This document shows, piece by piece, positions 1 to 64,000 of a stretch of 64,000 nt of DNA. The DNA comes from Micromonospora pallida. GTDB lineage: Bacteria > Actinomycetota > Actinomycetes > Mycobacteriales > Micromonosporaceae. Within the stretch, counting starts at the first letter, position 1. Each line of letters opens with the position of its first letter. A model generated the notes under the pieces. That model was not told where the DNA came from. It saw only the letters and a list, made by a program, of their open reading frames with translations, and searched no databases. The translations under genes and the position numbers were made by a program. The DNA lies in the NCBI RefSeq assembly GCF_900090325.1, contig NZ_FMHW01000003.1:1-64000 (forward strand). The letters are read 5' to 3'.

Positions 1-249
1 CTGGAGGCGAACTACTCCACCGTCGACGACGTCGACCACGCGATGAAGCTGGGCTGCGGCTACCCGACGGGTCCCTTCGAACTGCTGGACACGGTCGGCC
101 TGGACGTCGCCCTGGACACCCAGCGGGCGCTCTACCGGGAGCTGCGGGAGCCCGGCCTGGCGCCCGCGCCGCTGCTGGAACACCTAGTCACCGCCGGCTA
201 CCTGGGCCGCGAAAGCGGTCGCGGGTTCCGCGACCACACCCAGCGCTGA
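1..249 (+). CDS. 3-hydroxyacyl-CoA dehydrogenase, C-terminal fragment
   Basis: Open at the left edge of the window; 82 residues followed by TGA at 247-249. The motif GCGYPTGPFELLDTVGLD and the late GRESGRGF are typical of the C-terminal helical domain of NAD-dependent 3-hydroxyacyl-CoA dehydrogenases (PaaH/Hbd type), which oxidise 3-hydroxyacyl-CoA, often 3-hydroxybutyryl-CoA, in fatty-acid or butanoate metabolism. The NAD-binding Rossmann domain lies outside the window. The frame is clean, unlike the genes that follow. The exact substrate cannot be judged from the fragment. Confidence 0.8.
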   Translation: MEANYSTVDDVDHAMKLGCGYPTGPFELLDTVGLDVALDTQRALYRELREPGLAPAPLLEHLVTAGYLGRESGRGFRDHTQR

Positions 250-336
250 CCGCACCGGGCACGGCCGTCGCGGCAGCGCGGTGGCCGGACCCGGCCGTGG
301 TGCTGGGGGTCGGCGCACGCCCGTACGCTGGACGGC

Positions 337-661
337 GTGAGCCCGCGTCGCAACCGCCCCCGCCGTGACGACACCGCCCACCTGGACTCCGACCGGGCCC
401 GTCACGGTGTCCCCAGCGTGGAGCAGTGGCGGGACGGCGAGTGGCAGGTACGCGGCATCAGCGGCGGCGCGTCGACCAAGACGTACCGCTGCCCCGGGTG
501 TGACCAGGAGATCCGCCCGGGGTGGCGCACCTGGTGGCCTGGCCGGCGGACGGGCGGGGCGACCTCACCGACCGCCGGCACTGGCACAGCGGGTGCTGGC
601 GGGCCCGGACCGGCGCGGGCCGGTGGTCCAGCGCGGACGCGGCGCCCCGCGCCACGGTTGA
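337..661 (+). pseudogene. small zinc-ribbon protein, frame broken by two apparent G losses
   Basis: GTG start at 337 gives MSPRRNRPRRDD..., with a VEQWRDGEW segment and a CPGCDQEIRPG zinc-ribbon-like motif. After 'cccgggg' near 517-521 the sense moves to another frame (AHLVAWPADGRGDLTDRRHW); near 606-612 it moves again (DRRGPVVQRGRGAPRHG, stop 659-661). Adding one G to each run restores a single protein of about 108 residues. From memory, close homologues in Micromonospora are annotated vaguely as ATP/GTP-binding proteins; no nucleotide-binding motif is visible. Homopolymer sequencing error is likelier than a real pseudogene, because the next three genes show the same pattern. Confidence 0.65.
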
Positions 662-726
662 GCGATCTCGGTCACCCGGTGGCCCCTCGCCCGACGCGCG
701 GACCGCTCAGGCGGGAGACTGGACGG

Positions 727-1589
727 GTGAGCACCCCGATCCGTGCCTCCTCGATCCTGCCGGGGCACCGCGAGGACATCGAACTGCACACCGCGGACGG
801 CCTGACCCTCGTCGGCGAGCTGGCCCGACCGCTCGACCGCGCGCCGGTGGCCACCCTGGTCTGCCTGCATCCGCTGCCCACCCACGGCGGATGATGGACA
901 GCCACGTCCTCCGCAAGGCCGCCTGGCGGCTGCCGGCCCTGGCCGACCTGGCCGTGCTCCGGTTCAACACGCGGGGCACCAGCAGCGTCCGGGGCAGCAG
1001 CGAGGGCGAGTTCGACAACGCGGTCGGCGAGCGGTACGACGTGGCCGCCGCGATCGAGTACGCCGAGTTCGCCGAGCTGCCGAACGTCTGGCTGCTCGGC
1101 TGGTCCTTCGGTACTGACCTGACCCTGAAGTACGGCTGCGACCCGGCGGTCACCGGTGCCATCCTGCTCTCCCCGCCACTGCGCTTCTCCACCCGGAGGA
1201 CCTGGCCGTCTGGGCCGCCAACGGCAAGCCGTTGGTCGCGCTGGTGCCCGAGTTCGACGACTACCTCCGCCCGGACGAGGCCCGGCAGCGGTTCGCGGCG
1301 GTGCCGCAGGCCGAGGTGGTGGGGTGCCCGGGGCGAAGCACCTCTGGGTGGGGGACGCCGAGACCGTCCTCGACGAGGTGGTCCGTCGGTGAACCCGGCG
1401 GTGCCGGTGCCGCTGCCCACCACCTGGGACGGCCCGATGGAGACCGGTGACGCCAGCACATACGCCGATCGGACGGTGGCCTCGTTCGCCGACCGGCCGG
1501 TCCCGGCCCGCCCGCGAACTGACCCAACTCCTGAGCTGAAGCCGGCCGGTGTCGCTGGCCGCCGATCCCTGAGCTGCCCCAACCCCTGA
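727..1589 (+). pseudogene. alpha/beta hydrolase, frame broken at several homopolymers
   Basis: GTG at 727 starts [20 protein letters not shown], a beta-strand entry typical of alpha/beta hydrolases; [12 protein letters not shown] carries the oxyanion-side HP motif. The frame breaks at about 890 and continues as [24 protein letters not shown] and the nucleophile elbow [10 protein letters not shown] (GxSxG). Further breaks near 1192 (CCC run), 1320 (GGGG) and 1388 (GG) separate [39 protein letters not shown] and [18 protein letters not shown] fits the region of the catalytic His. Each break is repaired by one base. The substrate is unknown. The true stop is uncertain; 1589 is the stop in the last recovered frame. 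Confidence 0.65.
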
Positions 1590-1656
1590 GCGGACCCGGG
1601 CCCGCGACCGGTCGGGTGCCGGCCGACCCGCGCCGGACCGCCACCCGGCCCGGGGG

Positions 1657-2594
1657 TCAGCGGCCCAGGGCGTCGATCGTCAGCCGGGTGGCCTCGGCGA
1701 TCAGGGCGTCGTCGGGTTTCGCGTCCCGGACGTCCCGGCTGGAGAGCACGGCCATCACCACCGGGGCGCCTCGGCGGCCAGAGCACCGCGATGTCGTTCC
1801 GGGTGCCGAAGCCGGCCGTGCCGGTCTTGTCGCCGACCGTCCAGCCGGCCGGCACGCCGGCCCGGACCAGCTTGTGGCCGGTGGTGTTGCGGCGCAGCCA
1901 GTCGGTGAGCAGCGCGCGGTCCTCGGCGCTCAGCGCGTCGCCCAGCACGTACGCGTGCAGGTTGGTGGCGAGCGCCCGGGGCGTGCTGGTGTCCCGGTCG
2001 TCGCCCGGGGCGGTCCGGTTGAGGGCGGGCTCGGTACGCGCCGGCCTGGTCGTCCGGTCGCCGAGTGCCCGCAGGTGTCCGGCGAACCCGGGCGGTCCGC
2101 CGAGTTCGGCCAGCACCAGGTTGGCCGCGGTGTTGTCGCTGTACCGCACCGCCGCGTCGGCGAGGTCGCGCAGCGGCATGCCGGTGGTGACGTGCCGCTC
2201 GGTGACCGGGGAGTGCGGCACCAGGTCGTCCCGGGTGTAGCGGACGACCCGGCCGAGTTCCGCGGTGCTGGTCGCGTCCAGCAGGGCGGCGGCGGCCAGC
2301 GCCTTGAACGTGGAGGCGTAGGCGAAGCGCTCGTCGGGGCGGTGGACGACGGTGACGCCGGAACCGGTGTCGACCGCGTAGACGCCGAGCCGTGCCCCGA
2401 ACCGTGCCTCCAGCGCACCGAACCCCGGGTCCACGGCCGGTGTCGACCCGGTGGTGCTGGTCGGTACCGGAGCGATGGCGTTGGTCGGTGCCGGAGCAGG
2501 GAGGCGGGTACCCCGTGCCGCAGGCGACCAACCCGAGGAGCCCGGCGGCGGTGGCACCCGCCACCGCCAGCCGAACGCGTTTCGTCGGATTCAT
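1657..2594 (-). pseudogene. class A beta-lactamase lipoprotein, two apparent frameshifts
   Basis: ATG at 2594 gives [20 protein letters not shown] with lipobox LVAC/G, so the protein should be exported and lipid-anchored. After a frame break around 2495-2505 the mature enzyme shows all class A serine beta-lactamase motifs: STFK (S70xxK), YSDN (SDN130), the EPALN stretch after ART (E166xxLN) and DKTGT (K234TG). A second break near 1772 separates VLWPP from [12 protein letters not shown]; restoring one base takes the frame to the stop at 1657-1659. Expected length is about 310 residues. It would hydrolyse beta-lactams outside the membrane. Single-base loss in runs suggests consensus error, not decay. 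Confidence 0.8.
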
Positions 2595-2608
2595 GCCAGG
2601 AGTATCGG

Positions 2609-4563
2609 TTACTCCGACTCGACCGTTACCTTCGTCGGCTTCGCGCTGCGCTCGTCGGTGGTCGGCTTGGTCGGTCGCTTCCCGCCCTCACCGGTGCTGG
2701 TGATCTTCGTCGGGGTGGCACCGCGGCCTCCCTCACCGGGAACCGCCGCCACCGTCGGCTCACCGTCGACCCCCGAGCTGGCGGCCCCGCCGTCCAGGGT
2801 GGTCACCGGTTCGGCCACCGGCCGGGCCTTCGGCTTGCCGGCGTCGCCGTCGGCGGCGACCTCGGCGATCCGGCGGGCCTCCGCCTGCGCCCGGGCCGCC
2901 GACTCGCCGGCCTGCCGGACCGAGGTGTCCGTCTCGGCCAGCCGGGACCGCTCGCCGCCGAGCTGCTGACGGATCTCCTCCAGGGCCTGCTGGAGGTCGT
3001 CGGACTCCTGCCGGGACTGCCAGGTCTCCTGCCGCAGGTCGGCCAGCTCCTGCTGGGCCTGGGCGATCTCCAGCATCACCTGGGCCAACTGCTGCCGGCC
3101 GGCGGCGACCTCCTGCTGGGTGGCGGCCAGGTGCTGCTGGGTCGTCGCCAGGTGCTGCTGGGTGGTGGCCGCGTACTCCTCGAACTGCCGGCGGGACGTC
3201 ACCATGTGCTCGTCGGCCTTGCGCCGCTTCGTGACGGCCTCCGCCTCGGCCTCGCGGAGCACCTGCTCGGCCCGCTCCTCGGCCTCACGGCGCAGCGTCG
3301 CCACCTCCTGCTCGGTGTCCCGGCGCAGCGTCGTGACCTCCTGTTCGGCGGTCTGCCGCAGGGCCGCCGCAGCCTGTTCGGCCTCCTGCCGGATCCCGGC
3401 CGCCCCCTGCTCGATCTCGTCGCGGCGGGCGGTGTACTCCCGCTCCAGCTCCTCGCGGCGGGTCGTGAACTCCCGGTCGGCGGTCTCCCGGCGCTGGGTC
3501 AGCTCCCGCTCGGCCGTCTCCCGCTGCGCCTTGAGCTCCTTCTCCACCCCGGCCCGCCAGGTGCCCAGTTCCTGCTGGGTCTGCGCGCGGGCCTGCTGGA
3601 CGTACGCCTCGGTTTCGGTGCGCATCCGCTGCACGTACGCCTCGGTCTCGGCCCGGTTGCGCTTGGCCGTCTCGGCCGTCTGCTTGGTGAGCTGGTCCGC
3701 TTCCTGCTGGGCCTTGGCCCGGGTGGCCTGCGCCGCCTCGGCGGCCTGGTCGGTGAGTTTCTTGGCCTCCTGCTGGGCCTTGGCGTGCGTCGCCCGGCCG
3801 GCCTCGGTGGCCTGGTCGGTCAGGCGCTTGGCGTCCTGCTGCGCCTTCAGATGCACCTCTTTGGCCGCGTCGCGGAGCTGGGTGGCCTCCTGCTGGGCCT
3901 TGGCGTGCGCCTCCCGGGCCGCCTCGCGCAGCTTCGTCGCCTCCTGCTGAGCCCGGTTGTGGATCTCCTTGGCGGCGTCGCGGAGCTGGGTGGCCTCCTG
4001 CTGGGCCTTGGTCAGCGCGGTCTGCGCGGCCTCCCGGATCCGGGCCGCCTCCTCCCGGGCGGCGGTGACCGTCGCCTCCGCCTCGGCCCGTCGGGCCTTG
4101 CTGTGCTGCTCCTCCTCGGCCCGCCGGACGGTCAGCGCGAGTTCGAAGTCCTTCAGGGCCTTCGCGGCCTGCTCACGGGCTTCCTCGATGATGTGCTCGG
4201 CCGCCGTGCGCCGCGCCTCGATCTCTTCGCTGGCCGAGGCGAGGATGTCGTCGGCCTGTTCCTCGGCGAGGGTGAGGATCTGCTCCACCCGGGGCCCCAG
4301 ATGCCGGAACGACGCCCGGTCCACCACGGCGTTCTGCTTACGCACCTGCGCCAGGTCGCGCTGGAGCACCTCCACCTGGCCCGCGAGCTTGTGGATGTGT
4401 GTGTACGCCTGTTCCCGTTCGGCTGTCAGCGCCGCGATCTCGTGCTCGGCACGAGCCACGTACCGGTCGACCTGTCGTTTCTCGTACCCCGCAGGGCGGA
4501 CTCGAAGCTGGGCTCCGTGGTCACTTCCCCGCCGAGAGCGAACAGTTCCTCGCCGTGCGACAT
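2609..4563 (-). CDS. long coiled-coil protein with N-terminal DivIVA-type motif (one apparent frameshift)
   Basis: ATG at 4563 (MSHGEELFALGGE) leads to a DivIVA-like segment split by a frame break at about 4489-4494: restoring one G gives ALRGYEKRQVDRYVARAEHE, the RGYxxxQVDxY pattern of DivIVA/Wag31 proteins. The rest is almost unbroken charged coiled coil with repeating AKAQQEA(T/K)QL(R/T)D units and ends in a lysine/threonine-rich tail (TKITSTGEGGKRPTKPTTD). Such proteins act as polar or cytoskeletal scaffolds in actinomycetes (DivIVA, Scy and FilP-like); the role here is inferred. Its neighbour at 4746-6088 has the same architecture. A translation starting at 4459 would miss the DivIVA motif. 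Confidence 0.75.
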
Positions 4564-4670
4564 ATCCCCATCCTCACACGGCTTCGGCCCCGGTGCGGCA
4601 ATACGCACGGCGACGATGGGACCCAGTTCACCCGCGCGGGGGGAGGTGTCGATCGGCTTCGGTGGGCAGC

Positions 4671-4716
4671 GTACGGCGCGGGGTGCACCCGTTCAAGGTG
4701 ACACCCCGCGCCGTAC
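4671..4716 (-). terminator. perfect 15-bp hairpin between the two coiled-coil genes
   Basis: Arms 4671-4685 and 4702-4716 are perfect inverted repeats around a 16-nt loop. It lies just past the stop of the leftward gene at 4746 and ahead of the gene at 2609-4563. There is no T-tract, so termination is inferred from position and stem strength. Confidence 0.6.
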
Positions 4717-4745
4717 GACTCATGCCCCGATCGATGCGCGGGCCG

Positions 4746-6088
4746 TCAGCTGGACTTCTCCGCGGACACCGGCTCGGCGGCGGCCTCCTCGGCCTTCTTG
4801 GGGGCGGGCGTCTCGGCCTTCTGCTGCGGGGGCACGCCGGCACGATGCCGGCGAGACCGGAGAGCATCTGACCGAGTTGCGCGGTGACCGCGTCCTTCTG
4901 GCGGGTGAGGTCGTCGACCTCCCGACGCGCGGCCTGGGTGGTCAGCTCCGCCTCGGTGCGCGCCTCGGTGAGCAGGCGCTGCGCCTCGGCCTTCGCCTCG
5001 TTGAGGGTCTTCTCGGCCAGTGACTTGGCCTTGTCGACGGTGTCGGCGGCGGTGCGCTCGGACTCGACCCGGCGGGTCTCGGCGCGCTGCTCGATTTCCT
5101 TGGCGCGCTCCTGCGCGGCGCGGGCCCGCTGCTCGGCCTCGCCGACCAGCTTCTGGGTCTGTGCGACCTGCGCGGCGTGCCGCTCGGACTCCTCGCGCTC
5201 GGCCTTCTCGCGCCGCTCGGCGAGCTGCAGCTCCAGGGCCTGGAGGTCCTTGTCCCGCTTGTCGCGGGCGTCGGTGAGGAGCTTGGTCGCCTCGGCGCGC
5301 TTCTCCTCGGCCTCGCGGGCGGCCTTGGCCCGCTGCTGGGTGATCTCCCGTTCGGCGGTGGCGCGCAGGGTGGCCACCTCACGCTCGACAGTGGACTTCA
5401 GCTCGGCGACCTCGTGCGCGGTGACCGTGCGGAGCTGCTTGGTCTCCCGCTCGGCGTCGGCGCGCAGCGTGTCGGCCTCGCGGCGGGCCTGCACCCGGAC
5501 CTCGGCCGCCTCCCGCTCCGCGGTGGTGCGGACGCCGCCCGCCTCCCGCTCGGCGGTGGCCTTCATCGCCGCCGCCTCGGCCCGCGCCTTGTCGGTGATC
5601 TCGCGGGCTTCGAGGCGGGCCGCGGAGAGGATGCCCTCGGACTCGCGCTTGGCCTCGTTGCGGTGGTCGTTGGCCTGCTCCTCGGCGAGCCGCAGGATCT
5701 GCTCGACCCGGGTACCGAGGCCGGAGAGGGTCGGCCGGTTGTTCTCCTCGAGCTGCTTGTTGGTCTCGGCGAGCTTCTGCTCCAGCGCCGCGAGCCGCTG
5801 CTCAGCCTGGCGGAGCCGACGCTGTGCGTCGTTCATCCGCTGCTCGGCCTCGGCGCGGGCCTGCTCGGACTGGGTCAGCGCGGCGGTCAGCCGTCCGATG
5901 AAGTCGTCGACCTGTCCTGTGTTGTATCCGCGCAGGCCAACGGTGAAATCCGGCTGGGAGTTCGCGTTATCGAAGAACGCGAGAGGGGAGGACTGCTGCT
6001 GGGCATTGGCCCATACTCGCAGACGCCCCGGGGTGCTTCGCAAGAGCGGTGCGGAGCTTTTTGTCCTCTTTACCTGGTCACCTCCCAC
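4746..6088 (-). CDS. DivIVA-motif coiled-coil protein (one apparent frameshift near its end)
   Basis: The core sequence VWANAQQQSSPLAFFDNANS followed by FTVGLRGYNTGQVDDFIGRL has the LRGYxxxQVDDF signature of DivIVA-family polar proteins. Continuous heptad-rich coiled coil follows (AEREAGGVRTTAEREAAEVR and similar units). Near 4843-4846 one G seems missing; restoring it replaces an arginine/proline-rich tail with VPPQQKAETPAPKKAEEAAA and a stop at 4746-4748. The start is uncertain: the in-frame GTG at 6088 is used, but TTG at 6043 is also possible. It is probably a second polar-growth or septation scaffold, paralogous to the neighbour at 2609-4563 (both also share a RVEQIL.LAEEQA segment). Confidence 0.7.
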
Positions 6089-6365
6089 GCGCTCGGTGGC
6101 CGGTACCGGACAGGCGATCTTGGCAGCTCCGGGCCGGGGTGTGCGGCGTACCTGGTAGACCGGAAAAGAACCGCCGCCCGCCGGGTCGCCGTTTTTCGGG
6201 TCACCGTCGGTATCGATCGATTCGGTGCCGGTCGAGCACCGACGAAAGCCAATGCCGGACACGCAATGACGATCCGGTTCCCCCGGAGGTCCTCGATGGC
6301 CGCCACCGGCCGACCGCGTCCGGCGCCGCGCGGCGGAGCCCGGCTCCGGGACCTCGATTCGATCG

Positions 6366-6418
6366 GTGGCCGGGGCCCCGGCCCGACGCTGAGCGGTGAC
6401 CGGGGCCCCGGCGGCCAC
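6366..6418 (-). terminator. GC-rich hairpin after mce
   Basis: Two copies of 'ccggggccccgg' flanked by 'gtggc' and 'ggccac' can pair over 6366-6383 and 6401-6418. It sits directly downstream of the leftward mce stop (6420). The rest of the gap 6089-6365 shows no gene and presumably holds the promoter of the coiled-coil gene. Confidence 0.5.
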
Positions 6419-6419
6419 C

Positions 6420-6884
6420 TCAGGCGGGCTGGACCAGCTCGACGAGGACGCCGCCGGCGTCCTTCGGGTGGACGAAGTTGATCCGGGAGTCGGCGGTGCC
6501 CCGGCGCGGGGTGTCGTAAAGCAACCGCAGGCCGCGCTCGCGCAGCGCCGCGCAGGCCGCGTCGATGTCGGTGACGGTGTACGCGACCTGCTGCACCCCC
6601 GGCCCGTTGCGGTCCAGGAACTTCGCGATCGTCGACTCCGGAGTGAGCGGGGCGAGCAGTTGCAGGCAGCCACCCTCGGTGGTCGGGCCGACCGCCAGCA
6701 TCGCCTCGCGGACCCCCTGCTCGGTGTTGGTCTCGGTGTGCACGCAGCGCATGCCGAAGGTTTGCTGGTAGAAGTCGATCGCCTTGTCAAGGTCGGCGAC
6801 CGCCACACCCACGTGGTCGATTCGGCGGATACCGATGTCTGTGACGTAGTCCGCAGCGGGCTTGTCGGGGGAGATCTCTGCCAT
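6420..6884 (-). CDS. mce: methylmalonyl-CoA epimerase
   Basis: 154 residues from ATG at 6884. RIDHVGVAVADLDKAIDFY at the N-terminus and the closing HPKDAGGVLVELVQP are signatures of the vicinal-oxygen-chelate fold epimerases that interconvert (2R)- and (2S)-methylmalonyl-CoA in propionyl-CoA metabolism, between propionyl-CoA carboxylase and methylmalonyl-CoA mutase. The metal ligands are expected to include the H of IDHVG and the E of LVEL. Longer upstream starts were rejected because they read into phage DNA right of 6901. The start is 16 bp from the prophage boundary, so the insertion replaced the upstream sequence. A leaderless start is possible (see promoter entry). Confidence 0.92.
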   Translation of the reverse strand: MAEISPDKPAADYVTDIGIRRIDHVGVAVADLDKAIDFYQQTFGMRCVHTETNTEQGVREAMLAVGPTTEGGCLQLLAPLTPESTIAKFLDRNGPGVQQVAYTVTDIDAACAALRERGLRLLYDTPRRGTADSRINFVHPKDAGGVLVELVQPA

Positions 6885-6921
6885 GGCGTTAGTCTGACCG
6901 AACAGTCGTTCGGCTGACCAG
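6885..6921 (-). promoter_or_regulatory. candidate mce promoter with palindromic operator at the phage attachment point
   Basis: On the minus strand CAGACT (fits nAnnnT) lies 6 nt before the mce ATG, suggesting a leaderless transcript. Upstream is the perfect palindrome CCGAAC-agtc-GTTCGG at 6898-6913, and TGGTCA lies 18 nt from the -10. The palindrome straddles the host/phage boundary at 6900/6901, so the -35 side is supplied by sequence shared with the phage. Regulator unknown. Confidence 0.45.
6901..6920. other. left prophage boundary (attL), start of the shared core
   Basis: Identity between the host-proximal junction and the phage-phage junction at 42328 begins exactly here: bases 6896-6900 (host) differ from 42323-42327 (phage right end). 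The first bases, 'aacagtcgtt', are self-complementary around 'agtc'. The core's right limit cannot be set because the other host junction is not in the window. No tRNA gene is present at the site. Confidence 0.8.
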
Positions 6922-7062
6922 GCCGTTCGTGCGACCTCTCCGGCGCGCCCGGCCGCCTCCCGGCCGAAGGGCCGATCCGCCGCCGAGTCCACCCGGCCGA
7001 CGTCCTCCGTTCCGGCGAGCCGTCGCCGCCCCACCCCGATCAACCGCCCCGTCGGCCGATAG
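6901..7062 (+). pseudogene. orphan 3' end of the repressor-like HTH gene left at attL
   Basis: In the phage-phage junction the HTH gene 42091-42489 continues through the attachment point. Here only its last 53 codons and stop (to 7062) remain; the upstream host sequence in the same frame has a TGA at 6894-6896, so it is not expressed as part of a protein. It is proline/serine/arginine-rich with no recognisable domain. Confidence 0.75.
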
Positions 7063-7069
7063 TCGCCGG

Positions 7070-7140
7070 GTGACATCCGTCACACCATCGACACCTGCAC
7101 GTAACACGCCCGGGGCGGCGGGGCATCGCCGCGCCCGGGC
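7070..7140. promoter_or_regulatory. inverted repeats between attachment site and integrase
   Basis: GTGAC-atcc-GTCAC at 7070-7083 is a perfect short inverted repeat of the size of an integrase arm site or operator. A GC-rich hairpin follows (7108-7120 with 7127-7140, one bulge). They could bind integrase/excisionase or attenuate read-through into int. Function is inferred from position only. Confidence 0.4.
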
Positions 7141-7167
7141 GCTTGACCGCCAACGGGAGGCGATCCG

Positions 7168-8013
7168 ATGCTCACCGTAACCCCAGCCCATGCACCGCAC
7201 TCGCACGAAATGATCCGCGCGTTCGTGCGGCACCTACAAGATCTTCGCCGCGCCGAGGCGACCGTCGACACGTACGTCGGCATGCTGGCCCGGCTCGACC
7301 GGACCCTCCCCGAGGGCCTCGCGTACGCGTGCGCCGACGAGCTGCGCGCGCAGATTTACGTTGAGGGCCGTAAGCCGGCCACGGTGGCGCTCTACCGGGC
7401 CGCAGCCAAGGCCTTCTTCGCCTGGGCGACCGACGAGCACGACCCGTGGCTAGATTACGACCCGTCCCGGCAACTGCCGCGCGCCCGGGTCCGCCAGCGC
7501 ACCCCCCGCCCATGCACACACGAAGAGCTGGCCGACATCCTCGCCCGCGCGCAGGATCCGTGCCGGGTGTGGTACCTGCTCGCCGCCGGCTGCGGACTGC
7601 GGTGCGTTGAGATTTCCCGACTCGACCGCGCCGACGTCACCGAGCACGTGGTTTACATCCTCGGCAAGGGCGACAAGGAACGCACCGTGCCCACCCATCC
7701 GGCCGTCTGGGCGGCGATCCGCGACCTCCCAGCCGGGCCCATCGCCCGCCGGTACTACGACACTGCCCGCGCGAACCGCAGAGACGTCCAGGGGCGCGGA
7801 AACCGGCACCTCGCGGTACTCGGGCACCCCAGCGTCACGATGCACCGTCTACGGCACTGGTACGGGACGTACGTGTACCAGGCGGCGGGCGGGGATCTGC
7901 GTGTCGTTCAGGATCTGCTCGGCCACGCCTCACCGAACACCACCCAGGTGTACGTGGCCGCCGCGGCGGGGGCGGCGGCGGCTGCGGTGCGCGCCCTGCC
8001 ACTGCCGGTCTGA
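7168..8013 (+). CDS. int: phage tyrosine recombinase (integrase)
   Basis: 281 residues, RBS 'gggagg' 7 bp before ATG 7168. The N-terminal SAM-like core-binding domain (about 10-95: RHLQDLRRAEATVDTYVGML) is followed by the catalytic domain with the full set R145 (GCGLRCVEISRL), K170 (GKGDKERTVP), H226-x-x-R229 (MHRLRHW), H253 (LLGHAS) and Y262 (TQVYV). It lacks a long arm-binding extension, so it is a short XerC/D-like phage integrase. It lies next to the attachment point, as expected for the enzyme that joins attP to the site upstream of mce. In the circular phage it is the next gene after the repressor-like HTH gene, in the same direction, 105 bp away. Confidence 0.93.
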   Translation: MLTVTPAHAPHSHEMIRAFVRHLQDLRRAEATVDTYVGMLARLDRTLPEGLAYACADELRAQIYVEGRKPATVALYRAAAKAFFAWATDEHDPWLDYDPSRQLPRARVRQRTPRPCTHEELADILARAQDPCRVWYLLAAGCGLRCVEISRLDRADVTEHVVYILGKGDKERTVPTHPAVWAAIRDLPAGPIARRYYDTARANRRDVQGRGNRHLAVLGHPSVTMHRLRHWYGTYVYQAAGGDLRVVQDLLGHASPNTTQVYVAAAAGAAAAAVRALPLPV

Positions 8014-8033
8014 CCTGTCGAGAGGACGCCCTC

Positions 8034-8252
8034 ATGACGACCATCGAGGCCTACGGCGAGCGGCTAGCCGAGCCGGGCGAACGGTGCACCTGCGGCCGCG
8101 CAGCCGTGAAGGTGTTCACCGGCGGACCATGGGGTGACACCGGCTACTGCGGTCTGCCCGACGGCGGGCAGCGCGGCCCGTGCACGTTCTGCGGCGGACC
8201 TCGGCACCAGGGACGGTGCCCTGTGTACAAGCTGCGGCCAGACGGAAGCTGA
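8034..8252 (+). CDS. small cysteine-rich (zinc-ribbon) protein
   Basis: 72 residues; RBS GAGAGGA before ATG 8034, 20 bp after int, so probably cotranscribed. CTCGR, YCGLPDG, CTFCGG and HQGRCP give several CxC/CxxC pairs typical of small zinc ribbons. Function unknown; excisionase or regulator are guesses. A terminator follows immediately. Confidence 0.6.
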   Translation: MTTIEAYGERLAEPGERCTCGRAAVKVFTGGPWGDTGYCGLPDGGQRGPCTFCGGPRHQGRCPVYKLRPDGS

Positions 8253-8265
8253 CCGGCACACGACG

Positions 8266-8303
8266 AAGCGCCCCAGACCGCCACGGTCCGGGGCGCTTTC
8301 TCG
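8266..8303 (+). terminator. terminator after the int operon
   Basis: Arms 8266-8280 and 8284-8298 form a 15-bp stem with one mismatch and a 3-nt loop, followed by 'ttctc'. It also lies past the stop of the convergent gene at 8312, so it could act both ways. Confidence 0.75.
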
Positions 8304-8311
8304 TGTCGGGA

Positions 8312-8662
8312 CTACCGGATGCGTCGCGGCCGGCGGCGGCGCTGGCTGGCCACCTCCGACGGCACACACTGTTCGGGGCGAGGCTCAAAGGGCACGGGGT
8401 CGGTGGCCGCCTCGATGCGCGGCCGCCGGTCCCGGGGAAGGTGTCCCATGTCCGCCACGATCACCACGTGCGCCCGTCCCCCGTTGATCATGTGCTGGGC
8501 GTCGTCCCAGGTACGCACGATGCCGGCGAATACGTAGCCGCATGCTTCCACTCTTTCCAGGCTGGGTGCCGCGGCGGCGGCGAACTCGGCCGGGTCGGCG
8601 ATGCGGGCAGGTACGAAGACGACAGCGTGGTCCGGGGTGCGGTGGGGCATAGGGGTGTTCAT
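8312..8662 (-). CDS. hypothetical protein, alpha/beta (resolvase-like?) fold
   Basis: 116 residues with a textbook RBS AAGGAGGAT before ATG 8662. AVVFVPARIADPAEF ... CGYVFAGIVRTWDDAQHMI ... AHVVIVADMGHLP has strand-helix-strand alternation reminiscent of serine-resolvase N-terminal domains or small nucleotide-binding proteins found on actinobacterial mobile elements, but no catalytic serine in a resolvase context is visible. The basic tail (QRRRRPRRIR) suggests nucleic-acid contact. Leftward, downstream of the GntR gene by 260 bp. Confidence 0.5.
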   Translation of the reverse strand: MNTPMPHRTPDHAVVFVPARIADPAEFAAAAAPSLERVEACGYVFAGIVRTWDDAQHMINGGRAHVVIVADMGHLPRDRRPRIEAATDPVPFEPRPEQCVPSEVASQRRRRPRRIR

Positions 8663-8677
8663 CCTCCTTAGTCGCTA

Positions 8678-8851
8678 GTGGAGGATCCGATAGAACACCT
8701 CGTGCAGGCGTTGGCGAAAGGCCCAGGTCAGGTCCAGTTTCAGCGCCAGTTGATGCCGTTCTGTGATCCGGTGGCGGATGGGATTCCCGCGTGCTATGTG
8801 TCACTCGCTGTGGTCGGCGCGAGTGCTCATTGGGCACCTGTTGATCACTGA
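8678..8851 (+). CDS. possible 57-residue ORF in the gap upstream of 8662
   Basis: GTG 8678 to TGA 8849-8851 encodes MEDPIEHLVQALAKGPG... without a visible RBS. Its third codon positions are unusually poor in G/C (ATA, GAA, AAA, TTT, CAT), unlike its neighbours. It could be a foreign small gene, a remnant, or chance. It starts 15 bp from the divergent gene. Nothing else coding is seen in 8663-8922. Confidence 0.25.
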   Translation: MEDPIEHLVQALAKGPGQVQFQRQLMPFCDPVADGIPACYVSLAVVGASAHWAPVDH

Positions 8852-8922
8852 ATGTTGATCACGCCGGCACGGTGTGAAGTGGAACGCCGCTCGTTACTGT
8901 GTGTCGGATTTCGTTCATGCCG

Positions 8923-9201
8923 TCACGTTTCACGTTCGGCGCGTTCCTCTACGAACACACCCCGGCCCGGCACGCCGTATGTGAGATTGCGCTGCCTGAG
9001 TACGATGTGGACCTTGTCGATCGTGCCCACCGAGACGGAGTAGAGCACGGCCAGTTGGCGGGTGCTCGGCAGTTCGGTGTGAGGCGGGTACTCGCCGGAC
9101 TCGATGCGGGCGGCCAGGTCGTCCGCGATCTGAACGAAGGTCATCCGGCGGGGCATGAGGTCGGCTGTCTCCTGGGCATTGGGCGCCAGGAATTGCATCA
9201 T
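8923..9201 (-). CDS. GntR-family winged-helix regulator (DNA-binding domain only)
   Basis: 92 residues from ATG 9201. FVQIADDLAARIESGEYPPH, LPSTRQLAVLYSVSVGTIDK and YGVPGRGVFV are the complete GntR winged helix-turn-helix with the wing (PGRGVFV). There is no room for an effector domain. Short GntR proteins of this type are common on actinobacterial integrative plasmids and prophages, where they regulate transfer or accessory genes; here the target is unknown. The divergent gap to 9305 holds an inverted repeat that could be its operator. Confidence 0.8.
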   Translation of the reverse strand: MMQFLAPNAQETADLMPRRMTFVQIADDLAARIESGEYPPHTELPSTRQLAVLYSVSVGTIDKVHIVLRQRNLTYGVPGRGVFVEERAERET

Positions 9202-9232
9202 CTGGACAACCGGGCAGCAATGCGTGCGACCA

Positions 9233-9257
9233 CCTACCTATGGAGGTTGGGTAGGCT
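9233..9257 (+). promoter_or_regulatory. candidate operator/promoter in the GntR divergent gap
   Basis: CCTACC (9233-9238) and GGTAGG (9250-9255) are an inverted repeat overlapping a TAGGCT -10-like box (9252-9257) for the rightward genes. Its position fits autoregulation by the GntR protein, but no convincing -35 is seen. Confidence 0.35.
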
Positions 9258-9304
9258 GCGGACAGTAATCGTCTGATGATCTTGCGTTAGATGAGGTGAT
9301 CCGC

Positions 9305-9472
9305 GTGGTGCCTGACTATCGGTACGCCAGCCCGGGACCAGTGCCGGACGGCGACACCGTCCCCCAGCCGCCCCGGCCGGTCCAGTCGCCGGTGACCCGC
9401 CGGCAGTACGCCTCCGGGCTGGCCTGCGCGTTGATCGTCCTCGTCCTGGTCGTCGTCGGGATCGCCTGGTGA
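9305..9472 (+). CDS. small single-pass membrane protein
   Basis: 55 residues from GTG 9305 with RBS GAGGTGA. A proline-rich N-terminus (PDGDTVPQPPRPVQSP) is followed by one hydrophobic helix (GLACALIVLVLVVVGIAW) at the very C-terminus. Its stop overlaps the next gene's GTG (GTGA), so the two are translationally coupled. Function unknown. Confidence 0.6.
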   Translation: MVPDYRYASPGPVPDGDTVPQPPRPVQSPVTRRQYASGLACALIVLVLVVVGIAW

Positions 9473-9732
9473 GCGCGCTGGTGGAACGGCTGCTGTCACC
9501 ACCGGTCAACCCGGGAGGACGGCACCAGCCGGCCCGACCGTCGTGGGACTGCCAGGTGTGCGCCGGACCGTGGCCGTGCCCGGCGGGACGCACCGAGCTG
9601 CACGGCACGTTCGCCGGGGACAAGGTGGGGTTGTCGATGCACATGGGCGTTGTACTGCACCTAGCCGTGCACGAGATCTCGCCGGACGTCGACGGCCAGT
9701 TGTTCGGCAGGTTCGTGACATGGACGCGTTGA
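9469..9732 (+). CDS. hypothetical protein with WDCQVCAGPWPC motif
   Basis: 87 residues; GTG overlaps the preceding stop by 4 bp. W-x-C-x-x-C-x-x-PWPC followed by a helical C-terminus is a motif of small proteins common on actinobacterial mobile elements, where (from memory) they are often loosely annotated as flavin reductase. A redox or metal-binding role is possible but not shown. Confidence 0.55.
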   Translation: MSALVERLLSPPVNPGGRHQPARPSWDCQVCAGPWPCPAGRTELHGTFAGDKVGLSMHMGVVLHLAVHEISPDVDGQLFGRFVTWTR

Positions 9733-9871
9733 CCCTCGGAGCGGGCGTGTGCCGCTCGGAGCCCACCACCGCCCAGCCGGTACGGTGGCCGGTGTGCGGG
9801 AGCCGGGGGCCTCCGTCGACCGTCCGCACCGGCCCTGAGCTGTACAGATACCGACCAGAGCAGGAGATCCC

Positions 9872-10393
9872 GTGCAATTGTCACAGGCCCTGGACGTCAT
9901 CGAGGCGCTCCACCGTGCCGCCGAGCACCCAGACGTCACCGACATCACCCGGTACGGTCGGGACACCGCTCCGGGCGGCCAGTCTCCCGCCGGGGTCAGG
10001 ATCTGGTACCGGTCCGGGTCGAGCACCATGCTGTGGGGCGAGGTACCGCACCGTGAGGCCGCGCCGGTGCCGCTGCCCGGCGAGATGCCGCCGCCGAAGC
10101 TGCGTGCAGCTCGCGGGCTCATGTTCGCCCATCATCTCCTCGACTTCGCCCAGCCGGACGTCTTCAAGTCGTGGGAGCTGTGCAGCCAGCCCGGCACCGT
10201 GGTCCCCGTGGCCGCCGCTCTCCGGATCACCGCCCGCGACGGGGACGTGATCTACCTGCGCGGCACGTCGGCATGCGGGCCGGGCGGGGCGGGCGGTGAG
10301 CCAGAAGAGGATCAATACCCGGACTACCACATTCCTGAAGGAGTCCGCGAATGGCACCTCAAAGTAAATGCTCTGTCTGCGGGGCGCGCGTAG
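9872..10393 (+). CDS. hypothetical protein
   Basis: 173 residues from GTG 9872 (RBS 'caggag'). Mixed alpha/beta protein with no recognised motif: SQALDVIEALHRAAEHPDVT, WYRSGSSTMLWGEVP, WELCSQPGTVVPVAAALRIT. A TACGGT -10-like box at 9781-9786 may start the transcript. Its end overlaps a 44-codon gene. Confidence 0.5.
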   Translation: MQLSQALDVIEALHRAAEHPDVTDITRYGRDTAPGGQSPAGVRIWYRSGSSTMLWGEVPHREAAPVPLPGEMPPPKLRAARGLMFAHHLLDFAQPDVFKSWELCSQPGTVVPVAAALRITARDGDVIYLRGTSACGPGGAGGEPEEDQYPDYHIPEGVREWHLKVNALSAGRA

Positions 10394-10485
10394 GACCGCC
10401 CCCCGGCCGTCCCTGCCCACCCCACCAGCCGGAGGGCAGCCGGCGGATGTGCGAAGGATCCGGCCAGCCCACCACCTCCATGTGA
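10351..10485 (+). CDS. 44-residue cysteine-containing small protein
   Basis: ATG 10351 lies 8 bp after a strong RBS (GAAGGAG) embedded in the end of the previous gene. MAPQSKCSVCGARVGPPPG and CPPHQPEGSRRMCE give a possible CxxC zinc site. The stop at 10483-10485 is followed at once by a terminator, supporting a real end-of-operon gene. Confidence 0.5.
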   Translation: MAPQSKCSVCGARVGPPPGRPCPPHQPEGSRRMCEGSGQPTTSM

Positions 10486-10492
10486 CGAGATG

Positions 10493-10530
10493 ACCCGTCC
10501 CCAGCCAGGCAGGCCGGGGACGGGTTTCTT
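10493..10530 (+). terminator. rho-independent terminator
   Basis: Perfect 10-bp stem acccgtcccc/ggggacgggt (10493-10502, 10516-10525) followed by 'ttctt'. It closes the 9872-10485 transcript. Confidence 0.8.
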
Positions 10531-10574
10531 CCGTCTGCGTAACGCATCCGGCACCCATTGTGGACATCGAACGC

Positions 10575-10588
10575 TAGGATGCCGCAGG
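10575..10588 (+). promoter_or_regulatory. -10 box for a leaderless lipoprotein mRNA
   Basis: TAGGAT at 10575-10580 is 7 nt before the GTG at 10588, the spacing of actinobacterial leaderless promoters; no RBS precedes the GTG. Confidence 0.5.
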
Positions 10589-11007
10589 TGAGACGCCACG
10601 CTGCCGCCGCGCTGATCGCCGTCGCTGTACTCGCCGCCGCCGGCTGCGGCAGCGACGACCAGGACCCGCTCGCCGACCCGTCACCCACCACCGCCATCGT
10701 TGACCAGACGCCCGTCGACCCGGTGCCCACCACCGAGCCGCCGCTGGCCGGACCGGATGCCGCTCTGCGCGATCGGATCTACGAGGTCGGCACTGAGATT
10801 CAGGCCGGTGTCTACTCGACCACCGTGCCCGCTGACCACGGGCACCCGTGCTACTGGGCGAGGCTGCGCAGCTTCGGCGAACCAGACTCCATCATCGCCG
10901 AGGGCAACCCGACGCCGGGCGAGACGGCCCGGGTGACGGTGAAGTCCACCGACCGCGGCTTCAAGGTGTCGAACGGCTGCGAGTGGACCCGCAGCGACCC
11001 GGCGTGA
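10588..11007 (+). CDS. prophage-encoded lipoprotein
   Basis: 139 residues from GTG 10588 (ATG 10579 also in frame). MRRHAAAALIAVAVLAAAGC is a signal peptide with lipobox LAAAGC, so the protein should be lipid-anchored outside the membrane. A Pro/Thr/Asp linker follows, then a domain with IYEVGTEIQAGVYSTTVP, CYWARLRSFG and SNGCEW whose two cysteines may pair; similar domains occur in actinobacterial surface lipoproteins. It has its own promoter and lies outside the lytic operons, which suggests expression in the lysogen: superinfection exclusion or host-surface change is possible (inference). Confidence 0.7.
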   Translation: MRRHAAAALIAVAVLAAAGCGSDDQDPLADPSPTTAIVDQTPVDPVPTTEPPLAGPDAALRDRIYEVGTEIQAGVYSTTVPADHGHPCYWARLRSFGEPDSIIAEGNPTPGETARVTVKSTDRGFKVSNGCEWTRSDPA

Positions 11008-11432
11008 CCAGAGTTATCCACAGGCTCGGTCCACCGCTTGCCCCACCTCGGCTCGACCGGGCACGCTGACTGGGTCGACGCGGCCACTCTCCAGCCGCCG
11101 GCCACACCCGAGCGGCGGTGGGGCGGCCACGGTCAGCAGGCCACCGACGTCCGGCCCGGACAGCAAGAGGGCCGGCCGGGACACCACCTCCGAGCCCGGC
11201 CGGCCCACCCGCCGGCTCAGCATCACGGGGGGAACGCTGAGGCGGACGGGCTGGTTACCCACTATCGGCTTTCGTCGATTACGCCGCATCCGACGACCGG
11301 GCGGTGCCGTACCCCGCTCGGGGAACGGGCGGACACGACAAGACGGCCCCAACCTCCGCCAGGGAGATCGGGGCCGTCAGTCGTTTGGTCGGCGCTGCCC
11401 GGGGATCCACCGGGAGCACCGCGGCACGGAGT
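11008..11432. other. non-coding convergent gap with two hairpins
   Basis: It lies between the rightward lipoprotein gene and the end of the leftward lysis operon. Two strong stems are visible: 11169-11180/11195-11206 (12 bp, perfect) and 11342-11350/11370-11378 (9 bp, perfect). Both are plausible bidirectional terminators. No credible gene is seen. Confidence 0.6.
11342..11378. terminator. hairpin ending the leftward late operon
   Basis: gacggcccc/ggggccgtc perfect stem about 55 bp past the stop of the holin-like gene; in the leftward sense it is followed by 'ttgtcgt'. Confidence 0.55.
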
Positions 11433-11711
11433 CTACCGGCCGGGACTGACGTCGCCGGACAGGTGGCCACCCGGCGAGGGGGCGCCCAGCCGCCGACCGT
11501 ACTGGTCGCGGGGATCGGCGACTGGGGTCACCTGGCTCTGGACCAGGACGCCGCCGACCGCGCCGACGACCAGGGTCGCCAGGGCGAGCCAGGCCACGGC
11601 CTGGGCGGGGATGAGCTGGTCGAGGCCGGCGTACCCGGTGAGCGTGGTCAGGCCGGCCATGGTCGCGGCGTAGATGATCACCGGCCGTGGCCGGCGGGAC
11701 GTCGTCGACAT
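11433..11711 (-). CDS. putative holin
   Basis: 92 residues from ATG 11711. Two hydrophobic helices (about 11-30 VIIYAATMAGLTTLTGYAGL and 37-58 AVAWLALATLVVGAVGGVLV) and a polar C-terminal tail match small two-pass phage holins, which open the membrane to let endolysin through. It is the last gene of the leftward late operon, downstream of the endolysin. The assignment rests on topology and position. Confidence 0.6.
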   Translation of the reverse strand: MSTTSRRPRPVIIYAATMAGLTTLTGYAGLDQLIPAQAVAWLALATLVVGAVGGVLVQSQVTPVADPRDQYGRRLGAPSPGGHLSGDVSPGR

Positions 11712-11751
11712 GGATCCTCCGATCAGGTGGCGAAACAGGAAGCCGCCGGGG

Positions 11752-12354
11752 TTACCGGCGGCTGGTCGTTGCTGTGCAGGTGTACGTCGGTGCGTCGTCC
11801 GGGGAGTCCGGGTCGCGGACGCACCGGTAAGTGATGCCGGTCGGTGCGGTCCACGTCCAGCTGGCCGGCGGCTCTCCGTCGGCGCCGTCCTGGCCGTCTT
11901 CGCCGGCGGGCCCGGCCGGTCCGGCGGGGCCCGCTGGTCCGGGTGGTCCGGCCGGGCCTGGCTGTCCGGCGGGTCCGGTGCCGCCGGCGGGCCCGGGTGG
12001 GCCGGACGGTCCGGGCCGGCCGGGCGAGCCGGTAGGCCCGGGTGATCCGGCGGGCCCAGCAGGTCCGGGGCTGCCGGTCCGGCCGTCGCGGCCCGGGTCG
12101 CCAGGTGGCCCGGACGGTCCGGGCGGACCCGGCCGGGGATCCCGAAGGATTTCGTCGGGCGGCGGGGCGACCGGGTCCAGGCCGGCGTCTTCGGCCTGGC
12201 GGCGCTGCTCGTCGAGCGCGCCGGCGAGCGCGGCGACCTGGACGCGGGACAACTGCACTTCGTGGGTGACCCAGCCGATCGTGCCGGCCGCCACGACGAC
12301 CGCCGCGGTGGTGGCCACGGCGGCCGGCGACGGCACCCACCGGCGGCCGGTCAC
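11752..12354 (-). CDS. membrane-anchored collagen-like protein in the lysis module
   Basis: 200 residues from GTG 12354 overlapping the upstream stop (GTGA). One N-terminal transmembrane helix (about 11-31, [20 protein letters not shown]), a short helix with [16 protein letters not shown], then 29 uninterrupted Gly-X-Y triplets (about residues 76-162) rich in GPA/GPP, and a C-terminal domain with two cysteines (YRCV, YTCT). Collagen-like triplets form trimers in phage tail fibres, but a membrane-anchored one among lysis genes is unusual. It might be a spanin-like or trimeric anchor, or a virion fibre trailing the tail module. Confidence 0.75.
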
Positions 12355-12725
12355 GTCGGGCTCCGGAAGGCCAGCAGGATCTGGACGATGAGGGCGAGCA
12401 CCGGCAGCCCGACCATAGCGACCATGAATCGCCGGTCGGCGGTCCTCTTGTCGTCGGCGGCCTTCCTCTCCGTCGTCCGCTTCTCGTCGTCGGACTTCCT
12501 GTCCGCCGCTCGTTTCTCCTCGGCTGCGTCGATGGCCGTACGGAGCCCGGCCAGCTCACGTTCCATCACCAACATGCGCGTCTCCTGGCCTTTCTGCTCG
12601 GCCTGGTACACCTCGCGCAGCACGTAGCTGTCCAGGCGGCGGTGGATCGCTGTCAGGTCGTCGTGAACGTCCCTGCGCATCGAGTCCAGCCGTCTGGCCA
12701 GCTCCGCATTGGTGATTTCGTCCAC
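12351..12725 (-). CDS. coiled-coil protein with C-terminal transmembrane helix
   Basis: 124 residues. A charged coiled coil ([19 protein letters not shown] to KRTADRR) ends in one hydrophobic helix ([20 protein letters not shown]) and a short tail. The layout resembles XhlA-type and other lysis-cassette accessory proteins next to endolysins. Membrane association is clear; the exact role is inferred from position between endolysin and holin-like gene. Confidence 0.6.
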
Positions 12726-12752
12726 CGGGACGCTCCCTTGCTACTGGTGTGG

Positions 12753-13649
12753 TCAGTCCGTCTCGGCGGTGACCACGGTGGGTCGCTTGTCGGCGGAGAG
12801 CCGCGCGGCCAGGACGTCGACGACCTGCCCGGCCAGGGTGTCGGGGATCGCCGCGGCGATCGCCTCCGGCGTGAGCACGGCCAGCAGCGCCGGGGCCAGG
12901 TCGGCGGCCAGCTGCCGCTCGTCGACCAGGTCCGCGCCGACCCGCGCGGCCGTCGCCCGGCCGGTCAGCACGATCTCGTTCAGTACGCCGAGGGTGCTCA
13001 CGCCCTTGGGGATGCCACCGCCGACGTACTGCCAGGGCAGGGCGCGCATCTCCCGCGCGACGGCCGGGTCCTTCAGGATGGCCAGGAACTGCTTCGCATC
13101 CATGTCGTCGTCCTCTCCGAGCGCGACCGCGACGATGCGCTCCATCAGTTGCTTGTCCCGGCACTTCCGCCGGTCCAGGGTCAGGTGCCAGTGGTCCAGA
13201 TGGCTGTCGTCGCTGCTGAACGTCGACCCGTCGGCCCGTACGCCGACGACGGTGCGGCCGTCCAGGGTGCCGATCACCTCGCGCACGCCGGCCAGCCGGC
13301 CGGACACGAGCGCGTCGACCAGGCGGCCGGTCTGCTCGACCATCAGCCGGCGGTTGCGATCGCTGCCCCACTCGCCGGGTACGAAGTCGATCCCGGCCAG
13401 GTGCCGCTCCTGCTCGGCGGTCAACCCGGACTGCACCGTGTACGAGCGGTTCGTGCAGTACTTCGACCACTTGATCCATTCCTGCGAGCGGTGTGCCCCG
13501 CCTAGGTGCCGGTTGTCGCCTTTCGTGCCGCACGCGGACCGGGGCCGGCCGGTGCGCCGACACAGCTCGTCGCCGAGCCAGTCCACCTCCGGTGTGGTGA
13601 TCTCCCGGCCCCAGTACGGCTCGGCCTGCAACTGCGCGTAGGTCGGCAT
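12753..13649 (-). CDS. endolysin, M15-like zinc peptidase
   Basis: 298 residues from ATG 13649 with RBS GAGGAG. Residues 40-160 carry a DD/LD-carboxypeptidase-like metal site: GGAH53RSQEW, GID88F and LDH153WH155LTL, consistent with H-D-H zinc ligands of M15-family peptidoglycan peptidases. The C-terminal half (from about 170) is helical (MDAKQFLAILKDPAVAREMR) and may bind cell wall or oligomerise. It should cut peptide stems of peptidoglycan during lysis, with the membrane proteins at 12351-11433 completing the cassette. Confidence 0.7.
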   Translation of the reverse strand: MPTYAQLQAEPYWGREITTPEVDWLGDELCRRTGRPRSACGTKGDNRHLGGAHRSQEWIKWSKYCTNRSYTVQSGLTAEQERHLAGIDFVPGEWGSDRNRRLMVEQTGRLVDALVSGRLAGVREVIGTLDGRTVVGVRADGSTFSSDDSHLDHWHLTLDRRKCRDKQLMERIVAVALGEDDDMDAKQFLAILKDPAVAREMRALPWQYVGGGIPKGVSTLGVLNEIVLTGRATAARVGADLVDERQLAADLAPALLAVLTPEAIAAAIPDTLAGQVVDVLAARLSADKRPTVVTAETD

Positions 13650-13657
13650 GGCTCTCC

Positions 13658-13891
13658 TCAGGCTTCCGGCACGACGTAGAACTGTTGGGCGAGTTGCTCC
13701 GGCGAGTACGGCCAGCCGTCGACGATCACCCACTCCGCGGTGATGGCGAGGGGACCGCCGCCGATCAGGGACAGCACCGTGAGCACCCCGTCGGCCTCGG
13801 ACACGAGCTCGTAGCCACCCAGAGCGTTCAGCACCTCGGCGGCGTTGGTGCCGTCGTATCGGAGCGCCGGGTGCTTCCGCGTGACGTGCAT
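13658..13891 (-). CDS. small hypothetical protein of the tail/lysis junction
   Basis: 77 residues from ATG 13891. Compact beta-rich sequence (VLNALGGYELVSEADGVLTV, LAITAEWVIVDGWPYS) with no known motif. It lies 8 bp before the endolysin start, so is cotranscribed. Confidence 0.55.
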   Translation of the reverse strand: MHVTRKHPALRYDGTNAAEVLNALGGYELVSEADGVLTVLSLIGGGPLAITAEWVIVDGWPYSPEQLAQQFYVVPEA

Positions 13892-13901
13892 TGGTCGCCT
13901 C

Positions 13902-14375
13902 CTATGCGACGTAGTAGATGCCGGACATGCCGAAGCTGTGCCCGTTGGCGAACGCGATCGGCGCGGTGTTGTTCCAGGCGCTCAACTGCTCCGTGGTGGC
14001 GTTGTCCCGGTACATCGAGACGAACGACTGTGCCGCAGTCGCCGCGTTGGCCCACCCGACCAGCCGATACAGCGCCCCACCCATCAGGCAGGTCGCTTGC
14101 AGGAGCGGGTCCGGGCCCCCAGCGACCGCCGGCACCGGCAGCGCGAACCGGTACTGGCCGGAGCCGTAGGTCGTGGTCGACCCGGGGCGCAGCACGATGC
14201 GGACCTGCACCGTCTCGGCGTCGAGGTACCGGTGCCGGCCGATCAGCGTCCCGTTGCTCAGCACCGGGTTGGTCGTCTGGGCGGTCCAGGTCGGCGTGTA
14301 CGGCGTCCAGGCCGGCAAGTTGAGTCGGGCCGGGGTGAGCCTCATGCCGGAGGCGATCGGGATCGGTGCGGTCAT
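13902..14375 (-). CDS. minor tail / appendage protein
   Basis: 157 residues from ATG 14375. The opening WTPYTPTWTAQTTNPVLSNG with later LMGGALYRLVGWANAATAAQ is of the type seen at the receptor-side end of actinophage tail operons (WxxYTPxWT pattern). It probably decorates the tail tip; receptor binding is inferred. Confidence 0.55.
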   Translation of the reverse strand: MTAPIPIASGMRLTPARLNLPAWTPYTPTWTAQTTNPVLSNGTLIGRHRYLDAETVQVRIVLRPGSTTTYGSGQYRFALPVPAVAGGPDPLLQATCLMGGALYRLVGWANAATAAQSFVSMYRDNATTEQLSAWNNTAPIAFANGHSFGMSGIYYVA

Positions 14376-14388
14376 CGGTCAGTGCTCC

Positions 14389-17300
14389 TCACGGGGCTGC
14401 CACGGCGGGGGTCCATACGTCCACCGGGGTGCCGGCCGGCCAGGCCCGGGCGACCCCGTTGACGTCTCGGGTGACGGTGTACGTCTGCGGGCTGGACAAC
14501 GTCCCGGACTCGGCGGCCAGGGTCATGGCGGTCACGTAGTAGACGACCCCGGCCGGCGTAGCGCCGTCGTGCCGGGCCCGCATCGCCGCGAACTCGGCCA
14601 GCGCCGGGGCGGTCACGATCGCCTCGAGGGGCGTCCACACGCCGGCCGGCACCGCTGTGGGGGTGGGCACCGCGGTGGTCATGTACATGCCGGCGGCGTT
14701 GCGCCAGTCCACCGCCGGGCCCAGCGTCACCGTGCCGGCGGTGACGTACGCCCACATGACGGCCCGGTACCGGGCACCGGGGGTCACGTCGGCGTATGGC
14801 GCGTTGGCGGTGGCACCGCCGGACCCGCCGCCGGCGACGGTGATCTGAAGCGACCCGTACCGGGTGCCGGGCCGGGTGACGGCGTCCGTCCAGACGACCG
14901 ACGCGGACGCCCCCGACCAGCCGTCCGCCCCGGTGAGGAACCACGGGTTGTCGTTGAGGACGATGCCCGCGGCGTCGAGGTCGACGCGCTCTCCGCCGAC
15001 CCGCACAGAGATCGGGAAGTCCTGCGCCTCCGTCGTCCATGCCGTCGTGGAAGCGATCTGCACGGTTGTCGCCGACGCGGTGATGTCGGCCGCGAGGGCG
15101 GACCCGTCAGCGGGTGCGCGGGGTGCCCCGTCGGCGGTGGCCACGGTGTACGGGCCGGCCGGTGTGGCCGTCCAGTCCAGGGTCCGGTCGTAGGCGTCGA
15201 GGCGTTCGACGGTGCCCTGGACCATGAGCGACGCGGGCCCGGGCGGCAGCCATTCCGGTAGTCCGTCGATGTCGACGACGCTGCCGGTGTCCACGGCGGC
15301 GGCCTGCCTGGCCAGGGCCGGGTCTGCTGTCCAGGCGCTGGCGGTCAGGTCGACGCGGACGGTCGGGTAACGGGCCTCGTCCCACGTGCCGACGTGCAGC
15401 CGCCACCAAGCGGCGCTGGGCAGATGTTCGTCCGTGCCGACGTTGACGGTCAGGCTGGTGTCGTAGGTGCCAACCCCGGCCGGCGGGGTTTGGATGGACA
15501 GCGGCCCGGCCTCCAGCACCGCCCGCGCGGTCCCGCCGTCGGGCCGGCTCGCGGTGACGTCGTTGCGGACCTGGTCGTCGTCGTCGACCGGGTCGAACGG
15601 CGGCGCGAGGTGCCCGTAGTCCACCGCCAGGGGTTGCTGGTTGCACAGCGACCCGAGCGTCCGGTAAATCAGGGTGATCTGCTCGCGGGCCTCGCCGAGG
15701 ACACCTCCGTCGGCGTCCTCGCACTCCCGTAGGAGGTCCAGAATGGTGACGGCCCGCTGCGGGCCCATCGCCGCCGACGGGTCCGGGCCGCGGGTGACGG
15801 CCACGGGGATGCCCTGCTCAGCGCAGAGCCGCGCGATCCGGTCGGCGGCCGTCTCGCCGGCGTGCGCACGCATCGCCTCCACGTGTCCGCTGATCGGGGC
15901 GGACGGCTGCCACACCGCGAGGTGCCCCATCTGGGGCATGCCCTCGATGTTCCCCGCGCTCTCGGCGGTCCACTCCTTGACGTTGGGGATGACGCCGGTG
16001 ACCCAGCCGGGCGGATGCACCAGGTTCGGCGCGGAGAGCGTCTCGATCGAGCCGTACTCCCACCCGTCGATGTAGAGGCGGGCGTCGAGCAGGCCGGCCA
16101 CCGTCTTGGCCTCGATCTCGATGAAGTGCGGCAATCCATCGAACAAATTGATGTCGGCCGACGGGATCCGGTACCCGTTGATGATCGTCACCGGATCGGC
16201 GGCGAACACGTACAGCTGGGTCGCCGTGGCCGACAGATTCCACTGCGTGTACTGGCCATCGCTGGTCGTCCAGCCGAAGAAGGAAGTACCGCTGGCGCCC
16301 CGGTCGCGCGGAAACACGGCGACGAGCGCCACCCGCCACGACTGCGTACCCGCTGCGGGCACCGGCGGCCGGCCGACCAGCACGCCACCTTCCGACCAGT
16401 CCGGCACCGGGGCGGACCCGGGGATGTCCTCGCCGGTGGCGAACCGGGGCAGCCCGGCGGCCGGGGCGGGCTGGCCACCGGTGCCCGGGACCTGGAACCT
16501 GCTGTATCCGAACACGGTCATGTTCGGCACGCCGGCGACGGCCGACCGGGCCGACGACGACCCGGCCGGGTCTTCGAGGGGCCAGTACGCCGTCGGGTTG
16601 GTGCGCGGCAGGCGCCGGTACAGCGCCGAGTCGAGGGGTTTGGCGCCCTGGCCGAGGCGGCGCAGGATCCCGGCGGCCTGGATCGGGGTCCACACGTCGG
16701 TGCCGGAGATGTCCCAGCGGGCCGGCCACGACGACACCTCCATGCACGCTCGCCGGTCGATGACCTCCAGGTCGTCGTAGCGGAACTCCACGGGGAGGGT
16801 GTTGGTGTTGCCGCCGGCGACGCCGGAGCGGATCCCGACGTACCCGGGGGCGGTCAGGCGGGTGTCCACGGCGGTGGCCTGCCAGCCGGCCGGCTCGCCG
16901 CCGGCGGCCGGGTCCCACACCTTGACCGCCAGCCGGTCGGCGACGCAGGACGCGCGCACCTTCAGTGGCTGCCCGGCGAAGAGCAGCCCCGGCACCGGCG
17001 TTGGGGCGACGATGGTGCCGCCGGTGGAGTGGTGGATCGACACGCTGACGACCTCGGCCGCCGACACCTCCATCCGGCACAGGTAGTACGTGGACAGGTC
17101 CTGGACCCGGAACATGATGTTCGCCGGCTCGACCGCCCCGCCGACGACGTTGGAGATGAACATGTCGACGGTCACCACGACCTCGGCGTCCACGATGGTC
17201 ATGTCGGTGTAGTAGCTGGCGCGGAACGATGCCGTGGCCGGCACGTACGCGCGGGCCATCCCGCCGGACACGGACGCGTCGGTCGGGGCGACGGTGCCGC

Positions 17301-17646
17301 CGGCACCGAAGCTGGTCCAGTCCGGTCCCCACCCGGCGGCCACGGTCCGATCGTCGAACGCGTCGACGAGCTGCCGCACGCCGACGCGGACCGGGGTGTT
17401 CCGTCCCAGCAGCCCGTAGTAGACGCTGCGCGGGTTGCGGGGGCTGTACCGGCCGCCGGGGCTGGCGATGACCAGGTCCGCGCTGCCGTGCTCGGTCTGC
17501 TGTCCCTCGCCCCGGCGGCCGCGGCTGATGGTGATGCCACCGCCGGAGTCGGCAGACCCGAGGCGGACGTCGTCGGTGATGTCGACCCAGCCCAGCACCG
17601 GGCCGAGGTACAGCTCTACGACGACGTCCTGCGGAGACTGCGTCAC
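14389..17646 (-). CDS. large tail protein (tail tip / spike with concanavalin-like domain)
   Basis: 1085 residues from GTG 17646. The N-terminus (ELYLGPVLGWVDITDDVRL, RYSPRNPRSVYYGLLGRNTP) resembles distal-tail or hub proteins of actinobacterial siphoviruses. A beta-sandwich of LamG/concanavalin type follows at about 95-260 (MFRVQDLSTYYLCRME), then a second probable sandwich with WPLEDPAGSSSARSAVAG (about 300-480), and a beta-rich C-terminus with repeated carbohydrate-module-like segments. Position directly after the tape measure gene supports a baseplate/tail-tip role with sugar binding. Confidence 0.75.
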   Translation of the reverse strand: MTQSPQDVVVELYLGPVLGWVDITDDVRLGSADSGGGITISRGRRGEGQQTEHGSADLVIASPGGRYSPRNPRSVYYGLLGRNTPVRVGVRQLVDAFDDRTVAAGWGPDWTSFGAGGTVAPTDASVSGGMARAYVPATASFRASYYTDMTIVDAEVVVTVDMFISNVVGGAVEPANIMFRVQDLSTYYLCRMEVSAAEVVSVSIHHSTGGTIVAPTPVPGLLFAGQPLKVRASCVADRLAVKVWDPAAGGEPAGWQATAVDTRLTAPGYVGIRSGVAGGNTNTLPVEFRYDDLEVIDRRACMEVSSWPARWDISGTDVWTPIQAAGILRRLGQGAKPLDSALYRRLPRTNPTAYWPLEDPAGSSSARSAVAGVPNMTVFGYSRFQVPGTGGQPAPAAGLPRFATGEDIPGSAPVPDWSEGGVLVGRPPVPAAGTQSWRVALVAVFPRDRGASGTSFFGWTTSDGQYTQWNLSATATQLYVFAADPVTIINGYRIPSADINLFDGLPHFIEIEAKTVAGLLDARLYIDGWEYGSIETLSAPNLVHPPGWVTGVIPNVKEWTAESAGNIEGMPQMGHLAVWQPSAPISGHVEAMRAHAGETAADRIARLCAEQGIPVAVTRGPDPSAAMGPQRAVTILDLLRECEDADGGVLGEAREQITLIYRTLGSLCNQQPLAVDYGHLAPPFDPVDDDDQVRNDVTASRPDGGTARAVLEAGPLSIQTPPAGVGTYDTSLTVNVGTDEHLPSAAWWRLHVGTWDEARYPTVRVDLTASAWTADPALARQAAAVDTGSVVDIDGLPEWLPPGPASLMVQGTVERLDAYDRTLDWTATPAGPYTVATADGAPRAPADGSALAADITASATTVQIASTTAWTTEAQDFPISVRVGGERVDLDAAGIVLNDNPWFLTGADGWSGASASVVWTDAVTRPGTRYGSLQITVAGGGSGGATANAPYADVTPGARYRAVMWAYVTAGTVTLGPAVDWRNAAGMYMTTAVPTPTAVPAGVWTPLEAIVTAPALAEFAAMRARHDGATPAGVVYYVTAMTLAAESGTLSSPQTYTVTRDVNGVARAWPAGTPVDVWTPAVAAP

Positions 17647-17657
17647 GGCCCGTCCTC

Positions 17658-20297
17658 CTATCTGCTCGTGCCCAGCACGACCTGGACCTTGCCGCCGCGA
17701 CTGCGGATGGCCCGGCGGAGGATCTCCACCAGCAGGTCGTCGAGCCGGGTCCCGCCGGAGTGGATCTCCAACACCGTGGTCCCGCCGGCGGCGCCGACCT
17801 GCGACAGCGGGGTGACCCGCGCGCCGGCCGGGAAGTCGACGACCTCGGGCTCTCCGCCGTCGCCGACGATCGCGGCGCCGCCGTGCGGCAGGTAGCCGCC
17901 CCGGGCGAGCATCGGCAGTTGCGGCATGGCCCAGCCCATGCCGCCGATGCCCGGCACCCAGGACGGCGTAGTGAACGACAGCTGGCCCACCGAGCGGTTC
18001 CACCACGACGCGATCATGTTGAAGCCGGCTTTGAACGGGGCGGCGAGGATGTCGCCGACCTTGGCCAGGCCCCGCAGCAGCTTCCCGGGCAGGCTCAGGT
18101 ACCAGTCCAGGGCGCGGCTGCCGGCGTTGGTGATGCCGTTCCAGGCCCCGAGGATCCAGTCCTCCCACAGGGTGTGCACGAACCAGTCGCCCACGGCCTC
18201 AGCACCCCGTTTGATGCCGCTCCACGCCCAGTCCCACGCCTGCTGGAACCATTGCGTCTTCGTTGCGATCAACACGATGACCGCGATCAGCGCCAGGATC
18301 CCCAGCACGATCCACGTGGTCGGGGACGCCATCTGCGCGATGTTGAGAGCCCACTGCTGGACGGTGGCCACGACCATCGCCGCGCGGGCCCGCAGCATCG
18401 CCCCGGACAGCGCGTTGATGCTCCACACTGACCTCTTCGTGGCGGCGTCACCGGCGGTGGTCGCGGCCGTCGACGCCGCGGTGGCCACCGTGGCGCCCCG
18501 CTTGCCGGTGGTGTTGGCGGTCAGGGCGGCGGTGTGCGCGTTCAGGGCGGACCGCATCCCCCAGTTGGCGGCGACCTCGGCCAGTCGGATCGGCAGGGCG
18601 ATCACCGAGGCGATGTTGGCGGCGGTCTGCGCGGACCGGGAGATCACCCACCCGGCCGCCACGATCGGCAGGATCTTCGCCAGGGTGTCCAGGTGCCCGG
18701 CGGCGAAGCTGACCACCTCGCCAGTGACGTTCAGCCCGTCGTTGAACGTGTCGGCGTGGCCGGCGATCACCGGTAGGACCTCGCCGACACCGGTCAGGAT
18801 CGACCGGAGTGTGGTCAGCACCTCCCCGACGCGCTGCTGGCCCTCGGCGGACTCCAACCAGGCACGCATCGCCGCGCTGCCCTGGACCAGGAAGTCGAGG
18901 GTGGATCCGCCGTTGTCGCCGGCGCCGACCACCGCCCGCACCGACGCGACGACGTTCCAGGCGACCTCGCCCAGCTGGCGGAGCACGGTCAGGCCGGTGG
19001 ACATCCACCGCTGCGCGTCCCCGGACTGGCGAGAGGCAATCGCCCACTGCTCGAACCGCGTGGCGAGGGTGCCGACGTCGCCGGCCATGCCGGGCAGGAA
19101 CCCGGACCCCACGGCGGCGAACTGAAGGAACCCGTTCACGATCGGCCGGACGGCTGCGGCCAGCCGGTCCGACGACGTCGCGGTGTTGTCCAGGATCAGG
19201 TCGACGTCCCGCACGGTGTCCCGGGTCTGCGCCAGGCCGAGAGACTGCCGAATCGCGGTGTTGAAGGCACCGCCCATCCGACCCAGCCACGACGTGACCC
19301 CGGGCAGGTACAGGCCGGACAGGTCCCGCAGATCCCCGGCGACGCCGGCGAACGTGCGCTGCTGACCGACCCGGGCGGCGCCCTCCCACGCTGGCTGGAG
19401 GTCGCGCAGGGTGGTGATGACCGCCCGGCCGGCCGGCGACAGCCGGTTGAGTGCCTCGGTGGCCGGGTCGATGGCGGCGGCCGCCGACGTCGACGCCTCC
19501 CGCACGGCGTCCAGGGCGTCCGCGACGCGCTGGGCGGCCTGGTCGACCTGCCGCTGTGCCTCGGCCTGCCGGTCCAGTGCGGCCTGGACCTGGTCGCTGC
19601 CGTCCACCCCGACCCGGCCGGCGTGTTCCTGTTCCCGCGCGAGGTCGCTGACCCGGTCGCGGACGTTGGCCAGGGTCTGCTCGGCCCGCCGGTAGGCCCG
19701 TTCCGCGTCGTCGATGCGCTCCAGGTTGCCGCTGCTGCGCGCCTCGGCCAGCTCCCGCTCGGCGTCGCTGACGGCGTCGACGGCGTCCTCTTCGTCGAGG
19801 CGCGCGTCGGCGGCCGCGCGGGACAGATCTTCGAGCCGCTCGACCTCGTCGGCGCGGGCCCGGGTGACCGCTTCCTGCGCGGCCTGGGCGGCGCGCTGCG
19901 CGTCGGCCAGGGCCTGCACGGCGCTGCGGTGCTCCCGCTGGGCGGCGGTGACGCGCCGGGCGGCCGCCGTCGCCGCAGACCCCCCGGTCGTGGCGGCCCG
20001 GCCGGTGGCGTCCCACGCTTCGCCCAGACCCATCGTGACCGCCGTGCCGGCGAGCACCGTGGCGGTGGTGGCCGCCACCGCGCCGGGCATGAGCCATACC
20101 GCGCCGGCCGCGCCGGTCACCGCCGCCGCGAGGGCGATGCCGTGCGCGGCCGCCGAGGCCATCGCCCCACCCATCACCACCGTGCTGGCGGCGCTGGCGA
20201 GGTTCGCCGCCCGTACCTGGCTGGCGGTGCGGGTCAGCAGCGCCGACACACCCCGGTCACGGCCGACGGTGTTGAAGACCAGGCTGGTATCCGACAC
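17658..20297 (-). CDS. tape measure protein
   Basis: 879 residues from ATG 20297. A long helical protein: small alanine/glycine-rich hydrophobic N-terminal segments (about 35-100), charged coiled coil (QALADAQRAAQAAQEAV to about 280), then amphipathic helices and a strong transmembrane segment (TWIVLGILALIAVIVLIATK) followed by WFQQAWDWAWSGIK, typical of siphovirus tape measures. It sets tail length and is ejected with DNA. The gene is preceded by frameshifting tail chaperones, the standard order. Confidence 0.88.
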   Translation of the reverse strand: MSDTSLVFNTVGRDRGVSALLTRTASQVRAANLASAASTVVMGGAMASAAAHGIALAAAVTGAAGAVWLMPGAVAATTATVLAGTAVTMGLGEAWDATGRAATTGGSAATAAARRVTAAQREHRSAVQALADAQRAAQAAQEAVTRARADEVERLEDLSRAAADARLDEEDAVDAVSDAERELAEARSSGNLERIDDAERAYRRAEQTLANVRDRVSDLAREQEHAGRVGVDGSDQVQAALDRQAEAQRQVDQAAQRVADALDAVREASTSAAAAIDPATEALNRLSPAGRAVITTLRDLQPAWEGAARVGQQRTFAGVAGDLRDLSGLYLPGVTSWLGRMGGAFNTAIRQSLGLAQTRDTVRDVDLILDNTATSSDRLAAAVRPIVNGFLQFAAVGSGFLPGMAGDVGTLATRFEQWAIASRQSGDAQRWMSTGLTVLRQLGEVAWNVVASVRAVVGAGDNGGSTLDFLVQGSAAMRAWLESAEGQQRVGEVLTTLRSILTGVGEVLPVIAGHADTFNDGLNVTGEVVSFAAGHLDTLAKILPIVAAGWVISRSAQTAANIASVIALPIRLAEVAANWGMRSALNAHTAALTANTTGKRGATVATAASTAATTAGDAATKRSVWSINALSGAMLRARAAMVVATVQQWALNIAQMASPTTWIVLGILALIAVIVLIATKTQWFQQAWDWAWSGIKRGAEAVGDWFVHTLWEDWILGAWNGITNAGSRALDWYLSLPGKLLRGLAKVGDILAAPFKAGFNMIASWWNRSVGQLSFTTPSWVPGIGGMGWAMPQLPMLARGGYLPHGGAAIVGDGGEPEVVDFPAGARVTPLSQVGAAGGTTVLEIHSGGTRLDDLLVEILRRAIRSRGGKVQVVLGTSR

Positions 20298-20312
20298 GGG
20301 TCACCTCCCTGG

Positions 20313-20866
20313 TCAGGTGGAGTGCTTGCGCATGTCCTCGCGGGCCTTGTCGACCTGCGAGCAGCACAGCTCGAACTGGTCGACGGTCAGCCGGTCCTGC
20401 TCGGACGGAGGAATGTGCAGCAGCGCGGCGATGTCTACGGCGTAGTCGTGTCGCCGCTCGGCGAGGCTTCCGCTTTTCCCGGGGGGTCCTCCGGGGCCTT
20501 GGCCAGCTGCTGACGCAGCACCATCAGCGCCGCCATCCGGTCCTCCGGGGAGAGGTCCCCGTCTGGCACGTTCTCCAGCTCGGTGATCGCGGCCTCCACC
20601 TCGCTCTTGGTGCGCTCCAGCCGCAGCTCGTCGTCGTAGAAGTCGACGTCGCTGTACTTCAGGGTCGGGTGCTGGCGGCGCAGGAACGTCCACAGCAACG
20701 CCCGCCGTGCGCTGGTCTGGCCCTTGAGGAGCGCCACCTTGAAGTCACTGCCGTACGCCAGGCCGGTGTGCCGGTCGATGGCCTCCATCTCCATCACGCG
20801 CAGCCGGCCGGGCTTGTACTCCCACCGCTGCTCTTCGCCGCCCTCCGGCGCGTAAACCAGGTACAT
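20313..20866 (-). CDS. tail assembly chaperone, long form made by -1 frameshift
   Basis: Ribosomes shifting -1 at 20480-20474 leave the short frame after ...DPPGK and continue SGSLAERRHDYAVDIAALLH to the stop at 20313, giving about 184 residues. This is the gpG-T arrangement of lambda-like siphoviruses; the rare long form bridges tape measure and tail-tube subunits. Supported by canonical heptamer, continuous open -1 frame and position directly before the tape measure. Confidence 0.82.
20435..20866 (-). CDS. tail assembly chaperone, short form
   Basis: 143 residues from ATG 20866, which overlaps the stop of the upstream gene (TGATG). WEYKPGRLRVMEMEAIDRHT and DVDFYDDELRLERTKSEVEA are typical of gpG-like chaperones that coat the tape measure during tail assembly. 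Terminates as ASPSGDTTTP when no frameshift occurs. Confidence 0.82.
   Translation of the reverse strand: MYLVYAPEGGEEQRWEYKPGRLRVMEMEAIDRHTGLAYGSDFKVALLKGQTSARRALLWTFLRRQHPTLKYSDVDFYDDELRLERTKSEVEAAITELENVPDGDLSPEDRMAALMVLRQQLAKAPEDPPGKAEASPSGDTTTP
20474..20480 (-). other. programmed -1 slippery heptamer GGGAAAA
   Basis: In the zero frame the codons read CCG GGA AAA, so tRNAs can re-pair on GGG AAA after a -1 slip: the X-XXY-YYZ form used by lambda (GGGAAAG). It is the last stretch shared by both reading frames before the short form ends. Confidence 0.82.
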
Positions 20867-21363
20867 CAGGACCTCCGTGAGATGCGTCGCGCCCGGTCGT
20901 CCAGGACGCGGGCGGCCGCCGCCCGCAGACGCGGACGCAGCGGCCGTAGGGTGTCGTCGAACCAGCCGGGCCGGCCGACCTGGGTGACCCAGACGTCGTA
21001 GTTGCCGCCGACCGGGTGCCGCCAGCCGCGCCGGGCGTTGAGCCGCTTCGGAGCGCTGGCGAATCCCCGGACGTCGGGGGTCTTGCGGGCGCGGATCCGC
21101 GCGCCGGCGCGGCGGCCGTCGAGCCGAACCATCGACTCGACGCCAGCGGCCACCGCCTGGCGCAGCGGCTCACCGGCGTGCTCCACCCCGCCGGTGGCCA
21201 TGCTCATCAGCGCGCCACGTACCGCCGTCACGCCGGGCTCCAGAGCGGCGTGCAGCGCACCGGCCAGGTCGGTACGCCACTCGGTGTCGGACGCCTCCTC
21301 CTCGAGGGCCCGCGCCACGCGGGTGAAAGTCCGGTGGTCGGGCTCGATGACGACGGCGTCCAC
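20866..21363 (-). CDS. tail-completion / HK97 gp10-like protein
   Basis: 165 residues from GTG 21363. Basic, helical N-terminal half (TRVARALEEEASDTEWRTDL) and a C-terminal part with WRHPVGGNYDVWVTQVGRPG, a pattern of gp10-like minor head-tail proteins. Here it lies between tail-tube and chaperone genes instead of among the connectors. Assignment moderate. Confidence 0.55.
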   Translation of the reverse strand: MDAVVIEPDHRTFTRVARALEEEASDTEWRTDLAGALHAALEPGVTAVRGALMSMATGGVEHAGEPLRQAVAAGVESMVRLDGRRAGARIRARKTPDVRGFASAPKRLNARRGWRHPVGGNYDVWVTQVGRPGWFDDTLRPLRPRLRAAAARVLDDRARRISRRS

Positions 21364-21366
21364 CGG

Positions 21367-21777
21367 TCAGGCCGTCGCGCGGGTGACCGGCCCGGACGTC
21401 GGCCACGTGTAGGACGCCTCGTTGACGTCGCCGGGCGCACCGGCGATCGGCGTCCAGTTCTTGATCAGGATGCTGCCGGTGTACTTCGGGTTCGACGTGC
21501 CCACCACGGCGTTGGACGCGCGCACCTCGAACGGCACGACCGTGCCGAACAGGGGCCACATCACGCTGTCGAGCGCGGCCGCCGCGAGGTCGTTCTTGAA
21601 GGTGACCGCCAGCCCGCCGGACGCCAGACCGCCGGCCACCTCCTTCCAGCCGTTGGACGCGAAGGTCGTGACATCCTTCTCCTCCACCTCCATGCTCAAC
21701 TCCGCCTTGCTGGTGTTGGCCGAGCGGTCGGATCCGTTGAGCGCCACGTACGCGGCCTTGAGCACCATGATCGGCAT
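21367..21777 (-). CDS. major tail-tube-like protein A
   Basis: 136 residues from ATG 21777. LKAAYVALNGSDRSANTSKA and the motif VEEKDVTTFASNGWKEVAGG, followed by beta strands, are typical of actinophage tail-tube proteins. Shares EEKDVTTF and adjoining pattern with the next gene upstream, so the two are paralogues. Which forms the main tube is not evident from sequence. Confidence 0.7.
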   Translation of the reverse strand: MPIMVLKAAYVALNGSDRSANTSKAELSMEVEEKDVTTFASNGWKEVAGGLASGGLAVTFKNDLAAAALDSVMWPLFGTVVPFEVRASNAVVGTSNPKYTGSILIKNWTPIAGAPGDVNEASYTWPTSGPVTRATA

Positions 21778-21802
21778 GGCGGGTGACTCCTATCTGTGAG
21801 GC

Positions 21803-22552
21803 TCAGGCCAGGCCGAGCGCGACGACGAACAGGAAACTCGGGGTGGTCCCGGACACCGTCCAGGTCGCCCGGTAGTAGGTGTCGGTGATCGGGCCGGCCA
21901 GGCGCAGCGTTTGCCCGCCGGCGACGGTCGCCGCGGTGAAGGTCAGGCGGTCGGTGGGCGTGGCCATGCCGGCCGCGTCGTCCGACTGGATCGTCACCGT
22001 CACCGACGGCGTGGCGGTGCCGGCGATCGACAGCACGTGCAGCGTGGCGACCAGTTCCCCGCCGGCCGGCAGCGCCGGCAGTTGCACGGCCGCGCCGTTG
22101 CCGGTGGCGGTGCGGGCGGTCCCCGGCGGGTGCAGCACCACACCCCGGCCGACCGGGTACGACGACGACCAGGCGGCCGACCACGGGGCGATGTCACCGG
22201 GCGCGCCGAGCAGCTGGTAACTGCCCTGGAGAGCCCGGGTCACGTAGGCGGGATCCCCGACGGCCGCGCCGCGCGGGCAGATCGTCCACGCGGACATGCC
22301 GCCCAGCGCCGCCCACGCCGCGTCGTCCACCAGGCCCGGGTCGCCGGCCTGCCAGAACCCGGACGCGTTGCCCTTGCTGGACTTCAGGCCGGCTACGACC
22401 TGCTTCCACACCCGGTCGGTGGCCGGGTCGTAGGACCCGAACGTGGTGACGTCCTTCTCTTCCGCCTCGGGACTGATCTCGACCTTGTTGGCCTGGCCGG
22501 TCATGTCCGCCGCGCCGGCGAAGAACCGCACGTTCTTGAGGATGTCGGCCAC
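21803..22552 (-). CDS. major tail-tube-like protein B
   Basis: 249 residues from ATG 22552. ILKNVRFFAGAADMTGQANK, AEEKDVTTFGSYDPATDRVW and the closing TDTYYRATWTVSGTTPSFLF indicate a tail-tube fold with an added C-terminal domain. Paralogue of the 136-residue protein downstream. The larger one could carry an Ig-like decoration or cap the tube. Confidence 0.65.
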   Translation of the reverse strand: MADILKNVRFFAGAADMTGQANKVEISPEAEEKDVTTFGSYDPATDRVWKQVVAGLKSSKGNASGFWQAGDPGLVDDAAWAALGGMSAWTICPRGAAVGDPAYVTRALQGSYQLLGAPGDIAPWSAAWSSSYPVGRGVVLHPPGTARTATGNGAAVQLPALPAGGELVATLHVLSIAGTATPSVTVTIQSDDAAGMATPTDRLTFTAATVAGGQTLRLAGPITDTYYRATWTVSGTTPSFLFVVALGLA

Positions 22553-22553
22553 G

Positions 22554-22976
22554 TCAGTCCTCCTCTCCGACGATCCGGACGGTCCACTCCGCCCCGTAGA
22601 ACCAGTCGGTGCCGACCTGGTAGGCGCGGTGGCCCTGGACGCGGGTCACGTGCAGGTCGTGGCAGGCCCCGCCGAGGGTCTGCGGGACGCCCGGGTCGCC
22701 CTCGATGCCGTACTTGACCGACGTCGGGCCCGACCGCTTCATGAACTTCTTGAGCAGCGCCTGGCCGGCCTTGTCGTCGGCGCGGGACACCAGCACCCGG
22801 CACCCGGCCGTGAGGAGATCCAGCCCGCCGTAGGTCTGGTCGTAGTCGAGGGTCAGCTCGGTGACGTACGCGTGCGGCACGGAGACGGAGTCGGGCACGA
22901 ACGCGTCGGCGCGCAGAATCCCGTCGACGCCGGCGAGCAGCTCGGCCAGGCGGGTGGTCACCAGCTCCAGGTCCAC
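22554..22976 (-). CDS. tail terminator / minor tail protein
   Basis: 140 residues from GTG 22976, 3 nt after the upstream stop. DLELVTTRLAELLAGVDGIL, VTELTLDYDQTYGGLDLLTA and DWFYGAEWTVRIVGEED resemble the alpha/beta tail-terminator proteins (gpU-like) that cap the tail and meet the head connector. Inferred mainly from size and location. Confidence 0.5.
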   Translation of the reverse strand: MDLELVTTRLAELLAGVDGILRADAFVPDSVSVPHAYVTELTLDYDQTYGGLDLLTAGCRVLVSRADDKAGQALLKKFMKRSGPTSVKYGIEGDPGVPQTLGGACHDLHVTRVQGHRAYQVGTDWFYGAEWTVRIVGEED

Positions 22977-22978
22977 GG

Positions 22979-23314
22979 CTACTCCGCCCGCTTCGGCGGC
23001 CGCCGCGTTCCGGTGCCGGCCGGCTGGTCGACGGCCACCGGGGCCGGCGCGTCGACGTCGGCGTCGGCGTGCTCCTGGTCGACGTCGACGAGGTCGACCT
23101 GGCGGACCCAGTAGGAGATCTGCTGCTCGACCGCGACCAGGGCGTCCTGTTCGCCGGCGGCCCGGTGGGCGTCGCGTTCGGTGAACAGCCGCAGCAGAGT
23201 CTGGTAGGCGATCAGCTCCTGGTCGACGCGCTGCACCTCGGCGTACCGGCCGGCCGCGAGGTGCTCGGCCCGCTGCTCGTTCAGGCCGGTGATGATCTGT
23301 TCGACGGTGGGCAC
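22979..23314 (-). CDS. hypothetical helical protein of the head-tail region
   Basis: 111 residues. Predominantly helical (IITGLNEQRAEHLAAGRYAE to VEQQISYWVRQVDLVDV) with an acidic then proline/basic tail. No known domain. Its place between connector and tail terminator suggests a neck or assembly role. Confidence 0.5.
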   Translation of the reverse strand: MPTVEQIITGLNEQRAEHLAAGRYAEVQRVDQELIAYQTLLRLFTERDAHRAAGEQDALVAVEQQISYWVRQVDLVDVDQEHADADVDAPAPVAVDQPAGTGTRRPPKRAE

Positions 23315-23332
23315 AGCGGCCCTCCTCTCGGG

Positions 23333-23923
23333 TCAGGCGAAGCCGGGCAGGACGTACGGTCCGACCAGCTCTTCCACGTCGGGGTCCCAGCGGGACAGCC
23401 GCACCGCGCCCCACTCGGCGGAGCCGACCACCCCGCCGGGGCTGTCCTTGCGCATGTAGAGCCGGTTGGCCAGCAGCAGCGCGGCACGGCTGATCTCGTC
23501 GGGCACCGCCGGCCAGCCCCACCGGGCGGTGACCCGGACCCGGGGCCCGGCCCAGTAGCCGCCCGGCGGGGCGATCAGCGTGGTGATCGGCTGACCGGTG
23601 GCCAGCGCGTTGTCCGGGCCGGTGTCGTAGCCGGTGACCGGCGACCACGCGCTGCCGGTCCCGGATTCCACGACCAGGTCGGCGATGTCGCCGATGTCGT
23701 CGACGAGCAGCAGCCCGTCGACGGTGGTCCGCCCGACCACCCCGAACGTCCGGGCGGTGGCGTTGTCGTCGAGCGCGAACGCCCCGGGCGGCCGGCCGGT
23801 CTTACGGTCGATCTGCCGGCACGCGGCGGTCAGCGCCTGGGTGAGCGCCTGGTCGTCGTCCTCGGCGGTGATCTTCCGGGCTGCCTTCAGCTCCGGCAGG
23901 GTCGCGTACAGGGTGCTCGCCAC
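23333..23923 (-). CDS. head-tail connector (HK97 gp6-like)
   Basis: 196 residues from GTG 23923 with RBS GGGAGAG. LPELKAARKITAEDDDQALT, ACRQIDRKTGR and PDEISRAALLLANRLYMRKD, with a middle beta insertion, fit the gp6-like adaptor family that forms a ring under the portal. Close to the capsid gene, as usual. Confidence 0.65.
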   Translation of the reverse strand: MASTLYATLPELKAARKITAEDDDQALTQALTAACRQIDRKTGRPPGAFALDDNATARTFGVVGRTTVDGLLLVDDIGDIADLVVESGTGSAWSPVTGYDTGPDNALATGQPITTLIAPPGGYWAGPRVRVTARWGWPAVPDEISRAALLLANRLYMRKDSPGGVVGSAEWGAVRLSRWDPDVEELVGPYVLPGFA

Positions 23924-23945
23924 GGTCGCTCTCCCCGGGGGCTGG

Positions 23946-24194
23946 TCAGGTGGTCTGCTGCGGCGGGACCTGCCGGCCGGACGGCGCCCGCAGCGGCTCA
24001 CCCTTGGCGTTGCGGCCACGCAGCTTGAGCTGCTCGTCGACCTGGCTGATGCGGTCGGTGTAGCGCTTCTTCTTCGCGTCGTCGGTGGCGGCCCCCGCCG
24101 CCCGGGACAGGCCGGCCCGCTCGTCGACCAGCGCGGCGATCATGCCGTCAGGGTTCGGGTCGTTGATCTTCTTGTCGTTGTCGCTGCCGCTCAT
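23946..24194 (-). CDS. small charged hypothetical protein
   Basis: 82 residues, hydrophilic, helical (AALVDERAGLSRAAGAATDD, YTDRISQVDEQLKLRGRNAK). Between capsid and connector genes; comparable small ORFs occur at this place in actinophages. Function unknown. Confidence 0.5.
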   Translation of the reverse strand: MSGSDNDKKINDPNPDGMIAALVDERAGLSRAAGAATDDAKKKRYTDRISQVDEQLKLRGRNAKGEPLRAPSGRQVPPQQTT

Positions 24195-24230
24195 GGCGGT
24201 ACCTCCCAGTGGGTTGGTTCGGGCATGGGT

Positions 24231-24263
24231 ACGGCCCGCCGGCCTGGGCGGTCGGCGGGCCGT
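24231..24263 (-). terminator. terminator behind the major capsid gene
   Basis: Perfect 11-bp stem acggcccgccg/cggcgggccgt (24231-24241, 24253-24263) with an 11-nt loop, starting 15 bp past the capsid stop at 24278. It could stabilise or end a capsid-rich transcript, letting connectors and tails be made at lower level. Confidence 0.65.
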
Positions 24264-24277
24264 GAGGCGGGTCAGGG

Positions 24278-25666
24278 TCAGGCGCCGGTGAAGGTCGGCG
24301 TGACCAGGCCGGTGCCGGCGATCTTGCGGGCGTGCGGGTACCGGGCGTGGGTGTAGGCGTAGTAGCCGTACAGCACGAGCACCACGGCGAGGTTCTCGGC
24401 CTTGGGCTGCTCGGCGCGGATGTACATCGGCGCGTTCGGGTCTTCCCAGAGGTGGAACTCGTTGCGGTCGCCGAGGTAGATCTCGTCCTCGTTGGTGCCC
24501 GCCCCGAGGTTCGTGGCGATGTTGTTGTCCACGATCACGGGGGTTCCGTTGGGCAGGATGCCGCGCACGCCGCGGCCGTAGGCGGTGGCGTAGTTCGCGC
24601 CGAGGGTCTGCGCCACGATGCCCGGCTGGGTGATCATCGGGTAGGACGCGCCCATGGCGTTCTGCATCCAGTACCAGCGACGGGAGTGCATGACCGCGAG
24701 GTTGTCGCCGGACGCCTGGTCCAGCAGCGCGGCCTCGACGCCGGACAGGCCCTCGATGACCTTCGGGTACAGCTCGGCGACGGTCGGGGACGCGTCGGTG
24801 TAGGCCACGGTGGTGGCCACCGCCGACAGACCGGTGGACGCCTGGTTGAGCAGCTTGCCGTCGAGGTTCGTCGCGTACCGCCGGTACAGGTCGTCGAGCA
24901 CCACCTGCTCGACGCCGGCACCGCGCTCGACGGCCTGCCGGGAGATGCTCTGCCGGCCGCCGGCGGTCTGCACCGGAATCTGCAGCACGGTGTCGTCCAT
25001 GTCCTGCTCGGCCACGGCGGCGTTCTCCGCCGACTGGTTGTCGACGCTCGACGACGTGGTGATGCGGGAGATGTTGACGACCATGCCCTGCGCCGGCAGG
25101 TCGTGGTGGCGGATCGCGTCGGCGAACGGCCGGTTCGCCGCCACCGCCGGGGCGTACATGTCGGTCAGGTACTGCGGCACCACCAGGCCACCGAACGCGC
25201 CGGTACCCACCGCGCGGATCTGGTCGCCGCGCTCGGCGCGTTCCTCGGCCATGTGCCGCTCCAGCCGGGTACGGGCCTCGAAGTCGCCCATGAACTGGGC
25301 GACCACGTCCGCCTGGAATCCGGCGCCGCGCCGGTCGGTGTCGGGCCGGTAGGTGCGCTCCTCGGCGCCGACCCGGGCGACCCGGTCGTACGCCGGCGCG
25401 CGGGTGCCGGTCGGGGACGTCCGCGCGGACAGGGCGGCGACCTCCTCCTCCCGGCGCTGCTCCTCCTCCAGCTCGGCCAGGGCCTCCTGGCGGCGGGTCA
25501 CCTCCGCGTCGGCCGCGTCGCGGGCCTGGCGGCGCTCGGTGACGGCCTCCTCGGTCAGGTTGGGGTCGGACCGCAGCGCCATCAGCGCGTCCTGCGCGCC
25601 CTGGCGGGCGGTGATCGCGGTACGCAGCTGCTCCTGCGCCTGCGCGATCATCTCGGCGAGCGTCAT
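24278..25666 (-). CDS. HK97-family major capsid protein with N-terminal delta domain
   Basis: 462 residues. Residues 1-90 are a charged coiled coil (EAVTERRQARDAADAEVTRR, ALAELEEEQRREEEVAALSA) typical of the HK97 delta/scaffold domain removed by the prohead protease. The capsid fold follows with GAFGGLVVPQYLTDMYAPAV, VNISRITTSSSVDNQSAENA and LHLWEDPNAPMYIRAE-like late strands (FHLWEDPNAPMYIRAEQPKA). Protease and portal genes lie directly upstream, confirming the morphogenesis module. Confidence 0.9.
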   Translation of the reverse strand: MTLAEMIAQAQEQLRTAITARQGAQDALMALRSDPNLTEEAVTERRQARDAADAEVTRRQEALAELEEEQRREEEVAALSARTSPTGTRAPAYDRVARVGAEERTYRPDTDRRGAGFQADVVAQFMGDFEARTRLERHMAEERAERGDQIRAVGTGAFGGLVVPQYLTDMYAPAVAANRPFADAIRHHDLPAQGMVVNISRITTSSSVDNQSAENAAVAEQDMDDTVLQIPVQTAGGRQSISRQAVERGAGVEQVVLDDLYRRYATNLDGKLLNQASTGLSAVATTVAYTDASPTVAELYPKVIEGLSGVEAALLDQASGDNLAVMHSRRWYWMQNAMGASYPMITQPGIVAQTLGANYATAYGRGVRGILPNGTPVIVDNNIATNLGAGTNEDEIYLGDRNEFHLWEDPNAPMYIRAEQPKAENLAVVLVLYGYYAYTHARYPHARKIAGTGLVTPTFTGA

Positions 25667-25817
25667 GCTCGTCCTCCTTGGGTGGTGAGTGATCGGGGAC
25701 GCCCGTCCAGGTCAGACGGCCACCCGAGGCCGTGGCGCCGGGTGGGCTCGTGCGAGGCAGAGCAGGGCGGGATACCCGGACGGCGGGATGCCGGCCGGGA
25801 AGAGGAAGGGGCGGCGG

Positions 25818-26495
25818 TCAGCCGCCGGCGAGCGCGAGCTCCAGCAGCGCGCGGGCCCGCGACGACACCGGCCGGGCCGGCTGGCGCAGGGCGGCGTCGG
25901 TGGAGGGGTTCGCGCCGTACCCGACGATCGCGACGTCGCCACGGTGCAGGTCGACGCGGTCGATGCGGTACTCCGTGTAGTCCGGCGACCAGGTGCCAGC
26001 CTCGATCCGGAACGCGAAGGACATCTCGTCGACGAGCTGGGCGCGCAGCTTCGGCGCGATGTACGCCACGTCGACGTCGGCCGGGTCCAGGCGGGCCGCC
26101 ACGGCCAGGCCGACGTCGTCGACCGTCAGGTCCAGGGTGCCGGTGGTGGTCCGGGCGATGCGGCGCAGCTGGTCGTGACCGAGCACCAGCGGCACGTCCA
26201 GGTCCGTACGGGACAGGGTGGTGTCGAACGCCCCGGCGGAGATGACCTCCGAGTAGGGGCCGTACCAGTCCCACATCTCGTACGCCCGCTCCGTCACCGA
26301 GGCGTGCCCGGTGAACTCGAGGGAACCGCCGTCGCCGGCGGCGGCGCGCAGCTGCACGCCGGCGAGCGCGGCCCGGACCACCGCCCGGGATCCGCTCTCC
26401 TCGGCGCAGCGCCGCTGGGACGGCCGGTCCGCGCGCTGCCGCACCTGCTGGGCGCGGGCGGCGGCCGCAGCCGCGCGGGTCATCGTCGTGGTCAT
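25818..26495 (-). CDS. prohead (capsid maturation) protease
   Basis: 225 residues from ATG 26495 overlapping the portal stop (ATGA), RBS GGAGG. LEFTGHASVTERAYEMWDWY, VPLVLGHDQLRRIART and LVDEMSFAFRI give the His (GHD) and Ser (MSF) of the HK97-type U35 serine protease family. It cleaves the delta domain from capsid subunits after prohead assembly. The 150-bp gap before the capsid gene holds no gene. Confidence 0.85.
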   Translation of the reverse strand: MTTTMTRAAAAAARAQQVRQRADRPSQRRCAEESGSRAVVRAALAGVQLRAAAGDGGSLEFTGHASVTERAYEMWDWYGPYSEVISAGAFDTTLSRTDLDVPLVLGHDQLRRIARTTTGTLDLTVDDVGLAVAARLDPADVDVAYIAPKLRAQLVDEMSFAFRIEAGTWSPDYTEYRIDRVDLHRGDVAIVGYGANPSTDAALRQPARPVSSRARALLELALAGG

Positions 26496-27655
26496 GACTT
26501 CGCCTCCGTCGGCTGCGTGCGGGGTGCTCCGTAGACCGCCGCGAACTCCGCCAGGTCGGCGTCGGTCAGCGGGGGCCGATCGTCCAGGGCCCGGCCTTCC
26601 GACGGCGTCAGTTGGCGGGAGTCCAGGCGGGTCTTGATCGTCTCGGCGCGGGCCTGCGGGTCCATCGCCAGCAGCGCGCTGCGGTTGAGCTTCACGTACC
26701 GGGTGCCGGGCACCAGCCGCCCGAGCGCGGTTTCCCGACGGGTCACGGCCGGACCCAGGTTCATGATGAGGAACTGGAGGTTCCGCTGGGTGATCGTCGC
26801 GTAGGTGATGCTGCCGGTGGACACGGCCGCGTCGATCAGGTCGGCCGGGCAGCCGAAGAACCGGGAGATGTCCGTCAGGCCGAACTGCCGGGACTCCAGG
26901 AACTGCGTGTCGTTGGCCACGGTCTGGATCGGCTTGTACTCCCAGTCCTTGCCGTGCACGAACAGGTCCCCGGACGTCACCGCCGCCCGGTAGTGGTCCT
27001 TGGCGATCTGCGCCTCGGTCTTGTTGATCGTCTTGGCGGTGTTGACCAGCTCCGCCATCGGGATGGCGGACCCGCCGAACCAGTCCACCGCGAACCGCTG
27101 CGCGGACGCGGACTCCTGCAACGACAGCGCCGCGTACGCCACCGGTGACAACCCGAGCGGCAGCCCGGCCACCGTGAACTGCTTCTCGTGCCACACGTCG
27201 GCCAGCCGGTCCCCGGTGTACGGCGTGCCGGCGATCCGGATCTCCGTGATCGTCGAGCCCTTCGCCCGGACCACGACGTCGGAGAGCGCCACCAGGTCGA
27301 TCCGCGCCGGCAGACCCAGCGCGGTCCGCTCGGTGACCAGCCCGAAGCAGTTGCCCGCCCGGTCCAGGTCGACCTGGCTGGAGTACAGCCACTCCTGGAT
27401 GTCGACCCGCTCACCGCCAGGGTTGACCAGCACCGGCGGTTTCGGCACCTCCACCTGCACACCCTGCACCCGCCGGTACACGTCCACCGGCATGGTCGAG
27501 AGCAGGTCCGCGCGCAGCCGCAGACACGCCCACACGGCGCTGTGCCGCATCGCCGAGTCGTTCGTCACCGCCGTGGTGTTCGTCCGCGCCGCGCGCCGCT
27601 CGCCGATCAGGTCCTGCGGGCTGGTGATCGACGCGGCCCGCCTCCACAGGCTCAC
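26492..27655 (-). CDS. HK97-family portal protein
   Basis: 387 residues. SAMRHSAVWACLRLRADLLS, PVDVYRR, EWLYSSQVDLDRAGNCFGLV, and DISRFFGCPADLIDAA are classic HK97-type portal motifs. Forms the dodecameric DNA entry ring and contacts terminase. Lies 4 bp into the upstream small membrane gene (27652). Confidence 0.92.
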   Translation of the reverse strand: MSLWRRAASITSPQDLIGERRAARTNTTAVTNDSAMRHSAVWACLRLRADLLSTMPVDVYRRVQGVQVEVPKPPVLVNPGGERVDIQEWLYSSQVDLDRAGNCFGLVTERTALGLPARIDLVALSDVVVRAKGSTITEIRIAGTPYTGDRLADVWHEKQFTVAGLPLGLSPVAYAALSLQESASAQRFAVDWFGGSAIPMAELVNTAKTINKTEAQIAKDHYRAAVTSGDLFVHGKDWEYKPIQTVANDTQFLESRQFGLTDISRFFGCPADLIDAAVSTGSITYATITQRNLQFLIMNLGPAVTRRETALGRLVPGTRYVKLNRSALLAMDPQARAETIKTRLDSRQLTPSEGRALDDRPPLTDADLAEFAAVYGAPRTQPTEAKS

Positions 27656-27864
27656 CGGGTATCACCCCCGGCACGACGGCGACGCGGGGCCGACCGGTCC
27701 GCCCGCCACGATCCGACCAGCACCACCACGGCGGCCACGATCAGCCCCGGGCCCGCGCCGAGCAGACTCGCCACCGTGGCGGCCACGCCGGCCGCGAGCA
27801 GCAGCAGCCCCAGCACGTCCAGGACGGTGGTCACCACCTCGTGCACGCGATCACCACCCGTCAT
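27652..27864 (-). CDS. small two-helix membrane protein between terminase and portal
   Basis: 70 residues. Two hydrophobic helices (VTTVLDVLGLLLLAAGVAAT and LIVAAVVVLVGSW) and a strongly basic tail (RRRRAGGDTR). Overlaps both neighbours by 4 bp. Unusual at this place; might be a second holin-like or membrane-anchoring factor. Unknown function. Confidence 0.55.
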   Translation of the reverse strand: MTGGDRVHEVVTTVLDVLGLLLLAAGVAATVASLLGAGPGLIVAAVVVLVGSWRADRSAPRRRRAGGDTR

Positions 27865-29531
27865 CCGAAGGAATCCGCCACGTCGTAGTCGTCATCGACG
27901 GCCAGGTGCTTGCGCGTCTCCAGCGCGTACAACGCCTGCCGGGCCGCGTTGAGCGTGACGATGTTGCCGGCCTTGCGGTCGAGCACGAACGAGTCCCCGA
28001 CCGGTTTGGTGCGGGCCACCTTCCACGCCTTGGTCAGCGAGTCCTGACCGGCGTGCCGCAACGTGCCGACCCGAACCCGGTTGAGCAGGACGGCGGTGTA
28101 CGCGGCGGCGTCCTGGACCGTCGGAGAGGCGATCTGCCCGCGCTCCGGCTCTCCGCTGGGCAGCACCAGGCCGTTCTCGGCCAGCGGGTCCTTGAGCTGC
28201 TTCGCCGGACCGCCGCCGACGTCGACGCCCCACCCGACCGGCTTCCACGTCTCGTTCAGGTCCCGGGCCCGGCCGGGCACCCAGTCGATGCCCGGCCGGT
28301 ACTCGATGACCCGCAGGTACCGGCGCTCGTCGGCGCCGATCCACGCGGCCACGATCGCGGCCTGGGTGCCCTGCCAGTCCGCCTCGATACCCATCGCCAG
28401 GGGCCGGTCCGGATCCGGCCGCAGCTCGTCGCCGAGCGGGTCGACCAACTCGTTCCACCGCGCCAGCGGCGGCATGTTCGGATCCGCCGGGGGTTTCGAG
28501 CCGCGCCGACGGTTGAGGTAGGCGCGCTCGAAGTCCTCCACGGTGGTGGCCTTCGCCAGTTCGGCGCGGATCGTCTCCACGGTGACCGTGTGCCGCCACC
28601 ACTGCCGACCGTGCTCGTCGACGCCACACACGCACGGCCCGCCCTCAATCGGACACAACGCCGGCATGCAGCTCAGCCACGTCTGCGGGTCATCGTGCGG
28701 GTCGTCCAGGTTCGACCACTCGAGGTAGCAGATCGTGTGCTGCTGCCCGGACTCGGCTACCTGTCGGCCCAACTCGACCTTGGCGGCCAGGTACGTGCTC
28801 TTCTCGGTTCCCTCCGTGCTCACCCGCCAGTGCTGCGGGGACCACCGGGTCAACATCGCCGGGCTGAACGCCTGCTCCAGGCGGGAGTCCTCGGCGTGGA
28901 AGAACTCGTCCTCCACACCCAGGTCCAACGTCTTGCCGTGCGCGGCGTCCTCGGTGTTGGCGGTGATGCCGTCGATCGCGCCGGTGTCCCACAGCAGCGC
29001 CTCCAAGCCGCCACGCAGCCGGACACGGAACCGGCTGGCCAGCGGCGAGCGCTCCAGGATCGGCAGGTGGTCGTCGATCAGCTTCTCTCGGGCGTCCTGG
29101 CGTTTCTGCGCCGCGTAGAGGATCCGCTGTCGGCCGACCTGCTGCGGGGCGTGCCGCTTCGCCTCCTTGGTGAACGCCAGCGCACGGTGCGACTTCACCC
29201 CGAGCACGATGGACGTCTTGCCGGACTGGCGCGGCTTCAGCAGCGTCACGTCCCGGTACGCCAGCGCCTGGGTGCCCGGGTCGACCTCCAGTGCGACGTC
29301 AACGGAATACCGCTGCGCTGGCATCATCGGCATGCCCAGCTGGGCGGAGATCCGCGCGATCGACGTGCCGTAGGTCTTCCGGGACGGGTCCCTCAGCGTG
29401 CCGATCCGGGGCGGGCAGGTAAGCCCGTACGCGGCGTAGATCTCCGCCCGCGACATCCCCGGCCACAGCCGCACCGGGTACGGCTCGTACGGGTCAGGAC
29501 GGGCCGTACTCCTCGTCTTCGTCCTCTGCAC
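27861..29531 (-). CDS. terminase large subunit
   Basis: 556 residues from GTG 29531. ATPase: Walker A PRQSGKTS (100-107) and Walker B LDLGVEDEF (202-210). Nuclease: GIEADWQG (381-388) with later acidic residues ending in YDVADSFG. This motor cuts and pumps DNA into proheads through the portal. The start overlaps the small-subunit gene by 38 bp. Confidence 0.92.
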   Translation of the reverse strand: MQRTKTRSTARPDPYEPYPVRLWPGMSRAEIYAAYGLTCPPRIGTLRDPSRKTYGTSIARISAQLGMPMMPAQRYSVDVALEVDPGTQALAYRDVTLLKPRQSGKTSIVLGVKSHRALAFTKEAKRHAPQQVGRQRILYAAQKRQDAREKLIDDHLPILERSPLASRFRVRLRGGLEALLWDTGAIDGITANTEDAAHGKTLDLGVEDEFFHAEDSRLEQAFSPAMLTRWSPQHWRVSTEGTEKSTYLAAKVELGRQVAESGQQHTICYLEWSNLDDPHDDPQTWLSCMPALCPIEGGPCVCGVDEHGRQWWRHTVTVETIRAELAKATTVEDFERAYLNRRRGSKPPADPNMPPLARWNELVDPLGDELRPDPDRPLAMGIEADWQGTQAAIVAAWIGADERRYLRVIEYRPGIDWVPGRARDLNETWKPVGWGVDVGGGPAKQLKDPLAENGLVLPSGEPERGQIASPTVQDAAAYTAVLLNRVRVGTLRHAGQDSLTKAWKVARTKPVGDSFVLDRKAGNIVTLNAARQALYALETRKHLAVDDDYDVADSFG

Positions 29532-30012
29532 CCTGGCCCTCCCAGATGTCCGCGAGCGTCGCTCTCAGCTCCTTGGACACCGCCGCCGTGGCCATTCCCG
29601 CGCCGTCGTCAAGCTGCCGCGCCAGCCGGTACGCGGCCGCCGCGAGAGGGGCTTCCCGGCCGTCGAGGTCGCCGAGCTCCTGCACGGCCTGGCGGGTTGC
29701 GTCCTCCACCGGCCCGCACTCCGGCGGCGTGGCCACGTCCGCCCCGAACCGGTCCCGGTGCGCGCCGAGCAGTTGTCGGACCGGCACCTCGAGCGCGGCA
29801 GCGAGCCAGAGCAGCTCGTCGACGTCGACGGCGCGGCGGCCGGACTCGACGTTGCGGTACGCCGCGGTGGTGAACGACTCCGGCGCACCGGCTCGGCGGG
29901 CGGCGGCCGCCACCTCCTCGCGGGTGGTGCCCTGTGCACGCCGCGCGGCGAGGATTTGCGCGGTGATCTCGGCGCTGATCGGCTCGCTCACCTGGGGTTC
30001 CTGACGGTCCAT
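29494..30012 (-). CDS. terminase small subunit with XRE-type HTH
   Basis: 172 residues from ATG 30012, RBS GGGGAGGGG. Residues 15-70 (TREEVAAAARRAGAP, YRNVESGRRAVDVDELLWLA) look like an XRE helix-turn-helix as in repressors. Residues 100-155 are helical (ATRQAVQELGDLDGREA, YRLARQLDDGAGMATAAVSK) as in small terminases, ending acidic. Position directly upstream of the large subunit supports packaging-site recognition; a repressor function is an alternative. Confidence 0.65.
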   Translation of the reverse strand: MDRQEPQVSEPISAEITAQILAARRAQGTTREEVAAAARRAGAPESFTTAAYRNVESGRRAVDVDELLWLAAALEVPVRQLLGAHRDRFGADVATPPECGPVEDATRQAVQELGDLDGREAPLAAAAYRLARQLDDGAGMATAAVSKELRATLADIWEGQGAEDEDEEYGPS

Positions 30013-30139
30013 GCGGCCCCTCCCCCCGTTCCCGGGAGAGATTTTTTGCTCACCTCGGCGAGGGGCCGACAGCCACCCCGCCCCTAAAAAGCCACGGCGT
30101 TACCGCTCTGACCTGCGCAAACGTTTCGTCCAGGTGGGA
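30013..30139. other. 127-bp non-coding gap between HNH and terminase genes: candidate packaging site
   Basis: It holds a T6 run, 'cccctaaaaagcc' and GC-rich arms. In HK97-like phages the cohesive end lies beside an HNH-terminase pair, so cos or pac could be here. No end can be read from sequence alone. Confidence 0.3.
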
Positions 30140-30415
30140 TCACCAGGCCGGTGACGTCACCCACGCCGGCGGATCCGGGTCGCCCACGCCCCGCACCTGG
30201 TTGCAGTGCTGCCGACACGTCGGGCAGCCACCAGGCGGACCATGCGACGGCCGCCAGTTCCACGTCTCCAACCGACCACGCCGCTTGGACCTCGGGATCG
30301 CGTGGTCGATCTGGTTGGCCCCACCATGCCGGCAGATCCAACACACCGGGTGGTCCTCCAGGAACTGGAGACGCAGCCGGCGATACGCCTGGCTGTCCTC
30401 GGTATGCCGGCTCAC
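30140..30415 (-). CDS. HNH endonuclease next to terminase
   Basis: 91 residues. C25WIC28, QID37H38, CPTC (64-67) and HCNQVRG form a zinc-braced HNH nuclease. HNH proteins adjacent to terminase in HK97-type phages take part in specific cleavage at the packaging end. First gene of the late leftward module, just below a terminator. Confidence 0.82.
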   Translation of the reverse strand: MSRHTEDSQAYRRLRLQFLEDHPVCWICRHGGANQIDHAIPRSKRRGRLETWNWRPSHGPPGGCPTCRQHCNQVRGVGDPDPPAWVTSPAW

Positions 30416-30439
30416 CGGGAGGTTCCTCCCCGGACACGA

Positions 30440-30472
30440 CGAACGCCCCGGGCGTGGGCCACGGGGCGTTCG
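30440..30472 (-). terminator. terminator separating early and late leftward operons
   Basis: Perfect 11-bp stem cgaacgccccg/cggggcgttcg (30440-30450, 30462-30472). It lies after the last early gene and before the HNH start. Confidence 0.65.
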
Positions 30473-30486
30473 GGAAGCTGGGCAGA

Positions 30487-30552
30487 CTACGGGTACTGCA
30501 ACTGCCGGACAATGTACCGCACCGGATGATCACCGGCCCACTCAAGGATCAC
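30487..30552 (-). CDS. possible 21-residue coupled peptide
   Basis: GTG 30552 overlaps the stop of the DUF6221 gene (GTGA) and reads MILEWAGDHPVRYIVRQLQY-P to TAG 30487-30489, 15 bp before the terminator. The coupling looks like the rest of the operon, but the peptide is very short. Confidence 0.3.
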   Translation of the reverse strand: MILEWAGDHPVRYIVRQLQYP

Positions 30553-30926
30553 GGCCGCCACTCCGACCGGTAGCCGGACCGGTCGGCGTACGGCAGCGCG
30601 AGCATGCGCAGCAGGTCGTCCCAGACGCCACCGGTTGACGGCTGGACGATGCCGCGGACGGAGTTACCGCGCAGCTCGAATTGCGTCAGCAGCCGCCGCT
30701 TGGCGTCGACCTCGGCCAGCACCCGGGCCGGGTCGTGGCGTGCCATGTGTGCGCCATCCGACCGGGTGCCTACCGGTATCCACTGCTCGCACTCGCCAGC
30801 GTCGTCCTGCTTGGTGACTACTACCTTGTCCTCGGTGTACCAGCGCCAGTTCGGCTGATACGCCGCCCTCGCCAGCCGCTCGTCGTCGTCGAGCTGCTGG
30901 CGAATCCAGGTCACCAGGTCATCCAC
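30549..30926 (-). CDS. DUF6221-family protein
   Basis: 125 residues. DDLVTWIRQQLDDDERLARA, HMARHDPARVLAEVDAKRRL and LLRMLALPYADRSGYRSEWR are hallmarks of the DUF6221 family, frequent in actinobacteria and their phages; function unknown. Overlaps the upstream gene by 8 bp. Confidence 0.8.
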   Translation of the reverse strand: MDDLVTWIRQQLDDDERLARAAYQPNWRWYTEDKVVVTKQDDAGECEQWIPVGTRSDGAHMARHDPARVLAEVDAKRRLLTQFELRGNSVRGIVQPSTGGVWDDLLRMLALPYADRSGYRSEWRP

Positions 30927-31368
30927 GAGTCACCTCCCTACTCGCCATCATCAGCCGGCCCCGCAGCCGCACCGACGCCTCGGCGGGCCCGGCCTCGAAG
31001 ACGCGCCAGCCCTGCGACGGTGCCTGCTCCACGGCCTCCCGGTCGACGGCGACCGCCAGGTCCACGGGTTCGTCCCCGTCCGGGGCCAGCTTGAAGGTCC
31101 ACGTGGTGCCATCGGTGTCAGTGATGACTACCTCGGCCTTGCTCACCTTCGCCTGGTGCGTGGTGCCCATCTCCATGTCCCTTCGGTTGCCGCGCGGCCG
31201 GCCCCGGCCGTCGGTGAGGTAGTCGGCCTCGATTGCGCCTTCCAGGTGGTACCACCACACGCCGTCCAGCTTGACGCGGTGGAGGCCGTGTCGGGTGTGC
31301 CACTTCCGCAGTGCCTCGTCGTTGACCCACATGCCCAGCTGCGCCTGTAGCTCGTCGAGGGTGACCAT
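30919..31368 (-). CDS. winged-HTH-like protein
   Basis: 149 residues from ATG 31368. The N-terminus (LDELQAQLGMWVNDEALRKW, HRVKLDGVWWYHLEGAIEAD) reads like a MerR/excisionase-type winged helix, then a basic linker (GRGRPRGNRRD). The C-terminal half (VVITDTDGTTWTFKLAPDGD) is a beta domain without known relatives. Possibly an early transcription or replication regulator. Confidence 0.5.
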   Translation of the reverse strand: MVTLDELQAQLGMWVNDEALRKWHTRHGLHRVKLDGVWWYHLEGAIEADYLTDGRGRPRGNRRDMEMGTTHQAKVSKAEVVITDTDGTTWTFKLAPDGDEPVDLAVAVDREAVEQAPSQGWRVFEAGPAEASVRLRGRLMMASREVTRG

Positions 31369-31394
31369 GGTCAGCCCGTCGCCCAGGACGCGCC

Positions 31395-32282
31395 TCACCG
31401 GTCGCCCCGCCGCCGGTTGGGCCACCCGCCGTGGCCGGTGGCGGCGGACCGGACCGGGTGGGTCAGGCGGATCCGCTGCTGGGCCAGGGCCAGGCGCGGC
31501 AGGTCGGCGTATGCCCAGACGTGCCCTCGGCCCTCGATCCGGACCGGCTGATCGCACGGGCATCCCGGGCCGGTACACCGGCACGCGGCGGAGATGCAGC
31601 GGACGGTCCAGTACCGCTCGGCCGGGAGGGTGGCGTCGATCTGGAGGGACCGGCGGCGGCACGCCGGGCACGGCTGGTTGGGGTACGGGGCGATGGCCTC
31701 CTCCACGATGCCGGCGGCCTGGCGGGCCCGCTCGGCCGCCCCGCGCAGCGCGGTGGCCGCCTGGTCGACCAGGCGGGCGTCGTCGACGTCGGCCAGGACG
31801 CCGCGGCGGTACGCGGGCCCGGCCGCCGGTGCTGCCCAGCTGCGGGGGCCGCCGTCGCCGGCGATCCAGTCGACGACGTACGTCAAGTTCTGCTCGGTGA
31901 CTGGCTCGCCGAACGGGACGACGCCGGCGACGGCGAGGCGGGCTGCCAGGCCGGCGACGGCGCGGACGGTGGCCAGCCGGGTGGCCACCAGGTCGAGCCG
32001 CAGCGGCACGGCGCCGGCCGGCGCGGCCGACAACCCGGCGCGCAGCGTGGCGACCCGGTCGGTGGCCTCGGCGGCCGCGCGGACCGACGCGGTTCGCCGC
32101 TGGTCGTCGGTGAGCAGCGGCGGGGCCGGGCGGGGGTCGCGGCCGGGCTCGGTCAGGACGTGCAGCCACCCGTAGGCGCGGACGAGCCGGTGAGCGTGGC
32201 GGGCGGCGGTATCCAGGGCATCTTGCCGGTCCGTGTCTTGGGGACGGGCCTTCGTGGGCAGACTGGCGGGTGCTCTGGTCAT
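31395..32282 (-). CDS. hypothetical protein with C-terminal zinc ribbon
   Basis: 295 residues. Residues 1-200 are alanine-rich helices; the end has C205-x2-C208, C229 and a C234-C236-C241-C243 cluster (CISAACRCTGPGCPC), a treble-clef or zinc-ribbon design. Start overlaps the HNH gene's stop by 4 bp. Nucleic-acid binding is likely, role unknown. Confidence 0.5.
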   Translation of the reverse strand: MTRAPASLPTKARPQDTDRQDALDTAARHAHRLVRAYGWLHVLTEPGRDPRPAPPLLTDDQRRTASVRAAAEATDRVATLRAGLSAAPAGAVPLRLDLVATRLATVRAVAGLAARLAVAGVVPFGEPVTEQNLTYVVDWIAGDGGPRSWAAPAAGPAYRRGVLADVDDARLVDQAATALRGAAERARQAAGIVEEAIAPYPNQPCPACRRRSLQIDATLPAERYWTVRCISAACRCTGPGCPCDQPVRIEGRGHVWAYADLPRLALAQQRIRLTHPVRSAATGHGGWPNRRRGDR

Positions 32283-33634
32283 GGGTGCTCCGTGCGTGGC
32301 TGGTGCTCGAGTCGAGACGGAGATGGAGGGTCACTGCGGCGTGCTCGTCGGCGGACCCTGCGGTACGTCGGGGTAGAGGTAGGGGACTCCCGTCCCGACC
32401 CGTCCCGACCCGGGGATCCAGATTCCGGATGCCGGTGATCTGCCGGATCTGCAAGTCGCCGCCGCTGTTGATCTTGGCGGGGTGGTGCGGGTGCGCGCGG
32501 GTTCCCGTTGGCGGCGGGGTCGCGTCGGGTGCGGCCGGGCTGGCCGGGGTGCTGGCGCGGGTTCCGGCCGGGTGCCGGGTCGCGCGGGGTGGCCGTCGGC
32601 GGTGGGTGCGCCGGGGCCGTGGGGTGCGGCGTGGCCCGGGTGGTGGCCGGGTCGCGGGTGGGCGCGGGTTCCGGCTGGCGGCCGGGTCGCGCGGTGGTCG
32701 GGCGCGGGTTCCGGCTGGCGGCCGGGTCGCGCTGAGGGCGGCCGGCCGCTGGCGGCGGGCTCGCCGGGGCGGTGGCCGGGTCGCCGGCGGGCGCGGGTTC
32801 CGGCTGGCGGCCGGGTCGCGCGGTGGTCGGGCGCGGGTTCCGGCTGGCGGCCGGGTCGCGCTGGGGACGGCCGGCCGCTGGCGGCGGGCTCGCCGGGGCG
32901 GCGGTGGTCCGGCCGGTGGCCGGGTCGCCGGCGGGGGCGGGCTCCGGCGGGTAGCCGGGTCGTCCGGCGGTCAGCGGCACCGTGTAGCCGTGCTTGGCGA
33001 GCAGGGCCACGGTGTCGCTGCCGTAGAAGGGCTGCGCCGGGGCCGGCCGGGCCGGTCGGCGCTGGTCGGCGTCCGGGTGGTTGGACCGGAAGCCGTTGCA
33101 GGTCTGGCAGGCCACCAGCAGGTCGTCGGGGCCGGCTGCGGCCTGGCCGGGGACGCGGTGGTCGTACGTTCCACCGCGGCCGCCCTTACGGGCCCGCCAG
33201 TTGACGATCACGCCGCAGTACCGGCACGCGTCGCCGTCGCGTAGGCGTACCGGGATGATCAGCGCGGTGTCGCTGTTGTCGCGCTTGCGCTGGCGCTCCC
33301 AGTCGAGTTCGGCCTTCAACCTGATGTGGACGAAGTGTTCCGGGTCGTCGAGGATCACCCAGCCGCCGTCAACGCGCCGCCAGTAGCCGGCGCGCTCGGC
33401 CATCTCGGCCCGTGCGCGCCAGTTCGGGCCGCCCATGAGCGCCACCACGCCGTCGGTCACCAGGTAGTCGGTGACGTAGCCGGCGGCGTGGGTGGCGCAG
33501 CGCATCACCAGCCCGAACGCGAGGTTCACCAGGTCGGCGGGGTCAAGGGTGTCCTCGGGTCGGAGATCCTCGGTCAGCGGGCCGGTGACGACCTGGTGAA
33601 AGGCGGCGTTGTCGGACACCTTCAGCCAGGGCAC
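32279..33634 (-). CDS. HNH protein with DnaD/replication-like N-terminus and long proline-rich repeat tail
   Basis: 451 residues. MPWLKVSDNAAFHQVVTG opens many actinophage replication-associated proteins; WRRVDGGWVILD resembles a winged helix. An HNH core follows: CRYCG (137-141), YDH (157-159), CQTCNGFRSNHPDAD (176-190). From about residue 215 to the end the protein is Pro/Ala/Arg-rich low complexity containing two copies of a 43-residue unit. It may start replication or nick DNA; the tail is likely disordered. Confidence 0.6.
   Translation of the reverse strand: MPWLKVSDNAAFHQVVTGPLTEDLRPEDTLDPADLVNLAFGLVMRCATHAAGYVTDYLVTDGVVALMGGPNWRARAEMAERAGYWRRVDGGWVILDDPEHFVHIRLKAELDWERQRKRDNSDTALIIPVRLRDGDACRYCGVIVNWRARKGGRGGTYDHRVPGQAAAGPDDLLVACQTCNGFRSNHPDADQRRPARPAPAQPFYGSDTVALLAKHGYTVPLTAGRPGYPPEPAPAGDPATGRTTAAPASPPPAAGRPQRDPAASRNPRPTTARPGRQPEPAPAGDPATAPASPPPAAGRPQRDPAASRNPRPTTARPGRQPEPAPTRDPATTRATPHPTAPAHPPPTATPRDPAPGRNPRQHPGQPGRTRRDPAANGNPRAPAPPRQDQQRRRLADPADHRHPESGSPGRDGSGRESPTSTPTYRRVRRRARRSDPPSPSRLEHQPRTEHP
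32661..32918. repeat. two tandem 129-bp units inside the HNH gene
   Basis: Units 32661-32789 and 32790-32918 differ at a few bases; each holds a 40-bp sub-repeat twice ('ggcgcgggttccggctggcg' starts at 32661, 32701, 32790 and 32830). As 129 is a multiple of 3 the frame is kept (43 codons). Confidence 0.85.
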
Positions 33635-33687
33635 GTCACACCCCCTCCCGCTCAGTGATCTTGCTCAATGGATCTCCCCGTATGGCT

Positions 33688-33722
33688 TGGCGCGGCCACC
33701 CGCGATCCGGGGCGGCCGCGCC
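33688..33722 (-). terminator. hairpin upstream of the HNH gene
   Basis: tggcgcggcc (33688-33697) pairs with ggccgcgcca (33713-33722). It follows the stop of the zinc-ribbon gene at 33737 and precedes the HNH start at 33634; partial terminator or attenuator. Confidence 0.45.
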
Positions 33723-33736
33723 ACATGGATTGGTGG

Positions 33737-34024
33737 TCAGCGGACGAATGAGGTGTCCGGTGGGGCATCGGGCGGGCAGGAGTCGCAGCGCGAGCCCGGC
33801 AGGCCCCACACGGGCCGGTAGCAGACACAGCAGGCCACCTGCTCGTAGCCGGCGACCCGGGCCGCTGGCTTCTCGGCGGCCTCGGGCGGCTTCTCTCCGG
33901 CCAGGGCGGCGTCGACGAGCGCCCGGCCCTTCCGGGCCCGATCGGTGGCTTCCTCCGGACTGCCGGCCTGCCGGACGGCGATGTCCGTCTCCCACGCCGG
34001 GCGGCCCCGGTAGCCGCGGCGCAT
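33737..34024 (-). CDS. small zinc-ribbon protein
   Basis: 95 residues from ATG 34024 overlapping the exonuclease stop (TGATG). A charged helix (ARKGRALVDAALAGEKPPEA) precedes CCVCYRPVWG and CDSC, a four-cysteine ribbon. Unknown function. Confidence 0.55.
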   Translation of the reverse strand: MRRGYRGRPAWETDIAVRQAGSPEEATDRARKGRALVDAALAGEKPPEAAEKPAARVAGYEQVACCVCYRPVWGLPGSRCDSCPPDAPPDTSFVR

Positions 34025-34725
34025 CAGGTCCCCGCCACCTGGTCGTAGACGGCCATCGCCCACCGGGCGTCGCCCACGGCAGTGTGCCGGGCCTCCGGCT
34101 CGCCGACGACGCCCAGCCGCGCGGCCAGGTCGGTGGACCGCCACGGCGGGCCCGGGACCGCGCTGGTGTCCAGCTCGGGGTCGGCCAGGGCGCAGCCGCC
34201 CCCGCTGGCCCCGTGGTGCGCGTCGACGAGCCAACGCGCGGAGGTGTTGTAGCCGTCGCGGTGGCCAGCCAGGTAGCCGGCCGCGAGGGTGGTCACGTCG
34301 ACCAGACGGTGGTGCCAGGTCGGGGCCTGCCAGTGCGAGCGAAGGAACCGGGCCATGAAGTTGGCGTCGAACGACGGGGTGGCGCCGATCAGGGTGGCCC
34401 CGTCGAGGATGACCGCCAGCCAGCGGGCCACGTCCAGCCGCGTCACCGCTCTGCCGATCGGCACGAAGGGGTGCATCTCCAGCGGCCGGTCGACCACGTG
34501 CGCCTGGACGTCCGGGTCGGACAGGTAGGCGGTGGCGCGCTCGTAGTACCGGCCGACGCGCAGGGCGGCCGGGTCGGCGGCGGCCAGCCGAGGCCGCATC
34601 ATGACGTGCCACAGACCGTCGTAGCGCCGGTCACGGTGGCCCCGGACGATCGCGGCGACCTCCCACACGTGGTGCGCGTCGGGGTCGGTCCCGGTCGTCT
34701 CCAGGTCCAGGAACACGAGGGTCAC
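34024..34725 (-). CDS. DEDDh 3'-5' exonuclease (RNase T/DnaQ type)
   Basis: 233 residues from GTG 34725 (GTGA overlap). Motif I FLD7LE9TTG, motif II SFD120ANF, motif III EARH214TAVGD219 give all five catalytic residues of DnaQ-like exonucleases. It probably trims DNA or RNA ends during phage replication, recombination or nucleotide scavenging. It stands alone: no polymerase gene is near. Confidence 0.85.
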   Translation of the reverse strand: MTLVFLDLETTGTDPDAHHVWEVAAIVRGHRDRRYDGLWHVMMRPRLAAADPAALRVGRYYERATAYLSDPDVQAHVVDRPLEMHPFVPIGRAVTRLDVARWLAVILDGATLIGATPSFDANFMARFLRSHWQAPTWHHRLVDVTTLAAGYLAGHRDGYNTSARWLVDAHHGASGGGCALADPELDTSAVPGPPWRSTDLAARLGVVGEPEARHTAVGDARWAMAVYDQVAGT

Positions 34726-35069
34726 CGGTCACCACCCGGGTGCTCGCCGCCGCCGGTCGACGCCAGATAGTCGCGGTAGGTGTCGACCGCGCGCTGGGTC
34801 GTCGAGGCGACGACCGCGCGGATCTCCTCGAGCACCTCCCGCCCGTGCGGGGTCGGCCGGTACAGGCGCATGCCGTTCGGGTCGGCCGCGTCGTCGAGCT
34901 GGACGAGATTCGCCTGCTTCAGCGGCTCCATGCGGTGACCCGCCCGGCGGGCGCCGACATCGTCGGGGATCTGCTCGAAGTCCTCGTCGAAGAGCGGGTC
35001 GTGGTGGACGCGGCCGCGCTCGACGGCGTCGAGCAGCACGGCGTCGTGCACCGTGAGGTCGGTTCTCAT
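34722..35069 (-). CDS. winged-helix-like protein
   Basis: 115 residues. VLLDAVERGRVHHDPLFDED, MEPLKQANLVQL, MRLYRPTPHGREVLEEIRAV resemble a MarR/PadR-type winged helix with the wing before TPHGREVL. Coupled at both ends (TGATG and GTGA). Likely a regulator of unknown target. Confidence 0.55.
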   Translation of the reverse strand: MRTDLTVHDAVLLDAVERGRVHHDPLFDEDFEQIPDDVGARRAGHRMEPLKQANLVQLDDAADPNGMRLYRPTPHGREVLEEIRAVVASTTQRAVDTYRDYLASTGGGEHPGGDR

Positions 35070-35263
35070 CAGGTTGGATCTCCGATCGTGCTGGTCTGGT
35101 AGGCGGCCGTCGCCGTCTCCAGCTGGGTCGTCAGCGCCTGCTCGGCGCACACCTTGTGGCAGGGGCGGCCTTCGTCGTCGCGCAGCGGGGTTGACCCGCC
35201 GCAGTGCCGGCACCGGCCGGACCGGGCGGCCACGTTGTTCCGGTTCCACACCAGGGCGGTCAC
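35069..35263 (-). CDS. small zinc-finger protein
   Basis: 64 residues from GTG 35263. CRHCGGSTPLRDDEGRPCHK-VC is a C-x2-C...C-x3-C metal site. Coupled to both neighbours. Function unknown. Confidence 0.5.
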   Translation of the reverse strand: MTALVWNRNNVAARSGRCRHCGGSTPLRDDEGRPCHKVCAEQALTTQLETATAAYQTSTIGDPT

Positions 35264-35469
35264 GCTGCGGCCTCCGCCCCGCCGTCGAGCAGCACCAGGT
35301 GCCGACGCCGGTGCCGCCCGTACGGCAGCGGCCGACCGTCGGCGGTCGGCGGCGGGGCGGCCGGGACGGCAAGGGCCTGGTCGACCTGGTGCGGCGGGGC
35401 TGCCGGCGGCAATGGCGGCGGCCCGTACCGCTCGACCAGCAGCGCGGTCAGCAGTTCGTCGTGGGTCAC
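35260..35469 (-). CDS. small hypothetical protein
   Basis: 69 residues from GTG 35469. Starts MTHDELLTALLVERYGPPPL, then proline-rich, ending LPYGRHRRRHLVLLDGGAEA. No domain recognised. Kept because it is linked by 4-bp overlaps on both sides. Confidence 0.45.
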   Translation of the reverse strand: MTHDELLTALLVERYGPPPLPPAAPPHQVDQALAVPAAPPPTADGRPLPYGRHRRRHLVLLDGGAEAAA

Positions 35470-36527
35470 CGTCGCTGTCCCTGGGCGTCGCGTCGGTCGT
35501 CCGCGTGCTGCGGGCAGAGCCCGTCGGGGCCGGGGTCGGCGCCGCAGGTGGTCAGGCCGGTCGGGGGCAGCCACGGGCACGCGGGCGGTCCGTCAGGGTG
35601 TTTGTCGAGGGCCATGTAGACCAGGCCGCCGCACATCGCGTTCTTCAGGGCCCTGGCCGACTCGGCAGGGCCGGGGACGGGCACGTCGGCCAGGCCGCTG
35701 CGGCCGTGGTTGCCGCGCCACAGGCCCTCTCCGTTGGACCAGGTGCGGGCGTGCCAGTCGGTCCACCGCTGCCCGAACTCGTCGTCGCGGTGCTGCCGGA
35801 TGACGGGCCCGCCGAGCAAATCCGGGTCGTGCCACCAGGTGCGGCTGGCCCTGGCGAGGGCATCGGTGGGGCTGTCCGACCAGTTGAAGCGGCCGGAGAG
35901 GGAACCGCTGGTCATGATGTGGACCGCGCGGGTACCGGCCAGAGGCATCAGGTACGGCACGATGTCCGCCGCGTCCACCGCCCCGGGGGTGCGGGCCAGT
36001 CCGGTGCGAGGGCTGTCGGGCTGGACCAGGACGTCGACGAGGACCCGGCCGTCGAGGGTGGCGGCGAACAGCTCGATCGGGCATCCCCAGTCCAGCCGCC
36101 ACAGCGCGAGCAGCACGCTGTCGGGGTCCGCGAGCACCTCCCGGGCCCACGCGACCGCGCCAGCGCGCAACCGGTTCCAGGACGGGCGGGCGGCGGCGAG
36201 CCGCTCTGCCCGGACGCAGCCGGGGCACAGGCGGCGGTCGCTGTGCGACGACACCGGCCACGGGGTGTCGCGGGTCGCCGCGCAGCGGGCGCACGTTCGG
36301 ACGGCGGTGAAGGCGGCCTGCCGGCCCGGTGGCAGCGGCGGCAGCTCTTGGGCGGCGGCGATCTCGTACAGCGGCGCGTACTCGTACCGGTTGTGCGGCC
36401 GGTATCGCAGGGTGGCCACCGCGCTTTGGCCGAGCGCGGGCCGGCGGCGCATCCGGCGCAGCATGGAGATCGTCGCCAGGCCCTCGGGCAGCTCGCCCGA
36501 CTTGTAGACCGGCAGGGTGTCGCTCAT
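35466..36527 (-). CDS. large unknown protein with zinc ribbon
   Basis: 353 residues. C79ARC82...C101PGC104 form a ribbon in the first third; the rest is mixed (VLLALWRLDWGCPIELFAAT, HIMTSGSLSGRFNWS, WWHDPDLLGGPVIRQHRDDE). It could be a single-strand or primase-like DNA-binding protein, but no catalytic motif is convincing. Confidence 0.5.
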   Translation of the reverse strand: MSDTLPVYKSGELPEGLATISMLRRMRRRPALGQSAVATLRYRPHNRYEYAPLYEIAAAQELPPLPPGRQAAFTAVRTCARCAATRDTPWPVSSHSDRRLCPGCVRAERLAAARPSWNRLRAGAVAWAREVLADPDSVLLALWRLDWGCPIELFAATLDGRVLVDVLVQPDSPRTGLARTPGAVDAADIVPYLMPLAGTRAVHIMTSGSLSGRFNWSDSPTDALARASRTWWHDPDLLGGPVIRQHRDDEFGQRWTDWHARTWSNGEGLWRGNHGRSGLADVPVPGPAESARALKNAMCGGLVYMALDKHPDGPPACPWLPPTGLTTCGADPGPDGLCPQHADDRRDAQGQRR

Positions 36528-37807
36528 CGGTCCTCCGGGGTGGCGAGGTGGCCGTCGATCGCGTCACCGCCGCGCATCCCGGCTGCCACGCCGGCGGCGT
36601 ACACGCTGGACAGATGGGCGGGCAGGATCCCGAGCGCGCACAGCACGTCCACGGCCTGGTCGATGCTGCCGACGAATAGGTCGACGCCGTGCTGCTCGTA
36701 CCGGCTGCCGTTGCTGCCGCTGCGCAGGTAGCGCACGGCGAGATAGCCGTCGTCGTCCCACCACTGCACGTCGACCAGGTCGGCCCGACTCAGATCGGGC
36801 ACACCCGGCGGCGGGGTGAACGGCAGCTCGTACTGGCGTGGCCCGGGGCGGGCGCCGGTCTGCCGGATGTGCCGGAGCACGACGCGGAGTCGGCCGATCT
36901 GAGCCAGCGTCAGCGTCTGCTTGGCGACGGACGGGGCGGGGACGCCCGCCCCGGCGCCGGGGGAAGTCGGCGCCGGGGCGGGCATGGGCTCGTCGACGAC
37001 GTCGACGGCCGGCACGGACGCCGGCACCGGTGCCGGGTGCTCCTCGATGGCGGGCACGGCCGGGGCCACGGTGGGCGTGGTCCAGCAGGTGGCGCACCAG
37101 GTCACGGCGTGCCGCTCGCAGGCCTGCCCGGCGGGCAGGATCAGCCCGTTACGGGTCGACCGCCGGCACCGCGTGAACGGTTCCTCCGCCAGCGGAGCAT
37201 GGGCTTGGATGCCCCGACGCGCGGTGGCGATCCACACCTCGTCGGTGTCGGCCGGGCCCGCCGTCGGCGGGGTGTCGACGCGGCGCACGTACTCCGGGGC
37301 CACCTCGGCGACCGCCGCAATCCGGGCCGCCGGGTCCTGGTGGTACTGCTCGCCCAGGCCGTCCAGCTCGTTGACGGCCGGGGTCGCCTCGGCCTCAGCG
37401 GCGGGGGCGGCCGGTGGTCGGGTCGCCGGTCGTTCCCGCCCGTCCAGGGACCGGACCGTCTCGGGGAGCACGGCGTCTGTCTCACCTGAGACAGACGCCA
37501 GGTCCCGCGCGACGGTGGAGTGGCTGATACCGAGGGCGGTGCCGATCGCGCGGGTCGACATGTGGACCTGACGCAGCGCGGTCACGGCCTGACGGCGGTG
37601 CACCTCCGGCAGGCGAAGCTGCGCGCCGATCTCCTGGTCGACGTAGTCGTCCCACGTGGCGTAGCCGAGCACCTCCCAGTCCCGTCGCTCCCACGCCAGC
37701 GCGATCTCCTGGACCGTCTCCAGCCACTCCTGCAACCCTCGCCGGATCCGCTCCGCGCGGGCCCGCGCGACCGGCTCGGTCGACCGGATCTCCACCGTCG
37801 CGGTCAC
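36524..37807 (-). CDS. HTH protein of ParB/KorB-like type
   Basis: 427 residues from GTG 37807. Residues 15-105 are helical with a clear helix-turn-helix STRAIGTALGISHSTVARDL (84-103). A long Pro/Ala-rich hinge (about 120-310) follows, then a folded C-terminus (LTLAQIGRLRVVLRHIRQTG, QWWDDDGYLAVRYLRSGSNG). Similar HTH proteins occur in actinomycete prophages and integrative elements. Could bind the origin or act in partition; no CTPase box is seen. Confidence 0.6.
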   Translation of the reverse strand: MTATVEIRSTEPVARARAERIRRGLQEWLETVQEIALAWERRDWEVLGYATWDDYVDQEIGAQLRLPEVHRRQAVTALRQVHMSTRAIGTALGISHSTVARDLASVSGETDAVLPETVRSLDGRERPATRPPAAPAAEAEATPAVNELDGLGEQYHQDPAARIAAVAEVAPEYVRRVDTPPTAGPADTDEVWIATARRGIQAHAPLAEEPFTRCRRSTRNGLILPAGQACERHAVTWCATCWTTPTVAPAVPAIEEHPAPVPASVPAVDVVDEPMPAPAPTSPGAGAGVPAPSVAKQTLTLAQIGRLRVVLRHIRQTGARPGPRQYELPFTPPPGVPDLSRADLVDVQWWDDDGYLAVRYLRSGSNGSRYEQHGVDLFVGSIDQAVDVLCALGILPAHLSSVYAAGVAAGMRGGDAIDGHLATPEDR

Positions 37808-38211
37808 CGGCCCGCCGCCTTGCTCGAGTACCGGGCCGTCAGCCGGTGCGCGCCGGACTCGGTCCAGGTGTAGCCGGTGTGGATTCCTTCGCGGGTGGCC
37901 ACGAGCCAGTGCCAGCGGGGCCGCCACCACGGCCGGCCCGGGATCCGGATCGGCGACGGCACGAACCGGCCGATCCGCGCGGGCAGCTGCCGGTCCGTGA
38001 CGACGCCGGCAGCGGTCGACGGCGCCGGCGCGGCCGGGGCGGCCGGCGCGCGGTGGACGTCGACGGGCGGCTTGATGTCGTCGCGCCAGTGCCAGGCGAG
38101 CCGTTCGGGCTGGTCGGGCTGGTACTCGGGGTAGGTGGCGTACCCGGGACGGGACGCGGCCGCCTGGCTCAGCTGCTCGTCGGTCAGCTGACGGTGGGTG
38201 TGGTCGGTCAC
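37804..38211 (-). CDS. hypothetical protein
   Basis: 135 residues from GTG 38211. RQLTDEQLSQAAASRPGYAT, WHWRDDIKPPVDVHR, then WWRPRWHWLVATREGIHTGY. Tryptophan-rich C-terminus, no motif recognised. Coupled at both ends. Confidence 0.45.
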   Translation of the reverse strand: MTDHTHRQLTDEQLSQAAASRPGYATYPEYQPDQPERLAWHWRDDIKPPVDVHRAPAAPAAPAPSTAAGVVTDRQLPARIGRFVPSPIRIPGRPWWRPRWHWLVATREGIHTGYTWTESGAHRLTARYSSKAAGR

Positions 38212-38666
38212 GGCCGGCCGTCCTGTCCGGTGCCGGGGCGGCGCCCGTCGATCCGGTCGCCGATCGATACCCGGTCGCCGAGGTCGTTGAGCGCGATCTC
38301 GTACCGGCCGGCCGCCAGGTCGCCCAGCGGAACCTGCTCGTCGACCAGGTCGGCCAGCAGGCACACCAGGCCGGTGTCGCCGCCGGCCTGGTCGGGCACG
38401 AAGCAGACCGGCGGGTGAGTGAGCGCCGCAGTGTCGTCGGCGGTGATCTCCAGGACGTGACCGGCGGACGGGCCGACCTGGTCGACGGCGCGGACGATTT
38501 CCTCGGCCAGGCGGTAGTGCGCCTCGGCCGGCATGAGAGCGGCGTCGGCCTGGTACTGCTCGCCTCGGTCGTCGGGCCAGCCCATCACGGCGCACACGGC
38601 CAGCACCCGGTCCGGGTCGACCGATGCGGGCAGGTGGGTCGTCGAGATGGTGCGCGAGTCGTTCAC
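38208..38666 (-). CDS. hypothetical protein
   Basis: 152 residues from GTG 38666 with RBS GAGAGGAGC. ASVDPDRVLAVCAVMGWPDD, AHYRLAEEIVRAVDQVGPSA. Acidic alpha/beta protein without recognised family. Operon member by 4-bp overlaps. Confidence 0.45.
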   Translation of the reverse strand: MNDSRTISTTHLPASVDPDRVLAVCAVMGWPDDRGEQYQADAALMPAEAHYRLAEEIVRAVDQVGPSAGHVLEITADDTAALTHPPVCFVPDQAGGDTGLVCLLADLVDEQVPLGDLAAGRYEIALNDLGDRVSIGDRIDGRRPGTGQDGRP

Positions 38667-38959
38667 CGGTGCTCCTCTCGGGTCTGCGCGATGGCCGCCA
38701 GGTCGAGACGCAGGGTCGGGCCGTCCGGGGCGACCGGCAGACGGTCCGGGGTCGGTGGCCGCCAGTCGGCCGGGTGCGGCCGGGCGGTCCACCACCAGCC
38801 GCGCGGGTCGCGGTGGGCGTCGTCGCCGGCGTGGTGCCGGCCGGCGGCCGCCAGGTCGGCGGGGACGGCGGCCGGCTGGACGAGGGTGGGCGGGTCGGCG
38901 GCCGGGACCGGCGGCCGACGCAGGGCCTGGCCGGGCCACGGCGGCGGAGTCTCGGTCAC
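38663..38959 (-). CDS. small proline/tryptophan-rich protein
   Basis: 98 residues from GTG 38959. PPPWPGQALRRPPVPAADPP, DPRGWWWTARPHPADWR. Probably disordered; no domain. Confidence 0.4.
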   Translation of the reverse strand: MTETPPPWPGQALRRPPVPAADPPTLVQPAAVPADLAAAGRHHAGDDAHRDPRGWWWTARPHPADWRPPTPDRLPVAPDGPTLRLDLAAIAQTREEHR

Positions 38960-39198
38960 CACGGGTCCTCCCGCTCGCCGAGGATCGCGGCATCGAGCTC
39001 TTGGGCGGCCTGAGCGAGCGCGGCGGGCAGCTGCCGGGGCGGGGCGGTCGGGTCCGGGTGGCGGGAGTCCCCGACCCGGCCGACCATCCGGCAGGTCTTG
39101 CAGGTGGGCCGGTCGGCGTGGTCGAGTCCGATGTCGGGATCTGGCACCAGCGGGTGCGGGCGGATGGACGGCCGGGCCGGCCGGCGGCGGGCGGTCAT
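38956..39198 (-). CDS. small CxxC protein
   Basis: 80 residues. HADRPTCKTCRMVGRVGDSR carries a C-x2-C preceded by H/D; the rest is helical (AALAQAAQELDAAILGERED). Zinc binding plausible. Confidence 0.45.
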   Translation of the reverse strand: MTARRRPARPSIRPHPLVPDPDIGLDHADRPTCKTCRMVGRVGDSRHPDPTAPPRQLPAALAQAAQELDAAILGEREDPW

Positions 39199-39434
39199 CG
39201 GGCCGCCCCGTCGCCGAGGTCGCCGAGGCCGTCGATCGGTTCCTGTCCGGCCCCGGGGCGGCCACCCCGCCCGGACATGCCGGGCAGGGTGGCCGAGGCG
39301 GCCTCGGCAGCGGCGGCGCGGGCGGCGGCCTTGCGCTCGCGCCAGCAGCCCTCACCGATGCGACGGGCCCGCGACGCAGGCGTACGGACCGGGCGGCCGC
39401 AGTCGATGCACGTCACCGGGTGCTGCTCACCCAT
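39195..39434 (-). CDS. DUF6011-like zinc-binding protein
   Basis: 79 residues from ATG 39434 (GTG 39443 also possible). CIDCGRPVRTPASRARRIGE-GCW is the DUF6011 pattern: a C-x2-C plus a later GxGCW cysteine, seen in actinobacterial and phage proteins of unknown function. Confidence 0.6.
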   Translation of the reverse strand: MGEQHPVTCIDCGRPVRTPASRARRIGEGCWRERKAAARAAAAEAASATLPGMSGRGGRPGAGQEPIDGLGDLGDGAAR

Positions 39435-39855
39435 CGCTGGCACCCGGCCGTGTCCACGGCGGCACGGCGTCCGGACCGGCGAGGACGGCTCGGATCCGAC
39501 CCCGCACGTCTGCGGGCACCCACACGCCGGACAGGTCCAGCGGCCCGCCCGCCAGCACGTCGAGCAGCCGGTGTACGTAGGCCGGTGCGTGTTCCGGCGG
39601 CGGGTCGATCGCCGGCGGGCAGTCCGGCTGCCACGCCGTCCAGATTCGGGCCGCGCCGGCCCGCAGCGCCTCCCGCTGGTCCGGCTGGACCATGCGGTGG
39701 GCCAGCGCGGCCAGGTCCCGGTACGCCTGGGCCGCCTGGTCCCGCTCGTCGAGCTGCCGGCCCCGCGCGGCGAGGGCGACCATCACGGCGGCGAGCAGCC
39801 CGCCCACGAGCAGCGCGGCCAGGACGCTGACCAGGTAGGTGGTCAGGTCGATCAT
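39427..39855 (-). CDS. membrane-anchored hypothetical protein
   Basis: 142 residues from ATG 39855. One N-terminal helix (LVSVLAALLVGGLLAAVMVA), then cytoplasmic helices (AAQAYRDLAALAHRMVQPDQ) and a C-terminal segment with DLSGVWVPADVRGRIRAV. Unknown. Confidence 0.5.
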   Translation of the reverse strand: MIDLTTYLVSVLAALLVGGLLAAVMVALAARGRQLDERDQAAQAYRDLAALAHRMVQPDQREALRAGAARIWTAWQPDCPPAIDPPPEHAPAYVHRLLDVLAGGPLDLSGVWVPADVRGRIRAVLAGPDAVPPWTRPGASDG

Positions 39856-40289
39856 CGGAACACCTCCGGGATGGCGAGGTCGTCGACGGCGCGGCCGCGA
39901 CCGGGCAGGGGCCCGGCGGCGGCGCGCATCGCCCGGTACCGGGCCGTTCGGGCGCGCTCGGCGGCCAAGGCAGCGCAGACCGCGGCCGCGCTGACCCAGC
40001 CCAGGAACAGCACAGTGATCAGCGCGTAGGTGCCGGGCCCGGCGTCCCCGGGCCAGCCGAGGGCGAGCGCGCTCACCACGGCGACCAGACCGGCCGCCGC
40101 GGTGAGCGCGGGCCCGGGCCGCACCCCCGGGCCCGCCGTCCGGTGCGCGCCAAGGGCGCGCCGGCGCGGCCACCCCCGGTCGGCCCGGTGACCCCACCAC
40201 CAGATCGCGGCCACCAGCAGGGTCACCAGCAGCAGCCCGGCCACCTCCGGCGCGGCCAGCGCGATGCCGCGCACGATCCCGGCCCTCAC
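39852..40289 (-). CDS. three-pass membrane protein
   Basis: 145 residues from GTG 40289. Hydrophobic helices near 9-31 (VAGLLLVTLLVAAIWWWG), 62-80 (LTAAAGLVAVVSALALGWP) and 88-112 (YALITVLFLGWVSAAAVCAA); basic C-terminal region. Together with its coupled neighbour it may form a small membrane complex. Confidence 0.5.
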   Translation of the reverse strand: MRAGIVRGIALAAPEVAGLLLVTLLVAAIWWWGHRADRGWPRRRALGAHRTAGPGVRPGPALTAAAGLVAVVSALALGWPGDAGPGTYALITVLFLGWVSAAAVCAALAAERARTARYRAMRAAAGPLPGRGRAVDDLAIPEVFR

Positions 40290-40705
40290 GACCGATCCCC
40301 GGTCGCCTCGTCGCCGGTCGGGTCGGCCTGCTCCCGGTGGACCAGGCGCATCGGGCCCTGCACGGCCAGCAGCTTGTCCGGGAAGGAGTAGCGGCCCCCG
40401 TCGTCGTGCATCGGGATCATCCGCAGCTCGGTACGCGGGTACGTCCCGGACGTGCGGTAAAGGTGGGCGAACCACACGCCCTCGTCGTCGGCCCGCCACA
40501 GGTCCCCCGGCACGGGCGGCCACTCCGCCGGCGCGACCCGTTCCACGCGCACGCCCGCCAGGTCGACCAGCAGCGCCGGCAGCTGGACGCCGTCGACGGC
40601 CAGGACCAGGTGCCCCGGACCGCCACGACGGACCACCGTGGCCCGGTCGATCTCGATCCGGACCAGCTCACCCGGCTGAAACGAGATCGCCTTCCCGCCG
40701 GTCAT
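40286..40705 (-). CDS. beta-rich hypothetical protein
   Basis: 139 residues. FQPGELVRIEIDRATVVRRG, HLVLAVDGVQLPALLVDLAG, GVWFAHLYRTSGTYPRTELR alternate short strands. No motif recognised. Coupled at both ends. Confidence 0.45.
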   Translation of the reverse strand: MTGGKAISFQPGELVRIEIDRATVVRRGGPGHLVLAVDGVQLPALLVDLAGVRVERVAPAEWPPVPGDLWRADDEGVWFAHLYRTSGTYPRTELRMIPMHDDGGRYSFPDKLLAVQGPMRLVHREQADPTGDEATGDRS

Positions 40706-41489
40706 GCTGCCGCCCCCATCGGACGCAGCGGCACCGACGCCGACACCACCACCGCACTACCGCGCCAGAGCGCCGCCGCGGTGTAGAGGTGCGTCGGCTG
40801 GCCGTCGACGATGGTCCGCTGCTCGTTGGCCGGGGTGGCGTCGATCTCCGCCGCCCACGCGGCGGCCTCGGCGACCGTGCCGCACGTGATGACGACCGTC
40901 TCGGTGCCGTGCAAGAACCGCACCGTGTCGGGGGCCGGCAGCGCCGGACGGTCGGCCGCGTAGCACATGTCCGACACCAGCCGGAGCACCCGTGCGCGGC
41001 TCATCTGCACCCGGGCCGGCTGTGCCACCCGCTGGCCGGCGACCGGCACCGGCGCGGCCGCCGGCAGCGGGCCCGGCGTCCCGGTCGGCGTGGCCACCGG
41101 GATCCCGGCACCGTCCACCCACATTCCGCACACGCTCGGCGGGTCGACGCCGGCCCACGGGGTGACCACCCGGCCGGTCGCCTCGATCGCGGCGGTCACC
41201 GCGTCGAGGTCCCCCGAGCAGACCATGACGGCGGCGGCCACGGTGCTGCCCGCCTGTTCGGCGATCTCCAGGCGGAGGGTGGCTGGACCGCCGCACGTCG
41301 GCAGCTGCGGCCGGGCCGGAGCCATCGGCCGGACGTACGCCGCGGCGGCGATCTCCGCCACGGAGCGGGACCGCTGCGCGGCCACCTGGTCGACGTCCTG
41401 GACGGGGCGGCGACGTCGACGGGCGCCACCCCCGTCTCCGGCCGGGTGGCCGGAGTCTCGTCCGCCCCACGGGCGGTACTCTTGGTCAT
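40702..41489 (-). CDS. first gene of the early operon, with a probable frameshift near 41405
   Basis: ATG 41489 has a good RBS (GAAGGAG) and reads MTKSTARGADETPATRPETG... to 'gccgccccg', then loses sense. One extra C in the run at 41404-41407 would continue as VQDVDQVAAQRSRSVAEIAA and stay open to 40702 (LPLRPMGAAA), about 262 residues. Two later segments (AAAVMVCSGDLDAVTAAIEA, TVVITCGTVAEAAAWAAEID) have strand-helix patterns. Alternatively an internal GTG starts the downstream frame. Only one copy of this part exists in the window, so it cannot be cross-checked. Confidence 0.5.
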
Positions 41490-41521
41490 CTCGACCTGCT
41501 CCTTCGGTTGGTCGATCCCTG

Positions 41522-41553
41522 ACGCGGACCACCTCTGTCCAGGTGGTCCGCGT
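41522..41553. terminator. perfect 13-bp hairpin ahead of the early operon
   Basis: acgcggaccacct/aggtggtccgcgt (41522-41534, 41541-41553), loop ctgtcc, 'ttt' on the right. It sits in the leader between the Cro-like gene and the first early gene, where an antitermination or attenuation point would be expected. Nothing else is seen in 41490-41717. Confidence 0.5.
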
Positions 41554-41717
41554 TTCTGCTGCCGGGCCGGCGTCCGGCGCGGATCTCACGGACGCCCGAC
41601 TCGGGGACTAGGGCCGCTTCGGGCTACCGGGCCTGACGGGTACGGGGCTGGGCGGCGTGCGCGGCGTGCGCGGCGTCGTCGACGGGCGAGGGTTGCCGGG
41701 GCCCTTCGGACCGGGGC

Positions 41718-41954
41718 TCACGCGGCCGACGCCATCTGGCGGGGGAACAGGTCGGTCACGGGCACCGACAGCGCGACGGCGATCCGGTCCAGGTCGGCAA
41801 GAGTGAGAGGCACCGTGCCGCTGAGCCGACGCGACACGTAGACGTGAGTCACGCCCATCGCCTCGGCGACCGCTCGGCCGGTCATCTTCTGCCGACCCAT
41901 CTCCGCCCGGATCTCGCCGAGAACTACCTCGGTGAGCGTTGCTGGCTGGGTCAT
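41718..41954 (-). CDS. Cro-like HTH protein
   Basis: 78 residues from ATG 41954, apparently leaderless. An XRE-type helix-turn-helix spans about 23-70: MTGRAVAEAMGVTHVYVSRR, LTLADLDRIAVALSVPVTDL. It resembles the divergent 132-codon HTH protein over this whole region, including the recognition helix (YVSRRL-G) and the PVTDLFP/TVTDLLP end, so both likely read the same operators. First gene of the leftward, probably lytic, transcription unit: hence Cro-like (inference). Confidence 0.75.
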   Translation of the reverse strand: MTQPATLTEVVLGEIRAEMGRQKMTGRAVAEAMGVTHVYVSRRLSGTVPLTLADLDRIAVALSVPVTDLFPRQMASAA

Positions 41955-41961
41955 GACCGAT

Positions 41962-41990
41962 ACCTTCTAACGGTCAGCGTTAGATGTCAA
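41962..41990 (-). promoter_or_regulatory. leftward promoter of the switch
   Basis: Consensus -35 TTGACA (complement of 41985-41990), 17-bp spacer, -10 GAAGGT (41962-41967), then 7 nt to the ATG of the Cro-like gene. Predicts a leaderless mRNA. The spacer is filled by operator 1. Confidence 0.7.
41966..41984. promoter_or_regulatory. operator 1 (leftward promoter)
   Basis: TCTAACG-gtcag-CGTTAGA: perfect 7-bp inverted repeat with 5-bp spacer, lying inside the leftward promoter spacer. Confidence 0.75.
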
Positions 41991-41998
41991 GGGTAGAT

Positions 41999-42017
41999 CC
42001 TAACGGTGTCCGTTAGA
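41999..42017. promoter_or_regulatory. operator 2 (between the promoters)
   Basis: CCTAACG-gtgtc-CGTTAGA: inverted repeat with 6 of 7 pairs, centred 33 bp (about three helical turns) from operator 1. Confidence 0.72.
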
Positions 42018-42054
42018 TCAGACCGCGAAGCGTGGGCGGTCGCTCACAGCACCC

Positions 42055-42083
42055 TTGCTTTGGAACGCTCAGCGTTAGATACT
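42055..42083 (+). promoter_or_regulatory. rightward promoter of the switch
   Basis: -35 TTGCTT (42055-42060), exact 17-bp spacer, -10 GATACT (42078-42083), then 7 nt to ATG 42091, again leaderless. The spacer is operator 3, so binding there would block the promoter. Confidence 0.68.
42061..42079. promoter_or_regulatory. operator 3 (rightward promoter)
   Basis: TGGAACG-ctcag-CGTTAGA: right half identical to operators 1 and 2, left half imperfect, suggesting weaker binding. Centred 62 bp (about six turns) from operator 2. Confidence 0.6.
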
Positions 42084-42090
42084 TGCGCTC

Positions 42091-42489
42091 ATGGAGACTG
42101 CGACCCGCGCCCACCTCCGCCACCTCGTGGCCGAAGAGATCGGCGCCCACCTCGGCCGACGCCGCATGAGCGGCGCGAAGCTGGCCCGCGCCATTGAGCG
42201 GTCCGAGATGTACGTCTCCCGGCGCCTGCGAGGTGAGACGGCGTTCGACCTGGACGACCTGGAGCGCATCGCGGAAGTGCTGGGAGTCACGGTTACCGAT
42301 CTGCTGCCAGCGGATAAGGTGCGTCCTAACAGTCGTTCGGCTGACCAGGCCGTTCGTGCGACCTCTCCGGCGCGCCCGGCCGCCTCCCGGCCGAAGGGCC
42401 GATCCGCCGCCGAGTCCACCCGGCCGACGTCCTCCGTTCCGGCGAGCCGTCGCCGCCCCACCCCGATCAACCGCCCCGTCGGCCGATAG
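42091..42489 (+). CDS. repressor-like HTH protein spanning the attachment site
   Basis: 132 residues from leaderless ATG 42091. An XRE-type HTH occupies about 24-72 (MSGAKLARAIERSEMYVSRR, LDDLERIAEVLGVTVTDLLP), paralogous to the Cro-like protein. Codons 1-79 are at the phage right end; the junction at 42328 falls between P79 and N80, and residues 80-132 are the low-complexity Pro/Ser/Arg tail also present as an orphan at 6901-7062. This 132-residue product is the viral (circular or junction) form; in a prophage whose right end meets host DNA the tail would be replaced. No ssrA-like tag is seen at the C-terminus (INRPVGR). Confidence 0.75.
   Translation: METATRAHLRHLVAEEIGAHLGRRRMSGAKLARAIERSEMYVSRRLRGETAFDLDDLERIAEVLGVTVTDLLPADKVRPNSRSADQAVRATSPARPAASRPKGRSAAESTRPTSSVPASRRRPTPINRPVGR
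42328..42347. other. phage-phage junction (attP-like) inside the HTH gene
   Basis: Second occurrence of the sequence starting at 6901, preceded here by the phage right end ('gcgtcct') instead of host DNA. It is what a circular genome or a tandem prophage junction should contain. Confidence 0.85.
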
Positions 42490-42594
42490 TCGCCGGGTGA
42501 CATCCGTCACACCATCGACACCTGCACGTAACACGCCCGGGGCGGCGGGGCATCGCCGCGCCCGGGCGCTTGACCGCCAACGGGAGGCGATCCG

Positions 42595-43440
42595 ATGCTC
42601 ACCGTAACCCCAGCCCATGCACCGCACTCGCACGAAATGATCCGCGCGTTCGTGCGGCACCTACAAGATCTTCGCCGCGCCGAGGCGACCGTCGACACGT
42701 ACGTCGGCATGCTGGCCCGGCTCGACCGGACCCTCCCCGAGGGCCTCGCGTACGCGTGCGCCGACGAGCTGCGCGCGCAGATTTACGTTGAGGGCCGTAA
42801 GCCGGCCACGGTGGCGCTCTACCGGGCCGCAGCCAAGGCCTTCTTCGCCTGGGCGACCGACGAGCACGACCCGTGGCTAGATTACGACCCGTCCCGGCAA
42901 CTGCCGCGCGCCCGGGTCCGCCAGCGCACCCCCCGCCCATGCACACACGAAGAGCTGGCCGACATCCTCGCCCGCGCGCAGGATCCGTGCCGGGTGTGGT
43001 ACCTGCTCGCCGCCGGCTGCGGACTGCGGTGCGTTGAGATTTCCCGACTCGACCGCGCCGACGTCACCGAGCACGTGGTTTACATCCTCGGCAAGGGCGA
43101 CAAGGAACGCACCGTGCCCACCCATCCGGCCGTCTGGGCGGCGATCCGCGACCTCCCAGCCGGGCCCATCGCCCGCCGGTACTACGACACTGCCCGCGCG
43201 AACCGCAGAGACGTCCAGGGGCGCGGAAACCGGCACCTCGCGGTACTCGGGCACCCCAGCGTCACGATGCACCGTCTACGGCACTGGTACGGGACGTACG
43301 TGTACCAGGCGGCGGGCGGGGATCTGCGTGTCGTTCAGGATCTGCTCGGCCACGCCTCACCGAACACCACCCAGGTGTACGTGGCCGCCGCGGCGGGGGC
43401 GGCGGCGGCTGCGGTGCGCGCCCTGCCACTGCCGGTCTGA
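42595..43440 (+). CDS. int: tyrosine integrase, second copy
   Basis: Identical in sequence to 7168-8013 (all five catalytic residues present). Here it follows the complete repressor-like gene by 105 bp, as in the circular phage. Confidence 0.93.
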   Translation: MLTVTPAHAPHSHEMIRAFVRHLQDLRRAEATVDTYVGMLARLDRTLPEGLAYACADELRAQIYVEGRKPATVALYRAAAKAFFAWATDEHDPWLDYDPSRQLPRARVRQRTPRPCTHEELADILARAQDPCRVWYLLAAGCGLRCVEISRLDRADVTEHVVYILGKGDKERTVPTHPAVWAAIRDLPAGPIARRYYDTARANRRDVQGRGNRHLAVLGHPSVTMHRLRHWYGTYVYQAAGGDLRVVQDLLGHASPNTTQVYVAAAAGAAAAAVRALPLPV

Positions 43441-43460
43441 CCTGTCGAGAGGACGCCCTC

Positions 43461-43679
43461 ATGACGACCATCGAGGCCTACGGCGAGCGGCTAGCCGAGC
43501 CGGGCGAACGGTGCACCTGCGGCCGCGCAGCCGTGAAGGTGTTCACCGGCGGACCATGGGGTGACACCGGCTACTGCGGTCTGCCCGACGGCGGGCAGCG
43601 CGGCCCGTGCACGTTCTGCGGCGGACCTCGGCACCAGGGACGGTGCCCTGTGTACAAGCTGCGGCCAGACGGAAGCTGA
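43461..43679 (+). CDS. small cysteine-rich protein, second copy
   Basis: Identical to 8034-8252; intact. The terminator hairpin follows at 43693-43730. Confidence 0.6.
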   Translation: MTTIEAYGERLAEPGERCTCGRAAVKVFTGGPWGDTGYCGLPDGGQRGPCTFCGGPRHQGRCPVYKLRPDGS

Positions 43680-43692
43680 CCGGCACACGACG

Positions 43693-43730
43693 AAGCGCCC
43701 CAGACCGCCACGGTCCGGGGCGCTTTCTCG
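43693..43730 (+). terminator. terminator after int operon, second copy
   Basis: Same 15-bp stem with one mismatch as at 8266-8303. Confidence 0.75.
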
Positions 43731-43738
43731 TGTCGGGA

Positions 43739-44089
43739 CTACCGGATGCGTCGCGGCCGGCGGCGGCGCTGGCTGGCCACCTCCGACGGCACACACTGTT
43801 CGGGGCGAGGCTCAAAGGGCACGGGGTCGGTGGCCGCCTCGATGCGCGGCCGCCGGTCCCGGGGAAGGTGTCCCATGTCCGCCACGATCACCACGTGCGC
43901 CCGTCCCCCGTTGATCATGTGCTGGGCGTCGTCCCAGGTACGCACGATGCCGGCGAATACGTAGCCGCATGCTTCCACTCTTTCCAGGCTGGGTGCCGCG
44001 GCGGCGGCGAACTCGGCCGGGTCGGCGATGCGGGCAGGTACGAAGACGACAGCGTGGTCCGGGGTGCGGTGGGGCATAGGGGTGTTCAT
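43739..44089 (-). CDS. hypothetical protein, second copy
   Basis: Identical to 8312-8662 (116 residues, AAGGAGGAT RBS); intact. Confidence 0.5.
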   Translation of the reverse strand: MNTPMPHRTPDHAVVFVPARIADPAEFAAAAAPSLERVEACGYVFAGIVRTWDDAQHMINGGRAHVVIVADMGHLPRDRRPRIEAATDPVPFEPRPEQCVPSEVASQRRRRPRRIR

Positions 44090-44104
44090 CCTCCTTAGTC
44101 GCTA

Positions 44105-44278
44105 GTGGAGGATCCGATAGAACACCTCGTGCAGGCGTTGGCGAAAGGCCCAGGTCAGGTCCAGTTTCAGCGCCAGTTGATGCCGTTCTGTGATCCGGTG
44201 GCGGATGGGATTCCCGCGTGCTATGTGTCACTCGCTGTGGTCGGCGCGAGTGCTCATTGGGCACCTGTTGATCACTGA
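44105..44278 (+). CDS. possible 57-residue ORF, second copy
   Basis: Identical to 8678-8851; the same doubts apply (no RBS, low GC at third positions). Confidence 0.25.
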   Translation: MEDPIEHLVQALAKGPGQVQFQRQLMPFCDPVADGIPACYVSLAVVGASAHWAPVDH

Positions 44279-44349
44279 ATGTTGATCACGCCGGCACGGT
44301 GTGAAGTGGAACGCCGCTCGTTACTGTGTGTCGGATTTCGTTCATGCCG

Positions 44350-44628
44350 TCACGTTTCACGTTCGGCGCGTTCCTCTACGAACACACCCCGGCCCGGCAC
44401 GCCGTATGTGAGATTGCGCTGCCTGAGTACGATGTGGACCTTGTCGATCGTGCCCACCGAGACGGAGTAGAGCACGGCCAGTTGGCGGGTGCTCGGCAGT
44501 TCGGTGTGAGGCGGGTACTCGCCGGACTCGATGCGGGCGGCCAGGTCGTCCGCGATCTGAACGAAGGTCATCCGGCGGGGCATGAGGTCGGCTGTCTCCT
44601 GGGCATTGGGCGCCAGGAATTGCATCAT
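44350..44628 (-). CDS. GntR-family regulator, second copy
   Basis: Identical to 8923-9201; intact winged-helix protein of 92 residues. Confidence 0.8.
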   Translation of the reverse strand: MMQFLAPNAQETADLMPRRMTFVQIADDLAARIESGEYPPHTELPSTRQLAVLYSVSVGTIDKVHIVLRQRNLTYGVPGRGVFVEERAERET

Positions 44629-44731
44629 CTGGACAACCGGGCAGCAATGCGTGCGACCACCTACCTATGGAGGTTGGGTAGGCTGCGGACAGTAATCGTC
44701 TGATGATCTTGCGTTAGATGAGGTGATCCGC

Positions 44732-44899
44732 GTGGTGCCTGACTATCGGTACGCCAGCCCGGGACCAGTGCCGGACGGCGACACCGTCCCCCAGCCGCCC
44801 CGGCCGGTCCAGTCGCCGGTGACCCGCCGGCAGTACGCCTCCGGGCTGGCCTGCGCGTTGATCGTCCTCGTCCTGGTCGTCGTCGGGATCGCCTGGTGA
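44732..44899 (+). CDS. small membrane protein, second copy
   Basis: Identical to 9305-9472 (55 residues, C-terminal hydrophobic helix); coupled to the next gene. Confidence 0.6.
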   Translation: MVPDYRYASPGPVPDGDTVPQPPRPVQSPVTRRQYASGLACALIVLVLVVVGIAW

Positions 44900-45159
44900 G
44901 CGCGCTGGTGGAACGGCTGCTGTCACCACCGGTCAACCCGGGAGGACGGCACCAGCCGGCCCGACCGTCGTGGGACTGCCAGGTGTGCGCCGGACCGTGG
45001 CCGTGCCCGGCGGGACGCACCGAGCTGCACGGCACGTTCGCCGGGGACAAGGTGGGGTTGTCGATGCACATGGGCGTTGTACTGCACCTAGCCGTGCACG
45101 AGATCTCGCCGGACGTCGACGGCCAGTTGTTCGGCAGGTTCGTGACATGGACGCGTTGA
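44896..45159 (+). CDS. WDCQVCAGPWPC-motif protein, second copy
   Basis: Identical to 9469-9732; intact. Confidence 0.55.
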   Translation: MSALVERLLSPPVNPGGRHQPARPSWDCQVCAGPWPCPAGRTELHGTFAGDKVGLSMHMGVVLHLAVHEISPDVDGQLFGRFVTWTR

Positions 45160-45298
45160 CCCTCGGAGCGGGCGTGTGCCGCTCGGAGCCCACCACCGCC
45201 CAGCCGGTACGGTGGCCGGTGTGCGGGAGCCGGGGGCCTCCGTCGACCGTCCGCACCGGCCCTGAGCTGTACAGATACCGACCAGAGCAGGAGATCCC

Positions 45299-45820
45299 GT
45301 GCAATTGTCACAGGCCCTGGACGTCATCGAGGCGCTCCACCGTGCCGCCGAGCACCCAGACGTCACCGACATCACCCGGTACGGTCGGGACACCGCTCCG
45401 GGCGGCCAGTCTCCCGCCGGGGTCAGGATCTGGTACCGGTCCGGGTCGAGCACCATGCTGTGGGGCGAGGTACCGCACCGTGAGGCCGCGCCGGTGCCGC
45501 TGCCCGGCGAGATGCCGCCGCCGAAGCTGCGTGCAGCTCGCGGGCTCATGTTCGCCCATCATCTCCTCGACTTCGCCCAGCCGGACGTCTTCAAGTCGTG
45601 GGAGCTGTGCAGCCAGCCCGGCACCGTGGTCCCCGTGGCCGCCGCTCTCCGGATCACCGCCCGCGACGGGGACGTGATCTACCTGCGCGGCACGTCGGCA
45701 TGCGGGCCGGGCGGGGCGGGCGGTGAGCCAGAAGAGGATCAATACCCGGACTACCACATTCCTGAAGGAGTCCGCGAATGGCACCTCAAAGTAAATGCTC
45801 TGTCTGCGGGGCGCGCGTAG
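45299..45820 (+). CDS. hypothetical protein, second copy
   Basis: Identical to 9872-10393 (173 residues); intact. Confidence 0.5.
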   Translation: MQLSQALDVIEALHRAAEHPDVTDITRYGRDTAPGGQSPAGVRIWYRSGSSTMLWGEVPHREAAPVPLPGEMPPPKLRAARGLMFAHHLLDFAQPDVFKSWELCSQPGTVVPVAAALRITARDGDVIYLRGTSACGPGGAGGEPEEDQYPDYHIPEGVREWHLKVNALSAGRA

Positions 45821-45912
45821 GACCGCCCCCCGGCCGTCCCTGCCCACCCCACCAGCCGGAGGGCAGCCGGCGGATGTGCGAAGGATCCGGCCAGCCCACC
45901 ACCTCCATGTGA
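45778..45912 (+). CDS. 44-residue small protein, second copy
   Basis: Identical to 10351-10485, with the same GAAGGAG RBS and a terminator at 45920-45957. Confidence 0.5.
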   Translation: MAPQSKCSVCGARVGPPPGRPCPPHQPEGSRRMCEGSGQPTTSM

Positions 45913-45919
45913 CGAGATG

Positions 45920-45957
45920 ACCCGTCCCCAGCCAGGCAGGCCGGGGACGGGTTTCTT
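45920..45957 (+). terminator. terminator, second copy
   Basis: Same perfect 10-bp stem and 'ttctt' as at 10493-10530. Confidence 0.8.
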
Positions 45958-46014
45958 CCGTCTGCGTAACGCATCCGGCACCCATTGTGGACATCGAACG
46001 CTAGGATGCCGCAG

Positions 46015-46434
46015 GTGAGACGCCACGCTGCCGCCGCGCTGATCGCCGTCGCTGTACTCGCCGCCGCCGGCTGCGGCAGCGACGACCAGGACCCGCTCGC
46101 CGACCCGTCACCCACCACCGCCATCGTTGACCAGACGCCCGTCGACCCGGTGCCCACCACCGAGCCGCCGCTGGCCGGACCGGATGCCGCTCTGCGCGAT
46201 CGGATCTACGAGGTCGGCACTGAGATTCAGGCCGGTGTCTACTCGACCACCGTGCCCGCTGACCACGGGCACCCGTGCTACTGGGCGAGGCTGCGCAGCT
46301 TCGGCGAACCAGACTCCATCATCGCCGAGGGCAACCCGACGCCGGGCGAGACGGCCCGGGTGACGGTGAAGTCCACCGACCGCGGCTTCAAGGTGTCGAA
46401 CGGCTGCGAGTGGACCCGCAGCGACCCGGCGTGA
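46015..46434 (+). CDS. prophage lipoprotein, second copy
   Basis: Identical to 10588-11007; intact lipobox and leaderless promoter. Confidence 0.7.
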   Translation: MRRHAAAALIAVAVLAAAGCGSDDQDPLADPSPTTAIVDQTPVDPVPTTEPPLAGPDAALRDRIYEVGTEIQAGVYSTTVPADHGHPCYWARLRSFGEPDSIIAEGNPTPGETARVTVKSTDRGFKVSNGCEWTRSDPA

Positions 46435-46858
46435 CCAGAGTTATCCACAGGCTCGGTCCACCGCTTGCCCCACCTCGGCTCGACCGGGCACGCTGACTGG
46501 GTCGACGCGGCCACTCTCCAGCCGCCGGCCACACCCGAGCGGCGGTGGGGCGGCCACGGTCAGCAGGCCACCGACGTCCGGCCCGGACAGCAAGAGGGCC
46601 GGCCGGGACACCACCTCCGAGCCCGGCCGGCCCACCCGCCGGCTCAGCATCACGGGGGGAACGCTGAGGCGGACGGGCTGGTTACCCACTATCGGCTTTC
46701 GTCGATTACGCCGCATCCGACGACCGGGCGGTGCCGTACCCCGCTCGGGAACGGGCGGACACGACAAGACGGCCCCAACCTCCGCCAGGGAGATCGGGGC
46801 CGTCAGTCGTTTGGTCGGCGCTGCCCGGGGATCCACCGGGAGCACCGCGGCACGGAGT
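46435..46858. other. non-coding convergent gap, second copy
   Basis: Matches 11008-11432 except for one G lost at 46747-46749, the first difference between copies. Hairpins at 46596-46633 and 46768-46804. Confidence 0.6.
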
Positions 46859-47137
46859 CTACCGGCCGGGACTGACGTCGCCGGACAGGTGGCCACCCGG
46901 CGAGGGGGCGCCCAGCCGCCGACCGTACTGGTCGCGGGGATCGGCGACTGGGGTCACCTGGCTCTGGACCAGGACGCCGCCGACCGCGCCGACGACCAGG
47001 GTCGCCAGGGCGAGCCAGGCCACGGCCTGGGCGGGGATGAGCTGGTCGAGGCCGGCGTACCCGGTGAGCGTGGTCAGGCCGGCCATGGTCGCGGCGTAGA
47101 TGATCACCGGCCGTGGCCGGCGGGACGTCGTCGACAT
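46859..47137 (-). CDS. putative holin, second copy
   Basis: Identical to 11433-11711; intact two-helix protein. Confidence 0.6.
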   Translation of the reverse strand: MSTTSRRPRPVIIYAATMAGLTTLTGYAGLDQLIPAQAVAWLALATLVVGAVGGVLVQSQVTPVADPRDQYGRRLGAPSPGGHLSGDVSPGR

Positions 47138-47177
47138 GGATCCTCCGATCAGGTGGCGAAACAGGAAGCCGCCGGGG

Positions 47178-47780
47178 TTACCGGCGGCTGGTCGTTGCTG
47201 TGCAGGTGTACGTCGGTGCGTCGTCCGGGGAGTCCGGGTCGCGGACGCACCGGTAAGTGATGCCGGTCGGTGCGGTCCACGTCCAGCTGGCCGGCGGCTC
47301 TCCGTCGGCGCCGTCCTGGCCGTCTTCGCCGGCGGGCCCGGCCGGTCCGGCGGGGCCCGCTGGTCCGGGTGGTCCGGCCGGGCCTGGCTGTCCGGCGGGT
47401 CCGGTGCCGCCGGCGGGCCCGGGTGGGCCGGACGGTCCGGGCCGGCCGGGCGAGCCGGTAGGCCCGGGTGATCCGGCGGGCCCAGCAGGTCCGGGGCTGC
47501 CGGTCCGGCCGTCGCGGCCCGGGTCGCCAGGTGGCCCGGACGGTCCGGGCGGACCCGGCCGGGGATCCCGAAGGATTTCGTCGGGCGGCGGGGCGACCGG
47601 GTCCAGGCCGGCGTCTTCGGCCTGGCGGCGCTGCTCGTCGAGCGCGCCGGCGAGCGCGGCGACCTGGACGCGGGACAACTGCACTTCGTGGGTGACCCAG
47701 CCGATCGTGCCGGCCGCCACGACGACCGCCGCGGTGGTGGCCACGGCGGCCGGCGACGGCACCCACCGGCGGCCGGTCAC
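47178..47780 (-). CDS. collagen-like membrane protein, second copy
   Basis: Identical to 11752-12354; all 29 Gly-X-Y triplets kept despite heavy G/C runs. Confidence 0.75.
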
Positions 47781-48151
47781 GTCGGGCTCCGGAAGGCCAG
47801 CAGGATCTGGACGATGAGGGCGAGCACCGGCAGCCCGACCATAGCGACCATGAATCGCCGGTCGGCGGTCCTCTTGTCGTCGGCGGCCTTCCTCTCCGTC
47901 GTCCGCTTCTCGTCGTCGGACTTCCTGTCCGCCGCTCGTTTCTCCTCGGCTGCGTCGATGGCCGTACGGAGCCCGGCCAGCTCACGTTCCATCACCAACA
48001 TGCGCGTCTCCTGGCCTTTCTGCTCGGCCTGGTACACCTCGCGCAGCACGTAGCTGTCCAGGCGGCGGTGGATCGCTGTCAGGTCGTCGTGAACGTCCCT
48101 GCGCATCGAGTCCAGCCGTCTGGCCAGCTCCGCATTGGTGATTTCGTCCAC
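47777..48151 (-). CDS. coiled-coil/TM lysis-module protein, second copy
   Basis: Identical to 12351-12725; intact. Confidence 0.6.
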
Positions 48152-48178
48152 CGGGACGCTCCCTTGCTACTGGTGTGG

Positions 48179-49075
48179 TCAGTCCGTCTCGGCGGTGACC
48201 ACGGTGGGTCGCTTGTCGGCGGAGAGCCGCGCGGCCAGGACGTCGACGACCTGCCCGGCCAGGGTGTCGGGGATCGCCGCGGCGATCGCCTCCGGCGTGA
48301 GCACGGCCAGCAGCGCCGGGGCCAGGTCGGCGGCCAGCTGCCGCTCGTCGACCAGGTCCGCGCCGACCCGCGCGGCCGTCGCCCGGCCGGTCAGCACGAT
48401 CTCGTTCAGTACGCCGAGGGTGCTCACGCCCTTGGGGATGCCACCGCCGACGTACTGCCAGGGCAGGGCGCGCATCTCCCGCGCGACGGCCGGGTCCTTC
48501 AGGATGGCCAGGAACTGCTTCGCATCCATGTCGTCGTCCTCTCCGAGCGCGACCGCGACGATGCGCTCCATCAGTTGCTTGTCCCGGCACTTCCGCCGGT
48601 CCAGGGTCAGGTGCCAGTGGTCCAGATGGCTGTCGTCGCTGCTGAACGTCGACCCGTCGGCCCGTACGCCGACGACGGTGCGGCCGTCCAGGGTGCCGAT
48701 CACCTCGCGCACGCCGGCCAGCCGGCCGGACACGAGCGCGTCGACCAGGCGGCCGGTCTGCTCGACCATCAGCCGGCGGTTGCGATCGCTGCCCCACTCG
48801 CCGGGTACGAAGTCGATCCCGGCCAGGTGCCGCTCCTGCTCGGCGGTCAACCCGGACTGCACCGTGTACGAGCGGTTCGTGCAGTACTTCGACCACTTGA
48901 TCCATTCCTGCGAGCGGTGTGCCCCGCCTAGGTGCCGGTTGTCGCCTTTCGTGCCGCACGCGGACCGGGGCCGGCCGGTGCGCCGACACAGCTCGTCGCC
49001 GAGCCAGTCCACCTCCGGTGTGGTGATCTCCCGGCCCCAGTACGGCTCGGCCTGCAACTGCGCGTAGGTCGGCAT
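48179..49075 (-). CDS. endolysin, second copy
   Basis: Identical to 12753-13649; intact M15-like metal site. Confidence 0.7.
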   Translation of the reverse strand: MPTYAQLQAEPYWGREITTPEVDWLGDELCRRTGRPRSACGTKGDNRHLGGAHRSQEWIKWSKYCTNRSYTVQSGLTAEQERHLAGIDFVPGEWGSDRNRRLMVEQTGRLVDALVSGRLAGVREVIGTLDGRTVVGVRADGSTFSSDDSHLDHWHLTLDRRKCRDKQLMERIVAVALGEDDDMDAKQFLAILKDPAVAREMRALPWQYVGGGIPKGVSTLGVLNEIVLTGRATAARVGADLVDERQLAADLAPALLAVLTPEAIAAAIPDTLAGQVVDVLAARLSADKRPTVVTAETD

Positions 49076-49083
49076 GGCTCTCC

Positions 49084-49317
49084 TCAGGCTTCCGGCACGA
49101 CGTAGAACTGTTGGGCGAGTTGCTCCGGCGAGTACGGCCAGCCGTCGACGATCACCCACTCCGCGGTGATGGCGAGGGGACCGCCGCCGATCAGGGACAG
49201 CACCGTGAGCACCCCGTCGGCCTCGGACACGAGCTCGTAGCCACCCAGAGCGTTCAGCACCTCGGCGGCGTTGGTGCCGTCGTATCGGAGCGCCGGGTGC
49301 TTCCGCGTGACGTGCAT
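49084..49317 (-). CDS. small hypothetical protein, second copy
   Basis: Identical to 13658-13891; intact. Confidence 0.55.
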   Translation of the reverse strand: MHVTRKHPALRYDGTNAAEVLNALGGYELVSEADGVLTVLSLIGGGPLAITAEWVIVDGWPYSPEQLAQQFYVVPEA

Positions 49318-49327
49318 TGGTCGCCTC

Positions 49328-49801
49328 CTATGCGACGTAGTAGATGCCGGACATGCCGAAGCTGTGCCCGTTGGCGAACGCGATCGGCGCGGTGTTGTTC
49401 CAGGCGCTCAACTGCTCCGTGGTGGCGTTGTCCCGGTACATCGAGACGAACGACTGTGCCGCAGTCGCCGCGTTGGCCCACCCGACCAGCCGATACAGCG
49501 CCCCACCCATCAGGCAGGTCGCTTGCAGGAGCGGGTCCGGGCCCCCAGCGACCGCCGGCACCGGCAGCGCGAACCGGTACTGGCCGGAGCCGTAGGTCGT
49601 GGTCGACCCGGGGCGCAGCACGATGCGGACCTGCACCGTCTCGGCGTCGAGGTACCGGTGCCGGCCGATCAGCGTCCCGTTGCTCAGCACCGGGTTGGTC
49701 GTCTGGGCGGTCCAGGTCGGCGTGTACGGCGTCCAGGCCGGCAAGTTGAGTCGGGCCGGGGTGAGCCTCATGCCGGAGGCGATCGGGATCGGTGCGGTCA
49801 T
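49328..49801 (-). CDS. minor tail/appendage protein, second copy
   Basis: Identical to 13902-14375; intact. This is the last undamaged long stretch before dense indels. Confidence 0.55.
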   Translation of the reverse strand: MTAPIPIASGMRLTPARLNLPAWTPYTPTWTAQTTNPVLSNGTLIGRHRYLDAETVQVRIVLRPGSTTTYGSGQYRFALPVPAVAGGPDPLLQATCLMGGALYRLVGWANAATAAQSFVSMYRDNATTEQLSAWNNTAPIAFANGHSFGMSGIYYVA

Positions 49802-49814
49802 CGGTCAGTGCTCC

Positions 49815-52800
49815 TCACGGGGCTGCCACGGCGGGGGTCCATACGTCCACCGGGGTGCCGGCCGGCCAGGCCCGGGCGACCCCGTTGACGTCTCGGGTGA
49901 CGGTGTACGTCTGCGGGCTGGACAACGTCCCGGACTCGGCGGCCAGGGTCATGGCGGTCACGTAGTAGACGACCCCGGCCGGCGTAGCGCCGTCGTGCCG
50001 GGCCCGCATCGCCGCGAACTCGGCCAGCGCCGGGGCGGTCACGATCGCCTCGAGGGGCGTCCACACGCCGGCCGGCACCGCTGTGGGGTGGGCACCGCGG
50101 TGGTCATGTACATGCCGGCGGCGTTGCGCCAGTCCACCGCCGGGCCCAGCGTCACCGTGCCGGCGGTGACGTACGCCCACATGACGGCCCGGTACCGGGC
50201 ACCGGGGGTCACGTCGGCGTATGGCGCGTTGGCGGTGGCACCGCCGGACCCGCCGCCGGCGACGGTGATCTGAAGCGACCCGTACCGGGTGCCGGGCCGG
50301 GTGACGGCGTCCGTCCAGACGACCGACGCGGACGCCCCGACCAGCCGTCCGCCCCGGTGAGGAACCACGGGTTGTCGTTGAGGACGATGCCCGCGGCGTC
50401 GAGGTCGACGCGCTCTCCGCCGACCCGCACAGAGATCGGGAAGTCCTGCGCCTCCGTCGTCCATGCCGTCGTGGAAGCGATCTGCACGGTTGTCGCCGAC
50501 GCGGTGATGTCGGCCGCGAGGGCGGACCCGTCAGCGGGTGCGCGGGGTGCCCGTCGGCGGTGGCCACGGTGTACGGGCCGGCCGGTGTGGCCGTCCAGTC
50601 CAGGGTCCGGTCGTAGGCGTCGAGGCGTTCGACGGTGCCCTGGACCATGAGCGACGCGGGCCCGGGCGGCAGCCATTCCGGTAGTCCGTCGATGTCGACG
50701 ACGCTGCCGGTGTCCACGGCGGCGGCCTGCCTGGCCAGGGCCGGGTCTGCTGTCCAGGCGCTGGCGGTCAGGTCGACGCGGACGGTCGGGTAACGGGCCT
50801 CGTCCCACGTGCCGACGTGCAGCCGCCACCAAGCGGCGCTGGGCAGATGTTCGTCCGTGCCGACGTTGACGGTCAGGCTGGTGTCGTAGGTGCCAACCCC
50901 GGCCGGCGGGGTTTGGATGGACAGCGGCCCGGCCTCCAGCACCGCCCGCGCGGTCCCGCCGTCGGGCCGGCTCGCGGTGACGTCGTTGCGGACCTGGTCG
51001 TCGTCGTCGACCGGGTCGAACGGCGGCGCGAGGTGCCCGTAGTCCACCGCCAGGGGTTGCTGGTTGCACAGCGACCCGAGCGTCCGGTAAATCAGGGTGA
51101 TCTGCTCGCGGGCCTCGCCGAGGACACCTCCGTCGGCGTCCTCGCACTCCCGTAGGAGGTCCAGAATGGTGACGGCCCGCTGCGGGCCCATCGCCGCCGA
51201 CGGGTCCGGCCGCGGGTGACGGCCACGGGGATGCCCTGCTCAGCGCAGAGCCGCGCGATCCGGTCGGCGGCCGTCTCGCCGGCGTGCGCACGCATCGCCT
51301 CCACGTGTCCGCTGATCGGGGCGGACGGCTGCCACACCGCGAGGTGCCCCATCTGGGGCATGCCCTCGATGTTCCCCGCGCTCTCGGCGGTCCACTCCTT
51401 GACGTTGGGATGACGCCGGTGACCCAGCCGGGCGGATGCACCAGGTTCGGCGCGGAGAGCGTCTCGATCGAGCCGTACTCCCACCCGTCGATGTAGAGGC
51501 GGGCGTCGAGCAGGCCGGCCACCGTCTTGGCCTCGATCTCGATGAAGTGCGGCAATCCATCGAACAAATTGATGTCGGCCGACGGGATCCGGTACCCGTT
51601 GATGATCGTCACCGGATCGGCGGCGAACACGTACAGCTGGGTCGCCGTGGCCGACAGATTCCACTGCGTGTACTGGCCATCGCTGGTCGTCCAGCCGAAG
51701 AAGGAAGTACCGCTGGCGCCCCGGTCGCGCGGAAACACGGCGACGAGCGCCACCCGCCACGACTGCGTACCCGCTGCGGGCACCGGCGGCCGGCCGACCA
51801 GCACGCCACCTTCCGACCAGTCCGGCACCGGGGCGGACCCGGGATGTCCTCGCCGGTGGCGAACCGGGGCAGCCCGGCGGCCGGGCGGGCTGGCCACCGG
51901 TGCCCGGGACCTGGAACCTGCTGTATCCGAACACGGTCATGTTCGGCACGCCGGCGACGGCCGACCGGGCCGACGACGACCCGGCCGGGTCTTCGAGGGG
52001 CCAGTACGCCGTCGGGTTGGTGCGCGGCAGGCGCCGGTACAGCGCCGAGTCGAGGGGTTTGGCGCCCTGGCCGAGGCGGCGCAGGATCCCGGCGGCCTGG
52101 ATCGGGGTCCACACGTCGGTGCCGGAGATGTCCCAGCGGCCGGCCACGACGACACCTCCATGCACGCTCGCCGGTCGATGACCTCCAGGTCGTCGTAGCG
52201 GAACTCCACGGGAGGGTGTTGGTGTTGCCGCCGGCGACGCCGGAGCGGATCCCGACGTACCCGGGGCGGTCAGGCGGGTGTCCACGGCGGTGGCCTGCCA
52301 GCCGGCCGGCTCGCCGCCGGCGGCCGGGTCCACACCTTGACCGCCAGCCGGTCGGCGACGCAGGACGCGCGCACCTTCAGTGGCTGCCCGGCGAAGAGCA
52401 GCCCCGGCACCGGCGTTGGGGCGACGATGGTGCCGCCGGTGGAGTGGTGGATCGACACGCTGACGACCTCGGCCGCCGACACCTCCATCCGGCACAGGTA
52501 GTACGTGGACAGGTCCTGGACCCGGAACATGATGTTCGCCGGCTCGACCGCCCCGCCGACGACGTTGGAGATGAACATGTCGACGGTCACCACGACCTCG
52601 GCGTCCACGATGGTCATGTCGGTGTAGTAGCTGGCGCGGAACGATGCCGTGGCCGGCACGTACGCGCGGGCCATCCCGCCGGACACGGACGCGTCGGTCG
52701 GGGCGACGGTGCCGCCGGCACCGAAGCTGGTCCAGTCCGGTCCCCACCCGGCGGCCACGGTCCGATCGTCGAACGCGTCGACGAGCTGCCGCACGCCGAC

Positions 52801-53061
52801 GCGGACCGGGGTGTTCCGTCCCAGCAGCCCGTAGTAGACGCTGCGCGGGTTGCGGGGGCTGTACCGGCCGCCGGGGCTGGCGATGACCAGGTCCGCGCTG
52901 CCGTGCTCGGTCTGCTGTCCCTCGCCCCGGCGGCCGCGGCTGATGGTGATGCCACCGCCGGAGTCGGCAGACCCGAGGCGGACGTCGTCGGTGATGTCGA
53001 CCCAGCCCAGCACCGGGCCGAGGTACAGCTCTACGACGACGTCCTGCGGAGACTGCGTCAC
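49815..53061 (-). pseudogene. large tail protein, second copy, about eleven indels
   Basis: Counterpart of 14389-17646. Single-base losses near 50085, 50334, 50550, 51207, 51408, 51840, 51883, 52137, 52210, 52262 and 52328 break the frame repeatedly, all in G or C runs. The first copy shows the intended protein, so this is best read as consensus error. Confidence 0.75.
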
Positions 53062-53072
53062 GGCCCGTCCTC

Positions 53073-55708
53073 CTATCTGCTCGTGCCCAGCACGACCTGG
53101 ACCTTGCCGCCGCGACTGCGGATGGCCCGGCGGAGGATCTCCACCAGCAGGTCGTCGAGCCGGGTCCCGCCGGAGTGGATCTCCAACACCGTGGTCCCGC
53201 CGGCGGCGCCGACCTGCGACAGCGGGGTGACCCGCGCGCCGGCCGGGAAGTCGACGACCTCGGGCTCTCCGCCGTCGCCGACGATCGCGGCGCCGCCGTG
53301 CGGCAGGTAGCCGCCCCGGGCGAGCATCGGCAGTTGCGGCATGGCCCAGCCCATGCCGCCGATGCCCGGCACCCAGGACGGCGTAGTGAACGACAGCTGG
53401 CCCACCGAGCGGTTCCACCACGACGCGATCATGTTGAAGCCGGCTTTGAACGGGCGGCGAGGATGTCGCCGACCTTGGCCAGGCCCCGCAGCAGCTTCCC
53501 GGGCAGGCTCAGGTACCAGTCCAGGGCGCGGCTGCCGGCGTTGGTGATGCCGTTCCAGGCCCCGAGGATCCAGTCCTCCCACAGGGTGTGCACGAACCAG
53601 TCGCCCACGGCCTCAGCACCCCGTTTGATGCCGCTCCACGCCCAGTCCCACGCCTGCTGGAACCATTGCGTCTTCGTTGCGATCAACACGATGACCGCGA
53701 TCAGCGCCAGGATCCCCAGCACGATCCACGTGGTCGGGGACGCCATCTGCGCGATGTTGAGAGCCCACTGCTGGACGGTGGCCACGACCATCGCCGCGCG
53801 GGCCCGCAGCATCGCCCCGGACAGCGCGTTGATGCTCCACACTGACCTCTTCGTGGCGGCGTCACCGGCGGTGGTCGCGGCCGTCGACGCCGCGGTGGCC
53901 ACCGTGGCGCCCCGCTTGCCGGTGGTGTTGGCGGTCAGGGCGGCGGTGTGCGCGTTCAGGGCGGACCGCATCCCCCAGTTGGCGGCGACCTCGGCCAGTC
54001 GGATCGGCAGGGCGATCACCGAGGCGATGTTGGCGGCGGTCTGCGCGGACCGGGAGATCACCCACCCGGCCGCCACGATCGGCAGGATCTTCGCCAGGGT
54101 GTCCAGGTGCCCGGCGGCGAAGCTGACCACCTCGCCAGTGACGTTCAGCCCGTCGTTGAACGTGTCGGCGTGGCCGGCGATCACCGGTAGGACCTCGCCG
54201 ACACCGGTCAGGATCGACCGGAGTGTGGTCAGCACCTCCCCGACGCGCTGCTGGCCCTCGGCGGACTCCAACCAGGCACGCATCGCCGCGCTGCCCTGGA
54301 CCAGGAAGTCGAGGGTGGATCCGCCGTTGTCGCCGGCGCCGACCACCGCCCGCACCGACGCGACGACGTTCCAGGCGACCTCGCCCAGCTGGCGGAGCAC
54401 GGTCAGGCCGGTGGACATCCACCGCTGCGCGTCCCCGGACTGGCGAGAGGCAATCGCCCACTGCTCGAACCGCGTGGCGAGGGTGCCGACGTCGCCGGCC
54501 ATGCCGGGCAGGAACCCGGACCCCACGGCGGCGAACTGAAGGAACCCGTTCACGATCGGCCGGACGGCTGCGGCCAGCCGGTCCGACGACGTCGCGGTGT
54601 TGTCCAGGATCAGGTCGACGTCCCGCACGGTGTCCCGGGTCTGCGCCAGGCCGAGAGACTGCCGAATCGCGGTGTTGAAGGCACCGCCCATCCGACCCAG
54701 CCACGACGTGACCCCGGGCAGGTACAGGCCGGACAGGTCCCGCAGATCCCCGGCGACGCCGGCGAACGTGCGCTGCTGACCGACCCGGGCGGCGCCCTCC
54801 ACGCTGGCTGGAGGTCGCGCAGGGTGGTGATGACCGCCCGGCCGGCCGGCGACAGCCGGTTGAGTGCCTCGGTGGCCGGGTCGATGGCGGCGGCCGCCGA
54901 CGTCGACGCCTCCCGCACGGCGTCCAGGGCGTCCGCGACGCGCTGGGCGGCCTGGTCGACCTGCCGCTGTGCCTCGGCCTGCCGGTCCAGTGCGGCCTGG
55001 ACCTGGTCGCTGCCGTCCACCCCGACCCGGCCGGCGTGTTCCTGTTCCCGCGCGAGGTCGCTGACCCGGTCGCGGACGTTGGCCAGGGTCTGCTCGGCCC
55101 GCCGGTAGGCCCGTTCCGCGTCGTCGATGCGCTCCAGGTTGCCGCTGCTGCGCGCCTCGGCCAGCTCCCGCTCGGCGTCGCTGACGGCGTCGACGGCGTC
55201 CTCTTCGTCGAGGCGCGCGTCGGCGGCCGCGCGGGACAGATCTTCGAGCCGCTCGACCTCGTCGGCGCGGGCCCGGGTGACCGCTTCCTGCGCGGCCTGG
55301 GCGGCGCGCTGCGCGTCGGCCAGGGCCTGCACGGCGCTGCGGTGCTCCCGCTGGGCGGCGGTGACGCGCCGGCGGCCGCCGTCGCCGCAGACCCCCGGTC
55401 GTGGCGGCCCGGCCGGTGGCGTCCCACGCTTCGCCCAGACCCATCGTGACCGCCGTGCCGGCGAGCACCGTGGCGGTGGTGGCCGCCACCGCGCCGGGCA
55501 TGAGCCATACCGCGCCGGCCGCGCCGGTCACCGCCGCCGCGAGGGCGATGCCGTGCGCGGCCGCCGAGGCCATCGCCCCACCCATCACCACCGTGCTGGC
55601 GGCGCTGGCGAGGTTCGCCGCCCGTACCTGGCTGGCGGTGCGGGTCAGCAGCGCCGACACACCCCGGTCACGGCCGACGGTGTTGAAGACCAGGCTGGTA
55701 TCCGACAC
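53073..55708 (-). pseudogene. tape measure protein, second copy, four indels
   Basis: Counterpart of 17658-20297 with single losses near 53453, 54800, 55371 and 55388. The first two thirds of the reading frame (by length) remain recognisable, including the transmembrane segment. Confidence 0.75.
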
Positions 55709-55723
55709 GGGTCACCTCCCTGG

Positions 55724-56275
55724 TCAGGTGGAGTGCTTGCGCATGTCCTCGCGGGCCTTGTCGACCTGCGAGCAGCACAGCTCGAACTGGTCGACGGTCA
55801 GCCGGTCCTGCTCGGACGGAGGAATGTGCAGCAGCGCGGCGATGTCTACGGCGTAGTCGTGTCGCCGCTCGGCGAGGCTTCCGCTTTTCCCGGGGGTCCT
55901 CCGGGCCTTGGCCAGCTGCTGACGCAGCACCATCAGCGCCGCCATCCGGTCCTCCGGGGAGAGGTCCCCGTCTGGCACGTTCTCCAGCTCGGTGATCGCG
56001 GCCTCCACCTCGCTCTTGGTGCGCTCCAGCCGCAGCTCGTCGTCGTAGAAGTCGACGTCGCTGTACTTCAGGGTCGGGTGCTGGCGGCGCAGGAACGTCC
56101 ACAGCAACGCCCGCCGTGCGCTGGTCTGGCCCTTGAGGAGCGCCACCTTGAAGTCACTGCCGTACGCCAGGCCGGTGTGCCGGTCGATGGCCTCCATCTC
56201 CATCACGCGCAGCCGGCCGGGCTTGTACTCCCACCGCTGCTCTTCGCCGCCCTCCGGCGCGTAAACCAGGTACAT
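55724..56275 (-). CDS. tail assembly chaperone, second copy, frames fused by indels
   Basis: Two single-base losses just before the slippery site (near 55893 and 55903) leave one continuous 183-residue frame (LRQQLAKARRTPGKSGSLAE), so the short and long forms can no longer be told apart. The heptamer remains at 55885-55891. The first copy shows the real -1 frameshift arrangement. Confidence 0.7.
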   Translation of the reverse strand: MYLVYAPEGGEEQRWEYKPGRLRVMEMEAIDRHTGLAYGSDFKVALLKGQTSARRALLWTFLRRQHPTLKYSDVDFYDDELRLERTKSEVEAAITELENVPDGDLSPEDRMAALMVLRQQLAKARRTPGKSGSLAERRHDYAVDIAALLHIPPSEQDRLTVDQFELCCSQVDKAREDMRKHST

Positions 56276-56770
56276 CAGGACCTCCGTGAGATGCGTCGCG
56301 CCCGGTCGTCCAGGACGCGGGCGGCCGCCGCCCGCAGACGCGGACGCAGCGGCCGTAGGGTGTCGTCGAACCAGCCGGGCCGGCCGACCTGGGTGACCCA
56401 GACGTCGTAGTTGCCGCCGACCGGGTGCCGCCAGCCGCGCCGGGCGTTGAGCCGCTTCGGAGCGCTGGCGAATCCCCGGACGTCGGGGGTCTTGCGGGCG
56501 CGGATCCGCGCGCCGGCGCGGCGGCCGTCGAGCCGAACCATCGACTCGACGCCAGCGGCCACCGCCTGGCGCAGCGGCTCACCGGCGTGCTCCACCCGCC
56601 GGTGGCCATGCTCATCAGCGCGCCACGTACCGCCGTCACGCCGGCTCCAGAGCGGCGTGCAGCGCACCGGCCAGGTCGGTACGCCACTCGGTGTCGGACG
56701 CCTCCTCCTCGAGGGCCCGCGCCACGCGGGTGAAAGTCCGGTGGTCGGGCTCGATGACGACGGCGTCCAC
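56275..56770 (-). pseudogene. gp10-like tail-completion protein, second copy, two indels
   Basis: Counterpart of 20866-21363; losses near 56597 and 56642 break the frame in the middle. Confidence 0.6.
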
Positions 56771-56773
56771 CGG

Positions 56774-57184
56774 TCAGGCCGTCGCGCGGGTGACCGGCCC
56801 GGACGTCGGCCACGTGTAGGACGCCTCGTTGACGTCGCCGGGCGCACCGGCGATCGGCGTCCAGTTCTTGATCAGGATGCTGCCGGTGTACTTCGGGTTC
56901 GACGTGCCCACCACGGCGTTGGACGCGCGCACCTCGAACGGCACGACCGTGCCGAACAGGGGCCACATCACGCTGTCGAGCGCGGCCGCCGCGAGGTCGT
57001 TCTTGAAGGTGACCGCCAGCCCGCCGGACGCCAGACCGCCGGCCACCTCCTTCCAGCCGTTGGACGCGAAGGTCGTGACATCCTTCTCCTCCACCTCCAT
57101 GCTCAACTCCGCCTTGCTGGTGTTGGCCGAGCGGTCGGATCCGTTGAGCGCCACGTACGCGGCCTTGAGCACCATGATCGGCAT
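56774..57184 (-). CDS. tail-tube-like protein A, second copy
   Basis: Identical to 21367-21777; intact. Confidence 0.7.
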   Translation of the reverse strand: MPIMVLKAAYVALNGSDRSANTSKAELSMEVEEKDVTTFASNGWKEVAGGLASGGLAVTFKNDLAAAALDSVMWPLFGTVVPFEVRASNAVVGTSNPKYTGSILIKNWTPIAGAPGDVNEASYTWPTSGPVTRATA

Positions 57185-57209
57185 GGCGGGTGACTCCTAT
57201 CTGTGAGGC

Positions 57210-57958
57210 TCAGGCCAGGCCGAGCGCGACGACGAACAGGAAACTCGGGGTGGTCCCGGACACCGTCCAGGTCGCCCGGTAGTAGGTGTCGGTGATCGGG
57301 CCGGCCAGGCGCAGCGTTTGCCCGCCGGCGACGGTCGCCGCGGTGAAGGTCAGGCGGTCGGTGGGCGTGGCCATGCCGGCCGCGTCGTCCGACTGGATCG
57401 TCACCGTCACCGACGGCGTGGCGGTGCCGGCGATCGACAGCACGTGCAGCGTGGCGACCAGTTCCCCGCCGGCCGGCAGCGCCGGCAGTTGCACGGCCGC
57501 GCCGTTGCCGGTGGCGGTGCGGGCGGTCCCGGCGGGTGCAGCACCACACCCCGGCCGACCGGGTACGACGACGACCAGGCGGCCGACCACGGGGCGATGT
57601 CACCGGGCGCGCCGAGCAGCTGGTAACTGCCCTGGAGAGCCCGGGTCACGTAGGCGGGATCCCCGACGGCCGCGCCGCGCGGGCAGATCGTCCACGCGGA
57701 CATGCCGCCCAGCGCCGCCCACGCCGCGTCGTCCACCAGGCCCGGGTCGCCGGCCTGCCAGAACCCGGACGCGTTGCCCTTGCTGGACTTCAGGCCGGCT
57801 ACGACCTGCTTCCACACCCGGTCGGTGGCCGGGTCGTAGGACCCGAACGTGGTGACGTCCTTCTCTTCCGCCTCGGGACTGATCTCGACCTTGTTGGCCT
57901 GGCCGGTCATGTCCGCCGCGCCGGCGAAGAACCGCACGTTCTTGAGGATGTCGGCCAC
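57210..57958 (-). pseudogene. tail-tube-like protein B, second copy, one indel
   Basis: Counterpart of 21803-22552; one C lost near 57528 (CCCC to CCC) splits the frame. Confidence 0.65.
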
Positions 57959-57959
57959 G

Positions 57960-58383
57960 TCAGTCCTCCTCTCCGACGATCCGGACGGTCCACTCCGCCC
58001 CGTAGAACCAGTCGGTGCCGACCTGGTAGGCGCGGTGGCCCTGGACGCGGGTCACGTGCAGGTCGTGGCAGGCCCCGCCGAGGGTCTGCGGGACGCCCGG
58101 GTCGCCCTCGATGCCGTACTTGACCGACGTCGGGCCCGACCGCTTCATGAACTTCTTGAGCAGCGCCTGGCCGGCCTTGTCGTCGGCGCGGGACACCAGC
58201 ACCCGGCACCCGGCCGTGAGGAGATCCAGCCCGCCGTAGGTCTGGTCGTAGTCGAGGGTCAGCTCGGTGACGTACGCGTGCGGCACGGAGACGGAGTCGG
58301 GCACGAACGCGTCGGCGCGCAGAAATCCCGTCGACGCCGGCGAGCAGCTCGGCCAGGCGGGTGGTCACCAGCTCCAGGTCCAC
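57960..58383 (-). pseudogene. tail terminator-like protein, second copy, one insertion
   Basis: Counterpart of 22554-22976; one extra A near 58324 separates the first residues from the rest. One of only two insertions seen. Confidence 0.5.
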
Positions 58384-58385
58384 GG

Positions 58386-58721
58386 CTACTCCGCCCGCTT
58401 CGGCGGCCGCCGCGTTCCGGTGCCGGCCGGCTGGTCGACGGCCACCGGGGCCGGCGCGTCGACGTCGGCGTCGGCGTGCTCCTGGTCGACGTCGACGAGG
58501 TCGACCTGGCGGACCCAGTAGGAGATCTGCTGCTCGACCGCGACCAGGGCGTCCTGTTCGCCGGCGGCCCGGTGGGCGTCGCGTTCGGTGAACAGCCGCA
58601 GCAGAGTCTGGTAGGCGATCAGCTCCTGGTCGACGCGCTGCACCTCGGCGTACCGGCCGGCCGCGAGGTGCTCGGCCCGCTGCTCGTTCAGGCCGGTGAT
58701 GATCTGTTCGACGGTGGGCAC
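58386..58721 (-). CDS. helical head-tail protein, second copy
   Basis: Identical to 22979-23314; intact. Confidence 0.5.
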   Translation of the reverse strand: MPTVEQIITGLNEQRAEHLAAGRYAEVQRVDQELIAYQTLLRLFTERDAHRAAGEQDALVAVEQQISYWVRQVDLVDVDQEHADADVDAPAPVAVDQPAGTGTRRPPKRAE

Positions 58722-58739
58722 AGCGGCCCTCCTCTCGGG

Positions 58740-59328
58740 TCAGGCGAAGCCGGGCAGGACGTACGGTCCGACCAGCTCTTCCACGTCGGGGTCCCAGCGG
58801 GACAGCCGCACCGCGCCCCACTCGGCGGAGCCGACCACCCCGCCGGGCTGTCCTTGCGCATGTAGAGCCGGTTGGCCAGCAGCAGCGCGGCACGGCTGAT
58901 CTCGTCGGGCACCGCCGGCCAGCCCCACCGGGCGGTGACCCGGACCCGGGGCCCGGCCCAGTAGCCGCCCGGCGGGGCGATCAGCGTGGTGATCGGCTGA
59001 CCGGTGGCCAGCGCGTTGTCCGGGCCGGTGTCGTAGCCGGTGACCGGCGACCACGCGCTGCCGGTCCCGGATTCCACGACCAGGTCGGCGATGTCGCCGA
59101 TGTCGTCGACGAGCAGCAGCCCGTCGACGGTGGTCCGCCCGACCACCCGAACGTCCGGGCGGTGGCGTTGTCGTCGAGCGCGAACGCCCCGGGCGGCCGG
59201 CCGGTCTTACGGTCGATCTGCCGGCACGCGGCGGTCAGCGCCTGGGTGAGCGCCTGGTCGTCGTCCTCGGCGGTGATCTTCCGGGCTGCCTTCAGCTCCG
59301 GCAGGGTCGCGTACAGGGTGCTCGCCAC
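58740..59328 (-). pseudogene. head-tail connector, second copy, two indels
   Basis: Counterpart of 23333-23923; losses near 58848 and 59148. Confidence 0.6.
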
Positions 59329-59350
59329 GGTCGCTCTCCCCGGGGGCTGG

Positions 59351-59599
59351 TCAGGTGGTCTGCTGCGGCGGGACCTGCCGGCCGGACGGCGCCCGCAGCG
59401 GCTCACCCTTGGCGTTGCGGCCACGCAGCTTGAGCTGCTCGTCGACCTGGCTGATGCGGTCGGTGTAGCGCTTCTTCTTCGCGTCGTCGGTGGCGGCCCC
59501 CGCCGCCCGGGACAGGCCGGCCCGCTCGTCGACCAGCGCGGCGATCATGCCGTCAGGGTTCGGGTCGTTGATCTTCTTGTCGTTGTCGCTGCCGCTCAT
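59351..59599 (-). CDS. small charged protein, second copy
   Basis: Identical to 23946-24194; intact. Confidence 0.5.
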   Translation of the reverse strand: MSGSDNDKKINDPNPDGMIAALVDERAGLSRAAGAATDDAKKKRYTDRISQVDEQLKLRGRNAKGEPLRAPSGRQVPPQQTT

Positions 59600-59635
59600 G
59601 GCGGTACCTCCCAGTGGGTTGGTTCGGGCATGGGT

Positions 59636-59668
59636 ACGGCCCGCCGGCCTGGGCGGTCGGCGGGCCGT
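59636..59668 (-). terminator. capsid-gene terminator, second copy
   Basis: Same perfect 11-bp stem as at 24231-24263. Confidence 0.65.
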
Positions 59669-59682
59669 GAGGCGGGTCAGGG

Positions 59683-61071
59683 TCAGGCGCCGGTGAAGGT
59701 CGGCGTGACCAGGCCGGTGCCGGCGATCTTGCGGGCGTGCGGGTACCGGGCGTGGGTGTAGGCGTAGTAGCCGTACAGCACGAGCACCACGGCGAGGTTC
59801 TCGGCCTTGGGCTGCTCGGCGCGGATGTACATCGGCGCGTTCGGGTCTTCCCAGAGGTGGAACTCGTTGCGGTCGCCGAGGTAGATCTCGTCCTCGTTGG
59901 TGCCCGCCCCGAGGTTCGTGGCGATGTTGTTGTCCACGATCACGGGGGTTCCGTTGGGCAGGATGCCGCGCACGCCGCGGCCGTAGGCGGTGGCGTAGTT
60001 CGCGCCGAGGGTCTGCGCCACGATGCCCGGCTGGGTGATCATCGGGTAGGACGCGCCCATGGCGTTCTGCATCCAGTACCAGCGACGGGAGTGCATGACC
60101 GCGAGGTTGTCGCCGGACGCCTGGTCCAGCAGCGCGGCCTCGACGCCGGACAGGCCCTCGATGACCTTCGGGTACAGCTCGGCGACGGTCGGGGACGCGT
60201 CGGTGTAGGCCACGGTGGTGGCCACCGCCGACAGACCGGTGGACGCCTGGTTGAGCAGCTTGCCGTCGAGGTTCGTCGCGTACCGCCGGTACAGGTCGTC
60301 GAGCACCACCTGCTCGACGCCGGCACCGCGCTCGACGGCCTGCCGGGAGATGCTCTGCCGGCCGCCGGCGGTCTGCACCGGAATCTGCAGCACGGTGTCG
60401 TCCATGTCCTGCTCGGCCACGGCGGCGTTCTCCGCCGACTGGTTGTCGACGCTCGACGACGTGGTGATGCGGGAGATGTTGACGACCATGCCCTGCGCCG
60501 GCAGGTCGTGGTGGCGGATCGCGTCGGCGAACGGCCGGTTCGCCGCCACCGCCGGGGCGTACATGTCGGTCAGGTACTGCGGCACCACCAGGCCACCGAA
60601 CGCGCCGGTACCCACCGCGCGGATCTGGTCGCCGCGCTCGGCGCGTTCCTCGGCCATGTGCCGCTCCAGCCGGGTACGGGCCTCGAAGTCGCCCATGAAC
60701 TGGGCGACCACGTCCGCCTGGAATCCGGCGCCGCGCCGGTCGGTGTCGGGCCGGTAGGTGCGCTCCTCGGCGCCGACCCGGGCGACCCGGTCGTACGCCG
60801 GCGCGCGGGTGCCGGTCGGGGACGTCCGCGCGGACAGGGCGGCGACCTCCTCCTCCCGGCGCTGCTCCTCCTCCAGCTCGGCCAGGGCCTCCTGGCGGCG
60901 GGTCACCTCCGCGTCGGCCGCGTCGCGGGCCTGGCGGCGCTCGGTGACGGCCTCCTCGGTCAGGTTGGGGTCGGACCGCAGCGCCATCAGCGCGTCCTGC
61001 GCGCCCTGGCGGGCGGTGATCGCGGTACGCAGCTGCTCCTGCGCCTGCGCGATCATCTCGGCGAGCGTCAT
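59683..61071 (-). CDS. HK97-type major capsid protein, second copy
   Basis: Identical to 24278-25666; intact 462-residue frame. Confidence 0.9.
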   Translation of the reverse strand: MTLAEMIAQAQEQLRTAITARQGAQDALMALRSDPNLTEEAVTERRQARDAADAEVTRRQEALAELEEEQRREEEVAALSARTSPTGTRAPAYDRVARVGAEERTYRPDTDRRGAGFQADVVAQFMGDFEARTRLERHMAEERAERGDQIRAVGTGAFGGLVVPQYLTDMYAPAVAANRPFADAIRHHDLPAQGMVVNISRITTSSSVDNQSAENAAVAEQDMDDTVLQIPVQTAGGRQSISRQAVERGAGVEQVVLDDLYRRYATNLDGKLLNQASTGLSAVATTVAYTDASPTVAELYPKVIEGLSGVEAALLDQASGDNLAVMHSRRWYWMQNAMGASYPMITQPGIVAQTLGANYATAYGRGVRGILPNGTPVIVDNNIATNLGAGTNEDEIYLGDRNEFHLWEDPNAPMYIRAEQPKAENLAVVLVLYGYYAYTHARYPHARKIAGTGLVTPTFTGA

Positions 61072-61222
61072 GCTCGTCCTCCTTGGGTGGTGAGTGATCG
61101 GGGACGCCCGTCCAGGTCAGACGGCCACCCGAGGCCGTGGCGCCGGGTGGGCTCGTGCGAGGCAGAGCAGGGCGGGATACCCGGACGGCGGGATGCCGGC
61201 CGGGAAGAGGAAGGGGCGGCGG

Positions 61223-61898
61223 TCAGCCGCCGGCGAGCGCGAGCTCCAGCAGCGCGCGGGCCCGCGACGACACCGGCCGGGCCGGCTGGCGCAGGGCGGC
61301 GTCGGTGGAGGGGTTCGCGCCGTACCCGACGATCGCGACGTCGCCACGGTGCAGGTCGACGCGGTCGATGCGGTACTCCGTGTAGTCCGGCGACCAGGTG
61401 CCAGCCTCGATCCGGAACGCGAAGGACATCTCGTCGACGAGCTGGGCGCGCAGCTTCGGCGCGATGTACGCCACGTCGACGTCGGCCGGGTCCAGGCGGG
61501 CCGCCACGGCCAGGCCGACGTCGTCGACCGTCAGGTCCAGGGTGCCGGTGGTGGTCCGGGCGATGCGGCGCAGCTGGTCGTGACCGAGCACCAGCGGCAC
61601 GTCCAGGTCCGTACGGGACAGGGTGGTGTCGAACGCCCCGGCGGAGATGACCTCCGAGTAGGGGCCGTACCAGTCCCACATCTCGTACGCCCGCTCCGTC
61701 ACCGAGGCGTGCCCGGTGAACTCGAGGGAACCGCCGTCGCCGGCGGCGGCGCGCAGCTGCACGCCGGCGAGCGCGGCCCGGACCACCGCCCGGGATCCGC
61801 TCTCCTCGGCGCAGCGCCGCTGGGACGGCCGGTCCGCGCGCTGCCGCACCTGCTGGGCGCGGGCGGCGGCCGCAGCCGCGCGGGTCATCGTCGGTCAT
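61223..61898 (-). CDS. prohead protease, second copy, 2-nt loss at the start
   Basis: Counterpart of 25818-26495. Two bases are missing near 61889, so the ATG overlapping the portal stop is out of frame; the internal ATG at 61888 (MTRAAAAAARAQ) still gives 221 residues with the full protease domain. Confidence 0.8.
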
Positions 61899-63056
61899 GA
61901 CTTCGCCTCCGTCGGCTGCGTGCGGGGTGCTCCGTAGACCGCCGCGAACTCCGCCAGGTCGGCGTCGGTCAGCGGGGGCCGATCGTCCAGGGCCCGGCCT
62001 TCCGACGGCGTCAGTTGGCGGGAGTCCAGGCGGGTCTTGATCGTCTCGGCGCGGGCCTGCGGGTCCATCGCCAGCAGCGCGCTGCGGTTGAGCTTCACGT
62101 ACCGGGTGCCGGCACCAGCCGCCCGAGCGCGGTTTCCCGACGGGTCACGGCCGGACCCAGGTTCATGATGAGGAACTGGAGGTTCCGCTGGGTGATCGTC
62201 GCGTAGGTGATGCTGCCGGTGGACACGGCCGCGTCGATCAGGTCGGCCGGGCAGCCGAAGAACCGGGAGATGTCCGTCAGGCCGAACTGCCGGGACTCCA
62301 GGAACTGCGTGTCGTTGGCCACGGTCTGGATCGGCTTGTACTCCAGTCCTTGCCGTGCACGAACAGGTCCCCGGACGTCACCGCCGCCCGGTAGTGGTCC
62401 TTGGCGATCTGCGCCTCGGTCTTGTTGATCGTCTTGGCGGTGTTGACCAGCTCCGCCATCGGGATGGCGGACCCGCCGAACCAGTCCACCGCGAACCGCT
62501 GCGCGGACGCGGACTCCTGCAACGACAGCGCCGCGTACGCCACCGGTGACAACCCGAGCGGCAGCCCGGCCACCGTGAACTGCTTCTCGTGCCACACGTC
62601 GGCCAGCCGGTCCCCGGTGTACGGCGTGCCGGCGATCCGGATCTCCGTGATCGTCGAGCCCTTCGCCCGGACCACGACGTCGGAGAGCGCCACCAGGTCG
62701 ATCCGCGCCGGCAGACCCAGCGCGGTCCGCTCGGTGACCAGCCCGAAGCAGTTGCCCGCCCGGTCCAGGTCGACCTGGCTGGAGTACAGCCACTCCTGGA
62801 TGTCGACCCGCTCACCGCCAGGGTTGACCAGCACCGGCGGTTTCGGCACCTCCACCTGCACACCCTGCACCCGCCGGTACACGTCCACCGGCATGGTCGA
62901 GAGCAGGTCCGCGCGCAGCCGCAGACACGCCCACACGGCGCTGTGCCGCATCGCCGAGTCGTTCGTCACCGCCGTGGTGTTCGTCCGCGCCGCGCGCCGC
63001 TCGCCGATCAGGTCCTGCGGGCTGGTGATCGACGCGGCCCGCCTCCACAGGCTCAC
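61895..63056 (-). pseudogene. portal protein, second copy, two indels
   Basis: Counterpart of 26492-27655; losses near 62108 and 62343. Confidence 0.85.
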
Positions 63057-63265
63057 CGGGTATCACCCCCGGCACGACGGCGACGCGGGGCCGACCGGTC
63101 CGCCCGCCACGATCCGACCAGCACCACCACGGCGGCCACGATCAGCCCCGGGCCCGCGCCGAGCAGACTCGCCACCGTGGCGGCCACGCCGGCCGCGAGC
63201 AGCAGCAGCCCCAGCACGTCCAGGACGGTGGTCACCACCTCGTGCACGCGATCACCACCCGTCAT
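63053..63265 (-). CDS. two-helix membrane protein, second copy
   Basis: Identical to 27652-27864; intact. Confidence 0.55.
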   Translation of the reverse strand: MTGGDRVHEVVTTVLDVLGLLLLAAGVAATVASLLGAGPGLIVAAVVVLVGSWRADRSAPRRRRAGGDTR

Positions 63266-64000
63266 CCGAAGGAATCCGCCACGTCGTAGTCGTCATCGAC
63301 GGCCAGGTGCTTGCGCGTCTCCAGCGCGTACAACGCCTGCCGGGCCGCGTTGAGCGTGACGATGTTGCCGGCCTTGCGGTCGAGCACGAACGAGTCCCCG
63401 ACCGGTTTGGTGCGGGCCACCTTCCACGCCTTGGTCAGCGAGTCCTGACCGGCGTGCCGCAACGTGCCGACCCGAACCCGGTTGAGCAGGACGGCGGTGT
63501 ACGCGGCGGCGTCCTGGACCGTCGGAGAGGCGATCTGCCCGCGCTCCGGCTCTCCGCTGGGCAGCACCAGGCCGTTCTCGGCCAGCGGGTCCTTGAGCTG
63601 CTTCGCCGGACCGCCGCCGACGGTCGACGCCCACCCGACCGGCTTCCACGTCTCGTTCAGGTCCCGGGCCCGGCCGGGCACCCAGTCGATGCCCGGCCGG
63701 TACTCGATGACCCGCAGGTACCGGCTCGTCGGCGCCGATCCACGCGGCCACGATCGCGGCCTGGGTGCCCTGCCAGTCCGCCTCGATACCCATCGCCAGG
63801 GGTCCGGATCCGGCCGCAGCTCGTCGCCGAGCGGGTCGACCAACTCGTTCCACCGCGCCAGCGGCGGCATGTTCGGATCCGCCGGGGTTTCGAGCCGCGC
63901 CGACGGTTGAGGTAGGCGCGCTCGAAGTCCTCCACGGTGGCCTTCGCCAGTTCGGCGCGGATCGTCTCCACGGTGACCGTGTGCCGCCACCACTGCCGAC
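63262..64000 (-). pseudogene. terminase large subunit, second copy, cut by window end and with several indels
   Basis: Counterpart of 27861-28608 (C-terminal part of the gene). Differences crowd here: an insertion near 63624, losses of 2 near 63725, 4 near 63802, 1 near 63891 and 3 near 63938. Recognisable segments include ARWNELVDPLGDELRPDPD and YDVADSFG. Confidence 0.85.

Follow-up and report, generated by a model that had tools for sequence, protein, structure and literature searches.

We analyzed a window of 64,000 nucleotides, which corresponds to positions 1 to 64000 of contig C3 (64,776 bp) in an assembly of 4 contigs and 7.76 Mb. By sequence, the relatives of the source genome are Micromonospora craterilacus and other Micromonosporaceae. 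Host DNA makes up positions 1 to 6900 of the contig; a phage unit 35,427 bp long follows, and a second phage copy, present over 22.4 kb, runs from 42328 to the contig end. This second copy matched the sequence from 6901 onward with 99.8% identity (1 mismatch and 42 gaps), the first 4,422 bp being an exact match. Over 6.9 kb, C3 differed from contig C2 by 16 gaps and 0 mismatches, which marks C3 as a contig of poor quality. A plain tandem duplication was rejected as the whole story because gaps account for most of the differences between the two phage copies, as would be seen in a long-read contig of poor quality; the tandem copies represent either a double lysogen (a tandem prophage) or the assembly of circular phage DNA. 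When 10 large ORFs were scanned, the families matched were tape measure, major tail, major head, portal and large terminase, indicating that the C3 phage is long-tailed. The host DNA carries an ORF on the minus strand (6420 to 6884) that, from its sequence by eye, we take to be mce (methylmalonyl-CoA epimerase).

The phage-phage junction at 42328 falls inside a helix-turn-helix (HTH) gene, rep (42091 to 42489, plus strand), whose viral form has 132 amino acids, with the HTH at residues 23 to 72 (Pfam) and a match to PHROG 4583 (3e-13). Downstream on the same strand lies int (42595 to 43440), encoding a tyrosine integrase of 281 amino acids (Pfam Phage_integrase, PF00589, 5.8e-17), and divergent from rep lies a cro-like HTH gene of 78 amino acids (41718 to 41954, minus strand; Pfam HTH_3, 7.6e-8; PHROG 4583, transcriptional repressor, 5e-13). 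A first-pass annotation had described these three ORFs in this arrangement and had placed the junction between codons 1 to 79 and 80 to 132 of rep; its coordinates were confirmed, as was its report that the last 53 codons of rep are orphaned at attL. The orphaned 3′ end and its stop (6901 to 7062, plus strand) are identical to 42328 to 42489, and an int copy adjoins attL (7168 to 8013, plus strand), parted there from rep.

An operator-like inverted repeat, CTAACG-N5-CGTTAG, occurs at 41967 to 41983, again at 42000 to 42016 and, with 2 mismatches, at 42062 to 42078 (all plus strand). The three repeats would be compatible with a cro/rep control region; at least 3 operator-like matches were also found in 4 of 100 shuffles of the window. 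A scan of 41700 to 42700 for sigma-70 promoters and terminators found none. Between rep and int, a strong hairpin (42534 to 42568; fold of 42487 to 42600, z = −2.8), with no T run behind it, sits in a stretch about 78% identical to the related prophage of genome G026.

The attP core, AACAGTCGTT (42328 to 42337, plus strand), is shared with attL (6901 to 6910, plus strand) and with an empty attB that is still present on contig C2 of the same assembly (C2:7249723-7249732). It is 10 bp long and spans rep codons 80 to 83, with 42328 as the first base of codon 80. Because attB is empty on C2, the attR of the C3 phage, which is absent from the assembly, could be predicted. Joining the left side of attP to the right side of attB gave the reading R-P-N-S-R-TAA, in which the T of the stop comes from the core and the AA from the host. 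The predicted prophage form of rep has 82 codons (42091 to 42336, plus strand) instead of 132, and the HTH domain falls entirely inside residues 1 to 82. The last 50 codons and the stop (42337 to 42489, plus strand), a tail rich in P, R, T and S that ends RRPTPINRPVGR, would be lost on integration, in line with the earlier proposal that the viral and prophage forms differ in their tails. The host did not restore the tail at the predicted attR, where TAA follows three core codons, and the crossover did not fall outside 42091 to 42489, the core lying within the gene; these were the two outcomes that the first-pass annotation had named as contrary to its reading. Host genes flank the core: the mce start codon is 16 bp away and, on the opposite side, the start codon of a thiolase gene, identified by Pfam on the copy in genome G107, follows after 36 bp. 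The assembly thus contains both an empty attB (on C2) and an occupied one (on C3), pointing to a mixed culture or frequent excision.

A natural attR at the same attB was found in G107, of the same genus (locus L036), where the rep of a related phage reads R-P-N-N-R-TAA before the same thiolase gene. The repressors of G107 and G272 (61% and 78% identical to that of the C3 phage) both support the reading frame up to the junction. The attB region was matched in all 160 genomes of the genus. Seven genomes in which the attB match is broken were fetched (L254 to L260, from G046, G045, G039, G016, G146, G014 and G095), and all 7 showed decayed attR scars in which only the last ~26 codons of a rep-like gene (..VRPNNR-stop) are left at the core, before the thiolase gene. 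ARAGORN found no tRNA gene in the window or at the attB locus (L015); across 38 att loci, the 4 tRNA genes that it detected all lay clear of the cores, the closest at about 130 nt (L070).

Next, we looked for rep and int in related genomes. In a search of 330 family genomes with rep, 17 genomes matched at 1e-9, the source genome included. Among 17 rep loci in other family genomes, int adjoined rep in 2 (L041 and L046) and was absent from the fetched flank in the remaining 15. Using an integrase alignment, we found members in all 16 rep-bearing genomes searched, those in G107 being distant ones only; at 1e-60, 28 of 354 family genomes matched. Fifteen genomes, chosen because of their integrase or as controls, were then searched for rep at a threshold of 1e-10, and 7 gave no match, which indicates that the integrase family occurs also without a recognized rep. 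Three of these 7 (G159, G305 and G187) carry a tail-like ORF ahead of int, and their rep may have diverged. In IMG/VR, a single-sequence search found no int relatives and the integrase alignment found 61 loci. Sampling across the class, we found matches in 2 of 394 genomes: the source genome and G091, of the same genus. In G029 (L216 on G029:C1 and L217 on G029:C2), a contig of 17,230 bp is 99.9% identical to two chromosomal stretches carrying the same integrase family with no rep match, possibly an integrative element or its free form.

To compare prophage ends, we assembled 18 distinct prophages of Micromonosporaceae, including the predicted one on C3. In 12 of them, rep and int lie 27 to 63 kb apart on one contig and strand; in four (G333, G173, G026 and G299), they lie on different contigs. 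We kept G272, where rep and int are ~100 kb apart across contig ends with another integrase between them, and G317, which has a 6-bp core and a hand-picked attL. We left out, for want of a core, G185, whose rep-like match ends in TGA, and the pairing of G272 with the second of its integrases; G107 (attR only) and G091 (a near-copy of G086) were also left out. In all 18 prophages, the rep frame ends at the edge of the short core shared by attL and attR, the core end lying −2 to +1 relative to the first base of the stop. The stops are TAA in 10 prophages, TAG in 8 and TGA in none; when G317 is set aside, TAR is used in 17 of 17. The stop triplets in the downstream host DNA were 14 TGA versus 12 TAR within 60 nt and 61 versus 24 within 300 nt, giving a P value of ~1e-6 to 1e-10 for 0 of 18 TGA if the sites are independent. 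The cores were first sought near the stop, which favors a stop-at-edge result; own versus mismatched attR/attL pairs served as the control: a shared run of at least 10 bp ending at the stop was present in 12 of 17 own pairs and in 0 of 272 mismatched pairs. With the search bias removed, no other shared run was as long as the one at the stop in 8 of 17 prophages; in G189 the run at the stop tied for longest, and in the other 8 it was not the longest. Cores were weak in 5 of these 17: 8 bp in G301a, G301b and G333, 9 bp in G086 and no run of at least 7 bp in G317.

At 11 of 18 sites, an ORF filter found a host gene co-directional with rep that starts no more than 140 nt from the stop (G107 standing for the C3 site). 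Such a gene was also seen by eye behind rep in G173 and G175 and was absent at 5 sites. Pfam named 9 of the 10 host genes tested behind a truncated rep; in several relatives, such as L045, L043, L049 and L036, the co-directional gene that begins immediately after it is metabolic (thiolases, phosphorylases and others). Transcription originating in the prophage may be needed for the expression of these genes.

The viral form was examined in IMG/VR contigs, where int lies downstream of a long repressor (114 to 166 amino acids from the match start) in 27 of 32 rep loci. In three of these intact cassettes int overlaps rep, and in the farthest it starts 818 nt after the rep stop. Two loci outside the 27 (L141 and L148) are short, without int and possibly cro. 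Short rep forms occurred in L130, L131 and L146, all at prophage ends, and those of L131 and L146 end as in G273 and G301b. The search for homologous cassettes suggested in the first-pass annotation thus yielded related phages with both repressor forms.

We compared 45 long tails, 18 from the prophages and 27 from the intact cassettes, leaving out L144 (a near-copy), L152 (a weak match), L141, L148 and the short forms L130, L131 and L146. The tails are basic and P/R-rich, and disorder was judged from composition only. The motif RRP is present in the last 30 residues of 30 of 45 tails (shuffles: mean, 8.5; largest, 18). Ala is the C-terminal residue in 20 of 45, versus 10% Ala overall in the tails (sequences related). 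The C3 phage tail ends -VGR, and the earlier statement that the viral C terminus has no ssrA-like tag was correct; yet 9 of 45 family tails end in -AA. The pN/pS ratio of the tail was 0.11 to 0.81 in 13 of 14 pairs (several pairs share a sequence), so most tails look maintained as protein. The C3 tail is the exception: compared with its nearest relative, in G026, its pN/pS was 1.09, with no protein-level constraint seen; the integrases of this pair had a pN of 0.26 and a pS of 0.48.

The position of attP inside rep, the attB and attL sites, the reading of the predicted attR and the two rep forms across relatives can all be read directly from the DNA. We conclude that the C3 locus very probably provides a long-tailed temperate phage with integration-dependent immunity, as a cro - rep[attP] - int cassette. 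The switch like that of mycobacteriophage BPs proposed in the first-pass annotation is thereby supported, through attP inside rep, the predicted attR and the cassettes in relatives. In the free phage, rep and int, which are co-directional and, we infer, co-transcribed, would yield the 132-amino-acid protein with its 50-residue P/R-rich tail, a form that is probably unstable or inactive. Int would recombine the attP core (42328 to 42337) with attB between the mce and thiolase genes. At attR, the rep frame would then meet TAA and give an 82-amino-acid protein with the whole HTH domain, likely the active repressor, and int would be left at the other prophage end, away from the rep promoter. The short form would thus repress and the long form would not, by proteolysis or by interference from the tail. 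Points that weigh against this reading are an attR that is predicted, a C3 tail with neither an ssrA-like end nor protein-level constraint, the 7 of 15 genomes in which rep had no match, the five weak cores and the promoter scan that found none.

This architecture could be right and the tail still be no degradation signal: it might lower repressor activity directly, through oligomerization or DNA binding, or have another role in the free phage, with integration removing it. We regard this as a serious possibility, though not the one we favor. It agrees with the -VGR end of the C3 tail, with the 36 of 45 family tails that do not end in -AA and with the basic, P/R-rich, RRP-containing composition. 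Against it, the frequencies of a last Ala and of -AA are far above 10% Ala (the sequences are related, and the probability is indicative only), and BPs relies on proteolysis, both BPs forms binding DNA alike in the excerpts of PMC4557955. It is also conceivable, but unlikely, that the overlap is incidental: attP would merely lie in an HTH gene, at its 3′ end, the two forms would both work and an ordinary cI/cro switch would be in place. The HTH domain is indeed whole in both forms, but in 18 distinct prophages, which occupy different host sites, the stop sits at the core edge and TGA is never used, and long tails recur in 27 intact cassettes; together, these edge stops and long tails argue that truncation is kept by selection.

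The reverse polarity, in which the long form is the working regulator of the free phage and is weakened by integration, would suit the low pN/pS of the tail in 13 of 14 pairs, since most relatives maintain the tail as protein. We consider it very improbable, however, because a lysogen needs a repressor and the paired prophages encode only the short form at attR; published relatives, as far as the excerpts describe them, work the opposite way. An assembly artifact, with 42328 joining unrelated pieces, might be suspected from the many single-base gaps of C3 and its end inside a second phage copy, but IMG/VR contigs of independent origin repeat the rep-tail-int order, other genomes, also independent, show rep truncated in the same way, and we give this explanation almost no weight.

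Under integration-dependent immunity, the position of the stop can be related to the integrase site. Aligned on the stop, the sites of the 18 prophages approximate YTAMC-N4-GKTAR, the rep stop falling in the host-side arm, GKTAR. Mirrored TAR was present in 11 of the 18 left arms of attP and in 8 of the 18 of attB; in the right arms, all 18 attB sites carry TAR and 0 of 18 attP sites do, because the rep frame is open there. In our reading, the integrase would prefer TA in each arm, and TA would be invariant where the arm must stop the repressor, the need of the integrase and selection being inseparable here. Somewhat short of even confidence, we propose that the half-site GKTAR doubles as the rep stop: attB would supply an in-frame TAA or TAG and attP a sense arm (TAT/TAC, or, for example, AAG or TCG), such that the specificity of Int itself would secure immunity at nearly any accepted site. 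If true, phages could move among many chromosomal sites with the switch intact, often putting a host gene behind rep. A stop formed at the junction is already known (excerpts of PMC8092301), and the excerpts of the papers compared (PMC4557955, PMC5559632, PMC8092301, PMC6109161, PMC9262239, PMC9934374, PMC5513430, PMC10865867 and PMC12243558) contained no description of the arm symmetry. A stop codon built into an integrase half-site is a sharp prediction, testable by a few base changes in attB, and the 18 prophages are material for how such phages switch integration sites without breaking the repressor switch. The resemblance of the operators, CTAACG-N5-CGTTAG, to attR, CTAAC-N4-GTTAA, had also suggested that the repressor binds att to control excision; this idea was dropped because operators and att arms do not covary in relatives (e.g., G175 and G333, by eye).

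Integration-dependent immunity is a known kind of lysogeny switch, very probably present here in a new phage group, a clade in Micromonosporaceae. It is described for mycobacteriophage BPs and clusters G, I, N and P (excerpts of PMC4557955 and PMC9262239) and reported for Gordonia phages (PMC5559632) and Bifidobacterium prophages (PMC6109161); for Streptomyces phage Tubberson, it was proposed by synteny (PMC12243558), all as given in excerpts. Within the literature searched, no report of it in Micromonospora was found, and the one paper matched on prophage repressors and attP in this genus dealt with conjugative elements. The closest matches to the C3 rep among phage records reach at most 42% identity over about half its length. 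In the excerpted accounts, 10 of 13 attB sites of Gordonia phages overlap tRNA genes (PMC5559632), and Tubberson has a serine integrase (PMC12243558), unlike the C3 phage with its tyrosine integrase. Among the M. abscessus prophages MabB, C, H, K, N and O, as excerpted from PMC8092301, several have a non-tRNA attB with short cores of 3 to 25 bp, in several clusters the stop is created by the first base of the bacterial DNA, and some repressors are without ssrA-like tags; truncation there removes 20 to 35 residues, in another host genus. One M. abscessus prophage, prophiGD44-1, resembles the C3 clade in reading ..GAGTA at the core with TAT on the phage side, but its rep has no match to the C3 rep at 1e-3 and its integrase is 28% identical. 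According to the excerpts, BPs has a 35-bp core over a tRNA gene, loses 33 residues, carries an ssrA-like viral tag and turns a Cys codon into a stop. The C3 phage, in contrast, has a 10-bp core with no tRNA gene found in the window or at L015, which sets it apart from the tRNA-linked, long-core subgroup of BPs type; it loses 50 residues, its stop is TAA and its tail ends -VGR rather than in an ssrA-like tag, a feature that is not universal among the known systems as excerpted. It shares with BPs the order cro/rep(attP)/int, an attP inside rep (core 42328 to 42337 within 42091 to 42489), a repressor shortened after integration by a stop at the junction (N-S-R-TAA in the predicted attR; natural in G107) and, by the excerpts, the completion of that stop by the host base next to the core. 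With rep next to int on one strand, a divergent cro and an integrase of the tyrosine family, it is organized as in the mycobacteriophage systems described.
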